Below, piece after piece: positions 1 through 64,000 of a DNA stretch of 64,000 bases. Location: positions 1,324,777 to 1,388,776 of the forward strand of contig OY282458.1 of NCBI GenBank assembly GCA_958296245.1, written 5' to 3'. The stretch's first letter is position 1. Every line of letters begins with the position of its first letter. The position numbers and the translations under genes are program-made. Origin of the DNA: an uncultured Dehalococcoidia bacterium. Its GTDB lineage: Bacteria > Chloroflexota > Dehalococcoidia > Lucifugimonadales > G958296245. The notes beneath the pieces were generated by a model. The model saw only the letters and a program-made list of their open reading frames with translations, did not search any database and was not told the origin of the DNA.

Positions 1-1
1 T

Positions 2-145
2 TGTTTTCAATGCCGCCCGGAAGAGATCAACTACGTCAGGTTCGAAGTGACCTACCGGGACAATGATATGGTGCGAGCAACGCGGATCACCCGTAGCGGT
101 GAGATGCAGCGGGAGTCTTCCTCTACAGCTATTCGCCGGTCATGA
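2..145 (+). CDS. 3' end of an unrecognised gene upstream of vsr (partial)
   Basis: The reading frame is open from the first bases of the window to a TGA at 143-145, giving about 47 residues (for example EEINYVRFEVTYRDND near the start). The stop overlaps the vsr start codon as ATGA, which suggests translational coupling. I do not recognise the fragment. It does not look like the C-terminus of a cytosine-5 methyltransferase, the usual vsr partner. A restriction or defence-type protein is possible from the company it keeps, but that is inference only. Confidence 0.5.
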   Translation, partial: CFQCRPEEINYVRFEVTYRDNDMVRATRITRSGEMQRESSSTAIRRS

Positions 146-552
146 TTTCCGTCTCCGAGCAGCGCAGCAGGACGATGCGAGCGGTGAAGAGCCACAGCAC
201 GACGCCAGAAATGGCTGTGCGCCGCACCTTGCATCGCATGGGATACCGCTACCGTCTGCATCGAAGTGACCTCCCGGGGAAACCTGACATCGTCTTTGGG
301 CCACGTCAGAAGGCGATCTTTGTGCATGGATGCTTTTGGCATGGCCATAGTTGCAAACGCGGCAATCGGATGCCGGCGACCAACGCCGATTACTGGAAAG
401 AAAAAATCGCACGCAATGTTGAACGTTACTCCTGTCAAGTCAACGAACTTACGGCTTTGGGTTGGACTGTACTTACATTGTGGGAATGTAAGTTGAAGGA
501 CGAAAATACGATTGTCGGGCGCTTGAAAGCATTCCTCGACGCGACTGAATAG
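142..552 (+). CDS. vsr: Very short patch repair (Vsr) endonuclease
   Basis: 136 residues, the usual length for Vsr, the nickase that starts repair of T:G mismatches made by deamination of 5-methylcytosine. The N-terminal RSRTMRAVKSHSTTPE stretch, the catalytic-region GKPDIVF, the metal-site segment FVHGCFWHGHSC and the C-terminal GWTVLTLWEC all match the family. The conserved RNxxRD element reads NVERY, so one usual Asp is replaced. The gene is visibly AT-richer than the rest of the window and has no methyltransferase beside it, both consistent with horizontal transfer as part of a restriction or defence cassette. The start is fixed by the 4-nt ATGA overlap with the gene before it. Confidence 0.93.
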   Translation: MISVSEQRSRTMRAVKSHSTTPEMAVRRTLHRMGYRYRLHRSDLPGKPDIVFGPRQKAIFVHGCFWHGHSCKRGNRMPATNADYWKEKIARNVERYSCQVNELTALGWTVLTLWECKLKDENTIVGRLKAFLDATE

Positions 553-653
553 ACACGCGAAGGATGGGAAAAACCATGAGGCTTCACGTAGTACATTCCT
601 ACCTCGGGACCACCTGCCGTACCTGATGAGGCCGGCTTGGCCCAATTGCCCGC

Positions 654-1478
654 TCAGCCTCCGTGGGCGCCGAAGAGGTGGCGGCGTTTGGAGTGTAGGT
701 ACCGTGAGGCGATGAAGGTCAGGGGCTTGCGGGCCGAGGTGAAGCGCTCGCGGAGGAGCCCGAAGACGCCGGTCAGCCCCATCAGGCTTGCCGTCGGGTG
801 CTCTTCGGCCAGCCGGTAGAACCTGCACCCTTCCGTTTCGTAGTCCTCGATGCTGCGGCGTCTGCGAATACGGCCGGGGCCGCGCTGCGGCGCCGCGAGT
901 TGTGAGCGGGCGTAGCTTGGAAACATCCCCGACGTGAACAGGCATACGTCCGCTATGCGCTTGTAGAAGCCGAATCTCTCGTGTTCTCCCGCGTTCGCGC
1001 AGAGGCCGAGCAAGCTGTCGACGTCCATGTCGTTGTAGCGGACGCGCCGCCGGACGCCCTGACGGACTCGCACCGGCACGGTGTAGCTGCGGATCCTCGT
1101 GAAGGAGGCCAGCATGTCCGCCAGGTACTCGATGATCCCGTCGCGCCGCAGTAGCGAGGTCACCTCCGACGTGTCGAAGACGGGAATGCTCGACCGGCCG
1201 CTTCTCTCTACGGTATGAGTCGACGCCTCCATCTCCTTGAAGGCTCCCCGCAGCAGCACCTCGAAGAAGAGGGCAGGGGATACCTTCAGGAAAACTTCCT
1301 CGTCGCTCAGCACGCGGTCGAGCACCTTCTCATCCCCGATCATGGCCTTCCTGAAATCGGGGTCCTCCCTGATGAGGTCGGCCAATCTCGAAGGGTTGGA
1401 ACTGTCGGGGGCCGCTTGCCCGACGACGAAGGCGAGGTCGGTTTCCGTCAGGCCGGGGCGCGCCGTGATGGCGTCCAT
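654..1478 (-). CDS. Conserved-looking hypothetical protein, last gene of the 12-kb minus-strand operon
   Basis: 274 residues, with no signal peptide and no obvious membrane segment. The N-terminal half is acidic and helical. The C-terminal 70 residues are basic and aromatic, with RRSIEDYETEG and an ARKPLTF segment near the end. I do not recognise the family. It lies 18 bp downstream of the preceding gene (1497-2570) on the same strand, so it is probably co-transcribed. Its N-terminal region (DLAFVVGQAAPDSS...) could be a small helical domain. The function is unknown and expected to be tied to the SecA/K+-channel operon. Confidence 0.7.
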   Translation of the reverse strand: MDAITARPGLTETDLAFVVGQAAPDSSNPSRLADLIREDPDFRKAMIGDEKVLDRVLSDEEVFLKVSPALFFEVLLRGAFKEMEASTHTVERSGRSSIPVFDTSEVTSLLRRDGIIEYLADMLASFTRIRSYTVPVRVRQGVRRRVRYNDMDVDSLLGLCANAGEHERFGFYKRIADVCLFTSGMFPSYARSQLAAPQRGPGRIRRRRSIEDYETEGCRFYRLAEEHPTASLMGLTGVFGLLRERFTSARKPLTFIASRYLHSKRRHLFGAHGG

Positions 1479-1496
1479 GGTCCGTTCCCCTTCCGG

Positions 1497-2570
1497 CTAA
1501 TCTGTCCCTGCCTGCTCCATCATCATGAATCCGTCCTCTATCGCCGCGTCGAGGGCCTCGCCGTCGACGTCTTCATAATCGGTTACGGGTGTCAGGATGT
1601 CCCGGAAGAATTCGGAGTCGGTCGCCGCACGCTTCCAGTCTGACCCGGCGACCTCCTCTAGGGAGGAGTCGTACATGCGCAGTAGGAAGACGGCCCTGAG
1701 TGGGTCGATTCCCTCGGCCTCGTAGACGGGAACGCGCAGGTCTACGCCTCGCCCCGTCCCGAACCGATGCGAACCCGGGGCCGCGCCCGGCAGTACGTCG
1801 CTGAACAGGTCGTACCTCTCGACGTAGGACTCGGCCTCCGCTATAAGCTGCGCCAGATGCTGCTCACCGCAGGGAGAGACCTCCGCCGCGCCTTCGCGGA
1901 TGCTCACGTAGTCCAGGTCGTCGAGACGGTGAAGCACCTGGGCCAGCGAGGCGTCCTCGTCAACGCAGAGGCTACCCGCGCCGGAACGCCGCCACAGGAA
2001 GAACAGGACGGCGGTCTCCTCCAGCCACCGGAGCGCCGCGCCCGCGTCGTCGGCGTAGCCCCGATGCACCGCGTACTCCAGAGGGGTTGGCAGTTGCTCT
2101 ATGACCAAGTCGAGCAGGCCGGGGCCGTTGCGCTCCGCAAGCCAGCCGCCGACGCGGCCGTCCAGCGTGAGTTCGGCTCCGTGGTTGACGTAGAACCGCA
2201 GGTCGCATCGGCGCTCGCCCCAGTGAGAGAAAAGCTCGACCAGGGCGTCGAACATGTCGGGCAAGTCGGGGTTGGCCCTGGCGTCCAGAAGCCGCCTGAC
2301 CTCCCGTTGCCGCCCGGGGTCGGGCGGGAAGGTGGCCGTGATCAGACTGCCCAGCGACACGTCCGCATCGAAGGGCGTCTCAACCTGGAAGGCGTCGTCC
2401 AAGGGCATGTCGCCCAACGTGATCCGCAGTAGTAGTTTCGATTGTGCGCGGGGGTGCCCGAAGCTACTCGGGCGCGGCCCCTTGGCGTATTTGGGGGTCG
2501 GTCGTCCCATGGGCGCGTGGCCGGTGACGAGCTCCGAATCTGGCCTAGCCCGGCGGTGCGAACCGATCAA
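1497..2570 (-). CDS. Hypothetical protein of the SecA/K+-channel operon
   Basis: 357 residues at the longest start, soluble and acidic. The first 50 residues are basic and proline-rich (MGRPTPKYAKGPRPSS at about residues 21-36), and the rest is alpha-helical. A segment near residues 220-270 (DDLDYVSIREGAAEVSPCG followed by a helix) looks like a winged-helix wing, but this is only an impression. The first 26 nt overlap the end of the lipoprotein gene, so a later start, such as the ATG beginning MGRPT at about 2510, is possible. The family is not recognised. Confidence 0.65.
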   Translation of the reverse strand: MIGSHRRARPDSELVTGHAPMGRPTPKYAKGPRPSSFGHPRAQSKLLLRITLGDMPLDDAFQVETPFDADVSLGSLITATFPPDPGRQREVRRLLDARANPDLPDMFDALVELFSHWGERRCDLRFYVNHGAELTLDGRVGGWLAERNGPGLLDLVIEQLPTPLEYAVHRGYADDAGAALRWLEETAVLFFLWRRSGAGSLCVDEDASLAQVLHRLDDLDYVSIREGAAEVSPCGEQHLAQLIAEAESYVERYDLFSDVLPGAAPGSHRFGTGRGVDLRVPVYEAEGIDPLRAVFLLRMYDSSLEEVAGSDWKRAATDSEFFRDILTPVTDYEDVDGEALDAAIEDGFMMMEQAGTD

Positions 2571-3381
2571 GGCCGATCAGCGTCTGGCTTCCTCCCCCGC
2601 CGCGAAAGAAGCCGCCTCTACCTCCGAAGCCGGAGCTTCTCGACGCCCCGGCCGATCTTCCCCAAGAGCTTCTGACGCCCGTGCTGCTCTTCGTGAAGGC
2701 TCCGCTGGACTGCTGCCTGTTCATGTACGACTGCCGGGACGTGCTGAGGTTGCGCCCGGCGCTGTCATACCGCGAGCCTGCGAACCGCTTCTGCGTTTCG
2801 AAGTAGTTGCTGTTGCGCGATACCTGGCTGCGGTACCTGCTGCTGTTCCTGTACGAGTCCCTCTGGCCGGTCATGGTGGTGCGGGCATATGTGGGCGGCG
2901 TCGTGTAGTAGTAGCCGCCGCGGGGGACTACGGCGGAGATGAGCAGGTACGTGAACAGGAAGTTGCCGGCCCCGAAGGAGTTGTGGTAGTAGGAGTTCGC
3001 GCCGTATCCGCGCATCTCGTGCTGTCCGCTTCTCTCGAAGATCGAGAAGAGCAGGTCGTCCTGGGTGTCGGAGATCTCGTAATTACCGTCGAGGTCCTCC
3101 CACCCTTCCAGCACGAGGCCATCCGCCTCCTGCTTGGCCCTGACGAGCACGAGGCCGTCGCCCTCGTATATCTGATTGACGCGCTGTTCGAAATCGGTCG
3201 CGCTCTTCGAGTTCCTGAACGCCTCCTGCACGTCGTCGAGATTCATGCGGCCGGCCGCGCCGTCAGTGGATGCCCACTGGTCGTAAGTTGGGCCGGAGCT
3301 GCACGCCGCCATCACTGGACCGCCCGCGACCATAGTACCGGCAAGAGCCCACGCACTGGCTTTCCCTAATGTTGCTGCCAT
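2545..3381 (-). CDS. Putative lipoprotein with Gly/Ser/Arg-rich C-terminus
   Basis: 278 residues. A hydrophobic N-terminal segment ends in VMAACSSG, a plausible lipobox with Cys at about residue 27. A small domain follows (about 45-125) with EQRVNQIYEGDGLVLV and WEDLDGNYE. After a short hydrophobic stretch (about 140-152), the last 120 residues are Ser/Tyr/Arg-rich and end in a poly-Gly tail (FGGRGGFFRGGGGS). The layout recalls YgiB/DUF1190-type lipoproteins by composition, but I cannot claim homology. Its position directly downstream of the secA-like gene suggests it could be a secreted partner or substrate. Confidence 0.7.
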   Translation of the reverse strand: MAATLGKASAWALAGTMVAGGPVMAACSSGPTYDQWASTDGAAGRMNLDDVQEAFRNSKSATDFEQRVNQIYEGDGLVLVRAKQEADGLVLEGWEDLDGNYEISDTQDDLLFSIFERSGQHEMRGYGANSYYHNSFGAGNFLFTYLLISAVVPRGGYYYTTPPTYARTTMTGQRDSYRNSSRYRSQVSRNSNYFETQKRFAGSRYDSAGRNLSTSRQSYMNRQQSSGAFTKSSTGVRSSWGRSAGASRSSGFGGRGGFFRGGGGSQTLIGLDRFAPPG

Positions 3382-3414
3382 CTTCAGCCTCCACTTGCGG
3401 CCGCGTCACGCGGC

Positions 3415-6400
3415 CTATACGAGAATCTGCTCCGCGTCTTCCACCAGCTTCAATTCGGGAGTTGGTTGCGTCTCGGCTTCTGATACGCCGCCTGTGAGCA
3501 GTTCCTGCACGAACCGGTCCGCGGCCTCCTCCGAGAAGATGCGGTACGTTTCGACGCTGCGGCGTCCGAAATCGGAAACGGCCTCGGCATGGCCCGGCGC
3601 GGCTGCCTGGATGCCGGCAATCAGGCCGTTGACCTGCACCAGGTGCTCGCTCCACGCCGCGTCGGACGTCCTGAGCATGAGGCTCTTGGCCTGCTGTTCG
3701 AAGTCCTGGAGAGGCATGCCGTTGCTGGACTGGCGGACCCTCTCCTCCATGAGCTCGGAGAGGACCGACTTGGACTGCTCAGGCCCCAGACCCCATACCT
3801 CCTGACCGTTGATCCTGTAGTCGAGCCAGAGGGTTTCCGATAGGCGCTCGAACCGGGCGGCGTAGCTCTGAGGGTAGCCTGCGCCGAGGTGACGGTCAAC
3901 GAGGCGCCCGGCGCACTCCCTCGCCAGTCTGAGACACGCGGCGCGGAAATCGGCGGAGCGCATGACCCAGCGGCGGGTACGGTAGTATGCGGCAGTCTGG
4001 CGCTCGATGATCCGGTTGAGGTCCCTCCGAGCCTTCAGGACGGCGTGGTCGTCGATCTCGGCGGCGGCCTGGGCATGGCGGACGCCGCGCGACGTGTGCG
4101 GCCCCTCGTAGTAGAGCCGACCTGCGCCGTCGCGGTGGCTCTCACGTCTTGGCGCCGACACCGCGCGGGGGTTGGACGTCAGCAGGCGGTCTTGGAGCGA
4201 CAGTATGAACCTGGAACCGCCGGGCTGTCCCTGTCTGCCGGAGCGGCCGCGAAGCTGACGGTCGGTCCGGGAGGCGTGGCCCAGTTCAGCCCCTATGACG
4301 TACAGTCCCAGGCCGGCCTCCACCCTTATCTCGCCGATGGTCCCGTCACCCGGTGTACGCGCCGCGCGCGAGACGCTGATTACGGAGTTCCCGGCGTCCA
4401 CCCTCTGCGCGAGGTCGCCCCGGCGGTCGAGCGCCTTACGCAGCACCCGCATCTCTTCCGGCGACCCGCAGGCCAATGACACGGTGCGGTATCCCTCAGC
4501 TAGATGCTCGTCGATCATCGAGACGTAGCCATGCGCGATGCGGTCGTCCAGACCGGGCTCGAGAACGATGTCCGTCCCCCTTCCGGCCACGTTGGCGGCG
4601 ACCGTTACGGCTCCTGCCCGCCCCGCGTCCGCTACGATGCGTTCCTCATCGTCGAGGCTGTTGGCGTCGAGCGTGTTGTGGGCGATGCCGCGCTCGGCGA
4701 GCAGGGCGCTGATCTCGGACGACTGCTCCACCGTGGCGGCCCCGATGAGCACCGGGCGCCCGGCGCGGCGGCAGACCTCGACCTGTTCCACTAGCGATCG
4801 GTGCTTTTCCGATGCGCTCCTGTAGAGACGGACCGGATAGTCGGTCCGTTGGGACGGCAGGGAAGGCGGCACTGCCGCGACGTCCAGGCCGTACAGGAAA
4901 TGGAAGTCCTCCGCAGCGTCCGCCGCCGTGCCCGTCAACCCGCATAGCGTCCGGTACTGCTCGAAGAAGCCCTGCACCGGCAGTTGCGCTAATGCGTCGC
5001 CCTCTTCAATGATCGGGACGCCTTCCTTGGCTTCCACGGCGGCTTGGAGCCCGTGCTGATATCTGCTATCGGGGCGGCGCCTTCCGGTGACGCCGTCGAT
5101 GAGAACGACGCTCCCATCGGAGACGACGTAATCGACGTCGCGGCTGAGCAAGACCTCCGCGTGAAGGGCGCGGTTCACCTGGTCCATTAGCTCATACTGC
5201 CCCGACAGTCGGCGTCTCAGGTATTCGGCCCTGTTTCGTCTATCCGAGATCGGCAGATCGTATCGATCACGGAGGCGATCGAGCCGGCCTTCCAGGTCTG
5301 CGGTGTCGAACACCGGGCCGAGCGCAGCCTCGACGCGCTCGCGTCCCAGCGTCGTGAGAGAGACGGCCTCGTCCCGCCGGTCTACGACGTATAGCAGCCC
5401 TTCCGCGATGGGCCCGCGCCCGCCTCCGGCGCGGTCGGACGCCAGGGCGCGGATGTGTCTCGACAACCTCGGGTCGCCGGTCATGCGGCTCGTCAGGGCC
5501 TGGTTCGAAGGGTCGGCCAGGTACAGGGCGGCGGCAGACGTGAGGTCCATTGGGTTCTCATCCATGCGCCGGCGCAGGGTGGAGACGATCATCTTCTGGC
5601 TCTCGACCAAGTCGGATATTACCGACCTCACCCTGAGGACGCGCCTCACTCGGCGGCGCCCGGAGCCGGAGATGATGATGGGCGTGTGCGCCTCGTCGAT
5701 CATGGCCTGGTCGGCTTCGTCGACGATGGCTACGTCGAGCGGCCCCTGCACCATTGCGTCCTCCGAGTGCTTCAGGTTGTCCCGGAGGAAATCGAACCCG
5801 AGCTCCCGGAGCGTACCGTAGACGACGTTCCCGCTGTACGAGTAAGCCCTCTCTGCGTCGTTCATCTGCGTGAGGACTGCTCTCACCGTCAGGCCCAACG
5901 ACTCGTACACCGGCGCAAGAAGCTCGGCGTCCCGTGACGCCAGGTAGTCATTTGCGGTGACGACGTGCACGGAGCGGCCAAGCACGGCGTGGAGCACTGC
6001 CGGAAAGGCAGCGGAGACGGTCTTCCCCTCGCCTGCGGCCATCTCCACTATCGAGCCTTCGAAGAGCAGGCAGCCGGCCGTGATCTGCTCGTCGGTAGTA
6101 CTGAACTGTGTCTCTTCCGTGATGCCTTTTCGTCTCAGCGACCTATAGAAGCTGCCCGGCATCATGATGTTCGAGGCCTCGGTGCGCTGTACCTTCTCGG
6201 CGGCGTAGACCATCCAACGGACGATGGCGCGGTCGTCGGCGTCTAGGCCGGCCATGGCCGGATCGGCCTCGACGGCGCGGCAGAAGGCCGGCCCGTCCAA
6301 GTAGCCGTCGCCGACGTAGTAGTCGGCGTTGGCCCTGTAACTGCCCCTTTCCATTATTGCGCCGGCGATAGATCTGCGCTTGGCGAGCGGCGGCGGGTTG

Positions 6401-6672
6401 AAGTCAGCGTCGAATATGCGCCAGATGCCTAGGCGCCTCCTGATCGCTTGATCCAGCACGGCGAAGACCAGGGGAAGGAGACAGTCCATCCCCCACGCGG
6501 CCGCGTTTCGAGTGGAGAGCGAGATGATGCTGCGGAGCGCTTCGTCTGAGTGGCCTTCGAGGTTGTAGGCGCGGATTCGATCCAGCGTTTCCGCCGGCGT
6601 GCAGTGAGCCGGGCCCCGTGGGCGCCCTCGTAGGCCGACGGCGTTCGCAGCGTCCTTGGCGGCTCTAATCAT
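3415..6672 (-). CDS. Divergent SecA-family translocation ATPase
   Basis: 1085 residues. SecA motifs are clear: Walker A AAGEGKT at about 212-218, DEAD at about 318-321 followed by MIDEAHTPIIISG, the second RecA half with VAGRGTDIVL, and RSGRQGQPGGSRF. The C-terminus ends without the Cys-Cys-Cys-His zinc-binding tail used for SecB/ribosome binding, and the N-terminal 190 residues are unlike textbook SecA. It is therefore probably a specialised SecA2-like or SecA-related motor rather than the housekeeping copy, which should be elsewhere in the genome. Its start overlaps the stop of the universal stress gene as ATGA, so the two are translationally coupled. A lipoprotein gene follows 33 bp downstream. 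Confidence 0.9.
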   Translation of the reverse strand: MIRAAKDAANAVGLRGRPRGPAHCTPAETLDRIRAYNLEGHSDEALRSIISLSTRNAAAWGMDCLLPLVFAVLDQAIRRRLGIWRIFDADFNPPPLAKRRSIAGAIMERGSYRANADYYVGDGYLDGPAFCRAVEADPAMAGLDADDRAIVRWMVYAAEKVQRTEASNIMMPGSFYRSLRRKGITEETQFSTTDEQITAGCLLFEGSIVEMAAGEGKTVSAAFPAVLHAVLGRSVHVVTANDYLASRDAELLAPVYESLGLTVRAVLTQMNDAERAYSYSGNVVYGTLRELGFDFLRDNLKHSEDAMVQGPLDVAIVDEADQAMIDEAHTPIIISGSGRRRVRRVLRVRSVISDLVESQKMIVSTLRRRMDENPMDLTSAAALYLADPSNQALTSRMTGDPRLSRHIRALASDRAGGGRGPIAEGLLYVVDRRDEAVSLTTLGRERVEAALGPVFDTADLEGRLDRLRDRYDLPISDRRNRAEYLRRRLSGQYELMDQVNRALHAEVLLSRDVDYVVSDGSVVLIDGVTGRRRPDSRYQHGLQAAVEAKEGVPIIEEGDALAQLPVQGFFEQYRTLCGLTGTAADAAEDFHFLYGLDVAAVPPSLPSQRTDYPVRLYRSASEKHRSLVEQVEVCRRAGRPVLIGAATVEQSSEISALLAERGIAHNTLDANSLDDEERIVADAGRAGAVTVAANVAGRGTDIVLEPGLDDRIAHGYVSMIDEHLAEGYRTVSLACGSPEEMRVLRKALDRRGDLAQRVDAGNSVISVSRAARTPGDGTIGEIRVEAGLGLYVIGAELGHASRTDRQLRGRSGRQGQPGGSRFILSLQDRLLTSNPRAVSAPRRESHRDGAGRLYYEGPHTSRGVRHAQAAAEIDDHAVLKARRDLNRIIERQTAAYYRTRRWVMRSADFRAACLRLARECAGRLVDRHLGAGYPQSYAARFERLSETLWLDYRINGQEVWGLGPEQSKSVLSELMEERVRQSSNGMPLQDFEQQAKSLMLRTSDAAWSEHLVQVNGLIAGIQAAAPGHAEAVSDFGRRSVETYRIFSEEAADRFVQELLTGGVSEAETQPTPELKLVEDAEQILV

Positions 6673-7556
6673 GGTGTTGAGGGCGGTACTATCAGGACCG
6701 GATCACCGGAGCCCCTTACTAGGGCGTCCGTGACGCTGCCCAACACCCATCGGGATACGCCGGTACGGGCGTGGGTCGCCATTGCAATAATGTCATGCGG
6801 GGTGTTGTCGACGTGGTTGATCAGCATGGCCGCCGGGTGGCCCGTCAGAACCTTCGTATCCACTTCAAGCCCCCGGCTCCTGAGCCGCTGCGCCACGCAA
6901 TCCAGATAGCTGTCGGCTTCCTGTCGCATGGCTTCTTCAGACTCCCCGAGGCTCTCCGGGTAGCTGTCCATCCAGAATACGGCCGGAGGGGTTACGACCC
7001 TGGTCAACGATATCGTGAGGGAGAGCGCCAGGGCCAAGTCCTCGGCGTACGGCAGCGCGGTCTCGCTGAGCGGCGACCCGTCCAATGGGACCATGATCTT
7101 GGTCAGCTTGATCTGATGGTCGCGGTACAGATCGGCCTTCTCCGGCGTGATCGTGAGGACCGGGATGGAGGCGCCGTGGATGACCTTGCTGGTGACGCTG
7201 CCCAGTATGCCCCGGGCGAAGAGGTTTCGCCCGTGCGTTGACATTGCTATGAGGTCGCAGCCCGTCTCGGACGAGGCGGCTATGATTTCCTCCTCCGGCG
7301 CGCCCGTTGAGAGGTGTATTTGGGTGTCTACGCCCTGCGCCGCGAGCTCTTCACTGAGGTCCTCCAATCTGGCGCGGGCCGCCTCCGCGTCCTGTTTGTA
7401 GAGGTCGCCGTAGGCCTCCTCCGTCTGTGTTCCTCCTTGCACGGCGGAGAACAGCACGACAGGGACGTCTAGACCCGTAGCCAGCTGAGAAGCGAAGGGG
7501 AGAATCGCTTGGGCTACGTCGCTCCCGTCGAGGGCGACCAGCAGTTTCCTGAACAA
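6669..7556 (-). CDS. Tandem-domain universal stress protein
   Basis: 295 residues made of two UspA-type domains (about 1-148 and 158-295). Each starts with the beta-strand/Asp pattern (KLLVALDGSD; KIMVPLDGSP) and ends with the nucleotide-binding Gly motif (THGRNLFARGILGS; THARTGVSRWVLGS), so both domains should bind ATP. Such proteins are cytoplasmic sensors or regulators of energy or membrane stress. The gene sits 3 bp after the GNAT-like gene and overlaps the secA-like gene by 4 nt. This suggests it may act as a nucleotide-responsive regulator of the operon's transport ATPase or ion channel. Confidence 0.93.
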   Translation of the reverse strand: MFRKLLVALDGSDVAQAILPFASQLATGLDVPVVLFSAVQGGTQTEEAYGDLYKQDAEAARARLEDLSEELAAQGVDTQIHLSTGAPEEEIIAASSETGCDLIAMSTHGRNLFARGILGSVTSKVIHGASIPVLTITPEKADLYRDHQIKLTKIMVPLDGSPLSETALPYAEDLALALSLTISLTRVVTPPAVFWMDSYPESLGESEEAMRQEADSYLDCVAQRLRSRGLEVDTKVLTGHPAAMLINHVDNTPHDIIAMATHARTGVSRWVLGSVTDALVRGSGDPVLIVPPSTP

Positions 7557-7559
7557 TCC

Positions 7560-8330
7560 TTACCTCCCGGGGCCCTCGTTGGATGATCTATCACTCCGCG
7601 GCCTTGCGACGTAGACGGGCGGTTCAAGCGATTGACGGGCCCGTCCTTGCCCCGTATGCGTCGATTGTACTATGCGGCGGAAGCTTTCGTTGTGTTCCGG
7701 GTCCTCTATCCGGTAGACGTGCTTGTAGATTTCCCGGATCACCCGTGTTACGAGGCTGTCGCTCGGAGGTCCCTCTGCGCCGACAGGCAGGAAGACGAGC
7801 TTGAGTGGTTTGCGTTCCAGCCCTTGGACCGGCGGCTGTTCGTAGTCACGTGCGGCCTCGTACGCGCCCCACCGGTAGAGATAGGCGCTCAATAGGCTGC
7901 TTCCCGGCTGCTGTTCCGAGACGGTGTAATCTACGGCGCCGCCGTAGCGCGACGCCTCGCTGCTGAACCCTGAAGTCAGGCGGTTACGCATCCCCCTGTA
8001 GATTCCCTGGCCGCGCGACGCCCTGGCGACTGCGCCGTAGAGGATCATGCCAACGTTGACCGCCGTGAGGTACGATCCGATCATGGCGCCTCGCAGCGCG
8101 GGGCCGTCCGACGCGCACACCAGCAGGGGCACGGCGGCTCCGCATACCGACGGCGAGAGCGTTTGGATGAGGGACGGCAAGTCCTCCACCAAGCCGGGCG
8201 CCATCTCGTCCTTCAGCAGGCGGTGGACCGCCTCCACGCGCTTGGGGCTGGGGCTAACGATTAGCTCCTTCCGGTGCGTTGCGTTCGTCGGCAAGGTGCG
8301 CCTTTCTGAAGCCATGCCATGAGCTCTCAT
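7560..8330 (-). CDS. GNAT-like N-acetyltransferase
   Basis: 256 residues at the longest start. The central RASRGQGIYRGMRNRL (about 105-120) matches the acetyl-CoA pyrophosphate-binding loop (R/QxxGxG/A) of GNAT enzymes, with beta-strands before it and a helix after it. The last 40 residues are basic and look disordered. The start is unclear. ATGs at 8330 and 8315 overlap the preceding adenylate-forming gene by about 70 nt and lack a good ribosome site. A GGAAGGAG sits at about 8264-8271 but has no standard start at the right distance, and a GTG at 8237 is the next choice. The acceptor is unknown; because of its neighbours a protein or acyl-intermediate acceptor is possible. Confidence 0.6.
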   Translation of the reverse strand: MRAHGMASERRTLPTNATHRKELIVSPSPKRVEAVHRLLKDEMAPGLVEDLPSLIQTLSPSVCGAAVPLLVCASDGPALRGAMIGSYLTAVNVGMILYGAVARASRGQGIYRGMRNRLTSGFSSEASRYGGAVDYTVSEQQPGSSLLSAYLYRWGAYEAARDYEQPPVQGLERKPLKLVFLPVGAEGPPSDSLVTRVIREIYKHVYRIEDPEHNESFRRIVQSTHTGQGRARQSLEPPVYVARPRSDRSSNEGPGR

Positions 8331-9570
8331 GCACGAAGTCTATGCGGAGACCCAGAAATCCCGCGCCGACCAAGAAAGCAATGTCGGGCTCGTGGCCGAA
8401 AAGGGACTCCCTTATAGCCTTCTCGCGGTCCGCCAGCCGGGTGGGTAAGCGCAGGATGAGCATGTCCGGCTCGCCCCCGGTCAAGGTGGCCTGCATCGGC
8501 CCGGCGCCGGATACCGCTCCGTATACGGCGTCGCGAATCGACTGGTAGCTCAATTTCACGCCGAGCACCGAGACCGAACCGTCCGCGCGGCCTAGAACTT
8601 CAACCCTCGGATAGGGCAGCCCGCAGGGACACGGGCCGTTAATGACCCTCACCCGATCCTTGAGAGAGTAGCGAAGAAGGGGAAGCCCCTGCTGGTATAG
8701 AGTCGTTACCACCACCACCCGCTCGTCGGCGCCGCCGGACCCCGGGACGCATTCGATGATCGCCGTGTCGGTGAAGAGGTGAAGGCCGCAGTGGGAGCGG
8801 CATTCGATGCCCAACGTGGACGTTTCGGACGACCCGTAGTATGAGAATACCTCGACGCCCAACGACTCCAGCCCGGCGCGCGCGGGCGCCGGAAGCGGCT
8901 CCCCGGCGTAGACTATCGTCCGCAGGCTCAAACGGCCGCTCTCCAACCGTTCGTGCAGCCTCCCAAGGACGCGCTCCAGCACCGACGGGATGGTCATGAT
9001 GACCGTGGGATCCAGCGCTGCCAAGCCGTCGACCGTTGCCGTGGGGTCGGTGCTCATGGTAAATGCATAGGCTTCGGCTGCGCCAAGGTGGTCCAACGCT
9101 TCGGTGAAAGACGCCATGAGCGTGAGGGGGCCGGTATCCAGGCACGCCACCCTATCGTCCGGGACGACGCCGCATATGCCGAACGCCCTTGCCAGCACGC
9201 GGGTCTCTAGATCCGCGTCGCCGCGCGTGATGAGCCTGCGCTTCCGTTCGCCCGTCGTACCTGACGACGCTTCCACGTCGATGATTCCCCGGTTCACGTC
9301 GAGGCTCTGACGGAACAGGGCCGGCAAGTCGCAGGCGTCCAGCATGGGAAGCCGCCATAGGACGTCAAGAGGCCTGGAGGTTCGGATGTCCTCCCCGGTC
9401 AACCCCGCTCCAAGGAAACGCGACCTGTACAGGTCGAAATCCGAGTAGGCGCGCGCCAAGGCGCTGCTCAATGCCTCCCGGGCTGAGTCGCCGACACCCC
9501 CCAAAGGGGATGCGGCGGAAGACTCAAGGGTCGATTCAGGCGCGTCAGCGGCCATCGGCCCGCGCAGCAT
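8254..9570 (-). CDS. PaaK-like adenylate-forming enzyme
   Basis: 438 residues of the phenylacetate-CoA ligase branch of the ANL superfamily, which activate carboxylates as acyl-AMP. The P-loop ASSGTTGERK is at about 101-110, the adenine/substrate motif YYGSSETST at about 250, and the C-terminal hinge region has GRADGSVSVLG. A CPCG pair just before the hinge also occurs in PaaK-type proteins. No gene for a phenylacetate pathway or a carrier protein is nearby, so the substrate is unknown. It overlaps the K+-channel gene by 26 nt at its start (a start at 9555 would shorten this). Confidence 0.85.
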   Translation of the reverse strand: MLRGPMAADAPESTLESSAASPLGGVGDSAREALSSALARAYSDFDLYRSRFLGAGLTGEDIRTSRPLDVLWRLPMLDACDLPALFRQSLDVNRGIIDVEASSGTTGERKRRLITRGDADLETRVLARAFGICGVVPDDRVACLDTGPLTLMASFTEALDHLGAAEAYAFTMSTDPTATVDGLAALDPTVIMTIPSVLERVLGRLHERLESGRLSLRTIVYAGEPLPAPARAGLESLGVEVFSYYGSSETSTLGIECRSHCGLHLFTDTAIIECVPGSGGADERVVVVTTLYQQGLPLLRYSLKDRVRVINGPCPCGLPYPRVEVLGRADGSVSVLGVKLSYQSIRDAVYGAVSGAGPMQATLTGGEPDMLILRLPTRLADREKAIRESLFGHEPDIAFLVGAGFLGLRIDFVHESSWHGFRKAHLADERNAPEGANR

Positions 9571-10633
9571 CGGCCAGCATCGAGCTCATCTCGGACCATC
9601 CCAGCTGGGACGTGCTGATGTACACCAGGGAGTCGCCTCTTTCCAAGGACTCGCCCGAGAGGCTGGTAATCACTGAGCCCCCGCGAACTACTCCGACCAG
9701 GTTGACGCCGTGGTCCAAGAGCGCCTTTGCGGCGGTCACGTAAGACGTTCGCGGCTGTGGCGACTCGGCCACGGTGCTGGCCAGGGTGCCCTCTATCTCG
9801 TTGCTGGTTATCGCCTGCGCCAGCAGATGAACGCCGTGGTCCTGGGCCTCCTGGACCAGCAGGTTGTTGGCGACGCTCAGCGTGTAGACCAGCGACACGC
9901 CCGTGGTCAGGTCGAACAGCACGCTGTGATTCGGATCCAACACCTCCGCAACGATGCTTATGTCAGGGTTCAGGCGCTGCACGACGAAGGCGGCCGACGC
10001 CACGAGGCTATCACTGCGGGGATCGTCATAGCTTGCGCTGAGTATAATTGCCTGGCTTGCGTGAGAGACGTCGGCTCGCTCGTAGGAGTCCTGCTCCAGG
10101 GGGGAGCCTCGTATGAAGGAGACGTTGTCGATCTGGAATGGCAGCAGCTCTATCTCGTTGGAGATGACCACCACCTCCATCCCTCGGTGGCGGCGGTCGA
10201 TGCAAAACTCGTCCACGATCTGGCGTATCCTGGACTCGTTGGGGAAGTTGACAATGATCAGGTGGCCCTTTGACGTGACTCTGCCCATGCCGGTCCGCTC
10301 CTTCTGTCTGAGCTCCACTATCCATTCGACGACCATGCCGACGGCCGTCGTGAACGCCGCCAGCCCGATGAATATGATGAATATCAGGGTGCCGATCCTC
10401 GCGCCGGCCGTTTCGGCCGAAAAGTCGCCGTACCCGATTGTAGTGACGGAAATGATGCTGTACCACAGGCTGTCCCACGGGGTGAGCGGCGGGTCGTGAT
10501 GTAGCCTGTCGAAAACGTAGAACACGAGGGTGTTGCCGGCGAGGCTTCCGACGAGCACCGCGACTAGGAACGTGACTCCCAGCTGCCTACGGCGCCTGAG
10601 TTTCCGTATGATCCTGCTCAGTGAATGGTACAT
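9545..10633 (-). CDS. Two-TM potassium channel with C-terminal TrkA-N/RCK-like domains
   Basis: 362 residues. TM1 is at about 18-41, the pore helix plus selectivity filter TTIGYGDF at about 64-71, and TM2 at about 78-103. A cytoplasmic Rossmann-type RCK/TrkA-N region follows (HLIIVNFPNESRIRQIVDEF, about 124 on) and then a TrkA-C-like tail (about 280-350) with RGGSVI and ERGDSLVYIS. This is the MthK/Kch architecture, in which ligand binding to RCK gates K+ flux. The Rossmann Gly-rich loop is unusual (NFPNES in place of GxGxxG). In this operon it may connect membrane potential or K+ to the stress protein and SecA-like ATPase. Confidence 0.92.
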   Translation of the reverse strand: MYHSLSRIIRKLRRRRQLGVTFLVAVLVGSLAGNTLVFYVFDRLHHDPPLTPWDSLWYSIISVTTIGYGDFSAETAGARIGTLIFIIFIGLAAFTTAVGMVVEWIVELRQKERTGMGRVTSKGHLIIVNFPNESRIRQIVDEFCIDRRHRGMEVVVISNEIELLPFQIDNVSFIRGSPLEQDSYERADVSHASQAIILSASYDDPRSDSLVASAAFVVQRLNPDISIVAEVLDPNHSVLFDLTTGVSLVYTLSVANNLLVQEAQDHGVHLLAQAITSNEIEGTLASTVAESPQPRTSYVTAAKALLDHGVNLVGVVRGGSVITSLSGESLERGDSLVYISTSQLGWSEMSSMLADAARADGR

Positions 10634-10756
10634 CGGTCTCGTCTCGCTACGACCATCTTCTCATGGAAGCACGATCCGCCATCCCGCCGCGGGGCCCTAG
10701 GGTCGAGGGCGGTTTCCCATCAGCGGACGCGCCTCCCGGCAGCGGTGCGCTGATCC

Positions 10757-11581
10757 TCAGTGAGCCAGCCGCCCAATCTTGAAGTGATGCTCATCCAACA
10801 GCCTCGCCTCGTCCTCCGTCTCGATCCTGAGCAACGGAAAGGTGCGGTTTCGCAGGGCGGTTACCACCAGCCTCCCACGGCCTGATACCTCATAATAGTA
10901 CTGGTCATTATATGTCATCCACCGGCGCCGGTCGGTCGAGTGGCCCAGGAAACCTAGCTCGTCGACCAAGTAGAGGTCCATCTGAGGTGCGAAGGCGGGA
11001 GCCGGTGAGCGCCGGATAGTGATGCATAGCTCCCTGGGCGGAGGGACATCCGCGTCGCGGACTTCGCCGGAGAGTAGGGCCAGGACGTCCGGCTGAATCA
11101 GCCCGATCAGACGGCTGGCGCGTGCTCGGTCCCGGTTGGTGAACACGTGGGTCGCGATGCCGGCATACCCCAGCATCGTGCCGACCTCGGCGGCGAAGTA
11201 CCTGCGTTCAGGCGTCGTCAGGACAACCCCCGTGCGGCCCTTCCTCACCGGGAGCACGTCTTTGAGCGCGTCGCGGAATATGGCGTAGCGCAACGCCGTC
11301 TCGTCCGCTCCCTCGGCCACGGCGACCTCCGCACCCTTCCGGCCCAGGTACCGGCCAAATATCCAGCTGACCCGATCCGGATCGGCGATGACGTCGGCAG
11401 GCGCCTGCCGGCGCAGCTTCGCTATAGGCGTGATCGGCAGGCTCTCGAAGTCGCTCAGGGACCTGATGGCCCGCTGTCCTCCGAGCGCGGAGCGGTAGAA
11501 CCGGGTGCGCAGAGCCGTTTGGAGGATGCGGTCCAGTAGCTCTACCACGTCATCCGGGGTGTTGTAGACGGTCGCAGCCAA
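10757..11581 (-). CDS. Degenerate PaaK-like protein, catalytic motifs not visible
   Basis: 274 residues. The N-terminus (FYRSALGG, then SLSDFESLPITPIAKLRRQ) and the C-terminal GRLVVTALRNRTFPLLRIET follow the pattern of phenylacetate-CoA ligase-type enzymes. The Ser/Thr/Gly P-loop and the YGxTE motif are missing, and the protein is about 160 residues shorter than the neighbouring enzyme. It may be a non-catalytic partner of the active paralogue at 8254-9570, or a relic. It lies 11 bp upstream-to-downstream from the transglutaminase-like gene, in the same transcript by spacing. Confidence 0.6.
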   Translation of the reverse strand: MAATVYNTPDDVVELLDRILQTALRTRFYRSALGGQRAIRSLSDFESLPITPIAKLRRQAPADVIADPDRVSWIFGRYLGRKGAEVAVAEGADETALRYAIFRDALKDVLPVRKGRTGVVLTTPERRYFAAEVGTMLGYAGIATHVFTNRDRARASRLIGLIQPDVLALLSGEVRDADVPPPRELCITIRRSPAPAFAPQMDLYLVDELGFLGHSTDRRRWMTYNDQYYYEVSGRGRLVVTALRNRTFPLLRIETEDEARLLDEHHFKIGRLAH

Positions 11582-11591
11582 GTCTATGGAG

Positions 11592-12968
11592 CTATCGGCG
11601 CAGCGGTATCACGACGAGCCCGCCATCGTGGCCCGGGCCGTGGCAGTCATCGTAACGCATCAGGAGGTGGTCCCTGGATGCGAGTACCTTCTCCGCCGCC
11701 TTTGGGTACGTCTCCGCGAAGCGTTGTCCAAGTGGGGTGTCAAGGGTCCAATCCTGAGAGACCGCGCAATCTAGGTCGGACGCGCCGCACACTCGCAAGT
11801 ACTCGTCTCGAATCTCTCCGTACGCCGCGTCTGTCTTGTAAACGGCCGCGGTGACCATGAAATCCTCGCATATGTACAGCCCCAGTTCATTGTCAAATAC
11901 CTGTACCAGATCGACATAGGGTATCCAGCCCTCCAGGGCAAAGAAGAGCATTTCGGGTATGTCTTGGGCCACCCTGTGGTAGTAGAAGTCCTCCTCGTGG
12001 ACCGCCATTTTGACCCTGACCGGCGGTTTCGCCCGGTAGCCTAGTAGGCGGTCCGCCTCGCTGCCCCGGATGAACAGGAATGGGATGTTGCCGTTAGTCG
12101 CGTCCACCAACACCCGGCTGCCGTCGACGTGGTAGAGCAGGGCAGTGTGCTGCCAGTAGCGCATCTGGCGCTTGGCGAACCTGAAGTCGAAGGTGGTCAG
12201 GAGCTCGCGAAGCCTGCTCTCCGGCGCCGGGTCCGGCACGTCGGCCCCGGCAAGTACGTACTCGGACCTGAAACCGTAATGGTCGGTGAGGAACTTGAGG
12301 GCCTGGACCTTTTCGGAGCAGATGCCCCCGCCCCCGCCGATGATATTGCGGACGGTCTCGTCGCCTGTCTTGTAGGCCCACTTGGGGCCTACGAAGCGGG
12401 AGTAGCTCTCGAAGTCGGATTCCCAGATGCGCCTCGCCACCGCTTCTAACAGATTCAGCTCGTCCGCCGCGGCGTCGACTCGAACGGCGCCGTTGGAGTA
12501 TCCCTCCAGACATGCCCCGACGAAGTCCGAGTACTGACTTGGGGCGATATCCCACCTTCGGCGGTTGAAGCCGGTCCAGTTCCTGCCGTAGCTCACGTTG
12601 GTGCGGTCGATCAACACGTCGACAACCAGCACGGGGGCGCCGGCCACCCACGCGGGCTCGGCGTGCGGCGTGTCCTCCATACTCAGGCGGCGTCCTCCCT
12701 GGAACAGTTGAACGCCGTGGATCGGGTCGGTAAGCTCCCCTTGGTCTGTGCAGCCGTACACCATATCCTGAAGAGAGGCCAGCGTTTCCGCGGAGGCCTC
12801 GGTGATTCGGTTCTCACGCCGTAGCTGTGGAAGATCCGGACGTTTCAGGTAGCGGTCGAGCAGCTGAGAGGCGGGCAGACGCTGCTCGCTTGCGTCAATG
12901 CGGGTCGCGTAGCGCCTGCCGGTTACCTCGTCCGTTATCTGAAGTAGGACGTTGGCGGTGTCAGTCAC
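11592..12968 (-). CDS. Transglutaminase-like (Cys-His-Asp) protein with possible beta-grasp N-terminus
   Basis: 458 residues. A papain/transglutaminase-type triad can be read: Cys217 in GGGGGICSEKV at the head of a helix, His274 in YWQHTALLYH and Asp289 in SRVLVDATNGN, with the order and spacing of transglutaminase-core or arylamine N-acetyltransferase-like enzymes. Residues 6-118 (VLLQITDEVTGRRYATRI ... QGGRRLSMEDT ... VLVVDVLI) resemble a ubiquitin-like/YukD beta-grasp module, which is tentative. The GTG start overlaps the stop of a degV remnant as GTGA. It is the first gene of the minus-strand operon. It may act as a protease, amidase or protein cross-linker; the substrate is unknown. Confidence 0.65.
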   Translation of the reverse strand: MTDTANVLLQITDEVTGRRYATRIDASEQRLPASQLLDRYLKRPDLPQLRRENRITEASAETLASLQDMVYGCTDQGELTDPIHGVQLFQGGRRLSMEDTPHAEPAWVAGAPVLVVDVLIDRTNVSYGRNWTGFNRRRWDIAPSQYSDFVGACLEGYSNGAVRVDAAADELNLLEAVARRIWESDFESYSRFVGPKWAYKTGDETVRNIIGGGGGICSEKVQALKFLTDHYGFRSEYVLAGADVPDPAPESRLRELLTTFDFRFAKRQMRYWQHTALLYHVDGSRVLVDATNGNIPFLFIRGSEADRLLGYRAKPPVRVKMAVHEEDFYYHRVAQDIPEMLFFALEGWIPYVDLVQVFDNELGLYICEDFMVTAAVYKTDAAYGEIRDEYLRVCGASDLDCAVSQDWTLDTPLGQRFAETYPKAAEKVLASRDHLLMRYDDCHGPGHDGGLVVIPLRR

Positions 12969-13150
12969 TTTGGAGGCAACCCCGTTCCCGGCGGCAGACC
13001 GCCCGGCGTCGTTCCCTCGGCCCGGAAGGCGACGCCCAAGCCGGGGCCCGTGTGCGCCCCCAAGACCGGCGAGAATTCGTTGACGAACAACTCCTCCGTC
13101 TCGAAGTCGGAAAGCGAGCGATGGCCCGTCGCGGCGCTGATTATGTTGGC
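12965..13150 (-). pseudogene. C-terminal remnant of a DegV-family fatty-acid-binding protein
   Basis: The minus-strand frame ending in TGA at 12965-12967 reads ANIISAATGHRSLSDFETEE, then FSPVLGAHTGPG and GVAF. These match the conserved end of DegV proteins (PVxGxHxGPG). Upstream of about 13150 the homology stops and the sequence runs into an inverted-repeat element, so only some 60 residues remain. The stop codon overlaps the start of the transglutaminase-like gene, which suggests that an intact degV once preceded it in the operon. Confidence 0.6.
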
Positions 13151-13195
13151 TTGTCTACAGTTAGTCAAGCATGGAGAACGGCCCCAAAATCCACC

Positions 13196-13269
13196 GCCTA
13201 ACAGGCTGAGAGGGAGACTGAGGGAGGGCTGCAAGGAAGCCGGAAGCGTTCTTCCGCAGCCTGTTAGGC
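13196..13269. repeat. Inverted-repeat element with internal hairpin
   Basis: Perfect 13-bp arms (GCCTAACAGGCTG at 13196-13208 and its complement at 13257-13269) enclose 48 nt that contain a second perfect hairpin, CGGAAG-CGTT-CTTCCG at 13241-13256, and a weaker GGCT/AGCC pair. The whole can fold as a branched structure. A related imperfect copy occurs at about 59951-60050. It lies in the 400-bp gap between the minus-strand operon and endonuclease IV, next to the broken end of degV. It may be a small non-autonomous mobile element, a REP-type repeat or a structured transcript; it could also act as a bidirectional terminator, although no T-run follows. Confidence 0.65.
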
Positions 13270-13371
13270 CGTTCGTTCTAAAATGGACGACGGCTTTGGG
13301 TCGGCAATCCAACCCTGGAGGCGGTAACATATAGCCGGTGAGATTCTCTGATATCGAATGGAGTGAGTGAC

Positions 13372-14226
13372 ATGAGGCTTGGCGCGCACGTAAGCGCTTC
13401 GGGAGGGCTGGACAAGGCAATAGACCGGGCCGCGGGGATCGGGGCTGAGGCGGCGCAGATTTTCGTCTCGTCTCCACGAATGTGGAGGTTTCGCCGCCCG
13501 CCTGAGGGCGAGGTTGTTAGGTTCAAGGAGAAGGCGAAAGCCCAGGACGTGGGCCCGGTATTCATACATGGAAGCTATCTCATAAACCTGGGGGGCGGTG
13601 AGGACCTCCTCGCCAAGTCGGTGGACGTGCTCTCGAAGAGTATGCAAGCCGCCGGCACGATCGGCGCTGCCGGCGTCATCTTTCATGGCGGCGCGCACAA
13701 GGGGGCCGGGTTCGAGGGTATGCTGCGCCAAGCCGTGACGGCCATGCAGGAGGTGCTCTCGGCCAGCCCTGAGGGCGTCTGGCTGATCGTCGAGAACAGC
13801 GCCGGGATGGGTTCCCACATTGGGTCGTCCTTCGCGGAGGTGGGGCGCCTGATCGGGGAGGTAGGCAGCCCGAGCGTCAAGGTGTGCTTGGACACCCAGC
13901 ACTCTATGGCCTCGGGATACGACCTTGCCAATGAGGACGGTCTGGCCAGGGCAATGGATGAGTTCGAGAGCGAGATCGGCCTGTCGAACCTAGTCGCAGT
14001 TCACGCCAACGATTCGAAGGTAGAATTCGGGTCCGGCGTGGACCGGCATGAGAATATCGGGGAGGGCCACCTGGGCATCGCCGGATTCGAGACGATAATG
14101 GGCCACGAGGCGTTCCGTAACGTGCCATTCATACTGGAGGTGCCGGGCTTCGACAAGAACGGCCCGGACAAGGAGAATATGGACATCCTCAAGGACATCA
14201 GGGCCAGGCTGGAGATTCCCGCTTGA
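13372..14226 (+). CDS. nfo: Endonuclease IV (AP endonuclease)
   Basis: About 284 residues, a full-length Nfo TIM-barrel enzyme that cuts abasic sites in base excision repair using three zinc ions. The start RLGAHVSASGG, the zinc-ligand segments FHGGAHKG, IVENSAGMG, CLDTQHSMASGYD, AVHANDSK and FILEVPG are all present. ATG 13372 is preferred over an in-frame GTG at 13363 because GGAG lies 8 nt before it. It is transcribed away from the minus-strand operon. The bases between 13270 and the start hold no other gene. Confidence 0.96.
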   Translation: MRLGAHVSASGGLDKAIDRAAGIGAEAAQIFVSSPRMWRFRRPPEGEVVRFKEKAKAQDVGPVFIHGSYLINLGGGEDLLAKSVDVLSKSMQAAGTIGAAGVIFHGGAHKGAGFEGMLRQAVTAMQEVLSASPEGVWLIVENSAGMGSHIGSSFAEVGRLIGEVGSPSVKVCLDTQHSMASGYDLANEDGLARAMDEFESEIGLSNLVAVHANDSKVEFGSGVDRHENIGEGHLGIAGFETIMGHEAFRNVPFILEVPGFDKNGPDKENMDILKDIRARLEIPA

Positions 14227-14227
14227 G

Positions 14228-14335
14228 AGCCTGAGTTGAGGGGAGCGCCGAGGGGGCTAGGCCCCTGAATGGCCGGGGTCAGAGAGCCGCCCTGAGCCTG
14301 CCGAAGGGGTGTTGCTCAGACGCAATCCCCGTAAC
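14228..14335. repeat. Dispersed intergenic repeat, copy 1
   Basis: The stretch around 14277-14330 (GCCCTGAGCCTGCCGAAGG and what follows) matches about 42108-42160 closely and 43170-43245 more loosely. It fills the gap between nfo and the pilin-like gene. No coding potential is visible. It may also provide a weak hairpin (GGGGGCTAGGCCCC at about 14253) downstream of nfo. Confidence 0.6.
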
Positions 14336-14352
14336 TTCCGCGCCGCACCATG

Positions 14353-14766
14353 CTAGTCGCATTTCCCTCCGGCGTCCGTCTGCTTGGTGACTTGGCCGCT
14401 GCTGTCCCAGCAATAGGCCCACGTCGATTGTGAGTTTGGGAAGTAATCGCCTCGATCCGGCCCGAGATTGATCGACCCGGGCCCGAAGGGGCTCTTGTCT
14501 ATGTTCCATTCCCTGTGTCCCGTAGCCTGGCCGCCGTCGTTCGCGGCCACCGAGGACAACCCCAGCGCCGCCATCATGCTGTCGATAGCGTTCTGAACCG
14601 AGGATAACTCGCTCTCCCTCTGTCCATCGTCCCCGTCGCTGCTCCGTCCCACGAACTGCGGAACGATCGCCGCGGTCAAAGCGGCGATGATGCCGACTAC
14701 TATCAGCACCTCAATCGGGGAGAAGCCGGGCCAGATCCTGCGCAAACCGTCTACCAGCCTGGGCAT
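14353..14766 (-). CDS. Type IV pilin/pseudopilin-like protein
   Basis: 137 residues. A 14-residue basic leader is followed by the prepilin peptidase site G-FSPIEVLIVVGIIAALTAA, with Glu at mature position 5 and one hydrophobic helix (about 15-36), as in type IV pilins and type II secretion pseudopilins. The C-terminal half is short and polar and carries two Cys (AYCWDSS, GGKCD) that could form a disulfide. No assembly ATPase or prepilin peptidase is in the window, so the protein depends on a machine encoded elsewhere. Confidence 0.85.
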   Translation of the reverse strand: MPRLVDGLRRIWPGFSPIEVLIVVGIIAALTAAIVPQFVGRSSDGDDGQRESELSSVQNAIDSMMAALGLSSVAANDGGQATGHREWNIDKSPFGPGSINLGPDRGDYFPNSQSTWAYCWDSSGQVTKQTDAGGKCD

Positions 14767-14860
14767 GTCTCACATTCTCCGTAGTTCCATGAATGGCTCG
14801 GTCCGATCTTCCCGCTATGAAGGGCTTGGTCTGTGCAGTGCGGTTGCCCGGTCGCTGTCA

Positions 14861-16192
14861 CTATACGGCGACCGCTACGCCGTCGTCCTTTACGGTGACC
14901 GTGCGAACATTCTCGACTAGGAAAGCTCGCCTCGACTCGGCGTTCATGGCGTCCCATTCCTCCACGCTCCCCGTGTAGGCGCAAGGGCGGCCCGTGCTCT
15001 CCAGCGCCGCGCGGGCCGCGTCGAGGTCCTTGAGGTATTCGCCCAAGGCAACTGTGGACAGCTCACCTTGGGCGGCGCGTCTGATCGCCGTCAGGAAGCG
15101 GCGCTCGGCGTTGTCCGCCATGCGCCGCCGCGGCTCCTCCCGTTCAGAAGATCTGGTTTCACTACTTCCCGCGTCCGACGCGGCCTGGGGTATCCGCGAC
15201 CGGAGCGCATCCCGAAGCTCGGTTATGACCGCATCCTCCAGAATGGGTTCGCGCCACGTGTGATAGGCACAACGACCCTCATTGCTCCGGGACTGGCACT
15301 GGTAGTAACGGTATACGGCCCTGACCCTCTGGCCATCCCTGCGTTTCCATGAGCGCTTTCGAGTAACCCCCATCATTCTGTTTCCGCAGTAGCCGCAGCG
15401 CGCGAGACCGGATAGCAGGAACGGTTGCCGCCTCGCCGCGCGCCTAAAGGGCCGGCGTTTCCTGGCGATGTCCTGGGCGGCCCTGAACGTCTCCGGGGTG
15501 ACGATGGCGGGATGAGCCCTCGGACGCCTCACGCCGAATCGCGTCGAGGTGCCAATGTAAGAAGGGTTCCTGAGGAGGTCGTGGATGGCGGCAAGGCTCC
15601 AGGCGCCGCCCCGCCGTGTCCGGGTCCCTTCATCGTTGAGGCGCTGCGCGATGAGTCGTACCCCTAAGCCCTCCTCCGTGTACAGCCGGTACGTGCGGCG
15701 GACTACCTCTGCTTCGTCGGGCACGACGACGAGATGGCCGTCCCGGCCGATCCGGTAGCCGTATGAGGGTCTGCCCAACGCCTGTCCCTCTATGGCCTTG
15801 GCTCGCATGGACTCGCTGATGCTCTCGCTGAGGGTCTGCGATACACCCCGCACGCCGAGGGTCTGGAGGGCGTTTTGCAGCGGCTCAGGGCGCTCTTCGT
15901 CCGAGCACGCCACGACGGCCCCCAGAGAGTCAAGCTCGACCAGTTTGCGCGTTACTGCCTCCAGATCGGCGCCCAGGTGGGTAGCGTCCGGTACCACCAC
16001 CAGGAACTCGCTGCCCGATGAGCGCATGTAGTCGAGGAGGCGTCCGTAGGCAGGCTCCGACCCTAGCCCGCCGTGGAACGTAGTCATGGGCTGGTGCATC
16101 TTGAGGGCGCAGTAGTCGATGAATGCGCTCTCAAATTCCTGTGGAGTGCGCAAGTCCCGCTCCGAGGTCTCGAAGAGCCCGATTGCTCGCAT
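14861..16192 (-). CDS. Large serine recombinase-like protein with degenerate catalytic domain
   Basis: 443 residues. Residues about 145-165 (GRPSYGYRIGRDG) and the following 'Recombinase' domain (RLIAQRLNDEGTRTRRGG, NPSYIG) plus the zinc ribbon (CGYCGNRM, then YYQCQ and GRCAYH) are typical. The N-terminal resolvase domain keeps a Ser at position 10, but its YxRxS motif reads LFETS, and the usual DRLxR motif reads DATHL, so the catalytic arginines appear lost. It may be a domesticated DNA-binding protein rather than an active integrase. No prophage, attachment site or cargo is visible around it. It abuts the COG1579 gene (1 bp), which suggests co-transcription. Confidence 0.85.
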   Translation of the reverse strand: MRAIGLFETSERDLRTPQEFESAFIDYCALKMHQPMTTFHGGLGSEPAYGRLLDYMRSSGSEFLVVVPDATHLGADLEAVTRKLVELDSLGAVVACSDEERPEPLQNALQTLGVRGVSQTLSESISESMRAKAIEGQALGRPSYGYRIGRDGHLVVVPDEAEVVRRTYRLYTEEGLGVRLIAQRLNDEGTRTRRGGAWSLAAIHDLLRNPSYIGTSTRFGVRRPRAHPAIVTPETFRAAQDIARKRRPFRRAARRQPFLLSGLARCGYCGNRMMGVTRKRSWKRRDGQRVRAVYRYYQCQSRSNEGRCAYHTWREPILEDAVITELRDALRSRIPQAASDAGSSETRSSEREEPRRRMADNAERRFLTAIRRAAQGELSTVALGEYLKDLDAARAALESTGRPCAYTGSVEEWDAMNAESRRAFLVENVRTVTVKDDGVAVAV

Positions 16193-16912
16193 TTAGGGCA
16201 CGTAGAGGATCATGCGGCAGCTGCCGCACTGCACGACACCGGATCGGGAGGTCCTGGCTCGCTGCAGCTCCATAGTGGAGAGTGAGCGACGGCAGCCCTG
16301 GCACATCCCGCGCTCTACCCTCGAGACGGCATGCCCGTTCTTGCTCCTGCGAAGCGATTCATACAGCGCGTAGAGGTCGGGGGGAATCTCGGGAGCGGTC
16401 CGGTCCCTCTCTGCGCGAAGGATGGTCAACTCAGACACCAGCTCCCCTTCCGACCTGGTAAGCTCCGCAATCTCTTGTGGACGAGCAGCCTCAATCCTCT
16501 TCAAGACGTCTTGGAGTTCACGCAGCAAGGCTTCAGCCTCGTCGGCCTCGACCATGACCTCAAGCAGAACGTCTTCCTGTTCCTGCTTCTGACTGGTCAT
16601 GGAGCCGCGCTCTTCCTCAGCGGCTTCGAGCTCGCGGAGATTTTTCACCGCGCCTCCGTAGAGCCGAGCCTCGATTCTCTTGAGATTATCCTGGAGGCCG
16701 GCGACCGTACGCTCGGCGGCGCGCCGCCTCGATCCGAGGTCCGCGAGCCGGTTCTCCACCTGGGCGATCTTCTGCCGTGTGGACGTGATCCCCGAATCAT
16801 CGGCAAGCTTGGCGCGTACCTCGGTCAGCGAGGCGTCACGCTTGGCGATCTCCAGATCGACCCCTTGCAGGTCGTAAAGCCGCCTGACCGTAATCATCGC
16901 AGATGAACTCAA
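16193..16912 (-). CDS. COG1579/CT398-type coiled-coil zinc-ribbon protein
   Basis: 239 residues. A long charged coiled coil (about 20-180) is followed by a C-terminal C4 zinc ribbon: CQGCRRSL at about 200 and CGSC near the end. This is the layout of the COG1579 family (Chlamydia CT398-like), proposed to bind nucleic acid or act in RNA or secretion-linked processes; the exact role is not settled. It precedes the recombinase-like gene by 1 bp on the same strand. Confidence 0.88.
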   Translation of the reverse strand: MSSSAMITVRRLYDLQGVDLEIAKRDASLTEVRAKLADDSGITSTRQKIAQVENRLADLGSRRRAAERTVAGLQDNLKRIEARLYGGAVKNLRELEAAEEERGSMTSQKQEQEDVLLEVMVEADEAEALLRELQDVLKRIEAARPQEIAELTRSEGELVSELTILRAERDRTAPEIPPDLYALYESLRRSKNGHAVSRVERGMCQGCRRSLSTMELQRARTSRSGVVQCGSCRMILYVP

Positions 16913-17033
16913 GAAGCCCCCCAGTTCGACCGTGCGGCGGTCTCCGAACAGTCCCGCTCATTGTACGGCAGTCAAAACCGCTCCTGTAAAGAGTGTGCTC
17001 GTGCTCGTGACCGAGATTTACGTGCCTGCGGGG

Positions 17034-17062
17034 TTGGACTTCCGCACGCGATTGTCCATAAT
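17034..17062 (+). promoter_or_regulatory. Putative sigma-70-type promoter of pyk
   Basis: TTGGAC at 17034-17039 and CATAAT at 17057-17062 are separated by 17 bp. Transcription would start near 17069, immediately before the GTG at 17071 and about 37 nt before the ATG at 17107. Confidence 0.5.
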
Positions 17063-17106
17063 GTTGTCTTGTGAAGGACGAGTCTACGGTCGGTTGCGGG
17101 CCGGGT

Positions 17107-18582
17107 ATGCTGGACAAGCCGAAAACGAAGATAGTTTGCACGTTGGGCCCAGCCGTGTCCACCGACGAGAAGGTGGAGGCCTTGGTGCGCTGCGGAATGA
17201 GCGTCGCCAGGCTGAACATGACGCACGGCAGCCGGGATGAGCACCGGGCGGCGGCGGATCGGGTGAGGAGGATCTCGCGGCGCTTGGGAGCGCCCGTCGG
17301 TCTAATGGTGGACGTGCCGGGCGCCAAATACCGCACCGGGCCCCTCAGGAACGGGATGACCAACCTCGAACGCGGTGAGGTGTTCACCCTGACCAGCAGG
17401 GACGTTGTGGGCGCTTCGGGTGTGGTTTCCGTGTCGCCCAACGGCATCCACCGAGACGCCATGGCAGGCCGTCCCGTTCTGATCGACGACGGCCTCATCG
17501 AGCTCAGGGTCACGAGCGTACGTGGGGAGGACGTCGTGTGTGAGGTCGTCAGGGGAGGCGTGCTCACTGAGCGGCGGGGTCTGGCCACGCCCGGAAGGGC
17601 GCCGTCGCAGCCATTCCCCGACGAGGAGGGGACCAGGGCGTTGGAGTTCGCGGTCGAGGTCGACGCCGATTTCGTGGCCCTCTCCACCGTCACCCGCGCC
17701 GGCGACGTGGAAGCGGCGAGGAGCGTCCTAACCCGGCTCGGCATGGAATCCTACGTCATCTCCAAGATAGAGCGCTCCGAGGCTCTCGACAATTTCGACG
17801 ACATCCTCCGAGTTAGCGACGCCGTCATGGTGGCCCGTGGAGACATGGGGGTCGAGGTACCCTTGGCGAAGGTGCCCGTCATCCAGAAGAGATTGATAGA
17901 TTCGTGCAACCAGGCCGGAAAGCCCGTGATCACCGCCACCCAGATGCTCGAGTCGATGATAAGGTCGTCGGCCCCCACCAGGGCGGAGGTCGCCGACGTA
18001 GCCAACGCCATCTATGACGGTACGGACGCGGTGATGCTTTCCGGCGAGACGTCCATCGGTCAATACCCGGAGGAAGCCGTAAAGGTCATGGCGCAGGTGG
18101 CCGTCGAGGCCGAAGCCGCGCTCCCCTACGACAGCATCTTGGAGGAGAATCTGCGCCACCTCCGGCCCGACGTCAACGACGCCATCAGCTACGGCGCCTG
18201 CCGCGCCGCCCACCAGCTCAACGCCAGCCTCATCGTTGCCTTCACCGAGTCAGGCAGTACCGCGGACAGGGTCTCCAGGTACAGGCCGGTAACGCCGGTC
18301 CTCGCGTTGACCCCAAACCCGAAAGCCCAACACCGTCTGATGCTGCGGTGGGGAGTGACCCCGGTGACGTCCAAGTCGATCGGCTACGTCGACGACTTCT
18401 TCGAACTTGGGGAGCAGGCAGCCTACCAGGCCGGGCTGGAAGCGGGGAGCAAGGTGGTGCTCGTAGCCGGGCTGCCGATAGGCGTGCCGGGCAAGACCAA
18501 CTTGCTCAGGATACTGACCCTATCCCCGCAGATTGCCCGGGACGGAGAGGAAAGTACGGAAGCGCGAGGCAGCAAGGGTTGA
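17107..18582 (+). CDS. pyk: Pyruvate kinase
   Basis: About 491 residues. Pyruvate kinase makes pyruvate and ATP from phosphoenolpyruvate and ADP. Signature elements are KTKIVCTLGPAV at the start, MSVARLNMTHG, the catalytic/metal region ISKIERSEAL with VMVARGDMGVE, KPVITATQMLESMI and the MLSGETSIGQYP stretch. The C-terminal allosteric domain (about 350-480) is present, with no extra PEP-utiliser domain. I chose ATG 17107; an in-frame GTG at 17071 would add 12 residues and would be almost leaderless from the promoter just upstream. Its stop overlaps the cysS start. Confidence 0.96.
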   Translation: MLDKPKTKIVCTLGPAVSTDEKVEALVRCGMSVARLNMTHGSRDEHRAAADRVRRISRRLGAPVGLMVDVPGAKYRTGPLRNGMTNLERGEVFTLTSRDVVGASGVVSVSPNGIHRDAMAGRPVLIDDGLIELRVTSVRGEDVVCEVVRGGVLTERRGLATPGRAPSQPFPDEEGTRALEFAVEVDADFVALSTVTRAGDVEAARSVLTRLGMESYVISKIERSEALDNFDDILRVSDAVMVARGDMGVEVPLAKVPVIQKRLIDSCNQAGKPVITATQMLESMIRSSAPTRAEVADVANAIYDGTDAVMLSGETSIGQYPEEAVKVMAQVAVEAEAALPYDSILEENLRHLRPDVNDAISYGACRAAHQLNASLIVAFTESGSTADRVSRYRPVTPVLALTPNPKAQHRLMLRWGVTPVTSKSIGYVDDFFELGEQAAYQAGLEAGSKVVLVAGLPIGVPGKTNLLRILTLSPQIARDGEESTEARGSKG

Positions 18583-20885
18583 AGATTTACAACACCCTGA
18601 CCCACGGGTTATCGGAGGTTGCCCCCCTCAAGCCGGGGACGGTGGGCATCTACACCTGCGGCCCTACCGTGTACCGGGACGCGCATCTGGGCAACTTCCG
18701 CTCATACCTGATGACTGATTGGATTCGCCGCGCCCTGGAGTTCCAGGGGCTTGACGTCTACCACGTCAAGAACATCACCGACGTAGGCCACATGCGCCAG
18801 GAGATGTTGGACCGGGGCGAGGACAAGGTCATCGCGGCAGCCCTTGCGGAGGGCAAGACGCCCGAGGAGATCGCCCGGCACTACACGGAGAGGTTCCTCA
18901 GCGACGAGCGAAAGCTGAATATCGAGCCCGCTCACGTCTACCCCAGGGCGACGGACCACGTGGCGGACATGATCGTCGTCATCGAGCGCCTGATCGAGAA
19001 GGGCGTCGCCTACGAGGCGAAAGGGAACGTCTACTTCGACGTGGATGGATTCCCGTCGTATGGCCTGCTCTCAGGCAACGTCGATGAGCAGGGCCTGCTG
19101 GAAGGCGTCAGGGTCGATGCCGACCGGCTAAAACGCCGTCAGAGAGACTTCGCGCTCTGGAAGGCTGCTGAACCCGGAAGGGAACTGAGGTGGGACAGCC
19201 CCTGGGGAGAAGGCTTCCCCGGGTGGCATATCGAGTGCTCCGCCATGTCGATCAAGTACCTCGGCGAGCGATTCGACATACACACAGGCGGGGCTGACAA
19301 CGTCTTCCCGCACCACGAGGACGAAATCGCTCAGAGCGACAGCTTCACGGGCGGGCCTGTGGTCAACACTTGGGTGCACGGCCAGCACCTGCTCGCCGAC
19401 GGGGTCAAGATGGCGAAGTCGGCGCGCAATTCCTTCACAGTCTCCGACCTCGAGGTGAAGCACGTCGACCCTCTGGCCTTCCGCTATCTGTGCATGACAG
19501 CCCGATACCGCACCCGGCTCAACTTCACCTTCACCTCCCTCAAGGCCGCTCAGCGCGCGCTTCAACGCCTTCGGAACCGCGTTTGGGAGTGGGGGTCTTC
19601 TCCCAACGGCCCCGAGGCCGCCGAGGAGAGTAGGACGCAATGGGAGGCTCGATTCATCGAGCGTCTCAACGACAATCTGGATATGCCGGGGGCCTTGGCG
19701 CTGACGTGGGAGATGGCCGGGTCCGGCCTGCCCGGCAGGATCAAGTTGGAGATGCTATGCAGGTTCGACCGGGTACTCGGGCTGGGCCTTGGCAGCTCGC
19801 CTGATACCGGCGCCGCCCCGAGTGAGATTTCCGCAGGGGTCAAGAAGAGAGACCTGCTCAGAGAGAAGGCCCGGCAGCATCTCGCCGAACTGCCCGAACT
19901 CGGTTCGTCCGTAGCCCGACGTGCGCAGGCGGCCCGGGGCGCTTACCGGGAGGCGGACGCCCTCAGGGACGCCTTCCGCACGCAAGGATACGTCATCCAG
20001 GACACCCCGGCGGGCGCTAGGGCGCGCCCCAAGTCCAGATGGGAGAGGCGTCAGGAGTCGCATCCGGAGGTCTCGTCGTCAGCCGACGTGCTCTCTCTCC
20101 TCTCGCAGCCGGACGCCGTCGACGTGACTATCGGCGTCGTAGCCAATGGCTACTTGGAGGACGTGGAGCGTTGCATCGGGAGCGCGCTGCGCTGGGCCGA
20201 TGGCCGGCGCGCTGAAGTCGTAGCGGTGGATAACGGCGCGGTAGACGGTACGGGAGCTTGGCTAGACGATATGGCGGCTGAGGACGACCGGTTCCGGGTG
20301 ATACACGCCGACCACCGGCTGGGCGAAGCGGCGGCTCGTAACATCGTCCTCAAGCAGGGGCGGGGCTGCACCGTCTTGATGCTCGACACCAGCGTCGAGA
20401 TCAGAGGCGACCTTTACGGCCCCATAGACGAGCTCTTGGACGATGAGGGAGTGGGGGTCGTTGGGCCGTTCGGGTTGCGTACCGGCGATCTGCGCCACTT
20501 CCACGAGGACGAAGCCCAGGCCGCCAAGGGGGACGTCGACGCGATACAGTCGTACTGCTTCGCCTTCAGGCGCAAAGCCGCCGCCGGAGTCGGCCTCATG
20601 CGTGAGACGTTCCGCTTCTACCGGAATCTGGACCTGGATTATAGCTTCCACTTCAAAGACAAAGGCTACCGTATCGTCGCTGACCCCGGCCTTCCTGTCA
20701 GGCGCCACACCCACCGAGCTTGGGCGGAGTTGGGCGAAGCGGAGCGCGACGAACTGAGCAGGAATAACTTTCGGCGTTTCCTGCGCAGATGGGGCGGCCG
20801 CGAGGACCTACTCGTCGCCAGCCGAGATCCACACGAGGGGTCCGACCATCTCCATGGTCTTCCCCACACTACGGCGCCCGACTAA
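18579..20885 (+). CDS. cysS: Cysteinyl-tRNA synthetase fused to a GT2-like glycosyltransferase domain
   Basis: About 768 residues against about 460-490 for CysRS. Residues 1-490 are a complete CysRS: the zinc Cys in YTCGPTVY, the HIGH-type motif at about 36-39 (HLGN), WHIECSAMS, HTGGADNVFPHHEDE and KMAKS at about 277-281. From about residue 514 (VDVTIGVVANGYLEDVERCI) a GT-A-like domain follows, with AVDNGAVDGTG, GEAAARN and MLDTSVEI; the usual DxD reads DTS. The TTG start at 18579 overlaps the pyk stop (TTGA) and begins the canonical KIYNTLT sequence; GAGG lies about 10 nt before it. The extra domain's acceptor is unknown, and it could be a non-catalytic appendage. Confidence 0.93.
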   Translation: MKIYNTLTHGLSEVAPLKPGTVGIYTCGPTVYRDAHLGNFRSYLMTDWIRRALEFQGLDVYHVKNITDVGHMRQEMLDRGEDKVIAAALAEGKTPEEIARHYTERFLSDERKLNIEPAHVYPRATDHVADMIVVIERLIEKGVAYEAKGNVYFDVDGFPSYGLLSGNVDEQGLLEGVRVDADRLKRRQRDFALWKAAEPGRELRWDSPWGEGFPGWHIECSAMSIKYLGERFDIHTGGADNVFPHHEDEIAQSDSFTGGPVVNTWVHGQHLLADGVKMAKSARNSFTVSDLEVKHVDPLAFRYLCMTARYRTRLNFTFTSLKAAQRALQRLRNRVWEWGSSPNGPEAAEESRTQWEARFIERLNDNLDMPGALALTWEMAGSGLPGRIKLEMLCRFDRVLGLGLGSSPDTGAAPSEISAGVKKRDLLREKARQHLAELPELGSSVARRAQAARGAYREADALRDAFRTQGYVIQDTPAGARARPKSRWERRQESHPEVSSSADVLSLLSQPDAVDVTIGVVANGYLEDVERCIGSALRWADGRRAEVVAVDNGAVDGTGAWLDDMAAEDDRFRVIHADHRLGEAAARNIVLKQGRGCTVLMLDTSVEIRGDLYGPIDELLDDEGVGVVGPFGLRTGDLRHFHEDEAQAAKGDVDAIQSYCFAFRRKAAAGVGLMRETFRFYRNLDLDYSFHFKDKGYRIVADPGLPVRRHTHRAWAELGEAERDELSRNNFRRFLRRWGGREDLLVASRDPHEGSDHLHGLPHTTAPD

Positions 20886-20896
20886 CGAATACGCGA

Positions 20897-21772
20897 ATGG
20901 CCATCACCAGAAGCCTGCTGTTCGTACCGGGCAACCACGTCCGCATGTTGGAGAAGGCAATCGGGCTCAGACCTGACGTCTACGTCCCGGACATGGAGGA
21001 CTCGGTCCCGCTCGCCGAGAAGAGCAACGCACGCTCCACGGTGGCGTCGATGCTCCCCAGGCTGGCCTCCGCTGGGCCGCTTGTCATACCTCGCGTCAAC
21101 TCATTGGGCAGCGGGCTGCTGGAGGATGACCTGGCTGCCGTCGTCGGGCCGCACGTCTACGGTGTCTCCGTGGGCAAGGTCGCGAGCCCGGAGGACGTTG
21201 CGGCTGTCTCGGACGCGCTGGAGAGGTTGGAGGCTGCGGCAGGCTTGGACTCCGGCGCCGTGAAGCTGGTGCCCTGGATAGAGACTGCGCTCGGCGTTGT
21301 GAACGCCTACGCGGTCTGTGCCGCGTCACCCCGGATCATTGGCGTCGCGTTCGGCGCCGAGGACTTCACCGCCGATATGGCCATAGAGCGCACACTGGCC
21401 CAGTCTGAGGTCGAATATCCCAGGCGGGTCGTCTGCTTAGCTGCGCGGGCCGCCGGCGTGTCGGCGCTGGACACGCCCTACTTCACCCTCCGCGATCCGG
21501 AGGGTCTCGGGCGCGACGCCGCAACCGCTAAGGCGTTCGGTTTCAAGGGCAAGTTCGCCATCCACCCGGAGCAGATACGAGTGATCAATGAAACATTCTC
21601 GCCGTCCCGCGCCGAGATTCAATACGCTAGGCGCGTCGTAGCCGCCTTCGAAGAGGCGGAGCGCAGAGGCACGGCCGCGACGTCTCTTGATGGCAGGGTG
21701 GTCGACGTACCGGTGGTCGAACGGGCGAGGGGTTTGCTGGCCCTGGCTGAGGAGACGATAAGAGGCATTTAA
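20897..21772 (+). CDS. HpcH/HpaI-type CoA-ester lyase (CitE-like)
   Basis: About 291 residues, CitE-like TIM barrel. RSLLFVPGNHVRML at the start, DVYVPDMEDSVP, PRVNS, the metal-ligand region PWIETALGV, GAEDFTADM and FKGKFAIHPEQ are the family signatures. Such enzymes cleave or form C-C bonds of CoA esters such as malyl-CoA or citramalyl-CoA, or hydrolyse them. No citrate lyase alpha or gamma subunits are nearby, so it is a stand-alone lyase or thioesterase. It starts 11 bp after the cysS fusion gene and its TAA overlaps the folB ATG (TAATG). Confidence 0.88.
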   Translation: MAITRSLLFVPGNHVRMLEKAIGLRPDVYVPDMEDSVPLAEKSNARSTVASMLPRLASAGPLVIPRVNSLGSGLLEDDLAAVVGPHVYGVSVGKVASPEDVAAVSDALERLEAAAGLDSGAVKLVPWIETALGVVNAYAVCAASPRIIGVAFGAEDFTADMAIERTLAQSEVEYPRRVVCLAARAAGVSALDTPYFTLRDPEGLGRDAATAKAFGFKGKFAIHPEQIRVINETFSPSRAEIQYARRVVAAFEEAERRGTAATSLDGRVVDVPVVERARGLLALAEETIRGI

Positions 21773-22140
21773 TGGGCAGCGACAAGATCCAGATTGCGGG
21801 GATGCTCTTCTACGGCTACCACGGCGCGCGCCTGGCCGAGCGGGAACTTGGGCAGCGCTTCATCGTCGACCTGGAGTTGGAAACCGACCTCTCGACTGCC
21901 GGCAGGACGGACGCCCTAGCCGACACCATCAGCTACTCCTCGGTCTACGAGGTAGTAAAACAGGTTATGGAGAAGGGGCGCAGCCATAACCTGCTGGAAA
22001 GCCTTGCCGAGACGATTGCAGGCCTCATTCTGGACGGGTTCGACGTGGATGCGGTCCACGTGAAAGTCAGGAAGCCCACGGTGCCGATTCAAGGCAGTGT
22101 CTTGACCCACGCCGCGGTAGAGATCACGCGGCGCAAGTAG
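21772..22140 (+). CDS. folB: Dihydroneopterin aldolase
   Basis: 122 residues, the standard FolB size. It converts 7,8-dihydroneopterin to 6-hydroxymethyl-dihydropterin plus glycolaldehyde in folate synthesis. The motifs QIAGMLFYGYHGA, ELGQRF, DTISYSSVYE, LLESLAETIA and the C-terminal HVKVRKPTVPIQG are all present. It is translationally coupled (TAATG) to the CitE-like gene. No other folate gene is in the window. Confidence 0.94.
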   Translation: MGSDKIQIAGMLFYGYHGARLAERELGQRFIVDLELETDLSTAGRTDALADTISYSSVYEVVKQVMEKGRSHNLLESLAETIAGLILDGFDVDAVHVKVRKPTVPIQGSVLTHAAVEITRRK

Positions 22141-22257
22141 CGGGGGTACGGTTCATAGCACCGCGGGGGGACGGAGCACCCTACGCAGCGAGTTAGCACA
22201 AGGCCGGCTTAAGACCTTGCCGCCATCCGCTACTCGTGCTCAGTCAACGGCGGACCG

Positions 22258-23418
22258 CTAGTCCGGCGCCCCGGCGTGAAGGTCCATCGCGAGGTCACGG
22301 AAGCCTCGGACGCGGTGGACCGTAACCAGATCCGCGTTATGCTGATCGCCGGAATCGCGGCTCGTGCGTGACATGACGACTAGATCGTCTCCGTCTACAA
22401 CCGCACTGGGATACATGAAACTCTTCACCACGCTATCGGGCCAGCGGGCCACGCAGCCGGCGGGGAACCAGTTCAAACAGTCGATGCCGTAGTGCAGAAA
22501 GAGCCAGCGCCTCTCGTTCCCCGACGGCCCGTGCTGAGACTTTGGCCAACGCTCCTTCCAGCCCAGCATGTCTTGCGAGTTTGTAACCAGGTTGCTGAGC
22601 ATCCAGTACGTACGGCTCGGACGGTCGCGCACTATGAAGAACTTGCACTGCCCGCCCGGCCAGGACGCGAACTGGGTGAAGCTCAGTCGGTCCCTCTCAG
22701 GGTCGTAGTCGAGGACCGCCGCCACGTGGGCGCTGGCGTAACGGTCGATGACGCAGCGCGTGAATACGCGGATACGGCCCTCCACCTCCACGGTGTTGGG
22801 CTCGAGCCATAGCGGCGACCGCCTTGTGCCCCGGTTCTCCGAGTGGAGCTTCCTGGTCATCGAGTCGGGCAGGGCGGGTTCGGGGACGACGTTGGACAGG
22901 TTCCAGGACTCGGGCGCCATGGGCGACTTTCCGCGCTCCAACCGAGCCATCACCTTCCCATAGCAGCGCCGCCCGTCCGACGTGTAGTCCATCGCCCAGT
23001 AGATCGCGTCCGACCGCGCAAGCATAGGCGTAGATATATTCCAGACCGGCGCTTTCAGGACAGTCGCAGGCTGCGACCACGTCCGCCCGCCGTCTTCACT
23101 GGTCACTATTTGGAAGTCCTGATGGCTCTTTTCCTGGACGAACATGAAGAGACTCCCATCGACGACGAACGGCGCCGCGTCAGCGTACGGAAGCTCAGCC
23201 AGTTCATCCCAGGTCTGGCCGCCGTCGACGCTCCGGGCGACCCGCGTGGACTGGCGCCCTCCGAAGCGCATGAATTGCCACTGCGGGGCCGCAACTATTA
23301 GAGCGCCGTCGTCCATCCGGGTCATGCCTGGGTCGTGGAAGAAATACTGCTCGGAGTCGGGTACCTGCAGAGCTGCGGAGTGGCCCTGAGCAAGGGGAAT
23401 TACGTTGGGGTTGGACAT
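22258..23418 (-). CDS. Sialidase/BNR-repeat family protein
   Basis: About 386 residues from ATG 23418. A longer version from GTG 23538 (426 residues) is possible, but its GGGA sits directly against the start. Two Asp-box motifs, SVDGGQTWDE and SEDGGRTWSQ, mark the six-bladed beta-propeller of exo-sialidases and related glycosidases. No signal peptide is visible, so it would be cytoplasmic. The neighbouring transporter, glycosidase-like and DapA/NanA-type lyase genes support a role in breaking down acidic sugars. Catalytic residues could not be assigned with certainty. Confidence 0.75.
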   Translation of the reverse strand: MSNPNVIPLAQGHSAALQVPDSEQYFFHDPGMTRMDDGALIVAAPQWQFMRFGGRQSTRVARSVDGGQTWDELAELPYADAAPFVVDGSLFMFVQEKSHQDFQIVTSEDGGRTWSQPATVLKAPVWNISTPMLARSDAIYWAMDYTSDGRRCYGKVMARLERGKSPMAPESWNLSNVVPEPALPDSMTRKLHSENRGTRRSPLWLEPNTVEVEGRIRVFTRCVIDRYASAHVAAVLDYDPERDRLSFTQFASWPGGQCKFFIVRDRPSRTYWMLSNLVTNSQDMLGWKERWPKSQHGPSGNERRWLFLHYGIDCLNWFPAGCVARWPDSVVKSFMYPSAVVDGDDLVVMSRTSRDSGDQHNADLVTVHRVRGFRDLAMDLHAGAPD

Positions 23419-23570
23419 GGCGACGATCTCGTTGCGGGGTGGCCGCGGATGATACACGAACTTGACAATCGGGGAAAGGTCGTGATTTGATTGCGTCGAA
23501 CTCGGGGGCATGTTTAGGCTGTCCGATGGGGTGAGCACTCCCTGAGAAATAGTAGACAGAGGGTATCTAT

Positions 23571-25613
23571 ATGCGTTCGAGCGGCCGGTCGATACTACTA
23601 GCTTCTTTTGCCGTCCTTACCCTGCTCGTGGCGATGGCCTGCACCAGGGAGAGGGAAGTGGTCAAAGAGGTGCCTGTCGAGGTTGTGGTGAAGGAGGAGG
23701 TTGTCAAGGAAGTGATGGTCCCCGGCGAGACCGTGGTGGTGAAGGAGGAGGTTGTCAAGGAAGTGATGGTCCCCGGCGAGACCGTGGTGGTGGAGAAAGA
23801 GGTTGTCAAGGAAGTAATGGTCCCCGGCGAGACCGTGGTGGTGGAGAAGGAGGTCGTCAAGGAGGTGCCCGTCGAGGTGGTGGTGGAGAAGGAGGTTGTC
23901 AAGGAGGTGAGGGTCCCCGGCGAGACCGTGGTGGTGGAGAAGGAGGTCGTCAAGGAGGTGCGGGTGGAGGTGGAAAAGATAGTAGAGGTCCCGGTAGTGC
24001 CTCAGAAGGTACTCCGGTACAGGGTCCCCTTCCAGGAGGTCAAGTGGGTGCCTCACTCGGCCGTGAACGAGATCGTGACCCTGATAGGCAACCACACATT
24101 CTCCAGCCTGCTCCAGCCCGACCCCATAAGGCGCAGGTACGTTCCCGAGTTGGCCGAGCGGTGGGAGTTGAGCGAAGACGGCATGTCGACCACCTACTTC
24201 CTGCGCAAGAACGCCTTCTTCCACGACGGCGAGCAGGTGAAGGCCGACGACGTCAGGTTCACCTTCCTTTCCAGGCTGCACTCGGAGACCCCAAACAACG
24301 GGACCGGCGACCTGCCCATCATCATCAAGGGCGCCAAGGCGTACTTCGACGGTGAGGCCGCCGACATACCCGGCATTGAGATCGTCGACGACTTCACCGT
24401 CAAGATAAACCACGAGTTCCCCACGGGCGACCTGCTGTCCGGGGACGGCCTCGGCACCTTCGGCTTCGACATCCTGCCGGAGCACATCGTAGGCAAGATC
24501 CCGCCGGCGGAGATAAATGATCATGACTTCTTCAAGAACGTCATGATCGGGTCCGGCCCCTACAAGTTCGTCAGACACGAGGTCGATCAGTTCGTCGAGT
24601 TCGTGGCCGATCCCAACTACTTCCTGGGCAAGCCGCGCATCGACCGGGTCCTCATGATTACCATGCCCTCGAACGACGCGGCGCAGATAGCGTTGCAGAG
24701 AGGGGAGATCGACACCACGCTGGCCGGAGACGGTCTGCTGTCGGAAGAGGGTATGCAGGCGATGCTATTGGACGACCGGTTCGACGTGTACGGCATCTCC
24801 GGCACCAACAGCCGGGGCTATGCCTTCAACACCAAAAACCCGCTCGTCAGCGACGTGAGGGTCCGCCAAGCGTGGTTCCACGCCCTCGACAGGGAGGCGC
24901 TGATAAGGGTGTCAGAGAAGGGCGGCTTGGGCAGGCTCAACAACACGATCATGTGGGAGCCCGAGCACAACACCCCGGAGATGTACACGGCCTACGAGTA
25001 TAACCCCGACAAGGCCAGGCAACTCTTGGCGGACGCCGGTTGGGACTCCAGCGTTACCGTCCCGGTGGCTACGCCGACCTTCGTCGTCGGCAACACGGCT
25101 GGCGAGGCCCAGGTGGCCGCCGAGCAGCAGATGCTGGCCGCAGTCGGCATCAACGTAGAGTACGTCCTAGACGAGATCGCACCGTGGGTCACGAAGTACT
25201 ACCAGAGTGAGCCCCCGGACTACGTGGTGGCGCGCGTTGGCGGCTGGGGCCCCACGGTGGGAGGCGCCAAGTTCCAGTGGCACACCGAGGGCGGCGGAGG
25301 ATGCCCCAACGAGATCTGCAATGCCGAGCTGGACGCCATCATCGATAAGGTGCCGAGGGCCCTCAGCAAGGCCGAGAAGGACGCTCTCGGGCTCGAGATA
25401 AACCAGGTGCTGTTCCGGGAGATCCCGATAGTCACCTTGTTCATAGGCACGGCCATGTTCCCGGTGAGGTCCGACGTGAGGATCCCGGGGTTCGGCCTGC
25501 CGCAGCGTCCTCAGGCGACGAACTTCGAAGAGATGCAGCTCACGCCGCGGTTCTGCTACAACTGCTGGTGGATATACCGCCTCGAGCAGTACGACATAGT
25601 CCAAGAGAACTAA
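23571..25613 (+). CDS. Oligopeptide-type ABC transporter substrate-binding lipoprotein with repeat linker
   Basis: 680 residues. A signal peptide ends in the lipobox VAMACTRE (Cys about 24), anchoring the protein to the membrane. Residues about 28-140 are a charged repeat linker built on VVKEVMVPGETVVVEKE. The rest is an SBP_bac_5 family domain of the OppA/DppA type (SLLQPDPIRRRYVPELAERW at its start, later GTNSRGYAFNT and DVRVRQAWFHALDREALI). The binding site faces peptides, nickel or oligosaccharides in this family; the neighbouring glycosidase-like genes favour a sugar-derived ligand. An SD-like GAGGG lies before ATG 23571. A strong terminator follows the gene. Confidence 0.9.
   Translation: MRSSGRSILLASFAVLTLLVAMACTREREVVKEVPVEVVVKEEVVKEVMVPGETVVVKEEVVKEVMVPGETVVVEKEVVKEVMVPGETVVVEKEVVKEVPVEVVVEKEVVKEVRVPGETVVVEKEVVKEVRVEVEKIVEVPVVPQKVLRYRVPFQEVKWVPHSAVNEIVTLIGNHTFSSLLQPDPIRRRYVPELAERWELSEDGMSTTYFLRKNAFFHDGEQVKADDVRFTFLSRLHSETPNNGTGDLPIIIKGAKAYFDGEAADIPGIEIVDDFTVKINHEFPTGDLLSGDGLGTFGFDILPEHIVGKIPPAEINDHDFFKNVMIGSGPYKFVRHEVDQFVEFVADPNYFLGKPRIDRVLMITMPSNDAAQIALQRGEIDTTLAGDGLLSEEGMQAMLLDDRFDVYGISGTNSRGYAFNTKNPLVSDVRVRQAWFHALDREALIRVSEKGGLGRLNNTIMWEPEHNTPEMYTAYEYNPDKARQLLADAGWDSSVTVPVATPTFVVGNTAGEAQVAAEQQMLAAVGINVEYVLDEIAPWVTKYYQSEPPDYVVARVGGWGPTVGGAKFQWHTEGGGGCPNEICNAELDAIIDKVPRALSKAEKDALGLEINQVLFREIPIVTLFIGTAMFPVRSDVRIPGFGLPQRPQATNFEEMQLTPRFCYNCWWIYRLEQYDIVQEN
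23696..23960 (+). repeat. In-frame 51-bp tandem repeats in the binding-protein linker
   Basis: The core gttgtcaagg recurs at about 23701, 23752, 23803, 23854, 23896 and 23947. The spacings are 51 bp except one of 42 bp, which means 17-residue units with one 14-residue unit. All indels keep the frame. Several units are nearly identical at the DNA level, so the array probably changes length by slippage or recombination. The protein product is a highly charged, probably extended stalk between the lipid anchor and the binding domain. Confidence 0.9.
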
Positions 25614-25654
25614 GTCTTTAAGACGCCGCACCTAGCAGGGCAGGGGATAGCTTT

Positions 25655-25704
25655 GGAGCCGGCCTGGTAGATAATCCGTTATCGCCAAGGCCGGCTCCTC
25701 TTTA
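25655..25704 (+). terminator. Rho-independent-type terminator after the binding-protein gene
   Basis: An 11-bp perfect stem, GGAGCCGGCCT (25655-25665) with AGGCCGGCTCC (25688-25698), is followed by TCTTT. The 22-nt loop contains a second 5-bp hairpin (GATAA-TCCG-TTATC). It lies between the binding-protein gene and the rest of the cluster. It would keep the binding protein more abundant than the permeases, a common arrangement. Confidence 0.8.
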
Positions 25705-25776
25705 GGCGCCGCATATCGTAGACAAGGATCCTCCCGCCGGCTAAAGAAGGGCCTCGAAAGGGTTAAGGTATTCCGC

Positions 25777-26943
25777 ATGGTTGATATAGTCGTAGTCAAT
25801 CCCAGCAGGCCCGCCGCCCAGGCAATGGAGTCGGGGGTGAAGAAGGCCGTGCTGACCTTCTATGAAGGGGTGCTGGAGAGCCACCCGCGCGTACTCAGCT
25901 ACAGAGCACCCGGCGCGTCGGGGTTTGAGAACCGTGGTCTGTACCAGATATCGCCCTTCGGCGAACCTTTGAAGACGCTCGCGGGGCCGGCGCGCGCCGC
26001 AGGTCAGGAGACCCACCCCTACGCCCTCGTGGGCACCGCCGGCGTTTGGATGGGCTCGCGCAGGACGAAGCCCCGCACCCGCATGCGTCTCGGCACCATA
26101 CCCAAGTTCAGCGCCGAGCACCGGGAATACCTCTCCAAGGACCGGAATGGCGAGAGTTGGCTCGATTGGGAGATAGGGGAGAGCCCGTTGGGCTACGACG
26201 TCGGCTATATGGGCCTCGCCTACCCGGAGGTCCGAGAGTACGAGAGGGCCGCTTTCGTATCATACGCGAGGGACTTCGGAGCCGACGGGGTCCAGTTGGA
26301 GCTTCTGCAGGTGCTGGCCGAGGGTGGCGAGGTGTGGCCGCTCGGCTATGACGATCCCGCCATCGAGGAGTACAAGAGGACCTACGGCGTCGATCCCAGG
26401 GAGGTCGATGCCAACGACGAGAACTGGGCCCGCCTCAGAGCAGGTTACTACACGCAGTTCGTCAGGGAACTGAGGCAGGACCTGGACGCGCTCGGCAGGA
26501 AGGTGGAGGTCTCGGTGGCCTCCGAGGGCGTGTGGGACGATCCGGCGGCCGCCTACAAGTACGTGGTCGACTGGCCGACCTGGGTCGAAGAGGGCTTGGT
26601 CGACTCGCTTCACCCCAGGTTCTGGATCATCGACCCCGAATACCCCTTGAGCTACCCCAACAGCGAGACGGGGTCGTGGTTGGTGGACAACGCCCGCATC
26701 GCTCAGGAGATATCGACCGTCAAGGATTTCGTCGGCGACCGCTGCAAGATATACGGGACGGTGTTGTGCAAGCACGACGGGCCGGCTCCTCCCATTAGCG
26801 AGCTGACACCTCGCATCGCCGGGGCCGCGAAGGCGATCATCGAAGCCGGGTCCGATGGATTCGGCATATACACCGACGCGCAGGTAATGGCCACCGACGA
26901 GTTCTGGGACTGCCTGAGGGAAATCCACGAGGGCCGGTTCTAG
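25777..26943 (+). CDS. TIM-barrel glycoside-hydrolase-like protein, paralogue 1
   Basis: 388 residues, no signal peptide. YDVGYMGLAYPEVREYERAA, DFGADGVQLELLQVL, FVRELRQDLDALGRKVEVSV and LHPRFWIIDPEYPLSYP are typical of the loose family of 'glycosyl hydrolase-like' (GHL10-type) barrels, with conserved acidic residues at strand ends. It is a close paralogue of 27038-28207 and more distantly related to 32028-33803. It sits between the binding protein and permeases, so it probably acts on the imported compound in the cytoplasm. The exact substrate cannot be read from the sequence. Confidence 0.7.
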   Translation: MVDIVVVNPSRPAAQAMESGVKKAVLTFYEGVLESHPRVLSYRAPGASGFENRGLYQISPFGEPLKTLAGPARAAGQETHPYALVGTAGVWMGSRRTKPRTRMRLGTIPKFSAEHREYLSKDRNGESWLDWEIGESPLGYDVGYMGLAYPEVREYERAAFVSYARDFGADGVQLELLQVLAEGGEVWPLGYDDPAIEEYKRTYGVDPREVDANDENWARLRAGYYTQFVRELRQDLDALGRKVEVSVASEGVWDDPAAAYKYVVDWPTWVEEGLVDSLHPRFWIIDPEYPLSYPNSETGSWLVDNARIAQEISTVKDFVGDRCKIYGTVLCKHDGPAPPISELTPRIAGAAKAIIEAGSDGFGIYTDAQVMATDEFWDCLREIHEGRF

Positions 26944-27037
26944 GGGCGTGTCTCTACCCTGCCTCCTGGGATAAGGCCGGCGGCAATTCCTGGAGGCCGG
27001 TTCGCGTCGGGGTGAGGGCGGCCGCAGGGGAGTTCCA

Positions 27038-28207
27038 GTGATACCCATCGTCGTAACCAATCCGTCCCGGCCCGCCGCGCAGGCCATGGAGGCGGGCGTC
27101 AGCAAGGCCGTGCTCACCTGCTATCATGGGATGCTGGACAGTCACCCGCGCGTGTTGTGCTACCGGCCGCCCGGCGCCTCGTCCGGGGCCGAAGACAGAG
27201 GCCACTACCGCCACACCGAGCCCGGCGAGCCGCTGCGCTCCGCCGCCCTGGATGCGCACTCGGCGGGCCAGGAGGCCCACCCGTACGCCCTTGTCGCCAA
27301 CGCCGGCCTCTGGGAGGGCTCCCGGAGGGCCAAGCCCAGCGCCAGGATGCGGCTCGGCTCGATGCCGAAGTTTGCCATCGAGCATCAGGAGTACCTTTCA
27401 CGGGCACGGGACGGTACGACCTGGCTCGATTGGGAGATAGGGGAGAGCCCGCTGGGCTACGACATCGGCTACATGGGCCTCGCCTACCCGGAGGTGCGCG
27501 AGTACGAGCGCGCTGCGTTCGTCTCGTACGTCAGGGACTTCGGCGCGGACGGCGTGCAGATGGAGTTCGTCCAGGTGCTCGCCGAGGGCGGCGGGGTGTG
27601 GCCGCTGGGCTACGACGCGCCCGCCATCGAGGCATACGAAGAACAGTACGGCATCGACCCGCGCGAGGTCGACGCCAACGACGAGGCTTGGGCGCGCCTC
27701 CGCGCAGGCTACTTCACCCAGTTCGTCAGGGAGCTCCGGGAGGACCTGGACAGCCTTGGGAAGAAGGTCGAGTTCTCCGTAGCCAGCGAGGGCGTATGGG
27801 CCGACCCATCGACGGCCTACAAGTACATGCTCGACTGGCCCGCCTGGGTGGACGAGGGCATTATCGACACGCTGCATCCCAGGTTCTGGATCATCGACCC
27901 CGAGTACCCGTTGAGCTACCCCAACAGCGAAACGGGTTCCTGGTACGTGGACGACGCCCGCATCGCGCAGGAAATATCGACGATCAAGGGTGTCGTCGGG
28001 GACCGCTGCAAGATATACGGGACGGTCATCTGCAAGCACGATGGGCCGGCGCCGCCGACCTCCGACCTTACTCCCAGGATCGCCTCGGCTGCGAAGGCCA
28101 TGTTGGAGTGCGGTTCGGATGCGTTCGGCATATACACCGACGCCCAGGTTATGTCCACCGGCGAGTTCTGGGACTGCATGAAGAGCATCCACGAAGGCAG
28201 CACGTAG
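27038..28207 (+). CDS. TIM-barrel glycoside-hydrolase-like protein, paralogue 2
   Basis: 389 residues from a GTG start with GGGGAG 6 nt upstream. By eye about three quarters or more of the residues equal those of 25777-26943, with long identical blocks such as RFWIIDPEYPLSYPNSETGS. The two genes are a recent tandem duplication separated by 94 bp. Most differences are in the first 130 residues. It is followed after 28 bp by the first permease gene, so it is probably part of the transporter operon. The two copies may differ in substrate preference. Confidence 0.7.
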   Translation: MIPIVVTNPSRPAAQAMEAGVSKAVLTCYHGMLDSHPRVLCYRPPGASSGAEDRGHYRHTEPGEPLRSAALDAHSAGQEAHPYALVANAGLWEGSRRAKPSARMRLGSMPKFAIEHQEYLSRARDGTTWLDWEIGESPLGYDIGYMGLAYPEVREYERAAFVSYVRDFGADGVQMEFVQVLAEGGGVWPLGYDAPAIEAYEEQYGIDPREVDANDEAWARLRAGYFTQFVRELREDLDSLGKKVEFSVASEGVWADPSTAYKYMLDWPAWVDEGIIDTLHPRFWIIDPEYPLSYPNSETGSWYVDDARIAQEISTIKGVVGDRCKIYGTVICKHDGPAPPTSDLTPRIASAAKAMLECGSDAFGIYTDAQVMSTGEFWDCMKSIHEGST

Positions 28208-28235
28208 CGCCGCTTCCGGCGCAAACCGAGTCCTC

Positions 28236-29195
28236 ATGGGCCTGTACATCGTCCGCCGCCTGCTGATCACCCTGCCGATGCTCTTGGGCATCTCCATCGT
28301 GACGTTCTTCTTCATCAACCTTGCGCCCGGCGACCCCATCAGCGCAATGATCAACCCCAACACCGCCGAGACGATGGAGGACTACGAGAAGGTACGCGAG
28401 AGGTTGGGACTCAACAAGCCGATCCTGGTCCGCTACGGGATATGGCTGGGTCAGCTTGTAAGGGGCAATTTCGGATACTCCTACTTCACGGGGGAGCCTG
28501 TGCTGACCGTAGTGAGCAAGCGTCTTATCCCAACCCTGGAGCTGACCATAACTGCGCTCATCCTATCCACCGTATTCGGTACGCTGTTCGGGGTGATTGC
28601 CGCCCTTAAGCAGTACAGCATCTACGATTACGGCCTGAGCGTAGTGTCGCTGTTCGGCGTATCGGTACCCACCTTCTTCTTTGCCCTGGTGGCCCTGTAC
28701 GTCTTCGCCGCCACCTTGGAGATAATGCCCACCTTCGGCATGTACGACCTGGAGGAAGGGTTCTCTTTGCGATCCAACCTCCATCACCTGATCATGCCGG
28801 CGTTCGTCCTCTCCATCGACTCGATGGCGGGCAACACGCGCTACGCGCGCACGGCGATGCTGGAGGTGATGCGGTCGGACTACGTGACCACCGCCAGAGC
28901 CAAGGGGCTGTCGGAATACTCGGTAATCGCCAGGCACGCCTTCCGCAACACCCTGCTGCCGCTCATAACGATAACCACCCTCCGGCTGCCCAGCCTGATC
29001 GGGGGCGCCTTCATCATCGAGTTCATGTTCACGTGGCCCGGGATGGGCCAGCTTGGCTTGGCTTCCATCACCCACAGGGATTACTCCGTGCTGATGGGGC
29101 TGACCTTCTTCACGGCCACGCTGGTGCTGCTGGCGAACCTGCTTGCCGACATCCTCTACGCATACGCCGACCCGCGCATACGGGTCTCGGTCTGA
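28236..29195 (+). CDS. ABC transporter permease, DppB/OppB type
   Basis: 319 residues with six predicted membrane segments. The N-terminal signature MGLYIVRRLLITLPMLLGIS, the loop LAPGDPI, and the cytoplasmic EAA loop (YVTTARAKGLSEYSVIARHAFRN, shown here in part) that docks the ATPase all match DppB. It pairs with the DppC-type gene 14 bp downstream and with the binding protein at 23571. The operon holds no ATPase gene, so the ATP-binding subunits must come from elsewhere in the genome. Confidence 0.93.
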   Translation: MGLYIVRRLLITLPMLLGISIVTFFFINLAPGDPISAMINPNTAETMEDYEKVRERLGLNKPILVRYGIWLGQLVRGNFGYSYFTGEPVLTVVSKRLIPTLELTITALILSTVFGTLFGVIAALKQYSIYDYGLSVVSLFGVSVPTFFFALVALYVFAATLEIMPTFGMYDLEEGFSLRSNLHHLIMPAFVLSIDSMAGNTRYARTAMLEVMRSDYVTTARAKGLSEYSVIARHAFRNTLLPLITITTLRLPSLIGGAFIIEFMFTWPGMGQLGLASITHRDYSVLMGLTFFTATLVLLANLLADILYAYADPRIRVSV

Positions 29196-29209
29196 CGAGG
29201 AGCCCAGGG

Positions 29210-30121
29210 ATGGCGGAGCAGACAGGAGCGGCGCACGGCGGCAGGGACGCGATAGAGGACCAATGGGACCGCCGCAAGTCACAGCCCAGCACGTGGCGGC
29301 GCTTCAGACGCCATAGGGTAGCCTTCGTCGGGCTGGCCATATTGAGCCTGCTGTCGTTCGCAGCCATCTTCGCTCCGTATATTGCCAGACACCATCCGCT
29401 GTACGTGGACCTCGATAAGGTCAAGCAGTCGCCGAGTCTGGAGCACAAGCTCGGGACCGACGAGGCGGGGCGCGACGTGTTCGCGCGGCTCATCTTCGGA
29501 GGCCGCGTCTCCCTGAGTGTAGGTCTTGTCTCCGCCGCCATCACGGCGGCCATTGGCACCGTGATAGGACTTGTTTCAGGATACGCCGGGCGGAGGATCG
29601 ACAATGTCCTCATGCGCTTCACGGAACTAGTGATGACCTTCCCTGCATTCTTCCTCATTCTGATCCTGATCGCGCTAATCGGAAGGAACGTCTTCAACAT
29701 AATGCTCGTGATCGGCCTGTTTGGCTGGCCGGGGCTTGCGCGCCTGGTCCGCGGGCAGGTGCTCTCCATCAAGGAGATGGACTACGTCGTCGCGGCGCGC
29801 GCGCTGGGCGGGAGCGACAGGCGCGTCGTCTTCATACACATCATGCCCGCAATCCTTGGCTACGTTGCCGTGGCGGCCATGCTGACGGTTGCGGGGGCCA
29901 TCATCACCGAGACCTCCCTAAGCTTCATAGGGTTCGGCATAAAGCTTCCCATGCCGTCTTGGGGCAACATGATGACGTCCGCCCAGGGCCTGCACACCCT
30001 GCAGTACGAGCCCTGGATATGGGCCCCGCCGGGCATCGTGATCTCGGCGACGGTAATAGCCGTCAACTTCGTAGGCGACGGGCTGAGAGATGCCCTGGAC
30101 CCACGCACCAGGGTCGAGTAA
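29210..30121 (+). CDS. ABC transporter permease, DppC/OppC type
   Basis: About 303 residues from ATG 29210 (GAGGAG about 7 nt before it). The N-terminal OppC-type region RRHRVAFVGLAIL with one TM is followed by LGTDEAGRDVFARLIFGGR and five further TMs. The EAA loop YVVAARALGGSDRRVVFIHI and the C-terminal FVGDGLRDALDPR are canonical. It is the last gene of the transporter operon and runs into a convergent beta-helix gene 61 bp away. Confidence 0.93.
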   Translation: MAEQTGAAHGGRDAIEDQWDRRKSQPSTWRRFRRHRVAFVGLAILSLLSFAAIFAPYIARHHPLYVDLDKVKQSPSLEHKLGTDEAGRDVFARLIFGGRVSLSVGLVSAAITAAIGTVIGLVSGYAGRRIDNVLMRFTELVMTFPAFFLILILIALIGRNVFNIMLVIGLFGWPGLARLVRGQVLSIKEMDYVVAARALGGSDRRVVFIHIMPAILGYVAVAAMLTVAGAIITETSLSFIGFGIKLPMPSWGNMMTSAQGLHTLQYEPWIWAPPGIVISATVIAVNFVGDGLRDALDPRTRVE

Positions 30122-30182
30122 CGGGAGACGTGCGGCCACGGTGGGCTGAGTTGGGCGCCCGTGACCCTGTGGAAGAGTTGCG

Positions 30183-31844
30183 TTAGTGCGAGGGCGGCTT
30201 CGGCCCGCGCTTGCGCGGACGCTTTCCCCGCACCGCCATCCCGAGCGGAAACGCCAGGAGCAGCAGGTTTGCCAGTCCCGCTGAGGCCGGGGCATTGGGA
30301 GGGGCGATGCAGCCGTGGCCGGTCAGCGGTACCGGCGTCGCCACCGGACCGGTCGCTTCCACCTCCTCGACCATCGTGGTCAGCATGACCAACGTCGCCT
30401 CGGACTCCGATGTCCCGTCGCTGGCCCGGTAGCTGAAGGATTCGGCTCCGGACTCGGGGTCGGGGCTGTACGTGAAGGAGCCGTCTTCGTTTAGGGACAG
30501 CTTCCCGTTGCCGACATCGGCGGCCAGCAGGGCCGTGAGCGGGGCCCCGCTCCGGCTCGTATCGTTGGCGAGCACCCCGGAAGTCGGGTCTATCGTGAGG
30601 ACGAGCCCAGGCTCGATGACGTAGCCGTCGACCTCCGAGACGGGCGCCCGGCTTGGGGGGGCGTTGATCTCGACGGACCCGAGGTCGCTCGCGCCGCCTT
30701 CGGGCCGCCGGGCGCCCCTCTGGTCGGCGCCGGGGGCCGCCGCGTCGTCGCCCGCGTCCACCGCCGGACTTCCGGCCATTGGTGCGTGGGTCAGACTGGC
30801 GCCGCCGTTGTCCTCCAGGGGGCCGAGCATCGGGTCTACCCCGGAGATGTCCCCTGGGTCCGAAAAGCCGCAGGAGCCGTCGCTATCCAGGTTATGGCCG
30901 AGCGAATTGATGCGCCCGGCGCAATCGTTGCCGGAGCCGCTATTGGCTACGATGGTATTGGTGAGGTCGGCCTTGAAGAGGAGGTCGTTGAAGATGCCCC
31001 CACCCTCGGCGGCGCTATTCCCGGCGAACGTGCTGTTTACCACCGTTGCAGTGCCGGCGTTGTTGAGGCCGCCGCCGTCCAGCTCCGCGCTATTGCCGCT
31101 GACCGTGCTGTTGATCATGGACAGGACGCCTGCGAGCTGTATGCCGCCTCCGGTAGCCTTTGCCGTGTTGCCGCTGATGGTACTGTTAATCACGGTCGTC
31201 GCCCGCCCAGCGTAGAGACCGCCGCCGTAGAGGGCCGAATTCTCGCTGATGGTGCTGCCGGTTATCTCCAGCGTGCCGAGTACCGCGGCGACCGCCCCCC
31301 CTCGGTTGAAGGTCGTGTTGCCGGTGAGGGCCACGTCGGAGAGTGTGAGGGTCGCCCCTCCCAGGATGTTGATCCCGCCTCCGTCGCCCTGGTCGCCGGA
31401 AGTCCTCGAGCCCACGGCTACCGCTCCCTTGCCGTAACGTATCGTCATGCCGGTGATGGCTACGTTGCCGGGGGTGTTCACCAGGAAGACCCGGTACTCC
31501 GCCGCTCCGGGTTCCGCCGCCGCCTGCACGATGGTCCTCCGTTGCCCCGCGCCGGTGATGATCAACGACTTGTCGATGTCGAGCTGCGCCCCCAAGGTGT
31601 ACGTGCCTGCGGGGACTGTTACGATGCTCCCCGGGGCGGCAGTGCTCACAGCCTCCCGTAGGGAGCAATCGGCGTCGCATTGCCCGTCGTCGGTGTCCGC
31701 CGTCTTCGTGACTGTCAGGGAGGGCGCCGGCTGCGCCGCCGCATGGCCGATGCCGACCACCGCGGCGGCCAGTAGGGTAGCAACCAAGAGGAAAAGGGGC
31801 CGACGGAGCCTATGATGGCTTACCAAGCTGCTCCTCGATCCCAT
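30183..31844 (-). CDS. CSLREA-domain beta-helix surface protein
   Basis: About 553 residues from ATG 31844 (an upstream ATG at 31940 would add 32 residues). A signal peptide (about 12-38, ending HAAAQP) is followed by the CSLREA motif and a right-handed beta-helix of repeats built on the pattern NSTxSGNxA with GGGxxx turns, then a 'choice-of-anchor'-type segment. Next comes a cadherin-like/VCBS-type domain (GVLANDTSRSG, SYRASDGTSE), a hydrophobic segment near the C-terminus and a basic tail. The tail suggests a cell-surface protein held by a sorting anchor. Its neighbours suggest polysaccharide binding, but this is not shown. Confidence 0.8.
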   Translation of the reverse strand: MGSRSSLVSHHRLRRPLFLLVATLLAAAVVGIGHAAAQPAPSLTVTKTADTDDGQCDADCSLREAVSTAAPGSIVTVPAGTYTLGAQLDIDKSLIITGAGQRRTIVQAAAEPGAAEYRVFLVNTPGNVAITGMTIRYGKGAVAVGSRTSGDQGDGGGINILGGATLTLSDVALTGNTTFNRGGAVAAVLGTLEITGSTISENSALYGGGLYAGRATTVINSTISGNTAKATGGGIQLAGVLSMINSTVSGNSAELDGGGLNNAGTATVVNSTFAGNSAAEGGGIFNDLLFKADLTNTIVANSGSGNDCAGRINSLGHNLDSDGSCGFSDPGDISGVDPMLGPLEDNGGASLTHAPMAGSPAVDAGDDAAAPGADQRGARRPEGGASDLGSVEINAPPSRAPVSEVDGYVIEPGLVLTIDPTSGVLANDTSRSGAPLTALLAADVGNGKLSLNEDGSFTYSPDPESGAESFSYRASDGTSESEATLVMLTTMVEEVEATGPVATPVPLTGHGCIAPPNAPASAGLANLLLLAFPLGMAVRGKRPRKRGPKPPSH

Positions 31845-32027
31845 GAGAGACTGCATTCTATAGAAGCCGGAGGTGAGGGCGCAAGGGCAGGTTGGAATAG
31901 GCCGGAAGAGGAGGTGACAGCCGCGAACGGCAATGGACAACGATGATCATCCCCGCAAGGTATCCAGCCTGATAGAATGCGCAGGCTGTCCCTTTTTCAT
32001 AATCGCGGCAGCCCTGCGGAGGTGATA

Positions 32028-33803
32028 ATGGGCGAGACTCACAGCGACAACTTGGCGGACAGGGGGCTGTCGTCGGACCCCGTGTACATTGCCGACCTGG
32101 GGATGTGCCAGCCCTCCGGCGCCATCTCCCGCAAGTCGGAGCGTCACCGGTGGCGGGCGTACGATTACGAGGTTGCCGGTTTTGCCGGCGTCATGCTCAT
32201 GGCCGGCCCGGAGACCGAGGCGCCCGAGATCACCTACCCGCTGGACGTCGACGGGTGGCACGCGGTGTCCATAGGGTTCTACTCCACCACGCACAACCTC
32301 AGCGGGGTCAACGATTTCCTGGTCAGGCTCTCGGGCGACGACACCTTTTCGGTACTCGACCCCGTCAGGGCTGATGCCTTCGAGCAGCAGCAACAACTTG
32401 AGGAGATCTACTGGAAGACGGCGAACCTCACCGGCCAGCAGATCGTGTTTGGTCAACTGTCGCGCAGAAGAGGGCTGGGCGGCGGGCCCGGGGTCGTGGA
32501 GTGCGGCCCGGTCCGCATCGCGTACGTCAAGCTCGTCCCGCTGACCGGCCCCGAGGTGGAGGAGCACACCCGGGACAGAGGCGACGGGAAGAACAAGAAA
32601 CTCTACGCCCACAACGACTCGTTCAGCTTCCAGAACGAGTACCGGCCCACCACCGCCGAGGCGATCAGGCGGCAGATCGAGCCGTACCGGGACACCGACT
32701 TCTCGCGCATGTACTGGGAGATCGGGAACGGGGACACGCTCTTCTACCCGTCCAAGATCGGCCGCAACTGGGATACTATCGACCTCCCGGAGGACTACGG
32801 ACGGATGCGCGACCGGCTCCGTGACGAGGCGTGGCGCATCCTGCGGCAGGACGGCGTCGACCCCTTCCGGGTCGCCGTGGACCACGCGCACGACGTCGGC
32901 CTCGAGATACACGGCTCCTACCGGCTCGCGGCGTGGACATATCCGCCGCCCGCGCTGAGCTATGCGTTCGAAGGCGGGATGTGGGATAAGCGGCCGGACC
33001 TGCGCTGCGTCGATCGGGATGGGCGGTATCTCCCGCGCCTTTCCTATGCTTTCCGCGAGGTGCAGGACTTCGCACTGTCCGTACTGCGGGAGGCGGCCAG
33101 CTACCCGCTGGACGGCTTGGCGCTTCTCTACAACCGCCGGCCGCCGTACATCATGTACGAACAGCCGCTGATCGACCGCTTCCAAGAGGAGCACGGCGAG
33201 GACCCGCGCCGGCTGCCCGAAGACGACCCCGCCTGGCTTGCGTATCGGGCCGGCGTCGTGACGGACTTCATGCGGCGCGTCCGGGCCGAGTTGAATACCA
33301 TCGCGGACGAGCAGGGGCGCGGGCCGATCCACGTCACGGCCTGCGTGTTGGGCAAGGCGGAAGACAACATGTACTTCGGCTTGGACACGGAGACCTGGGC
33401 CGGAGATGGTCTGATCGACACGCTCATACCGTACAGCCCGGCCCCGTTGGCAATGCCGATAGCCAGCGACATATGGTCGGACCCCGAACAGGTCGAGCCC
33501 TTCGTGTCGATGGTGCGGGGGACCAACTGCGGGCTGGCTCTGAACGTCATGCCCAGGGACCTCGGCCCCGAGGAGTACCGCCGGATGGCCTCGATGCTCT
33601 ACGGGGTGGGGGCGGAGGCCCTGTTCTTTTGGGACACCAACGCGCGCTGCACCTACCGGCCTCCTTGGGCGGCTCTTAGGAGACTGGGGCACAGGGACGA
33701 GATAGAGGGCTGGCTGCAGGCGGGCGAGCCCGACTTGGGCGCCGTGGTGCAGCCTCTACGGTCGCTGGCCGGCTGGAACATGGAGGCGATAGCTCCGGGT
33801 TGA
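32028..33803 (+). CDS. TIM-barrel glycoside-hydrolase-like protein, long form
   Basis: 591 residues from ATG 32028, preceded by a near-perfect ribosome site GGAGGTGAT; an ATG at 31977 is in frame but lacks one. The first 200 residues are a beta-rich domain (DVDGWHAVSIGFYST), perhaps sugar-binding. The rest is a barrel with DPFRVAVDHAHDVGLEIHGS, LREAASYPLDGLALLYNRR and EALFFWDTN, related in pattern to the two paralogues at 25777 and 27038. No signal peptide is visible. It is transcribed divergently from the surface protein, the two sharing about 180 bp between preferred starts. Confidence 0.7.
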   Translation: MGETHSDNLADRGLSSDPVYIADLGMCQPSGAISRKSERHRWRAYDYEVAGFAGVMLMAGPETEAPEITYPLDVDGWHAVSIGFYSTTHNLSGVNDFLVRLSGDDTFSVLDPVRADAFEQQQQLEEIYWKTANLTGQQIVFGQLSRRRGLGGGPGVVECGPVRIAYVKLVPLTGPEVEEHTRDRGDGKNKKLYAHNDSFSFQNEYRPTTAEAIRRQIEPYRDTDFSRMYWEIGNGDTLFYPSKIGRNWDTIDLPEDYGRMRDRLRDEAWRILRQDGVDPFRVAVDHAHDVGLEIHGSYRLAAWTYPPPALSYAFEGGMWDKRPDLRCVDRDGRYLPRLSYAFREVQDFALSVLREAASYPLDGLALLYNRRPPYIMYEQPLIDRFQEEHGEDPRRLPEDDPAWLAYRAGVVTDFMRRVRAELNTIADEQGRGPIHVTACVLGKAEDNMYFGLDTETWAGDGLIDTLIPYSPAPLAMPIASDIWSDPEQVEPFVSMVRGTNCGLALNVMPRDLGPEEYRRMASMLYGVGAEALFFWDTNARCTYRPPWAALRRLGHRDEIEGWLQAGEPDLGAVVQPLRSLAGWNMEAIAPG

Positions 33804-33814
33804 CCCTAAAGGCT

Positions 33815-34720
33815 CTACGCAACAGCCGCGGCTGCTGCGTACCCGATGAGCTTGTAGGTCAGCTTGGCCGCCGTGAAGGCGCAGGCCTCCGGACCCTCGC
33901 CGGGGCTTAGCTCCGTTACGTCGAACCCGACGATGCGCCTCCGGCCGGCGACCGCTTTCAGGAGGCCCGTGGCTTCGGCCCAGCTCATCCCGCCCGGCTC
34001 CGGCGTACCCACGGCGGCCATCAGCGACGGGTCGAACACGTCCAGATCGACGCTGACGTAAACGTCCCCCGTCAGGGAGTCCAGCACCAGGGCCGCCAGT
34101 TCCTCCGGGGGGATGCCGGACGGCCAGAATACCACCGGCACGCCTGCCTCGCGGATGAAGCCGCGCTCGGGGGCGCTCAGGCTCCGCACGCCCACCTCGA
34201 CTATGGGGCACGTCTCCTGCAGTCGGCGCGCCACGGAGGCGTGCCCCCAGGGCGTGCCCATGTACTCGTCCCGCATGTCTGCGTGGGCGTCCAAGTAGAG
34301 CACCGAGAGGTTCGGGTAGATGCTCTTCAGGGCGCGGACGGCGCCGACGGTCACTGAGTGGTCTCCTCCCAGCACACCCACCAGCGCGCCCCTGCGCGCG
34401 GCTGCGCGCACCGACTTTTCGACCCGGCGAATCATCGCCTCCGGGCCGCTCACGTCCGGCTCCAGTTCGGGCGCCGTGTAGATGCCCATGCCCGAAAGGT
34501 CCCTGTCGAGCTCGATGTCGTAGTCCTCAAGCTGCCGCGAAGCGTTGATGATCGCAGCGGGGCCGTCACGCGCTCCCGTCCGATAGGACGTCGTGCTGTC
34601 GTAGGGGATGGGAAGAATGACCACCCGTGCGCCGGCAGGCGTAACCTCCCCCGGCGGCACGCCCAAGAAGGTGTTCCAGTATCTGGGAGTCCCGCCCAGA
34701 AGGTCCTCGGGTTCAGTCAT
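33815..34720 (-). CDS. speB: Agmatinase/arginase-family ureohydrolase
   Basis: 301 residues. Manganese-site motifs are GGDHS at about 118-122, DAHAD at 144-148 and a later SVDLDVFDPS. The enzyme class splits agmatine to putrescine and urea (or acts on arginine or guanidinobutyrate). The adjacent AdoMet decarboxylase gene, whose end overlaps its start by 8 nt, makes a polyamine role likely and supports agmatinase. No arginine decarboxylase or spermidine synthase gene is next to it. It converges on the glycosidase-like gene with 11 bp between them. Confidence 0.9.
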   Translation of the reverse strand: MTEPEDLLGGTPRYWNTFLGVPPGEVTPAGARVVILPIPYDSTTSYRTGARDGPAAIINASRQLEDYDIELDRDLSGMGIYTAPELEPDVSGPEAMIRRVEKSVRAAARRGALVGVLGGDHSVTVGAVRALKSIYPNLSVLYLDAHADMRDEYMGTPWGHASVARRLQETCPIVEVGVRSLSAPERGFIREAGVPVVFWPSGIPPEELAALVLDSLTGDVYVSVDLDVFDPSLMAAVGTPEPGGMSWAEATGLLKAVAGRRRIVGFDVTELSPGEGPEACAFTAAKLTYKLIGYAAAAAVA

Positions 34721-35147
34721 CGCCGGCAGAGGGCCCCGCAGTCAGGGAGACTCGCTCCCTGACCAGCCCGCCGTAGGCTTCCCTCGGGGTTGAATGTTCC
34801 CACCCGCGCTCCAGGGTCGATACCTTGACCTCTGAGAGGCCGAAGGCCGCCTTGACGTGCTTCACCGATTCAGCGGCCTCGAAGCTCTTGCAGGAGAAGA
34901 CGTCGATATTGACGTAGCCCCTGTCGGGGAAGGTGTGCACGCTGATGTGGCTCTCGGCTATCAGTACGAAGCCGGAGATTCCCCAATCCTCGGGCACCCG
35001 GCCCCGGTACGTGTAGACCTGCGGCGCGATCATCTTCGTCATGCCGATCTTCTCCGGGTACCCGTCCAGGAAGCGGTACACAAGGCCCTCGTCCTGAAGC
35101 CTGCCCCGATCCGCGCCGTATCCGTCGACTATGAGGTGCAAGGGCAT
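34713..35147 (-). CDS. speD: S-adenosylmethionine decarboxylase proenzyme
   Basis: 144 residues, the short bacterial type. The self-cleavage Glu-Ser pair (IAESHISVHTFPDRG, with Ser about 66 becoming the pyruvoyl group), the catalytic His and VNIDVFSC with the conserved Cys are present. The enzyme makes decarboxylated AdoMet, the aminopropyl donor for spermidine. The tail beyond residue 120 (ERGWEHSTPREAY) is a little longer than usual. It is the first gene of a two-gene operon with speB. Confidence 0.94.
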   Translation of the reverse strand: MPLHLIVDGYGADRGRLQDEGLVYRFLDGYPEKIGMTKMIAPQVYTYRGRVPEDWGISGFVLIAESHISVHTFPDRGYVNIDVFSCKSFEAAESVKHVKAAFGLSEVKVSTLERGWEHSTPREAYGGLVRERVSLTAGPSAGDD

Positions 35148-35474
35148 CTATCCCGTATCTGTTTCTTACCGGCGGCAGCCCGCGCGGACAGCCTATAGTG
35201 TACCGTACTCGCCGGTATCTCTACAGGAGCGCGCCGGTCAGGACTCTCGCCCAAATCCCATCAGCTCGATGCGGTCACCATAACGGCGAAACGTCGGCAG
35301 CCAGCGCTCCCGTATGCGGGCATGGTTGCGACGATGTTGGCGTGGTGAATTTGCCGCCCGCCTACGGAAACTTCACGGCACAGCCCCGGCTCTCCCGGTA
35401 CTTCCACCCCTTGGTCTGTCGCCATGCCGAGTCTCCGTGTCTTCGCCAAGTACCCAAAGGTGATGCTCAACAGG

Positions 35475-35660
35475 GAATCGCCAAACTGTTCAGACTCTGT
35501 GAGATCCGAAGGAGGAAGTCCAGAGAGGTTCTCCCCGCTGGCAAGGGGTCTGGGGGCTGTGCCCCAGTTACCAAGGGGCGGGCGGGTGGGGATCAAAGAC
35601 GTCTGCTTTATCGGGGCTACGCCAGTTCGAAAGGACCTCACGAAGTCTGAACAGTTACAG
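35475..35660 (+). repeat. Dispersed intergenic repeat family, copy at 35.5 kb
   Basis: The block GGGCTGTGCCCCAGTTACC, followed by GGGGCTACGCCAG and GGACCTCACGAAG, recurs in the same order at about 42217-42317. The 5' part (AACTGTTCAGACTCTGTGAG) recurs in inverted orientation at about 55370-55390. It is AT/GC-mosaic and non-coding, with small hairpins (GGGGCTGTGCCCC). It may be a MITE-like or REP-like element. Confidence 0.75.
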
Positions 35661-35694
35661 AATCGCCATGTCTATGGCGTCCGACGCGTCTCAA

Positions 35695-35703
35695 TGCTAC
35701 AAT
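35695..35703 (+). promoter_or_regulatory. Putative extended -10 promoter of the DapA-like gene
   Basis: TGCTACAAT lies 32 nt before ATG 35735. The same TGC-TA(C/T)A(A/T)T form appears before infC and ferritin. No convincing -35 box is present. Confidence 0.35.
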
Positions 35704-35734
35704 CGCGCCGTACCAGACGACAAGGGAGGACGTA

Positions 35735-36739
35735 ATGAGACGCGACGAGCTGAAGAAGCTGATCCAAGGCGCGATATGCACGCTGCCAGCGCCGTTCGAC
35801 GACAACCACCGCGCCGACTACGGCCGGATGTATGAGCTCTGCAAATCGCTGGTGGACCAGGGACTGCGCACCGGCAACTCGGTGCTCAAGGTCGCCGCCG
35901 CCGGCGGCGAGGGGAGTCAGCTTGCCGATGACGAGTGGGCCGCCATGGTGCAGTGCGTGGTGAGCGCGGCAGACGGCAAGGTGCCGGTGATGGCAGGCAT
36001 ATCGCATAAAGACACCTACAGGACCATAGAGGACGCGAAGAAGGCGCAGGACCTCGGAGCGGTCGGGTTGCAGATATCGCCTCCCATCTTCAACGACCCC
36101 AAGCAGGACGACCTGCTGCGCCACTACTCCGCCATCTCGGACGCTATCGAGATCGGCGTCATGGTCTACAACACGCCCTGGTTCAGCATGCGGATGGCCA
36201 AACGCTACGGTGGAGGAGGTTTCCACTCCCTGGGAGACCACCACCCCGACACCATCGTAAAGATGGCCGACTTCGAGCACATCGTCGCCATAAAATGGTC
36301 CGTCTCCGACGATTACGAGTACGAGGAGATGAAGAGGTTCGTCCACATCTTCAACGTCTTGGACAACAACACCGACCCCATCCTGTGCCACAAGCTCGGG
36401 GGCAGAGGATACATAAACACCTTCAACGACGTATACCCGCCCCACGATCTCGAGATATGGAGCCTCATGGAGAGCGGGCGGTACGAGGAGGCGCAGAAGC
36501 TCTACGTGCATCCGCGGACGCCCGAGATGGCGGCCTTCTCGGCCAAGGTCATGGCTAAGTCGGGCGGCATCGCCCGGATTAAGAAGGGCATCGCGGAGGT
36601 CATGGGTCATCCCGTGGGCGCGATGCGCCCTCCGTCGCTGCCGCTAACTGAGGACGAAGTCGATGAACTGCGCGAGATCGTCAGGAACTGGGGCTGGCCT
36701 GTCGTCGAGTCCAGGGCCCAGCAGCCTGCCGCCGTCTGA
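35735..36739 (+). CDS. DapA/NanA-family (dihydrodipicolinate synthase-like) lyase
   Basis: 334 residues, class I aldolase TIM barrel. Schiff-base Lys187 is in AIKWS and the partner Tyr145 in VYNTPW; the substrate-loop region reads AAGGEGSQL in place of GTTGE. Enzymes of this superfamily form or cleave pyruvate-derived aldols (sialic acid, keto-deoxy sugars, dipicolinate precursors). The gene context (SelA-like PLP enzyme and HpaI-type aldolase downstream, sialidase-like protein upstream) argues for catabolism rather than lysine synthesis. GGGAGG lies just before the ATG. Confidence 0.85.
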   Translation: MRRDELKKLIQGAICTLPAPFDDNHRADYGRMYELCKSLVDQGLRTGNSVLKVAAAGGEGSQLADDEWAAMVQCVVSAADGKVPVMAGISHKDTYRTIEDAKKAQDLGAVGLQISPPIFNDPKQDDLLRHYSAISDAIEIGVMVYNTPWFSMRMAKRYGGGGFHSLGDHHPDTIVKMADFEHIVAIKWSVSDDYEYEEMKRFVHIFNVLDNNTDPILCHKLGGRGYINTFNDVYPPHDLEIWSLMESGRYEEAQKLYVHPRTPEMAAFSAKVMAKSGGIARIKKGIAEVMGHPVGAMRPPSLPLTEDEVDELREIVRNWGWPVVESRAQQPAAV

Positions 36740-36743
36740 TTCC

Positions 36744-37943
36744 ATGGGATTGCAAGACCCATCCCCGGAAACGGAAGGAGAGCAGGGGGCCGACTACTAT
36801 TCCAAGCTTGGCGTTCGGAGGGTCATCAACGCTTGGGGGAGCAGCACGGTCCTAGGCGGCTCCGCGTCGTCGCGCGAGGTCGTCCTGGCAATGGAGCAGG
36901 CGAACACCGGCTTCGTCGAGATGGACGAACTGCTCCGGCGCTCGGGTGACTACGTCGCCGACGTGCTGGGCGTGGAGGCGGCCTACGTGACTGCCGGCGC
37001 CGCCGGGGCCATAGCCCTGGGAGTCGCCGCGTGCATGACCGGGGTGGACGAGGAGAAGATCCGCCGGATTCCCGACACCGCCGGCATGAAGAACGAGATC
37101 GTGATACAGAAGGCCCAGCGTTACCGTTACGACAGATGCTTCACAATGCCGGGCGCGAGGCTGGTCGAGGCTGGGGACGCGAGCGGCTGCACCAAGGAGC
37201 AGTTGGCGGCAGCCATAGGGCCAAGAACGGCGGCTGTGGCCTACCAGGTCCAGTACGACCGCGCGGACTCGGTGCTGTCCGTCGAGGATACCGCGGCGGT
37301 CGCCCACGATCACGGGACCCCGGTGATCTCCGACGCCGCGCCGCACATATACCCGCTGGACTACTTCAGGCGCAATGCCCAAGCCGCCGACCTAGTCTGC
37401 TTCAGCGCCAAGTACTTCCGCGCGCCGCAGACGATAGGGATCATATGCGGACGCAGGGACCTGATCGACGCGGTGCGGGCCAATGGCTTCACCGCGTACC
37501 ACGCCAAGGAGACGGGTGTCGTGGAGGCCATGACGAAGTTCCCCGCCGGCGCTTGGGGGCGGACGATGAAGGTGGACCGGCAGGCTCTGGCCGGCGGCTT
37601 GGCTGCCTTCGACAGTTGGTTCTCCATGGACCACGAGGACCGCATCCTAGGGTACCGTGCGGTGATGGCGGCGATTCAGGACGCCTTGGCGGGTGTGCCG
37701 CACGTTAAGAGCGAAGTCTTGAACGTGCCCAACTTCTGGCAGGTGGAGTTGAACGTATACCTCGACTCGCCGGCGTTGGGTAAGACGGCGGAGCAGGCGG
37801 CGGCGGAGCTAGACGCCGGCGACCCCCGCATATGGGTGGCCTTCTTCGGCGACGACCGGATACTCATAAAGACGAACACGATGACGGAGGAAGACGGCCG
37901 CATACTAGGCGATAGGCTCAGGGCCGTGTTGACCCGTTCGTAG
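36744..37943 (+). CDS. SelA-like PLP-dependent enzyme
   Basis: 399 residues, fold type I. RRVINAWGSSTVLGG at the start, TAGAAGAIALGVAACMTG, DAAPHIYP and the PLP-lysine segment FSAKYFRAPQT (Lys about 223) match the group that includes selenocysteine synthase SelA and D-glucosaminate-6-phosphate ammonia lyase (DgaE). Size and context favour a catabolic lyase or aminotransferase on amino sugars or sugar acids rather than true SelA. ATG 36744 lies 4 bp after the DapA-like stop. Followed by an aldolase gene after 24 bp: three-gene operon. Confidence 0.8.
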   Translation: MGLQDPSPETEGEQGADYYSKLGVRRVINAWGSSTVLGGSASSREVVLAMEQANTGFVEMDELLRRSGDYVADVLGVEAAYVTAGAAGAIALGVAACMTGVDEEKIRRIPDTAGMKNEIVIQKAQRYRYDRCFTMPGARLVEAGDASGCTKEQLAAAIGPRTAAVAYQVQYDRADSVLSVEDTAAVAHDHGTPVISDAAPHIYPLDYFRRNAQAADLVCFSAKYFRAPQTIGIICGRRDLIDAVRANGFTAYHAKETGVVEAMTKFPAGAWGRTMKVDRQALAGGLAAFDSWFSMDHEDRILGYRAVMAAIQDALAGVPHVKSEVLNVPNFWQVELNVYLDSPALGKTAEQAAAELDAGDPRIWVAFFGDDRILIKTNTMTEEDGRILGDRLRAVLTRS

Positions 37944-37967
37944 CGGCGGCCTTGCGGGAGAGATCGT

Positions 37968-38690
37968 ATGAAGACCAACAAGGTACTGGAGAAGATGAGG
38001 CAGGGGAAGAGGGCTGTCGGCTGCGCCCTCGTCTTCCCCTCCACCGACCTAGTCGAACTGATCGGCATGGCGGGGATGGATTTCGTGTACATAGACTCCG
38101 AGCACGGCGGCTTCTCGCCGGAGGCCATCGTCGACATGTGCAGGGTTGCCGACCTCTACGGCGTGACGCCGATAGGCAGGGCGCCGGACATTCTGCCGTC
38201 GACGATAGGCAGACTACTCGACTGGGGTTACATGGGCGTTGAGGGGCCTCACGTGGGGACCCGCGCTGATGCTCAACAGCTTGTGGACGCTTGTTACTAC
38301 GCCCCCCTGGGCAAGCGCAGCCTGGGCGCCAGCCGGGGCGCCGCGTACGGCGCCGGAGGGCCGGCGACTCAGTACACGCAGGACGCCAATTCTCAGGTCT
38401 TCGTCTTCGCGCTCCTGGAAGACCTCAGGGCCGTGGACAACATCGAGGAGATACTGGAGGTAGACGGCATCCACTCGTACCATATCGGGACCAATGATCT
38501 GGCGCAGTCCATGGGCCTTCCGGGGCAGCCGGACCATCCCAGGGTGCAGGAAGTCGCCAACCGCATGGTCGACGCCATTCACGACGCCGGCAAGAAGACC
38601 TCCGAGGAGCTGGTTGCCGCCGCCCGCGGCACGAACCTATTCCTAGACGGGGCCAAGGCGTTCGCGGACGAAGTAGCTAGGACCGGATAG
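37968..38690 (+). CDS. HpcH/HpaI-type aldolase
   Basis: 240 residues. GCALVFPSTDLVELIGMAG, FVYIDSEHGGFS, the metal-binding region VFALLEDLRAVDNIEEIL and HIGTNDLAQSMG are the signature of the class II pyruvate aldolases that split 2-keto-3-deoxy-sugar acids or 4-hydroxy-2-oxo acids. The metal ligand Glu (in LLED) and Asp (in TNDL) are present. As the last gene of the DapA-like/SelA-like operon, it could release pyruvate from a keto-deoxy acid made by the preceding enzymes. Confidence 0.88.
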   Translation: MKTNKVLEKMRQGKRAVGCALVFPSTDLVELIGMAGMDFVYIDSEHGGFSPEAIVDMCRVADLYGVTPIGRAPDILPSTIGRLLDWGYMGVEGPHVGTRADAQQLVDACYYAPLGKRSLGASRGAAYGAGGPATQYTQDANSQVFVFALLEDLRAVDNIEEILEVDGIHSYHIGTNDLAQSMGLPGQPDHPRVQEVANRMVDAIHDAGKKTSEELVAAARGTNLFLDGAKAFADEVARTG

Positions 38691-38803
38691 CTCCTACTCC
38701 CTGCGTCGTCCTACGTCTTGGTCGAGGCTGCGGCAAGGTCGTCGAATCTGTTGCGCTGTTGGCGGGGCCGCGAGTGCTCCTACGTTATCCCATTGTCCTT
38801 CGG

Positions 38804-39559
38804 ATGCTCCGGCTGCTCGCCGGCGCGGCGGCCGTAACTGCCCTCTCGTGCGGGATTGCCGAGCGCCCCAAGGCGGACCTAGGGCTGGCTGCCCTGCCCC
38901 CCGACGGGGCCTGTCTGCCTGCAGGCAGGCTCGGAGTGGCCCCCGGCGACCATTGGAAGCTGGCCGGGGACCTCCGATCCCTGGATATATACGGCGGCGG
39001 TGAGCAGTCCGGGGCGTTCGTAACCACCCATATCAGGGTGACAGGCGTCTCCGATGGCGTCCTCGAGTCCGGCGGCGAGGCGGTCGTCGTGCGCGGAGGA
39101 GTGGTGGAGGGGACTATGGAAGACCGCCCCGACGAGTTGGGAACGCTTCCGGCGGCCCCCGTCCCTTTCTCCCACTCCACCGTGTCGTCTATAGACCAGG
39201 GCCCCGCGCTGACCATCGATTGGGAGTGCCACCGGAATCAATGGCTGGCGCACGTGGACGTGAGCGAGCCAAGGACACCGGAGACCTTCAGGCCGCCCAC
39301 CAAGTACAAGCGCACCGTCGAGGACAGAGTCCTAGACTCCGGTATTGACGTGATAGTCTTCAAATTGCAGCGTGACGAGCCGGGACTGCTTAGTTCTAGA
39401 GTCACGACCTTCATCACGAGTTTCGGGTACGATAGGGAGACCGGGAGGCTGGCGCTCCGCGAGGTCAGCACCTTTGGCATACAGGAAGAAGAGACCTTTG
39501 GGGCCTTCTCCTCGCAGGAATTGGCGGCGGAAGTCGAGCCGCGTCCTCAGGATGAGTGA
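38804..39559 (+). CDS. Putative secreted or lipid-anchored protein of unknown function
   Basis: About 251 residues from ATG 38804 (a start at 38759 would add 15). The N-terminus MLRLLAGAAAVTALSCG is hydrophobic and ends in a Cys, a possible though non-standard lipobox. The rest is beta-rich and polar without motifs that I recognise (for example GDHWKLAGDLRSLDIYGGG). It lies 113 bp after the aldolase gene on the same strand and 104 bp before the NTF2-like gene. Function unknown. Confidence 0.6.
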   Translation: MLRLLAGAAAVTALSCGIAERPKADLGLAALPPDGACLPAGRLGVAPGDHWKLAGDLRSLDIYGGGEQSGAFVTTHIRVTGVSDGVLESGGEAVVVRGGVVEGTMEDRPDELGTLPAAPVPFSHSTVSSIDQGPALTIDWECHRNQWLAHVDVSEPRTPETFRPPTKYKRTVEDRVLDSGIDVIVFKLQRDEPGLLSSRVTTFITSFGYDRETGRLALREVSTFGIQEEETFGAFSSQELAAEVEPRPQDE

Positions 39560-39663
39560 AGGCTCCGGCGTGCGGCGCTGCTCCGGGTCGGAAGGGGAAC
39601 GCAGCAGCTTGAGTCGGAAGGCCGCGGATGATAACGCGGCGTCTACGCTTGGAGGCAGTCGAT

Positions 39664-40140
39664 ATGACAGACTTGGACACGGACGGCAGGGCGGAGCGGA
39701 TGGAGAAGCTGATACGCACTTACTTCGAGGGGTGCAATGAGGCTGACGCCGAGAAGATGACCTCGTGCTTCGTGCCGGACGCGGTGCACTACTTCCCGCC
39801 GGACATGTACGACGGCCCATGGACGTCGGCCCGCAGGATCGCGGAGGGATGGCAGGCCGCGGTGGACAAGCTGGGATCGTACTGGGTCATCGACCGCATC
39901 GTTACCGACGCCGACCGCCGCGAGGCCGTGATCGAATGGACGCACTTCAAGACCAAGCAGGGAGTGGTGCTGCGCGGGGCCGAGTGGTACGAGTTCGACG
40001 ACGAGTCCGGCCTGATCAAGGAGTTGCGCGCCTACTACGCCTCTCCTCAGGACAGGGGATTGGACAAACTGGAGCTCGGGGGGATGGACTACGAGGGACG
40101 CGGCTACTCGATGGCCCCCCCGGAAGGCGCAAGGGACTGA
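39664..40140 (+). CDS. SnoaL/NTF2-like small protein
   Basis: 158 residues from ATG 39664 with GGAGG 8 nt upstream. The pattern YFEGCNEADAEKMTSCFVPDAV, VHYFPPDMYDGPW, then WTHFKTKQG, WYEF and IKELRAYYA is that of NTF2-like cone folds, which serve as isomerases, hydrolases, dehydratases or ligand-binding proteins. It is cytoplasmic. Context does not define the ligand; it stands 64 bp before thrS. Confidence 0.8.
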   Translation: MTDLDTDGRAERMEKLIRTYFEGCNEADAEKMTSCFVPDAVHYFPPDMYDGPWTSARRIAEGWQAAVDKLGSYWVIDRIVTDADRREAVIEWTHFKTKQGVVLRGAEWYEFDDESGLIKELRAYYASPQDRGLDKLELGGMDYEGRGYSMAPPEGARD

Positions 40141-40204
40141 TCTATAGCCCTATCAGGGGCAATTCGGTATGAGAGCGGCGCCGTCTCACTGTAGGAGGGA
40201 TCGA

Positions 40205-41946
40205 ATGCAGCAGACAACCGAAAGCGGCCTAGCGGAACTGAGGAAGCGGATCCGCCACTCGACGGCGCACGTCATGGCGGACGTCGTTACCACCATGTTC
40301 CCGGGGACGCGGCTGGCGATAGGCCCGCCTACGGATGACGGCTTCTACTACGACTTCGATACACCCGAGCCATTCTCCGACGATGACCTGCGGCAGATCG
40401 AAGAGCGCATGGAGGAAGTAGTCGCACGGGACCTCAGGTTCGAGCTTCATGAGTATCCGCGGGACGAGGCCGTGGCGATGAACTCCGACGAGCCGATGAA
40501 GTTGGAGATAATCGGCGAGATCCCGGAGGACGACCCCATCACCACCTACCGCCACGGGAAGTTCGAAGATCTGTGCGCAGGGCCGCACGTCGAGTCGACG
40601 GGCAGGATACCTGCCTTCAAGCTGCTGAGCGTCGCCGGCGCATACTGGCGCGGCGACGAGCGGCGCCAGATGCTCCAGCGCATTTACGGCACGGCCTTCG
40701 AGTCCCGGGAGGCCCTGGAGGAACATTTAGAAAGGCTGGCGGAGGCCAGGCTGCGCGACCACCGGCAGCTCGGACGGCAACTCGACCTGTTCTCCATTCA
40801 TGACGAGACCGGCCCTGGCCTGATCGTATGGCACCCGAAAGGGGCGGCCGTCAGAGGGATCGTAGAGGAGTTCTGGAAGCAGGAACACCGTAGGCGCGGT
40901 TACGACCTCGTATATACGCCGCACATAGGGCGGTCCACCCTGTGGCAGACCAGCGGCCACCTCGACTTCTTCAAGGAAAACATGTTCGCGGCAATGGAGA
41001 GCGAGGGACAGGACTACTACCTCAAGCCGATGAACTGCCCGTTTCATATCCTGTACTACAAGACCGGCCTGCGCAGCTATCGCGGTCTGCCGATGCGAGT
41101 CGGGGAGCTGGGTACGGTGTGTACCGGTACGAGCGCGCCGGCGTGGTCCAAGGCCTGCTGCGGGTCAGGGGCATGACGCAGGACGACGCTCACATCTTCT
41201 GCCGCCCCGATCAGGTCGAGGATGAGGTCAACGGCGTACTCGACTTGACGTTCTTCCTGCTCAAGAGCTTCGGCTTCGACGAGTACGACGTAATGCTGTC
41301 CACGCGCCCGGATAAGGCGGTCGGCGAGGCGCACCAGTGGGACTTGGCTACCGCCTCTCTGAGGAGCACGCTGCAAGCTAGGGGCATCGAGTACGGAGTG
41401 GACGAGGGCGGAGGAGCCTTCTACGGGCCGAAGATCGACGTCCACATACGGGACGCGATAGGCCGCCTCTGGCAGTGCACGACCGTTCAGTTCGACTTCA
41501 ACCTTCCGGAGCGGTTCGGCCTGACCTACGTCGGCGAGGATGGGCGGGAGCACAGGCCGTACATGGTCCACCGCGCCTTGCTGGGGTCGCTGGAACGCTT
41601 CATGGGCGTGCTCATCGAGCACTACGGGGGCGCTTTCCCAACCTGGCTGGCGCCTGTCCAAGCCGAGGTGGTCCCAATCGCGGAGAGACACTTGGAATAC
41701 GCCAGGCGAGTTGAAGCCCAGGCCGCCGACGCCGGGCTGCGCGCCCACGTGGACGCTAGGAACGAGCGAATGAACGCGAAGATCAGGGACGCCCAGCTCC
41801 AGAAGATACCCTATATGCTGGTCGTGGGTGACCGGGAAGCCAACGCAGGCACGGCAGCCGTGCGGCTGCGCTCCGGGGAGAACCTCGGGGCCATGCCCAT
41901 CCCGCAGGTGATCGAAAGGATAGCCTCGGAGAACGGGCCTGCCTAA
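40205..41946 (+). pseudogene. thrS: Threonyl-tRNA synthetase, interrupted by a 2-nt insertion
   Basis: Two overlapping frames make one ThrRS. Frame 1 (40205-41176) has the editing domain (RHSTAHVMADV, later YRHGKFEDLCAGPH) and the start of the catalytic core (MNCPFH). Frame 2 (usable from about 41117, to 41946) resumes at [24 protein letters not shown] and ends with the anticodon domain. At 41117-41122 the sequence reads GTGTGT where GTGT would keep the frame. The gene is essential, so sequencing or assembly error is the first explanation; recoding or a true lesion with another copy elsewhere is possible. The N-terminal TGS domain is absent. GGAGGG precedes ATG 40205. Confidence 0.9.
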
Positions 41947-42065
41947 CGGCCTCGAGCCGATGGGCGCCGCCTAGCGCAAACCACAATTTCGTCTCATTGC
42001 GCGGCCTTCGCAAGGCCATGACGATTCTGAGGAGCGCAGCAACGAAGAATCTAGCAGATTGAGGA

Positions 42066-42165
42066 ATGCCGGGTGTGCAGAGGAGTATAAAGCCCCTTGC
42101 CGGGAATCTGAGAGCCCGCCCTGAGCCTGCCGAAGAGGGTGTCCCTCAGATACAACCCCCACCCT
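42066..42165 (+). repeat. Dispersed intergenic repeat, second type
   Basis: GTGTGCAGAGG..., CCTTGCCGGGAATCTGAG and CCGCCCTGAGCCTGCCGAAG are shared with 14228-14335 (3' half) and 43170-43245 (5' half). It is non-coding and may be part of a longer mosaic element with the adjacent repeat. Confidence 0.65.
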
Positions 42166-42179
42166 TTCTGAACAGGAAG

Positions 42180-42325
42180 GGTTTTCTTCCCCCCTCCGGG
42201 GCAGAGGTCTGAGGGCTGTGCCCCAGTTACCAAAGGGCGGGCGGGTGGGGGTCAAAAGACATATGCTCTATCGGGGCTACGCCAGTCGAAAAGGACCTCA
42301 CGAAGACTGAACGGTAACACGTGAT
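42180..42325 (+). repeat. Dispersed intergenic repeat family, copy at 42.2 kb
   Basis: The second half closely matches 35546-35655 in the same orientation (GCCCCAGTTACC, GGGCTACGCCAG, GGACCTCACGAAG), with small differences. It ends about 10 nt before the infC promoter region. Confidence 0.75.
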
Positions 42326-42333
42326 AATCCTTG

Positions 42334-42363
42334 TTGCTCATAACTTGCGCGCTGTGCTATATT
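42334..42363 (+). promoter_or_regulatory. Putative promoter of the infC-rpmI-rplT operon
   Basis: TTGCTC at 42334-42339 and TATATT at 42358-42363 are separated by 18 bp, with a TGC extension before the -10. The predicted start at about 42370 gives a leader of only 25-40 nt, too short for the long L20/attenuator leaders known in other bacteria. Confidence 0.55.
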
Positions 42364-42393
42364 CTTTGCTGTTCATTTGGCCAGTAAAGCCTT

Positions 42394-42972
42394 GTGAGAG
42401 GTAGAGGCATACCTAAAGACTATCGGGTTAACGGACGGATCAAAGTCCCGCAGGTCCGACTCATCGACGAGACGGGCAAGCAACTCGGCGTGATGCCGAC
42501 GCGGACTGCTATGGATACTGCGCAGGCGCGCGGCTTGGACCTAGTTGAGGTTGCATCCAACGCCGCCCCGCCCGTATGCAGGCTGCTTGACTACGGCAAG
42601 TTCCGCTACGAGGTGACGCGCAAGGAGCGGGAGGCCCGCAGGGAGCAGAAGTCTAAAGGGGGGGCGCAGCAGCAGCGCGAGGTCCGATTCAAGACGCGGA
42701 TCGGCGACCATGACCTTGAGACCAAGACGCGGCTCGTAAAGCGGCTCTTGGATGAAGGGTCGAAGGTGCGTGTCTCGGTCTCATTCAGAGCGCGCGAGAT
42801 AACCCATCCCGAACTCGGGATGGCCGTCCTGAGACGGGTCGCCGAAGACTTGGCGGAAGACGCGGAGATGGAGAAGACCCCAGGGTTCGAAGGCCGCTTC
42901 CTGACCATGGTGCTAGTACCCGTTGAAAAGAAGACTTCCAGGCAGAAGGAACCACAGAGTGCCAAAGCTTAA
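42394..42972 (+). CDS. infC: Translation initiation factor IF-3
   Basis: 187-192 residues. IF-3 binds the 30S subunit, blocks 50S joining and proofreads start codons. DYRVNGRIKVPQVRLIDETG, CRLLDYGKFRYE, VRFKTRIGDHDLETK and VSVSFRAREITHPELG are diagnostic. The GTG at 42394 has no ribosome site. Five codons later an AUA at 42409 has GAGAGG at the ideal distance and would give PKDYRVN directly after the start, as in many IF-3 proteins. A rare start would fit the autoregulation known for E. coli infC (AUU). The end overlaps rpmI by 14 nt. Confidence 0.95.
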   Translation: MRGRGIPKDYRVNGRIKVPQVRLIDETGKQLGVMPTRTAMDTAQARGLDLVEVASNAAPPVCRLLDYGKFRYEVTRKEREARREQKSKGGAQQQREVRFKTRIGDHDLETKTRLVKRLLDEGSKVRVSVSFRAREITHPELGMAVLRRVAEDLAEDAEMEKTPGFEGRFLTMVLVPVEKKTSRQKEPQSAKA

Positions 42973-43162
42973 GACCCACAAAGGCGCTGCGCGCCGCTTT
43001 CATATCACCGGGACCGGCAAACTCCGGCGCATGAAGGGCCACAGAAGCCATCTGCGCCGCAAGAAGCCCGCGAACGTACGCCGCCTGTACGGCAAGAAGT
43101 TGAAATTGAGTCAGGGCGACGAGAAGAAGATCCGACGCCTCCTCCCGAACGGCCTGCCCTAG
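42959..43162 (+). CDS. rpmI: 50S ribosomal protein L35
   Basis: 67 residues from a GTG at 42959 with AGGA about 8 nt before it. MPKLKTHKGAARRFHITGTG, then HRSHLRRKKPANVRRL, is the standard L35 sequence. An upstream in-frame start would add 12 unrelated residues. It overlaps the infC end, so it is translationally coupled, in the usual infC-rpmI-rplT order. Confidence 0.97.
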   Translation: MPKLKTHKGAARRFHITGTGKLRRMKGHRSHLRRKKPANVRRLYGKKLKLSQGDEKKIRRLLPNGLP

Positions 43163-43169
43163 CAGGCTT

Positions 43170-43245
43170 CGCAATCTCGCGGTGTGCAGAGGGGCGGCGC
43201 CCTTTCGCCGGGAGTCTGAGCGTCTCCCTCGGATAGATAGCCCGC
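43170..43245 (+). repeat. Dispersed intergenic repeat between rpmI and rplT
   Basis: GCGGTGTGCAGAGGGG..., CCTTTCGCCGGGAGTCTGAG resembles 42066-42115. Its presence inside the ribosomal operon lengthens the rpmI-rplT gap to 125 bp. It may fold into a hairpin (GGCGGCGCCC). Confidence 0.5.
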
Positions 43246-43287
43246 CGGCCGCGCGGGAGCAGTGCAAAACAGAACGAGGAAGCTAGT

Positions 43288-43662
43288 TTGACTAGGATAA
43301 AGAGAGGCGTCGTCAGACGCCGGCGCCACAAGAAGATACTCAGCCAGACCAAGGGTCACAAGGGCGGGCGGCATACCCTCGTCAGACAGGCCCGCGAATC
43401 GATGATCCATGCCCTCAGCTACTCCTACGCGCACCGCAGGGAGAAGAAGGGCGACATGCGCAGGCTGTGGAACGTCCGGATCAACGCGGCCGCCCGCGCC
43501 AACGGCATCTCCTACAGCAGGCTTATACATGGACTCAAGCTCGGCGGCGTCGAGGTGAACCGCAAGATGCTGGCGGAGCTCTCCATCCGCGACCCAGACG
43601 GCTTCTCCCACATAGCCGCCCAGGCCAAACAGCGCTTGGGCCTCCTGCCGGACGCCGCCTAG
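43288..43662 (+). CDS. rplT: 50S ribosomal protein L20
   Basis: 124 residues from a TTG start with GAGGAAG 5-6 nt upstream. TRIKRGVVRRRRHKKILSQT, then GHKGGRHTLVRQARES and the globular C-terminal domain are standard for L20, an early assembly protein of the 50S subunit. It is the last gene of the infC operon. It converges on the sco gene about 150 bp downstream. Confidence 0.97.
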   Translation: MTRIKRGVVRRRRHKKILSQTKGHKGGRHTLVRQARESMIHALSYSYAHRREKKGDMRRLWNVRINAAARANGISYSRLIHGLKLGGVEVNRKMLAELSIRDPDGFSHIAAQAKQRLGLLPDAA

Positions 43663-43809
43663 TCCGGGCTGCGCCACAGGCCGAAACCCGCACTTGAAGG
43701 CCGTCCCCCGCTGAACTCTAACCTTGCAGGATGGTTGGGCAGCGCTAAGTTAGACTCCAAGGGATGAGCAGCGGCTCTGCTCCCGTCGGGTTCTCGCGTA
43801 GCGGGTCGG

Positions 43810-44475
43810 CTACCTGAGCAGGGCGCGTATGTCCTTGACCAGGGCTTCGGGGTCGAAGGGCAGGGTGTGGAGGCCGCGTAGCAGGCCTTCGCGGTCAATT
43901 AGGTAGACCGGCGCCGAATGCGTGATCGTGTATGCCTCGGCTATGTCCTCGGCCAGCGTGCTGACTCCGCCGCGCGCCGCGTTTGCGTCCCTACGCGGCG
44001 ACCCCTGCGGACCGGCCTCTGTTGGGTCGATGTAGTATGCGGCCCACACCGGCTCTAAGTCGGCCTCCTCGCCGACGAGGAACGACCACCTGTCGATCAT
44101 CCGCCAGCGTTCGGAGTAGTCGTACGCCTCCTTTACCGAGTCGCGGTCGGGGTCGACGCTCACGGCTATCAGGCCAACCTCCCGGGCGTCCTCGCCCAGG
44201 ATCTCATAGGCGTCCCGCAGATGGCTGGTCACAACGGGGCATATGTCCGGGCAGGCAGTGTAGAGAAAGGTAAGGACGGCGACACGGCCTTGGAAGTCGG
44301 CCAGATCCGCCGGGTCCCCGAACTGATTGACCAAGCTGAACCCCGGCGCAGGCTTGGGGTCCTCGAAGATGGTGCCTTCGGATGGTCCCGGCTGCGAGCA
44401 GGCGGCCAAGACTGCGGCGAGAGCTACTGCAACTGACTTCAGGAGCAGCCCGGCGCCGGGCCGCCCTTTGGCCAA
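43810..44475 (-). CDS. SCO1/SenC/PrrC-family copper chaperone
   Basis: About 221 residues if started at TTG 44475, which keeps a signal peptide ending in the lipobox LAACSQPG; ATG 44571 would add 32 residues inside the previous gene. The thioredoxin-like fold carries the copper-binding CPDIC motif and the distal His in THSAPVYLID. SCO proteins deliver copper or reduce cysteines for the CuA site of cytochrome oxidase subunit II. It is the last gene of the oxidase cluster; the preceding small membrane protein ends at 44484. Confidence 0.9.
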   Translation of the reverse strand: MAKGRPGAGLLLKSVAVALAAVLAACSQPGPSEGTIFEDPKPAPGFSLVNQFGDPADLADFQGRVAVLTFLYTACPDICPVVTSHLRDAYEILGEDAREVGLIAVSVDPDRDSVKEAYDYSERWRMIDRWSFLVGEEADLEPVWAAYYIDPTEAGPQGSPRRDANAARGGVSTLAEDIAEAYTITHSAPVYLIDREGLLRGLHTLPFDPEALVKDIRALLR

Positions 44476-44483
44476 GAACCGAT

Positions 44484-44693
44484 TCAGGACCGCTCGACTC
44501 TCCGTTCGAGCAGGGCAGCCGCGGCGGGAACGCACACCGTGATCACCACACCTAAGGCCACTACGGCCCATTCCTTAATCACCTGCTCGTTGAGCACCGT
44601 GAATACGATGCCCAGCCCCCCGGCGTACGCGGCCACCATCACTATTGCGAGCAGAGGGAAGAGTATCGCCTGTCCGAATCTACGTTTTTCCAT
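44484..44693 (-). CDS. Small two-TM protein in the oxidase operon
   Basis: 69 residues with two hydrophobic segments (about 9-31 and 43-62). It lies between ctaG and sco in the same direction. I do not recognise the family. Small subunits of cytochrome oxidase often look like this, so it may be an accessory subunit or assembly factor. Composition and position argue for a real gene. Confidence 0.6.
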   Translation of the reverse strand: MEKRRFGQAILFPLLAIVMVAAYAGGLGIVFTVLNEQVIKEWAVVALGVVITVCVPAAAALLERRVERS

Positions 44694-44770
44694 AGTTGTC
44701 CTCGACCTCGAAACCGCTTTGGGCTGGGCCTCCTTCGGATACCTCGCCGCGCCGCAGGAGACGCGAACCG

Positions 44771-45625
44771 CTAACCGTCCGGCTCATACCCCGCCTCGGC
44801 GAGCTCCCTTCGGGTCCTTTCCTCCTCCCGGCTGTACCACCGGAAGAACGCCGCAATGATGAGCGATATGAGAAGGACCCCGCCGCCTATCTTCATGATG
44901 ATAGCGCCTATCTGCTGGTCCGTAACGGCGTCCAAGCCGACTATCCTCGGCGCGTTGGCGTACCACTCGTACAGCGGGCCTGTTGCGAAGGTGATCGGCG
45001 CGAAGATTATGATCTGCGCTATCGATATGAGGAACAGGTAGAGCATCTGAAGCGGATACGACAGCCGGGGTAACTCCGGCATGGTGCTTACGATGGGCCA
45101 CCACATCAGAACGGCCGTACCCATGAACAGCACGTGCTCCAAGACGTGCGCGGCGCGGAACGTCACGCTCAGGTTGTAGAGGGCGGGCAGGTGCCACACG
45201 GAGAAGACGGCGTTGAACAGCAGGAACGCGGCGACCGGATGGGTGGCTATCCTGGCGGCGATGAACAGTGGGTCGGGTCTCAGGATGCGGCGTAGCAGCC
45301 AGTCCGGCGTCCCGAGAATCAGCAGCGGGGGAGCGATCAGGGTCAGCAGGACGTGTTGCAGCATGTGAGCGCTGAAGAGAAAGTCGTTGCTTATCCGGTG
45401 CAGGGGCGATAGCAGCGCGAAGAATATGATCAGCAAGCCCAGCGTAAAGGTGGCGGTCTGTCTCGGGTCGCTGCCGTCGGCCAGGCCGTACCGCTCTCTG
45501 ATGGGACCCACCCCGAGCAGATATCCTCCCTGCAGCAGCCCCAGTCCTATCAGCACTTCGGGGTGTGAATGCCACTCTGTCCATATGGAATCCACCGCGC
45601 CTTGCGAACGCCCCTTTCTCCTCAT
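44771..45625 (-). CDS. ctaG: CtaG (caa3-type) cytochrome c oxidase assembly factor
   Basis: 284 residues from ATG 45625, with about seven membrane segments. SPLHRISNDFLFSAHMLQH, with its two conserved His, then SVWHLPALYN, HVLEHVLFMG and MWWPIV match the CtaG_Bsu family (DUF1404-like). It is needed for assembly of the caa3 oxidase. Longer frames overlap the subunit IV gene, which ends at 45673, so the start at 45625 is preferred. Confidence 0.9.
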   Translation of the reverse strand: MRRKGRSQGAVDSIWTEWHSHPEVLIGLGLLQGGYLLGVGPIRERYGLADGSDPRQTATFTLGLLIIFFALLSPLHRISNDFLFSAHMLQHVLLTLIAPPLLILGTPDWLLRRILRPDPLFIAARIATHPVAAFLLFNAVFSVWHLPALYNLSVTFRAAHVLEHVLFMGTAVLMWWPIVSTMPELPRLSYPLQMLYLFLISIAQIIIFAPITFATGPLYEWYANAPRIVGLDAVTDQQIGAIIMKIGGGVLLISLIIAAFFRWYSREEERTRRELAEAGYEPDG

Positions 45626-45672
45626 GCCCAGTGTAAGGCGGGATGGCTCCCGAACCCACGACGCGGGCGCTC

Positions 45673-45996
45673 CTACGCGAAGAACTTGAACAGGGCGAGA
45701 ACGGACAGTCCAATCGAGAGAGCCAGCACCAGCCCGCCAACGAAGAAGCCGGTGAACAGCTTGGCGTCGTAGCGCAGATGCATGTAGAACATCGCAACCA
45801 TCGCGAACTTTGCAGTCGATAGGACAACCAGAATCGGGATGATGCCGAGCCCCAAGTCCTCGATGTAGAAGATGCCGACCTCGATGGCTGTGATGACCGA
45901 CAGCGTCATGGCGACCTTGAAGTAGGTCAACGGGGTCGGATGCCCCGTGTGTACGCTGCTGTCGGATTGAGTCTCTGTCTGTATCTGCTCGGCCAT
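45673..45996 (-). CDS. ctaF: Cytochrome c oxidase subunit IV (prokaryotic type)
   Basis: 107 residues, three hydrophobic segments. TYFKVAMTLSVITAIEVGIF, LGIIPILVVLSTAKFAMVAMF and FYMHLRYD are the COX4 pattern. It stabilises the oxidase core. It starts 9 bp after the subunit III gene and fits the order C-D-E-F-G. Confidence 0.92.
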   Translation of the reverse strand: MAEQIQTETQSDSSVHTGHPTPLTYFKVAMTLSVITAIEVGIFYIEDLGLGIIPILVVLSTAKFAMVAMFYMHLRYDAKLFTGFFVGGLVLALSIGLSVLALFKFFA

Positions 45997-46005
45997 GTTC
46001 CTGTC

Positions 46006-46749
46006 CTATATCCCTGGGAATACCCCGAAGAGGTACACGACGGTGAAGATGACGATCCAAACGACGTCCACGAAATGCCAGTACAGAGCCGCCAAGTCGA
46101 CGTCGAGGCTGCGCGCAGGCGTCACGCCGCCGCGGGTAAACGAGAAGAATAGCAGCGATAGCAGCCAGATGACGCCCAAAGTGACGTGTGCGCCGTGGAA
46201 GCCGGTCAGGGTGAAGAAGGTCGTGCCGAACAGGTTGGTCCTAGGGGTCAGGCCGTGCTGCTCCTCGAACTCGTCCACCCCTTCCACGCACTCGTCGACG
46301 AACGTCTTTTCGTAGTCCGTCAGCTCCTCGATGGCGGCCTCGTTGGTCCGAATCTCAACGCAGTCCAAGTGCACCTCGTGGTTGGCGAAGTCCGTGAACT
46401 CGAACACCTGAAAGGCCAAGAAGGTCATGCCCATGATGGCGGTGGACGCGATCCATATCCTGAAGCCCTTGATGCTGCCGCGGTTAAGGGCCGCGTAAGC
46501 CAGCACCATGCTCATGCTGCTCATGAGCAGCACGAAGGTGCTGACCGACGTAGTGGGGATGCTGAACACGTCTTCGGGGAAGGGGCCCACTTTGCTCCTC
46601 CCAAAGTAGACCACGTAGGTTGCGATCAGGGACCCGAAGAACATGCAGTCCGAGCCTAGGAAAGCCCACATCAGGAGCTTCCTGTGGTTCAGGCCCGTGG
46701 ATGTCTCTTCGTGTTCGCCGCCGTGCGCGGCGGCTTCTGCGTGCGCCAA
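46006..46749 (-). CDS. ctaE: Cytochrome c oxidase subunit III
   Basis: 247 residues with about five to six membrane segments. KLLMWAFLGSDCMFFG near the start and GFHGAHVTLGVIWL, YWHFVDVVWIVIF near the end are the conserved COX3 sequences. The middle contains a hydrophilic insert (about 130-165, HLDCVEIRTNEAAIEEL) longer than usual. The gene starts 21 bp after subunit I. Confidence 0.95.
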   Translation of the reverse strand: MAHAEAAAHGGEHEETSTGLNHRKLLMWAFLGSDCMFFGSLIATYVVYFGRSKVGPFPEDVFSIPTTSVSTFVLLMSSMSMVLAYAALNRGSIKGFRIWIASTAIMGMTFLAFQVFEFTDFANHEVHLDCVEIRTNEAAIEELTDYEKTFVDECVEGVDEFEEQHGLTPRTNLFGTTFFTLTGFHGAHVTLGVIWLLSLLFFSFTRGGVTPARSLDVDLAALYWHFVDVVWIVIFTVVYLFGVFPGI

Positions 46750-46770
46750 GGGGGGGCTCCTGCTCCGTTC

Positions 46771-48630
46771 TTAGTGGCCGGCTGCGCCCTCTACGGGCTC
46801 ATTCACCGGCTCGAAAGACCATGCGTAGACCGAGACCACCGTGGTCGCAAGGCCAACCGCGCCGACGATGATCCCCGTCCACGTGGCGCTGTAGACCAAG
46901 CCGTAGGCCCCTATCAGCAGACCAATGGACGCGATGAGCGGCCAGTAGGAGGGCTGCGGAAGATGGATATCGTGACTGTCTCCGGAAGCGCCTGCCACCG
47001 GTACGGTGCTCACACGCTGCCGCTTCTGCATCCAGAACGCGTCCTTCCCGTGTACAGTGGGTATCTGCTCGAAGTTGTACTCGGGGGGTGGGGAGGGGAT
47101 GGACCACTCCAGGGTTCGCCCGTCCCAGGGGTCGGCCCCCGCCTTCTCGCCCTGCTTGGCGCTGCGGACCATGTTGATGATTGTCACCAGGATACCGGCG
47201 GCCAAGACCACGGCCCCGGCCGAAGAGACCAGGTTCCAGAGGTCCCAGCCCATTGCGGAGTCATACGAGTGGATGCGCCTCGGCATACCGTCCAGCCCTA
47301 AGAAGTGCATCGGGAAGAACGAGATGTTCATGCCCATGAACACCAGCCAGAAGTTGAGCTTGCCCATTCTCTCGTCCATGAGCCGTCCGGTCATCTTGGG
47401 GAACCAATAGTAGGCGCCGGCCGCGATCGCCATGATGCTCCCCCCAAAGAGCACGTAATGAATATGAGCGACGATGAAGTAGGTGTCTTGCTGCTGGGCG
47501 TCTGAGGCGGCCGAGGAGTGCATCACGCCGCTCAACCCACCAATGATGAACAGGAAGACGAACCCGATCGCGAACAACATCGGAGTCCTCAAATCGATCG
47601 AGCCGTTCCACATCGTCCCTATCCAGTTGAATATCTTCACCCCCGTGGGCACCGCAATCGCCATCGTGGTCAGGGCGAATACCGAGTTGGCTACCGGACC
47701 GAGCCCCACGGTGAACATGTGATGGCTCCATACCATCCAGCCCATGAACCCGATGATGACGCCGGACAGCACGACGACGGGATAGCCGAAGAGCGGCTTG
47801 CGTGAGAAGGTGGGGATGATCTCCGATACTATGCCCATGGCCGGCAGTATCAGGATATACACCTCCGGGTGGCCGAATATCCAGAATAGATGCTGCCAGA
47901 GCAACGGATTTGCGCCGGCGCCGATGCTGAAGAAGTTCATACCGAAGAAGCGGTCGAACATCAGCTCGATGAGCGCTACCGTTATCACCGGGAAGGCCAG
48001 CACCAGCAGGAACGAGGTCACGAGGGTCATCCACGTGAACAGCGGCATTCGCATCAACGACATGCCAGGCGCGCGCATGTTGACTATCGTCACGATGAAG
48101 TTGAAGGCCGCGGCTAGCGACGCAATACCCAGGACCTGGAGGCTAACGGCCCAATAGTCGATGCCGTGGCCGGGGTTGAAGTCGCTTCCCGTGATCGGGG
48201 CGTACCCGAACCAACCTGCGTTGGGCGCCCCGCCCAAGAACCAACTGAGCTTTAGGAGGATCGCGCCTGCCAGGAACGTCCAATAGCTGAAGGCGTTCAG
48301 GCGGGGGAACGCAACGTCCCGCGCGCCTATCTGCAACGGTATGACGAAATTGAAGAACGCCGCACCCAAGGGCATGACCCCGAGAAAGATCATCGTGGTG
48401 GCGTGCATGGTGAATAGCTGGTTGAATACCTCCGGGCTGACGAAGTCTTGGCCCGGCTGGGCCAACTGGAACCGCATGTACAGCGCTTCCAAGCCGCCGG
48501 TAATGAACAGTACGAACGCCGTTACGCCGTAGAGGATGCCTATCTTCTTGTGGTCGATGGTCGTCAGCCATGCCAGCACGCCCGTGGGGTGGGCCGGCCT
48601 CTTCGGCAGCGGTATTGCGAGCGTAGTCAT
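46771..48630 (-). CDS. ctaD: Cytochrome c oxidase subunit I
   Basis: 619 residues, with 12 core TMs plus a C-terminal extension with two further TMs. The heme and CuB ligands are visible in FTMHATTMIF, WIFGHPEVYILILP, WSHHMFTVGLG and IVAHIHYVLFGGS, including the Tyr of the His-Tyr cross-link (EVYI). It is the proton-pumping catalytic subunit reducing O2 to water. It belongs to the A family by the EVYI sequence. It lies 104 bp after subunit II. Confidence 0.97.
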   Translation of the reverse strand: MTTLAIPLPKRPAHPTGVLAWLTTIDHKKIGILYGVTAFVLFITGGLEALYMRFQLAQPGQDFVSPEVFNQLFTMHATTMIFLGVMPLGAAFFNFVIPLQIGARDVAFPRLNAFSYWTFLAGAILLKLSWFLGGAPNAGWFGYAPITGSDFNPGHGIDYWAVSLQVLGIASLAAAFNFIVTIVNMRAPGMSLMRMPLFTWMTLVTSFLLVLAFPVITVALIELMFDRFFGMNFFSIGAGANPLLWQHLFWIFGHPEVYILILPAMGIVSEIIPTFSRKPLFGYPVVVLSGVIIGFMGWMVWSHHMFTVGLGPVANSVFALTTMAIAVPTGVKIFNWIGTMWNGSIDLRTPMLFAIGFVFLFIIGGLSGVMHSSAASDAQQQDTYFIVAHIHYVLFGGSIMAIAAGAYYWFPKMTGRLMDERMGKLNFWLVFMGMNISFFPMHFLGLDGMPRRIHSYDSAMGWDLWNLVSSAGAVVLAAGILVTIINMVRSAKQGEKAGADPWDGRTLEWSIPSPPPEYNFEQIPTVHGKDAFWMQKRQRVSTVPVAGASGDSHDIHLPQPSYWPLIASIGLLIGAYGLVYSATWTGIIVGAVGLATTVVSVYAWSFEPVNEPVEGAAGH

Positions 48631-48734
48631 CTCCTGGCTACCTCATCACTCCCTGCTACTAGGATGTCGAAAAAGTGCTCCCTTGACATTGTAACTCTAG
48701 CCGTGCCCTTGAGGATTGGGGCTTCGGCCCCAGT

Positions 48735-49802
48735 CTAATCCAACCCTCTCAGATAGGCTACGAGCGCGGAAACGTCCGCTCCCGTGAGCTCCCTGACAGG
48801 GTCGTTGTACACTTCGGCGTCCCTGGCCATCAGGTTGCCTGGCTTGACGGCGTCGGGGTCCTCCAGCCACTTGCGAAGATTGGCCTGCGTGTTCTCCACG
48901 ATTCCGGCGGCCAGATGGGCCCTGCTGGCGACGTGCGTCAGGTCGGGTCCCTGTTGGCCTCGAGCCCTCTTCGAGCCTGCCACCGTGTGGCAGGACCAGC
49001 ATCGAGCGTCGCCTTCGAACAGAGCCTTTCCCCTTAGGGCCAGGGGATCAATCGGCTCAACGGCGTCTTGGGCCTGGGTGCTCAGCCAAGCGTCGAACTC
49101 CGGGCGTGATTGGGCAATGACGCGAAACCTCATGTTGGCGTGAGCAACACCGCAGAACTCGGCGCATTGGCCGTAATACTCGCCGGGTTCCTCGGCTAGG
49201 ATCCACATCTGGTTCGGATGGTTCGGCACCAAGTCCACCTTGCCGGCGATCTTTGGAATCCAGAAGCTGTGCAGCACGTCCTTGGAGTCCAGGTTGATGT
49301 TGATCACCTCGTCGACAGGAATGTGCAGCTCGTTAGCGGCTGTCACCACAGAGTCGGAGCCGTCCGGGTGGGGGTAGTTGAACTCCCACCACCACTGGTG
49401 CCCGACGACGTCGATGGTCAGAGAGCCGGGGTCCGGGGAGTTCGCGTTGTAGAATATAGTGGTGACCGTTGGCACCGCTACTACGGCCAAGATGAGCGCC
49501 GGCGCCACCGTCCATCCGATCTCGAGCGGGGTGTTTCCGTGGGTCTGCTCGGGGTCGGGGTCGCCCGGCTTCCGCCGGAACCGGATCGCCGCGTAGATGA
49601 GGATGCCCCCTACCACGACGAAGACAAAGACCGCGGTCCATAGGATCCAGTAGAAGAGATTCAGCTGCGACCGGGCCACCGGGCCAGTGGCGTCGAAGGT
49701 CGACTGATTGTGCTCAGGCGTACAGCCTACGGCCAGCAGAACGAGCAACACGGCCAGCCCGACTGTGACCAGCCTTGACGAGTAACGATCTATCTTCGAC
49801 AT
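48735..49802 (-). CDS. ctaC: Cytochrome c oxidase subunit II with fused cytochrome c (caa3 type)
   Basis: 355 residues. A signal/lipoprotein N-terminus with ALLLAVGC-like sequence is followed by two TMs (about 45-65, 85-110), the CuA cupredoxin domain with GQCAEFCGVAHANM and VVGHQWWWEF, and a C-terminal cytochrome c domain with the heme motif CWSCH (about 280) and an axial Met in GNLMAR. The heme domain marks the caa3 type and removes the need for a separate cytochrome c. The gene lies 47 bp downstream of ctaA. Confidence 0.95.
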   Translation of the reverse strand: MSKIDRYSSRLVTVGLAVLLVLLAVGCTPEHNQSTFDATGPVARSQLNLFYWILWTAVFVFVVVGGILIYAAIRFRRKPGDPDPEQTHGNTPLEIGWTVAPALILAVVAVPTVTTIFYNANSPDPGSLTIDVVGHQWWWEFNYPHPDGSDSVVTAANELHIPVDEVININLDSKDVLHSFWIPKIAGKVDLVPNHPNQMWILAEEPGEYYGQCAEFCGVAHANMRFRVIAQSRPEFDAWLSTQAQDAVEPIDPLALRGKALFEGDARCWSCHTVAGSKRARGQQGPDLTHVASRAHLAAGIVENTQANLRKWLEDPDAVKPGNLMARDAEVYNDPVRELTGADVSALVAYLRGLD

Positions 49803-49849
49803 GCAGCTTGATGCCCTCTCCCAGCCCCCCTAAGACGGGTCAGAATCTA

Positions 49850-50875
49850 TCAAAGCGTGGCTTTGGCCGTCAAGTCTTCTGCGGGCCCGTCCGGCGGCGC
49901 TGCCCCGACGCGAGTCATCTCCAGCGCCGTCGCGAAGGCCACTGACACCCAAAGCAAGCTCGCAAGCGCCAGGTGGGATGCCCTCAACGGGGTTGAGAAC
50001 CCTGTCCATACGGTAACCGCCCCCACAAGGGTCTGTACGACGAAGATCAGAAGCGCAGCTAGGTTCGCTCGCCACGCGTAGGGGAGGCTGCCCCTGCGCT
50101 GATACGCCATCAGGGTCGACGCCGCTATAAGCACGCCGAGGACCACGGCCGTGTACCGGTGCGACATGTGAATAGCGTATTGGCTGCCCTCTGGGAACAG
50201 CGTGCCGCGGCACAGCGGCCAGGTCGCACAGGACGAGCCGTACCCGATCCCAGTCACGTACGACCCCAACAAAATTACCAGGAATGAGGCGGCCAGTGTC
50301 GTTATGATGTGCCCGTGGCGCCATACTATCCTTGCCGGCGCGGAGGCCCCGGTGGGGTTGGCTACGGCAAGCACTATGGCCGCGGCGAGACACCCTGCCG
50401 CCGCCTCCGCGATCCCAAGGTGGAGCAGCCTGACCCACCACGCCAACTCAGTCTGCACGGTCACGGCTCCCAGGACGGCTGCCGTGACTACCAGGGCGAG
50501 AGCTGCCGACACGGGTAGGACGGATCTCCTGTTGCGGTAACGGGAGCGCCACGCCATTATGGAAGCGGTTACGACGAGCACCCCCACGGCCACCGCCGTC
50601 AGCCGGTGGGAGTACTCCAGCAGCGCCGCGGACTCCAGCGGGGGAAGAAGATTCCCGTGGCACAGGGGCCAGTCGGGGCAGCCGAGACCCGAGCCGGTCA
50701 CCCGCACGACGCCCCCCAAGGTGATCTGCACGAGGGCAGCCGCCAGCGCAGCCCATAGGATGATGAGGAATGGGCGGCGGATGCTAAGGTGAGCCGTGGA
50801 CAATTGGCCTACCGAGGACGCGCAACCATGCCCGGAGACGTTCGTGCAAAGTTTCACAATGATAGCACCGCGCAA
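49850..50875 (-). CDS. ctaA: Heme A synthase, COX15/CtaA type
   Basis: 341 residues, eight TMs in two four-helix halves. The repeated GSGLGCPDWPLCHG / GYGSSCATWPLCRG segments, the EYSHRLTAVAVG and HMSHRYTAVVLG heme-ligand His motifs and the paired Cys are typical. It oxidises heme O to heme A for the oxidase. It is the first gene of the minus-strand oxidase cluster and is divergent from the DUF2203 gene. No ctaB gene (heme O synthase) is present in the window. Confidence 0.95.
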   Translation of the reverse strand: MRGAIIVKLCTNVSGHGCASSVGQLSTAHLSIRRPFLIILWAALAAALVQITLGGVVRVTGSGLGCPDWPLCHGNLLPPLESAALLEYSHRLTAVAVGVLVVTASIMAWRSRYRNRRSVLPVSAALALVVTAAVLGAVTVQTELAWWVRLLHLGIAEAAAGCLAAAIVLAVANPTGASAPARIVWRHGHIITTLAASFLVILLGSYVTGIGYGSSCATWPLCRGTLFPEGSQYAIHMSHRYTAVVLGVLIAASTLMAYQRRGSLPYAWRANLAALLIFVVQTLVGAVTVWTGFSTPLRASHLALASLLWVSVAFATALEMTRVGAAPPDGPAEDLTAKATL

Positions 50876-50991
50876 TTCCCCAAGTCAACGCTTACACGTA
50901 CAGCCCGCGCCTTCCAGGTCCCAATCGCGGCGAAGTGGAGCCGGAGTTGGTATATTAGGATCGGATGCGGGACGCTTTCCTACTGATGACG

Positions 50992-51390
50992 ATGGCTGAC
51001 AAGTACTTTACGGTGGAAGAGGCGCAGGGCCTGATAGATTGGCTGGAAGGGAGTTTCCAAGCCATGCGTCCGCTTGTCCGACAGGTACTGGACCTGGAGA
51101 AAGAGTTGGCGGGGCTGCGGGACAGGGTGGGCTCTAACGGAGGCAGCGACCTGAGCGGCCGGGTGAGCCGCATTCAAAGGGATATGAATGCAGCCGCCGA
51201 CTCGATCCGGCGGGGGGCCGCCGCCATTGCGGAGCGGGGGGTTATCGTGCGGCGCGTGGAGGACGGCCTTGTGGACTTCCCGACGCTCTATGAAGGTAGG
51301 GAAGTGTATCTGTGCTGGCGGTCGGGCGAGGCGACGATCGACTACTGGCACGAAGTAGACGCCGGGTTCGCAGGACGCAGGCCCCTCTAG
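50992..51390 (+). CDS. DUF2203-family protein
   Basis: About 132 residues (ATG 50992; ATGs at 50965 and 50986 are alternatives). KYFTVEEAQGLI at the start, a coiled helical middle (LRDRVGSNGG), then GVIVRRVEDGLVDFPTL, EVYLCWRSGE and YWHEVDAGFAGR match DUF2203. The function is unknown. It is often found in Chloroflexota and Actinobacteria. It converges on the GYD-domain gene with a 4-nt overlap. Confidence 0.9.
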   Translation: MADKYFTVEEAQGLIDWLEGSFQAMRPLVRQVLDLEKELAGLRDRVGSNGGSDLSGRVSRIQRDMNAAADSIRRGAAAIAERGVIVRRVEDGLVDFPTLYEGREVYLCWRSGEATIDYWHEVDAGFAGRRPL

Positions 51391-51704
51391 CCGACCCCCG
51401 CGTCATCCCCACTGTGGGGTCCCATTATCTGGTGTATGTATATGCTGATGTCGAAGGCGGGCATGCTCATGAGGCTGACGGTGCCCCGTGCCCCGAACTC
51501 GGTCGAGATCCGCGCCACGGTCTCGTTGTCGGGCGCCTGCAGCACGGTTACGAAGTCGTAGGGACCCAGCACCGCGTACTGCGCGATGACCTTGGCGCCA
51601 AACGCTTCGATCTCCTTGTTGACTTCCAATACGCGCTGCGGACGCTCCTTTACGGTCCGTCTACCCTCCTCGGTGAGCGTGCCCATGAGTATGTACGTGG
51701 CCAT
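51387..51704 (-). CDS. GYD-domain protein
   Basis: 105 residues, a GYD-domain family member. ATYILMGTLTEEG, GAKVIAQYAVLGPYDFVTVL and the helix after it are the family pattern. These small dimeric ferredoxin-like proteins resemble AsnC/Lrp sensor domains; the role is unknown. Its coding strand faces the DUF2203 gene, and its C-terminus overlaps that gene's end by 4 nt. Confidence 0.88.
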   Translation of the reverse strand: MATYILMGTLTEEGRRTVKERPQRVLEVNKEIEAFGAKVIAQYAVLGPYDFVTVLQAPDNETVARISTEFGARGTVSLMSMPAFDISIYIHQIMGPHSGDDAGVG

Positions 51705-52030
51705 CGGTTACCTCCTTGTGAACGGGCTGCCATTCTAGGAGTTGGCCCGTTGCAAGTCAACGCGGGCGGGTGGAGAGGTGAACTTTTCAGGCCGCGTGAG
51801 TTGGAATCGTGAGACCCTCCCTCAAAGGGACTGTGAGACCTTCCCCCAAATTGTCATTCCGAACGGAGCTCTAGTAGAGTGAGGAATCTGAGGACCTGCC
51901 TGCCCCGCCGATTCATGGATGAGCCTGATCCGAGCGAGCACCAACGCGCCTGGCCCGCATCTAACGAACAAATAACGTGCCGCGCCCAGCCCCTGACGTG
52001 CAGCTACCCGAATATGGAGGATAGAGAGCC
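51705..52030. other. Intergenic region with repeat remnants, no gene seen
   Basis: 326 bp without a supported gene. It holds AACGGGC...GCCCGTT (a 7-bp inverted repeat at about 51718-51754) and a fragment GTCATTCCGAACGG...GAGGAATCTGAGGACC (about 51858-51897) that resembles the interspersed sequence at about 42020-42060. It ends with GGAGG just before the DUF3179 gene. Confidence 0.5.
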
Positions 52031-53213
52031 GTGACCAGCCGCCGGCTTGCCTGGGTCGGTGTCGCCGCAGCCATCCTGGCGGGGGGCGCTGGTGCTGATC
52101 GTCTCCGCGTTGACGGGCGGAGGACCCGGTCCGGGGGGCGGACAGCCTGACGGGGCAATCTCCGGTGAGGAGACGTCATCCGAAACGGTTTCTACGGGGC
52201 CGTCACGTGTCCAGACGCCTGAGCCGACCCCGGTCGCGGCCATCCCCTCGCGGGACGAGGCTTTCCTCGAGGAGGAGGACGAGGTCGTACTCACCGACGC
52301 CCTGGGCGGACCTGCGATAGACCCGACGGTGGCAGAGCTGTTCCCGGACCTGGCCCGGGTGCTGGGCAAGGACGACATACTCCCGATCTACAACCCCATC
52401 CTGGTCACTGCGCGGGAGTCCGGCTTGGAGGACGGCGACCACGTGATGGGGCTGGCGATAGGCGGTGAGGCCAGGGCCTACCCGGTCAGGGAGCTCTTCT
52501 CGCGGGAGATGGTCAACGACGAGGTGGCCGGCGTCCCGGTGCTCGTCACGTGGTGACCGATCTGCAACACCGGTCTCGTGCATGACCGGCGGATCGAAGG
52601 CAAAGCCCACGTATTCGGCAACTTCGGAAAGCTGTATCTGAACGCCATGACCTGGTGGGACCACGAGACCGGCAGCGTCTGGTCGCAGCCCTTAGGCAGG
52701 GCCCTCAAGGGCCCTTACAAGGGCACGCAGCTAGAGATGATTCCAGTGGCCGTCATGCCTTGGGCGTCCTGGAGAGAAGAGCATCCCGACACCCTCGTGC
52801 TGAAGGTGGACACCCGATTCAACGTGGCCTACGACCCGTTCGAGTACGACCTGGACATCTACGTCATCGGCGTCTCCCTGGGTGAGGACGCCAAGGCGTA
52901 CCCGTGGCTGAAGGTCAGCGCAGAGGGTGCGGTGAACGACCGCTTGGGCGGCGTGCCGCTGCTGATCTACGCCAACCCTGAATCGAGGGCCGCGCACGTC
53001 TACGTCAGGCTCGCCGGGGATAGGGAGCTCGAGTTCGCCTGGCGCGGCGGCGCGCTCATTGACGTGGAGACCGGGTCGACCTGGGACCCCGGAAGCGGGC
53101 GGGCAGTCGAGGGAGAGCTTCGCGGCGAGGTATTGAAGCAGGTGCCCTACGCAACGGCCTTCGATTGGGCATGGGCGGACTTCTACCCGGAAACGGCGGT
53201 CTACGGCAGGTAG
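52031..53213 (+). CDS. DUF3179 protein, candidate selenoprotein with UGA at the conserved Cys
   Basis: Two open segments (52047-52556 and 52557-53213) lie in one frame and are separated only by TGA 52554-52556. Around it the protein reads VPVLVTW-UGA-PICNTGLVHDR, where DUF3179 proteins carry CPxC. The homology continues unbroken (GNFGKLYLNAMTWWD, SVWSQPLGRAL, HPDTLVL). A hairpin follows the UGA. The best start, GTG 52031 after GGAGG, is in another frame: an extra G in the G6 run at 52081-52086 must be removed to join it to the gene, giving a good membrane anchor. TTG 52047 is in frame already. UGA may be selenocysteine or a nonsense mutation; two anomalies raise the chance of error. Confidence 0.7.
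52554..52556 (+). other. In-frame UGA, candidate selenocysteine codon
   Basis: TGA stands at the first Cys of the family's CPxC motif; the second Cys (in PICN) is retained, which would give a redox-type UxxC. Both flanks stay in the same frame and homologous. Selenocysteine needs selA, selB, selC and selD, none of which is in the window. Confidence 0.6.
52558..52596 (+). promoter_or_regulatory. SECIS-like hairpin downstream of the UGA
   Basis: The perfect 6-bp stem CCGGTC (52570-52575) with GACCGG (52584-52589) closes an 8-nt loop TCGTGCAT. An outer 5-bp stem (CGATC 52558-52562 with GATCG 52592-52596) extends it. The apical loop begins 19 nt after the UGA, inside the range of bacterial SECIS elements. 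The usual G in the first two loop positions is absent (G is third), so the match is incomplete. Confidence 0.45.
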
Positions 53214-53274
53214 CGCCTACGCCTCCCGTTGCGCCTTCAAGCCGTGGGGGCGCGGCCCAAGCTGCAGGGCAGGC

Positions 53275-54207
53275 TCAATCCTCCATTTTTACGGGATTGC
53301 GGAGGATGCCTATACCCTCTACTTCCGCCTCCATCACGTCCCCCGGCTTGACCGGCTCTACGGAGCCGACGTCTCCGGTCGCGATAATGTCGCCGGGGCG
53401 CAGGGTGTGCCACTTCGAGATCTCCGACAGCATGTCCAGTATCCGGAACCTCATGGACCTCGTTGAGCCGTCCTGGACCTGTCTGCCGTTGATTCGGAAC
53501 TTCAACCCCACGCTCTGCGGGTCGGCCACCTGGTCCTTAGGCACGATCCACGGGCCGACGGGAGCGCTGGTGTCGAACACCTTGGGTGTTGGGCCAAGCT
53601 GAGAGTGGAGGCCCCTCAGCGTTACGTCGTTTAGGATCGTGTATCCCCAAACGTGGTCCCAAGTCTTATCCGCAGGTATGCTGCGCCCCTCCTTGCCTAT
53701 TACCACCGTGAGCTCAGTGCCGTAGACCATGGGGCCGTCGTGGTGCTTGGGCACGACCACGTAGTCGTCGGGGCCTACCACCACCTGGGTCATCTTATAG
53801 AAGAGGCCGAACCTGTCCGGGACCTCGTCGCCCCGTATCGTCAGGTGGCTCTCGAACGTGTCTCCGAGGCAGATGACCTTGGTGGAATCGGGCAGTATGG
53901 GCGCGCGAAGCCTCACGTCCCGGGCGTCGTGCGTGAGCGGCTCCCCGCCGGGGCCCTTCTTGATGCCGTTTGACTTTACGAATCCGATGGCGTCCCTGGC
54001 CGCTTGGATGGCCGCGTTGCCTCCCCTGATGAAGCCGCCCAGATCGTGCGGCGTAAAATTGTTCGCCAGCCGGTAGGCGTCAGGGGTGTTCTTCTGGGAC
54101 GCGAGCTGTTGGACGCAGCAGTAGTTCACGTCGTATACGACGTTCCCGTCGACGCTGCCGACCCTGTCCGTACCCGCGTTGTAGATGCATATCCTCAGTT
54201 CTTGCAT
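53275..54207 (-). CDS. Fumarylacetoacetate hydrolase-family protein
   Basis: 310 residues. The C-terminal FAH domain (about 95-310) has KVICLGDTFESH, the metal and catalytic region GPMVYGTELTVVIGKEG, YTILNDVTLRG and PGDIIATGDVGSVEPVKPGD. These enzymes hydrolyse or decarboxylate beta-diketo acids, often late in aromatic or sugar-acid catabolism. It follows the P-loop gene after 5 bp and is probably in one operon with it and the amidohydrolase. Confidence 0.9.
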   Translation of the reverse strand: MQELRICIYNAGTDRVGSVDGNVVYDVNYCCVQQLASQKNTPDAYRLANNFTPHDLGGFIRGGNAAIQAARDAIGFVKSNGIKKGPGGEPLTHDARDVRLRAPILPDSTKVICLGDTFESHLTIRGDEVPDRFGLFYKMTQVVVGPDDYVVVPKHHDGPMVYGTELTVVIGKEGRSIPADKTWDHVWGYTILNDVTLRGLHSQLGPTPKVFDTSAPVGPWIVPKDQVADPQSVGLKFRINGRQVQDGSTRSMRFRILDMLSEISKWHTLRPGDIIATGDVGSVEPVKPGDVMEAEVEGIGILRNPVKMED

Positions 54208-54212
54208 TGGCG

Positions 54213-54953
54213 CTACTGCTTCCTCTCCTTGAGTTGGCGGATCGTGAGGCGGCGCTCACGGCGTCTCACGTCATCTGCCGAAAGAAACGGCTCGATCTTC
54301 TCGGCGAACTCCGCCAGCGTCTCATCCACCCCGGCGGAAGTGGTGTCCAGAGAGAAGCGGTTCGGGATGGCGGACCGTTCGTACTCCTCGCGGAACCTGC
54401 TCGAGACGTGTTCCACGTCGGCCTCGCGCACGATCTGCCGTGGATGGGGGGATGCTTTCATCCGGCTGCGGATCGAAGCCGGCGATGCCTCCATGAGCAC
54501 TAGGACGAAGTCGGGCGCAACCTCTAGCAAGGCTCTTTCGACGGTCTTCTTAACAATGCTGCGAGCGCCGGGCTGCCCGTCCGCGCCGTAGTTGAAGTAT
54601 AGCGGCCCGTAGACCGAGTCTTCGACGTGCATGCCGATGGCGAGGTAGTCGGAGTAGAAGCCCTGCTCCTCCTCGTGTCCTTTCCTGAAGGCGCCGGGCT
54701 GTATGTGGTAGTAGAGGCTGTGGCGCTGCATCTGCTCTTTGACCTTCGGCGCCAGGGCGAGGAGGCCTTCCTGCTCGGCCTGGCTCATGAAGCTGTCGGT
54801 ATCTATGGGCCAGTGGCCGGTGACGTTGGGTATCTTCCAGTGGTCGTGGAACAAGCCAAAGTCGGCGCCCATCTCCTCGGCGCCCCACCGGTAGATCTCC
54901 TTGGCCAGGGTGGTAGTCCCCACGTACTCGCAGCCGACTAGCAGTATTCTCAT
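54213..54953 (-). CDS. P-loop nucleotide kinase-like protein with altered Walker A
   Basis: 246 residues. The N-terminal MRILLVGCEYVGTTTLA has the shape of a Walker A loop, but the Lys of GKT is Thr (residues 12-14 read GTT). Later DFVLVLMEASPASIRSRM and FREEYERSAIPNRFSLDTT suit a nucleoside or aminoglycoside kinase-like fold. ATP binding may be weakened. A 43-bp copy of its first codons remains at 57291-57333. It overlaps an amidohydrolase remnant upstream (ATGA) and precedes the FAH gene. Confidence 0.7.
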   Translation of the reverse strand: MRILLVGCEYVGTTTLAKEIYRWGAEEMGADFGLFHDHWKIPNVTGHWPIDTDSFMSQAEQEGLLALAPKVKEQMQRHSLYYHIQPGAFRKGHEEEQGFYSDYLAIGMHVEDSVYGPLYFNYGADGQPGARSIVKKTVERALLEVAPDFVLVLMEASPASIRSRMKASPHPRQIVREADVEHVSSRFREEYERSAIPNRFSLDTTSAGVDETLAEFAEKIEPFLSADDVRRRERRLTIRQLKERKQ

Positions 54954-55185
54954 GACCGTCCTTCCCGTCCTTCCCGTCCGTCCGGCAGGCCGATGACGCC
55001 GCCCGTCATGGCGGCTGCCGCGAGAGGGAGCAGGCGAGACGCCTGCGCTCCCACGTCATCGGCGCTCAGCACGTTGTCGTAGTTGCGGATCTGGTCGAGG
55101 CGCTGCCGGTAGGTGTAGTACACCATCTCGAAGGGGCGGTCGGAGCCCCCACGTCAGCCGGTCGGCGCATCCTCACCAGAAGTTT
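54950..55185 (-). pseudogene. 3' remnant of a duplicated amidohydrolase gene
   Basis: The minus strand repeats the end of the intact amidohydrolase at 57330-57500 (FEMVYYTYRQRLDQIR, then DVLSADD in the corresponding frame), with substitutions and an inserted hairpin sequence (GGAGCAGGCG-AGA-CGCCTGCGCTCC) near 55018-55050. The end, GREGRS plus TGA, overlaps the P-loop start exactly as in the intact copy. The 5' two thirds of the gene are missing. Confidence 0.75.
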
Positions 55186-55239
55186 GTTGCTATAGCCTAA
55201 ACCATATCTCAATACTATGACAATACTACCTGGAACGCC

Positions 55240-55400
55240 CTTGGTAACTGGGGGCACAGCCCCAAGACCCCCTGCCAGAGGGGAGAACCAGCAACATCAA
55301 GGGTGCGCTGGAATCCCATTACCCCCCTGCCAGAGGGAGAACCCCCTGGCCTTCCCCCTTCGGGTCTCACAGGGTCTGAACAGTTTCCGAACCAGTACCA
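55240..55400 (-). repeat. Dispersed intergenic repeat family, inverted copy
   Basis: Read on the minus strand it matches 35484-35580: AACTGTTCAGACCCTGTGAG, CCCGAAGGGGGAAG, then GGGGCTGTGCCCCCAGTTACC. It also holds an internal near-duplication of the segment GTTCTCCCxCTGGCAGGGGG. It lies between the amidohydrolase remnant and the permease gene. Confidence 0.75.
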
Positions 55401-55455
55401 GGACAGCGGGGACTTATGCCAATTCGTTTCTTCACGGCAGGCCCCTTGCGATTGC

Positions 55456-57198
55456 TCATCGCGTCCCGGGCGGGTCGATGCGGACCGTTATAACGTCGGC
55501 ATCGTGATACCGTTGGTGCCGCACGGAGGAGGTAAAGTGCGTAAGCAACCGGATCGAGAATTCAGGTCTTGATGTCGGGGCTTCCATGGCCTGGTCCTGG
55601 AGCTGCCGGATTCTGTCCTCCAGGTTCTCTGCACTCGCCGCACCTATGAACTCCAAGACCGCCACCGGGCCGTCGCTGGACGCCAGAACGAGCAATCGCC
55701 ACTTGTCTTGGTCATTCTCCCCTTGATCCGGCGGCGCCAACGTCAGGAGAGTTTCTTCCGCGACTGCGCTTACCCGGCCCGTCATCTCCGAGCCCCAGCC
55801 TTGCCGCTCCGTGAACTTGGAGATGAAGGCATTGAGCTCCGGCAATGCCTCGATGTCCAATGTCGACCGGAAACGCATACGCCGCGAGGCGGTGAGTTCC
55901 ATAAACAGATTCAGGACTATCACGGTGAGCCCTCCGGCTGTCATGCCGCTTCGGAGCAGGCTTTCATACACCGGGTGAAGCTCTGGCAGGGCGTACAGCC
56001 GAAACTCGAAAGCCGCGCCGATTAGGACGGAGACTCCCACAATCACAACCTTTCGCCTGTCGAGACCGTCTTGGACAACGGTGCGCGCGCCCTCGGAAAA
56101 CATGACTGCGGCTACCGCGATGATGAATCCCGTCATGACGGGGCTGGGGATGCTGGCAAACAGGCCCGACACCTTGGGCAGGAACGCCAGCATGATGAAC
56201 GCTCCGGCGACCCAGTACCCAATTTTGCGCGAAGCGACTCCGGTGATCTGGACGAACGAGACCATGGTCAAAGCCCCGATGTTGGGCGCCGCTCCGGCAA
56301 GGCCGGCTATCAGATTGCCCGCGCCGGCGGTTGAGATTGACCGCTGCACTTCTCGGAAATCGACCGCGCGGGGCCGGCGCCATGAGCTCTGATGCAGGCT
56401 GATGAAAGTGCCGCCAGTCTGAAGGGAGATGATCACGCTGAGGAACAGGAACGCCGGAACAAGGGACCAGAAGGAGGCGCCGAAGTCCAGCCCGTTCACC
56501 AGCGGCCAAGCGTCGAGGGGAACCCCCAGCCAGGAAGCCTGCGCCAATACACCAAGGTCGTATATGCCCATAGCCGCCGCAGCTGCGCATCCGGCGGCTA
56601 CACCGCACAACGGCGCCCAGAGACGCAGCATATCCGAGCCCCGGAGGGTTATCGCGACAATGACGGCAAGTGTCGTCAGAGCCGCCACCGGCACGGGCCA
56701 CGGGGAGGACACCGGCTCTTCGCTCAGCAGATTGGACATTACAGAAGCCAAGGAGAGCGCAATTAGCATCATCATCGTGCCGTACACCGTTGGCGTGATG
56801 ATCCGCCTGATGTTGAACAGCCACTTGGAGAAGACGATCTGGAATGCCGCCGAAACGAGCACCAAGGTAGTCATCGTTGCGGGCCCGCCGTCCACCAGCG
56901 CCATGATGCAGAACGGGATGGCGGCAAAAGACATGTACATGGGGAAGACGGCTCCAGTCCCGATGGGACCAAGCCGGATTGTCTGCAGCAGCGTGGACAC
57001 GCCGATCACTATCAGCGTGGCGAACACCAACCATAGCAGGAAGGCGTCACTCCCCCCCGACCCTTTGATCACGATGACGGGCCCCACCAGCGTCTCGATG
57101 GAAGCGACGATCGTGAACTGCAAGCCAACTCCCGCGACGACCAGAATAGGAGGGCTTTCGTGGGGCTCGTAGCGGGGGTTGATGGAAACAGGCGTCAC
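55456..57198 (-). CDS. NCS2 (uracil-xanthine) permease with extra C-terminal cytoplasmic domain
   Basis: 580 residues. Residues about 20-420 form the NCS2/UraA barrel with about 12-14 membrane segments; GAAPNIGALTMVSFVQITGVASRKIG is the conserved region around TM9-10. Residues about 430-580 add a soluble domain (FTERQGWGSEMTGRVSAVAEETLL, then LLVLASSDGPVAVLEFIG) that resembles a GHKL/RsbW-type ATP-binding domain by its helix with EE and strand pattern. NCS2 permeases normally end near 430-480. The added domain may regulate transport. Transport substrate (purine or pyrimidine base) is inferred from the family. Confidence 0.85.
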   Translation of the reverse strand: MTPVSINPRYEPHESPPILVVAGVGLQFTIVASIETLVGPVIVIKGSGGSDAFLLWLVFATLIVIGVSTLLQTIRLGPIGTGAVFPMYMSFAAIPFCIMALVDGGPATMTTLVLVSAAFQIVFSKWLFNIRRIITPTVYGTMMMLIALSLASVMSNLLSEEPVSSPWPVPVAALTTLAVIVAITLRGSDMLRLWAPLCGVAAGCAAAAAMGIYDLGVLAQASWLGVPLDAWPLVNGLDFGASFWSLVPAFLFLSVIISLQTGGTFISLHQSSWRRPRAVDFREVQRSISTAGAGNLIAGLAGAAPNIGALTMVSFVQITGVASRKIGYWVAGAFIMLAFLPKVSGLFASIPSPVMTGFIIAVAAVMFSEGARTVVQDGLDRRKVVIVGVSVLIGAAFEFRLYALPELHPVYESLLRSGMTAGGLTVIVLNLFMELTASRRMRFRSTLDIEALPELNAFISKFTERQGWGSEMTGRVSAVAEETLLTLAPPDQGENDQDKWRLLVLASSDGPVAVLEFIGAASAENLEDRIRQLQDQAMEAPTSRPEFSIRLLTHFTSSVRHQRYHDADVITVRIDPPGTR

Positions 57199-57224
57199 TG
57201 TTAAGACCAGTCCCTTCGGTCTCG

Positions 57225-57333
57225 AGCTTTAGAGAGAGGAGGCGTGCGGCGTTGCCGCCCAGCGCCATGCGCTGCCCGTCCTCCGAAGAGTGGTAGTCCC
57301 CACGTACTCGCAGCCGACTAGCAGTATTCTCAT
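57225..57333 (-). pseudogene. Fused scars: amidohydrolase C-terminus and P-loop gene start
   Basis: On the minus strand 57333-57291 repeats the first 43 nt of the P-loop gene at 54953 (MRILLVGCEYVG), starting with the ATGA overlap to the amidohydrolase. It then changes abruptly into EDGQRMALGGNAARLLSLK, the typical end of another amidohydrolase, before the permease start. So the P-loop copy was cut and joined to a different gene's remains. Confidence 0.65.
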
Positions 57334-58460
57334 GAACGTACTTCCCGCCCGTCTGACAGGCCCATGACGCGGGCCATGTTGCCGCCCGTTATGGCGGCAA
57401 TATCATCGGCGCTCAGCACGTCGTCGTAGCTGCGGATCTGGTCGAGGCACTGCCGGTAGGTGTAATGCACCATCTCGAAGGGATGGTCGGAGCCCCACAT
57501 CAGCCGGTCAGCGCCGATACGCTCCACTAGCTTCTCCATCGCCGGCTTGAACTGCGGCATCGGGTACGGCCACCTCGCGCCGAGCGTCACCGAGAGCACA
57601 AGCTGCATGTGGAAGTTCGGGTTCTCGATGGGGGTCTCCCTGAAGAGTGCGTCGGGGAGGACCATCGCGTCGCCTTCGCGGAACATGCGCCAGCTAAACC
57701 CGTGCGTGAAGACCACCACGACATCGGGGTAGGCCTCCATCCACCGCCTCAGCACCCTCAGCTCGTTGAGGTAGGCGTCCACCGTCACCCTTCGCCAGGG
57801 GGCCAGCGTGAAGAAGACCGGGATGCCCATGGCGGACACGGCGTCCCAGAAGGGCTTGAACCCGGGCGCGTCCCAGTCCTCGTACTGCTCGTAGGCGCCG
57901 AGGAACATGGGCATGAACTGGAGCGCGGAGAGCCCCTGCCGGTCGATCGCCTCGACGAGCCGGGCGATTGACTCGTCCGGCTCCACCTGCACGAGCCACG
58001 GCTCTATGAACGCCAGCCCCTGTATGCGGTCCGGGTACTGCCGCACGCAGCTTGCGACGAAGTCGTTGCCAATGCCGAGATACGCGGTCCGATGGAGCAT
58101 CGCCATATCGACCCCGGCGTAGTCCATCTCCGCGATCAGGCTGTCCGCGCAGTACTCCATGTTGGCTGCGGACGGGGGCATGAGCTGCTTGACGTACGTC
58201 TCACCGCCGGCGGTCCATTCGAAGCGGCCGTTGGCCGAGGTGAGGGTGGCGTCCTTGATGGCGTCGAATGTCCAACCCTTCGACGTGTCGGCCAGGGCTC
58301 CGGTGTCGGCTGGGGCGCGGTCTCGCTTACGCCAAGGCTGCCGGGTATGCCCCATCCCCGCGACCGCAAGCTGGACGTGGCGCTGGAACTCGGCGCGATC
58401 AGCGAAGCCCCCTCGGCCCTGCAGGTCGGGGAAGCAGTAGGCATGACCATCGTATATCAT
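57330..58460 (-). CDS. Amidohydrolase 2-family protein
   Basis: 376 residues, TIM-barrel metal hydrolase or decarboxylase. IYDGHAYCFPDL at the start takes the place of HxH, with DMAMLHRTAYL, GLAFIEPW, SALQFMPMF, VVVFTHGFSW and LMWGSDHPFEMVHY near the end. The WGSDxP motif is typical of ACMSD/amidohydrolase 2 enzymes acting on aromatic acids or lactones. The first metal motif is weak (DGHAY), so activity is uncertain. Its stop overlaps a remnant of the P-loop gene; an older copy of this pair survives as a remnant at 54950-55185. Confidence 0.85.
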   Translation of the reverse strand: MIYDGHAYCFPDLQGRGGFADRAEFQRHVQLAVAGMGHTRQPWRKRDRAPADTGALADTSKGWTFDAIKDATLTSANGRFEWTAGGETYVKQLMPPSAANMEYCADSLIAEMDYAGVDMAMLHRTAYLGIGNDFVASCVRQYPDRIQGLAFIEPWLVQVEPDESIARLVEAIDRQGLSALQFMPMFLGAYEQYEDWDAPGFKPFWDAVSAMGIPVFFTLAPWRRVTVDAYLNELRVLRRWMEAYPDVVVVFTHGFSWRMFREGDAMVLPDALFRETPIENPNFHMQLVLSVTLGARWPYPMPQFKPAMEKLVERIGADRLMWGSDHPFEMVHYTYRQCLDQIRSYDDVLSADDIAAITGGNMARVMGLSDGREVRS

Positions 58461-58706
58461 GCAATCCCCCGGCGGCGAACCGCCGTGAGCGAGTCTAGCA
58501 GCGGGTCGCCTAGTGCGTCAATTGAACTCAAGACCATGCCCTCAAGCCCCGCCGCGCTTCCTCAACGTCATCCAACTGGGCCATGATACGGCCCGGGGCC
58601 TCGGCGTCCCCGCGGAGCGGGTGCGCTTCACCGCACCACCTTTGGCGGGCGGCCCGTTCTTCGTATCCTGATCTACTGGAACGCGCTTCATCATTGGGAG
58701 GCATAC

Positions 58707-59465
58707 GTGATCTCCGGCACCCCCGCCCGCCAACCCTCGCCCGCACCTGCGCCGGATGGCTATGCCCGTATGGCCGGTGTCTTTCTGTTGCTCACGACCG
58801 CTGCAATGGTCGTCATGCTGGTGGCGCGCGTCGCGGGCGACGCCGACCAAGCGACTCTGATTGAATCGATGCGCGCTATCGCAGAGGCAAGAGGCATCTA
58901 CGCAGCGGGCGGCGCCGCCCGGTTCATCTCGGGAATGACTCTGTTGGCCGCAGCGTGGAGCCTGTCTAGGACCTGGATCATCCGGGATCGCCTGGCAACC
59001 CCGCTCGCGCCGTATCTACTCGCCGCGTCCGGCATTCTCACGGCAGCTTCAGGAGCGTGCGCCGTCCTGTTGGCGGCGTACCATCTGCCCGATTCGGCTA
59101 TTCCGGACGGCCTGACCGTTGCCATACCGGCGTCAGTAGAGGCTACGTCAACCCTTCGCTGGCTCACCGGCAAGATCGGATTCGTGGCCGCCGGCGCCGG
59201 ACTCGTCGCCGCCGCCTGGCATCAGTGGCGGGCCGGAGGGACCCTGAGGAAGGTCTCACTCGTGACTGCTGCCATAGGCATGGCGATGCAGCTCATATGG
59301 ATCGACGCCGCGACGACCATGCACCAAATAGTGGGCGCCGCATTCTTCCTCTGGCTGATTGCCGTAGGAACGATTCTTACGACGGGCCGCGTCGATTCAG
59401 CGTACCGTTTCAAGTGCTACAATATGGACCCAACGACAAACTTCCAGGAGGGCGATAAATGCTGA
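58707..59465 (+). CDS. Hypothetical multi-pass membrane protein
   Basis: 252 residues with about six hydrophobic segments, starting with YARMAGVFLLLTTAAMVVML. The length and pattern resemble DUF4386-type membrane proteins, but I cannot assign a family. The last residues (PTTNFQEGDKC) overlap the ferritin start by 7 nt, and the real end of the gene carries the ferritin ribosome site. Function unknown. Confidence 0.65.
   Translation: MISGTPARQPSPAPAPDGYARMAGVFLLLTTAAMVVMLVARVAGDADQATLIESMRAIAEARGIYAAGGAARFISGMTLLAAAWSLSRTWIIRDRLATPLAPYLLAASGILTAASGACAVLLAAYHLPDSAIPDGLTVAIPASVEATSTLRWLTGKIGFVAAGAGLVAAAWHQWRAGGTLRKVSLVTAAIGMAMQLIWIDAATTMHQIVGAAFFLWLIAVGTILTTGRVDSAYRFKCYNMDPTTNFQEGDKC
59415..59423 (+). 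promoter_or_regulatory. Putative extended -10 promoter of ferritin
   Basis: TGCTACAAT lies about 36 nt before ATG 59459, inside the end of the membrane protein gene. It gives ferritin its own transcript. The -35 region is weak, and no iron-regulator box was recognised. Confidence 0.35.
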
Positions 59466-59953
59466 GCGCCAAGCTCGAAAGTGCTCTCAATAATCAGATG
59501 AACAGCGAGCTCTACTCGGCTAACCTCTACCTGTCGATATCCGCCTACTTCGAATCGGAGAACCTGAGGGGATTCGCACACTGGATGCGCATACAGCACC
59601 AGGAGGAGATCTCCCACGCCATGCGTCTCTTCACCTACATCAACGACCGGAACGGCCGCGCCGTCGTGCAGGCTATCGACCAGCCCCCAGTCGAGTTCGA
59701 ATCGGTGCAGGCGGCTATGGATATGGTCTTGGAGCAGGAGAAACGAGTGACCGGGATGATAGAGGACCTCTACAGGGAAGCCCAGTCCCACAAGGACTAC
59801 GCGACCCACGTGCTCTTGGAGTGGTTCATCCAAGAGCAGGTCGAGGAGGAGAAGTCGGCCATCGAGATCATAGAGGACCTGAAGCTCATAGGCGGCGATG
59901 GGACCGGTCTCCTCATCCTAGACGCCCGAATGGCGGAGCGCAGCGGCGACTAG
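59459..59953 (+). CDS. Ferritin
   Basis: 164 residues, four-helix ferritin (not heme-binding bacterioferritin). The ferroxidase ligands fall in NNQMNSELYSANLYLS (Glu17, Tyr24), HQEEISHAMR (Glu50 and His53) and EWFIQEQVEEE (Glu about 127-130). Ferritin oxidises Fe(II) and stores it as a mineral core. AGGAGGG lies 8 nt before the ATG. Context gives no partner; the nearest transport genes are unrelated. Confidence 0.95.
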   Translation: MLSAKLESALNNQMNSELYSANLYLSISAYFESENLRGFAHWMRIQHQEEISHAMRLFTYINDRNGRAVVQAIDQPPVEFESVQAAMDMVLEQEKRVTGMIEDLYREAQSHKDYATHVLLEWFIQEQVEEEKSAIEIIEDLKLIGGDGTGLLILDARMAERSGD

Positions 59954-60050
59954 CAGGCTGTGGAATACGGGGGGTGCAGGGTAGGGGCCGCGCCCCCTGT
60001 GCTGAGGCGTGGGCAGGATGATCAGGAAGGATTCCTCCGCAGCCCTGCCG
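59951..60050. repeat. Imperfect inverted repeat after ferritin
   Basis: AGCAGGCTGTGGAAT at 59951-59965 can pair with GATTCCTCCGCAGCCCTGC at about 60030-60048, with mismatches. The sequence GGAAGGATTCCTCCGCAGCC resembles CGGAAGCGTTCTTCCGCAGCC at 13241-13260. It may act as a terminator between the convergent ferritin and glycosidase genes. Confidence 0.5.
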
Positions 60051-60069
60051 GGCTTGGGATGGAGCCCCG

Positions 60070-61671
60070 CTACTCCAGGGGATCGAAGAAGGTCAGGTCG
60101 GCTCCGTGGTTGTCCATTGCTTCCACCTCGTCGCCCCTGAGCCTTACCCGGGTCCGCCGCGTGCGGTGATCCAGTACGACCTCCCGGTTGGGGAGCAAGA
60201 ACGCAATGGAGATCGGCTCCCCCACGGCGGGCCTGGGCAAATACAGATAGCCTGCGGCTAACCTCGGCGAACCGGGTTCCGCGGGTCCTGAGCCCGAGAC
60301 CGGGGAGCCGCTGCCGCACACTTCGATCCGGCTCTTGCAGACCCATGAAGGGATGCGGACGAACAACGGGCCGGGCTTCTTCAACGTGACCCGCATTACG
60401 GGATGGCTGTAAGGCGACTCGACCTTCAACGCTTCTGTTTCGTGGTCTAGGTGCAGGTCCACCCAGTGGCCGGCCTCGTCGCGGCGGGCCGCCGCCCGAT
60501 AAACCTCGCACAGCGACGCCACGGCCCCGCCGACGATGTCCATGTTGAAGCTGACGCGGGCGGCCCCGACGGGCTCGTGGCCGTAGGGCGCCGGGAAGCC
60601 GAAGGCGCCCAGGTGCCGGTCTGCGACGTTGCGGAGGCCGTCCTTGCCGTCCGGGTTGGGCGGCTCCTCGATGAACGAGACGTCCCGGAGCTGCGACGGC
60701 AGCATGTGGCACCGGACGATGCGCTCCGCGTCCTCGTAGTATTCAGGGTGGCCGTGACGGCCCAGGATCAGGGCGGTTTCCACCACGTCCCCGGTGTTGT
60801 TGACCTCCCCCTTGTCGGGGTCCGCATTGGGGCCGGAAGACTCGATGACCCATCCGACGGCGTCCCGAATCTCCCACAGGCCCTTGTCGTAGAAAGCCTT
60901 CACGCGGTTGAGCAAGCCCTCGTCCCGGGTCAGGTCGGCCATCTGGGCCAGCGAGGACATGACGCAGGTAGTCGAGTGGGTGTGGTAGCCGAATAGTTCC
61001 CTGTCGTACTCTCCACCGGCGCTGAAGAACTCGGCGACGGCCTTGTCCTTCAGCACGGCGGCAAGCTCCAAGGCGGGCTGATATCCGGTGGCGCGGTAGT
61101 ACTTGACAAGGGGGCCGATTGCACGGGCGAGGCCGGTTACGAAGGTGGAATCTCTGTAGAACCTCAGGCCGTAATCCCCGGCAAGCCGAGCCTCATCCCA
61201 TCCGTCGACCGGGTCCCAGAGGTCGAAGACGGCGTCGATGCTTGCTTCCGCCACCCGCCGCGCCTGCTCCGACTGTCGGTACCTGACCAGAGCGTACAGA
61301 GCGTGGAACCCCTCGCGTACGTTGTGTGCGCGGAAGCTTGCGAGCGGCCCGCCCACCCGGTCGCGGTTCAGGGGCAGTGCGATGGGGCCGCTGTACGACA
61401 TGAAAGCCGCGCGGGCGTGATTTTCGACGGCTCCGGCGTCCAGTTCCACCCCGGCGGCGGCCTCGGCGGTCAGCATAGCGTTCAGATGCCGCCCCGGGAC
61501 GTGGGCCTCGCTACAGTGCGGGCTGAAGGCCAACCGCGCCTCGGGCCGCACTGTGGATCCGAAGAACGGCACGTTGTCATCATCGGCATTGAAGACACTC
61601 GACGTGGTGCGGCATCCCATCCGAATAGCGTCTAAGACGTCCGCGGTGTTGACGCCGCTCATTCTCGTCAT
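60070..61671 (-). CDS. GH127/DUF1680-like glycoside hydrolase
   Basis: 533 residues. An alpha/alpha-barrel-type region (about 130-380) with TGDVVETALILGRHGHPEYYED and VIESSGPNADPDKG, followed by a beta-sandwich, resembles beta-L-arabinofuranosidase-type (GH127, DUF1680) proteins. The Cys/Glu zinc-site residues of GH127 were not identified with confidence. No signal peptide. The gene starts 4 bp after the ThDP enzyme gene and is probably co-transcribed with it. Confidence 0.65.
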   Translation of the reverse strand: MTRMSGVNTADVLDAIRMGCRTTSSVFNADDDNVPFFGSTVRPEARLAFSPHCSEAHVPGRHLNAMLTAEAAAGVELDAGAVENHARAAFMSYSGPIALPLNRDRVGGPLASFRAHNVREGFHALYALVRYRQSEQARRVAEASIDAVFDLWDPVDGWDEARLAGDYGLRFYRDSTFVTGLARAIGPLVKYYRATGYQPALELAAVLKDKAVAEFFSAGGEYDRELFGYHTHSTTCVMSSLAQMADLTRDEGLLNRVKAFYDKGLWEIRDAVGWVIESSGPNADPDKGEVNNTGDVVETALILGRHGHPEYYEDAERIVRCHMLPSQLRDVSFIEEPPNPDGKDGLRNVADRHLGAFGFPAPYGHEPVGAARVSFNMDIVGGAVASLCEVYRAAARRDEAGHWVDLHLDHETEALKVESPYSHPVMRVTLKKPGPLFVRIPSWVCKSRIEVCGSGSPVSGSGPAEPGSPRLAAGYLYLPRPAVGEPISIAFLLPNREVVLDHRTRRTRVRLRGDEVEAMDNHGADLTFFDPLE

Positions 61672-61675
61672 TGGA

Positions 61676-63364
61676 TCACCTCCTCCCCTGGAACACGTCT
61701 GCCACTCGCGCCGGGTAGGGGAGTTCTTCAGGGTCCACAGGCACCTCGATCACCGTCGGAACGTCGGAGCGCAGAGCCTCGGAGACCGCTGAGGCAACCT
61801 CTTCGGGCCGTTCGGCGTAGAACCCGCGGCCTCCGCACATCTCGGCCAGCTTGTCGAAACGGGGATTGGCGATGTCGGCCTCGACGTATCTTCCCCCGTA
61901 GAGCTCCCTCTGATAAGCCTTCTCGGAGCCCCAGGAGTTGTTGTTCATGACGATGTTGACCACCGGCACCGACCAACGCGAGGCCGTCTCGAGCTCTTGA
62001 GCGTTCATGAAGAATCCGCCGTCGCCGCTTATCGACACCACGGGCCGCTCCGGCTCGGCCATCTTCACGCCTATGGCCTGCGGAAGGCCGGAGCCCACGC
62101 AGGCGAGGTCGATGGTGGTGTACATGCTTCTGGGCGCCTCATAGTCGATCCGGTCGAATCCAAAAGCAGGCCCGCCGCCCGCGTCGAATACAACCGCCGT
62201 CGACTCCGGCAGGACGCGCCGCAGCTCTGCGTACACCCTCTGCGGCTTCGGCGGCAGGCCGTCCAGCCCGGCTTCAGCGTCGATCCGCTGCCGCCGGCGC
62301 CGGCGCAGGTCCGCGGCATCCTTGCGCCGTTGATCGACCGCCGCCGGAGGGACGGCATTTTCCAGCCTTTGCGCCAGCGACCTGGCAACCGCGCCGGCGT
62401 CGCCGAGGATACCCACCGCGACGGGGAAGTTGCGGCCTATCTCGCGCTGATCTATCTCGACCTGGATGATGGCGGCGCCCTCAGGTATGATCCTGTGGTC
62501 GTAGAAGGTGGTGAAGTGGCCTAGGCGGCTGCCCAACGCCAGCACGACGTCCGCCTTCCGGCACGCCTCCGCAGCCTCGGGCGCCCCTGCTCGGCCTATA
62601 GCCCCCACGTACAGGGGATGGCTGTTGCTTACGGCGTCATTGTGACCGTAGGATGTGACGATCGCCGCGCCGAGCGCCTCGGCCAGATGGACTGCGTCGG
62701 CGTCGGCCCGGCCCCAGTCCACACCTCCGCCGGCTATGAGTACCGGACACTCGGCCCTCGTCAGGAGATCGGCAGCCTCGGCAACCCTGCGGGCGTCTCC
62801 TTCGGGGTGCTGCTGAGGCCGGTACGACGCAGGCTCTATCAGTTCGACCTCGACCTCCCCGGCGTTCAGGAGGTCGCGGGGCAAGTCCACGTACACCGGG
62901 CCCATCTTGCCTGATGCAGCCACGCGAAAGGCGTCGCGGAGCATCTCCGGGGCTCGCTCCGGTCTGTTGATCTGGAGAACCTCCTTGCAGACCGGCCGGA
63001 ATATGCCGGGCTGGTCGAGCTCTTGGAACGACTCGCGGTACATCTGGCTCGTCATGGACGCGCCGCCGATGATCACCATGGGCGTGTGGCACACCAGCGC
63101 GGCGGCAGCGTTCGTGACCAGGTTGGTAACACCCGGTCCATTCTGAGCCACGCAAACCCCCGGCTGCCCCTTGGCGCGGCCGTAACCCAGCGCCATGAAG
63201 CCTGCCCCCTGCTCGTGCCTACAGCCGACGAATCGGATGTCGCCGCGGCCGTACATCGCGTCCATGATCTCCAGCGTAGCCGAGCCCACCACCCCAAAGA
63301 CGTGCTCCACCCCCTCCAGCGCGAGGGTCTCTACAATGGCCTGTCCGACCTTCATTATGGGCAT
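61676..63364 (-). CDS. ThDP-dependent enzyme of the acetolactate synthase family
   Basis: 562 residues, three-domain ThDP enzyme. The catalytic Glu51 is in CRHEQGAGFMA, the FAD/ADP-type middle domain spans about 190-320, and the C-terminal ThDP-Mg motif is GDGGFF with NNNSWG (about 430-470). The family includes acetolactate synthase, sulfoacetaldehyde acetyltransferase, oxalyl-CoA decarboxylase and benzoylformate decarboxylase. No regulatory subunit or branched-chain genes are nearby, so a catabolic role is likely. Divergent from the aldo/keto reductase (61 bp). Confidence 0.88.
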   Translation of the reverse strand: MPIMKVGQAIVETLALEGVEHVFGVVGSATLEIMDAMYGRGDIRFVGCRHEQGAGFMALGYGRAKGQPGVCVAQNGPGVTNLVTNAAAALVCHTPMVIIGGASMTSQMYRESFQELDQPGIFRPVCKEVLQINRPERAPEMLRDAFRVAASGKMGPVYVDLPRDLLNAGEVEVELIEPASYRPQQHPEGDARRVAEAADLLTRAECPVLIAGGGVDWGRADADAVHLAEALGAAIVTSYGHNDAVSNSHPLYVGAIGRAGAPEAAEACRKADVVLALGSRLGHFTTFYDHRIIPEGAAIIQVEIDQREIGRNFPVAVGILGDAGAVARSLAQRLENAVPPAAVDQRRKDAADLRRRRRQRIDAEAGLDGLPPKPQRVYAELRRVLPESTAVVFDAGGGPAFGFDRIDYEAPRSMYTTIDLACVGSGLPQAIGVKMAEPERPVVSISGDGGFFMNAQELETASRWSVPVVNIVMNNNSWGSEKAYQRELYGGRYVEADIANPRFDKLAEMCGGRGFYAERPEEVASAVSEALRSDVPTVIEVPVDPEELPYPARVADVFQGRR

Positions 63365-63425
63365 GTGCTATGCCTCCTAGCGGCGCGGTTATGGTACCAT
63401 CCCCCCGTTGATCGTAGGAGGTGAG

Positions 63426-64000
63426 ATGGAGACTACCGTACTCGGAAGGACCGGACTCGAAGTAAGCAGGCTCGGGGCGGGCCTGGCCGAAATAGGCTCT
63501 CTGGAAGACGCCGGAGAGGCTGGGAGGGTGCTGAACCGGGCGCTGGACGCGGGCATCAACTTCTTGGACACCGCCGAGTGCTATGGACGCAGCGAGGAAT
63601 TCATAGGGAAGACGGTCTCCCATCGCCGCTCCGAATTCGTGCTGGCGACCAAGGCCGGGCACGTGCACGGGCCCGATGCCTTACCGGCCGAACCCTGGAC
63701 CGGCGCAGCCGTGACCGGCGCCATAGAGCGCAGCCTGATCAGGATGAAGACCGATGCTGTCGATATCGTCCAGCTGCACGCCTACGACGTGCCGACGCCG
63801 CCGCCGGATGAGGTGATCGAAGCGCTGTTGAGCGCCAGGGACGCCGGCAAGACGCGGTTCGTCGGCTACAGCCAGGAGAACGAAGAGGCCGATTGGGCCG
63901 TCAACAGCGGCATGTTCGACACACTCCAGACCACCTTCAATCTGGTCGACCAGAAGGCCCGGCATAACCTCTTCTTCAGGGCGCGCGCTCAAGGGGTTGG
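63426..64000 (+). CDS. Aldo/keto reductase (5' part, cut by the window end)
   Basis: The first 191 residues are present, with a strong ribosome site TAGGAGGTGAG just before ATG 63426. The catalytic tetrad is complete: Asp48 and Tyr53 in FLDTAECYG, Lys76 in LATKAG and His118 in QLHAYD. It is an NADPH-dependent reductase of the AKR superfamily; the substrate is unknown. The C-terminal NADPH-binding part lies beyond the window. Confidence 0.92.
   Translation, partial: METTVLGRTGLEVSRLGAGLAEIGSLEDAGEAGRVLNRALDAGINFLDTAECYGRSEEFIGKTVSHRRSEFVLATKAGHVHGPDALPAEPWTGAAVTGAIERSLIRMKTDAVDIVQLHAYDVPTPPPDEVIEALLSARDAGKTRFVGYSQENEEADWAVNSGMFDTLQTTFNLVDQKARHNLFFRARAQGV

Follow-up and report, generated by a model that had tools for sequence, protein, structure and literature searches.

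The 64,000-nucleotide stretch analysed here (the window) carries on its plus strand a DUF3179 gene with a single in-frame UGA (TGA 52554-52556). In the UGA frame, the gene runs from TTG 52047, the sole in-frame start candidate found, to the stop codon TAG 53211-53213 (52047-53213). In a profile search, the readthrough protein matched PF11376 (DUF3179) with an E-value of 9e-68 and a score of 229 bits, against a curated cut-off of 27. The main stretch of this match (profile positions 1-158) crosses the UGA and a second covers positions 187-292, the gap between them being a shorter linker between two internal repeats and no second lesion. The UGA, very probably read as selenocysteine (Sec, U), takes the first position of a UPIC motif and aligns with the first residue of CPLC in homologues. 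A sequence-only reading of this DNA had proposed that the segments on either side of the TGA share one frame and form one DUF3179 domain, and that the UGA replaces the first Cys of a CPxC motif; the profile match and the alignment bear out both proposals.

Openness on both sides of a TGA is worth little alone, because the GC-rich window contains 82 pairs of open segments split by a TGA with at least 60 amino acids on each side (74 such pairs for TAG); the argument must therefore rest on the position of the UGA. In five other TGA-split ORF pairs scanned in the window, no Pfam domain extended across a TGA. At 30186-33755 on the minus strand, a TGA separates two ORFs of about 600 codons that lie in one frame; they have Ig/cadherin-like matches, weak pectate-lyase-like ones and no domain crossing the TGA, and are probably two genes.

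The source genome (2,685,284 bases in one contig) contains four DUF3179 genes, each with exactly one TGA at the same column, giving the motifs UPIC, UPLC, UPLC and UTLC. Across 174 homologous loci, the codon at this column is TGA in 123, TGC in 37, TGT in 12 and another one in the remaining two, and TAA or TAG occurs in none. Part of the 174 loci were chosen for having TGA, which biases the proportion of TGA in the order sample, but TGA again accounts for most of the 80 loci not selected in this way (L120-L199, from a scan of public genomes). Random nonsense mutations would be spread over three stops and many columns and, as the earlier reading had argued, would seldom fall on exactly this residue. 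With one column shared by all four paralogues and 123/174 homologues, and without TAA or TAG, the position of the UGA goes beyond chance. The only two invariant Cys columns in the DUF3179 alignment are those of the UxxC motif.

A few loci depart from this pattern. One of the two remaining codons is CGT, and L191 thus has Arg where others have Sec or Cys; the other locus, L183, is a mis-hit whose actual motif is CPLI. Elsewhere in the gene, L099 and L119 include one Cys form with a TGA after TGSK and one copy with a TAA just 5′ of the conserved part, and these may be decayed copies or errors.

All four Sec genes that the earlier reading had suggested searching for are present in the genome. These are selA (525.6 bits), selB (above cut-off), selD (373 bits; G000:C1:4795-5715, minus strand) and selC, the tRNA-Sec (anticodon TCA, 65.9 bits against a gathering threshold of 47), which lies at C1:1390067-1390160 on the minus strand, about 1.3 kb past the right end of the window. 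The selD gene carries a UGA of its own, in ASCAGUASKF, and its product is a Sec-containing selenophosphate synthetase. In the sampled genomes of the order, selA is above cut-off in 170/197 and DUF3179 is present in 131/197. Genome-wide reassignment of UGA, for example to Trp or Gly, drew no support (TGA-split pairs are common in the window, but TAG pairs are likewise) and has almost no chance of being correct, because TGA still terminates five ordinary ORFs in the window (CtaA, FAA hydrolase, permease, amidohydrolase and TPP enzyme) as well as 45 DUF3179 ORFs that themselves carry the UGA, a UGA-reading tRNA-Sec is encoded, and homologues have Cys, not Trp or Gly, at the column.

A SECIS-like hairpin, CCGGTC-TCGTGCAT-GACCGG (52570-52589, plus strand), begins 13 nt 3′ of the UGA. 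Its minimum free energy, –12.2, corresponds to z = –2.4 relative to synonymous recodings (–6.6 ± 2.3). Bacterial SECIS elements are described as a stem-loop that lies just 3′ of the UGA and whose small apical loop contains a guanosine (PMC1088965), and the window gene has a stem-loop at this position, a small apical loop and the guanosine; an Rfam scan gave no match to a SECIS family. The 6-bp stem is common to 9/10 members of the clade to which the window gene belongs (all but L124), and in the window gene it is one base off the register of other Sec genes. Within this clade the stem is near-invariant, making covariation uninformative there.

The 92 Sec genes outside the clade have a stem of 7 bp (positions +16 to +22 with +28 to +34, counting the T of UGA as 0). 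Its cells were paired in 91% of cases, vs. 72% when the 3′ arms were dealt among the sequences (maximum 76% in 1000 deals), a test that is inflated by sequence relatedness. The 49 Cys genes showed 41% pairing, equal to their shuffles, and because relatedness inflates the shuffle tests, this contrast is the stronger evidence for the hairpin. Two-sided exchanges are frequent in the Sec stems (G-C/C-G at 19-31, G-C/T-A at 17-33, and C-G/A-T/T-A at 20-30), and 101/102 Sec genes have a guanosine at position 24, in the loop. The synonymous-recoding z is –1.74 for the Sec genes, –1.91 for the window clade and –0.15 for the Cys genes. Residues around the loop are TG..A or SA..G in Sec genes and mostly SA..D in Cys genes, and the protein sequence of the Sec genes thus follows the RNA hairpin.

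The 5′ end of the gene is less regular. The earlier reading had started the gene at GTG 52031, which is not in the frame of the UGA, and its coordinates of 52031-53213 combine two frames. This GTG is preceded by a Shine-Dalgarno-like GGAGGA (52016-52021), its reading frame begins MTSRRLAWVGVAAAILAGG, a signal-like start, and it reaches the DUF3179 domain only through a shift across a run of six G (52081-52086). The segment at 52031-52086 (plus strand) is the likely true 5′ end and would encode a signal or anchor segment in the other frame. Unless translation begins at TTG 52047, we infer that the join at the G run is either a real frameshift or a homopolymer error of the assembly, and in the window copy the 5′ end may be damaged or misassembled. 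The locus is accordingly not flawless, which gives some room to the view that the gene is decayed or misread, with the UGA an ordinary nonsense mutation or a miscalled TGC or TGT. Set against this are the identical UGA in four paralogues and in 123/174 loci from separately assembled genomes, never replaced by TAA or TAG, the conservation of the DUF3179 domain on both sides of the UGA, and the conservation of the hairpin downstream of it, which together leave decay or error highly improbable.

The UGA at 52554-52556 is thus, in our assessment with little doubt, read as Sec, making the DUF3179 product a predicted selenoprotein, because the UGA column is conserved, the Sec machinery is complete and the downstream hairpin covaries. 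SelA and SelD would produce Sec-tRNA(UCA), which SelB would deliver to UGA 52554, with the hairpin 13 nt downstream serving as the bacterial SECIS. The resulting full-length DUF3179 protein would contain a UPIC (UxxC) motif. Bacteria often insert Sec inefficiently, and the UGA might instead act as a regulatory stop, giving mostly a truncated product and readthrough only when selenium is ample. We consider this unlikely, since truncation would split the first repeat in mid-sheet and leave no complete domain, and the Cys versions produce only the full-length form.

The DUF3179 domain itself consists of two halves that share 32% identity (pairwise BLASTP, 5e-18; hhalign, 99.9%), and on the basis of sequence and model it is best described as a tandem internal duplication. 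Repeat 1 (52359-52811, plus strand) carries the UxxC motif and has a Rieske-like beta fold in the model, and repeat 2 (52812-53210, plus strand) is without UxxC. An AlphaFold2 model built with 48 homologues reached a pLDDT of 90 and a pTM of 0.87 for the full domain; a model of repeat 1 alone reached a pLDDT of 96.8. In VIA-align, nearly all of the best 50 rows were Rieske-domain proteins, at middling scores (Z up to 8.8 for the full model and 8.4 for repeat 1), although Foldseek comparisons of the full model and repeat 1 with Rieske-domain proteins gave E-values of only 0.04 and 0.14, above 0.001. A resemblance of both repeats to the Rieske fold is suggested by these models. DUF3179 differs from the Rieske [2Fe-2S] ferredoxins in its ligands, as no conserved Cys/His set fitting C-x-H ... 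C-x-x-H was found in the alignment. No sequence relation to Rieske proteins was found in Pfam or the PDB, sequence searches of the PDB with DUF3179 gave no meaningful match, and no NCBIfam model for DUF3179 was found. A placement of UPxC in Rieske cluster loop 1 was considered and dropped: collinear ranges put residue 66, by position only, near the turn between two strands and not in the CxH loop.

The protein is most likely exported, judging by an N-terminal signal or anchor segment and by the lipoboxes of many relatives. Of the 122 Sec genes whose N-termini were covered by a crude scan, 46 had a lipobox and 61 a different hydrophobic segment. The N-terminal hydrophobic segment of the window gene itself straddles the apparent frameshift.

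From the presence of the UxxC motif we infer that the DUF3179 protein probably works as a thiol/selenol oxidoreductase, in which the Sec and the Cys three residues apart in repeat 1 would form a reversible selenenylsulfide. Sec may also be inserted into a UxxC that is a metal-binding or structural site in a protein that is no redox enzyme, a reading that draws on the resemblance to Rieske domains, carriers of a metal cluster. It is weakened by the lack of conserved Rieske-type ligands and by the exchange of Sec and Cys at a single column, a pattern that redox sites typically show. A redox role is also what PMC9312934 gives as the presumed one for most prokaryotic selenoprotein families. We give the metal or structural site a minor share of the probability and favor the oxidoreductase.

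A quick tree of 152 domains implies at least three changes between Sec and Cys (parsimony 7). The same quick tree groups the window gene with nine others in a clade (SH-aLRT 99) whose 10 members are all Sec and come from records of Dehalococcoidia and Anaerolineales. In the gene neighbourhoods, only one relative (L121) had an ORF resembling the adjacent FAA hydrolase (36%), and hence there is no stable partner gene.

The earlier reading had stated that some public entries of this family are named as possible selenoproteins. An earlier listing of the family does exist: the selenoprotein lists in PMC9312934 and PMC13188914 include DUF3179 (PF11376) as a UxxC/T family, and PMC9312934, through its reference 63, credits the DUF3179 selenoprotein to a study of the deltaproteobacterial symbiont of Olavius algarvensis. 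The window gene is like the listed proteins in its Pfam family, its UxxC motif, the UGA at the first motif position and the existence of Cys homologues. It differs in coming from Chloroflexota (Dehalococcoidia), in being one of four copies in one genome, and in belonging to a separate all-Sec clade. The term "Chloroflexi" is absent from the searched text of both papers, and "Chloroflexota" from that of PMC13188914 (2026). The Cys forms (for example in Haloferax, Nitrosopumilus and Chloroflexota records) share the domain and the column, with CPLC, and differ in having TGC or TGT in place of TGA and in lacking a conserved hairpin 3′ of the codon. Because DUF3179 is already on published lists, the window gene represents no new kind of selenoprotein; it is a new and well-supported member of a listed family, to which a structural hint is added.

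More tentatively, and with less than even chances in our estimate, the protein may be a cluster-less, duplicated relative of the Rieske fold that gained a selenol/thiol redox site in a hairpin turn of repeat 1 and became a major exported seleno-oxidoreductase of Dehalococcoidia, with several copies per genome and one Sec-only clade. Gene calling with UGA as a stop would split or truncate the DUF3179 genes of a widespread marine-type lineage. The Sec and Cys forms of DUF3179 offer a clean natural comparison inside one family, in which the SECIS hairpin visibly constrains the protein, as seen in the exchange of G..A with A..G on the arms of the stem. The duplication and the Rieske-like fold suggested by the models would provide a first structural frame for this domain of unknown function.
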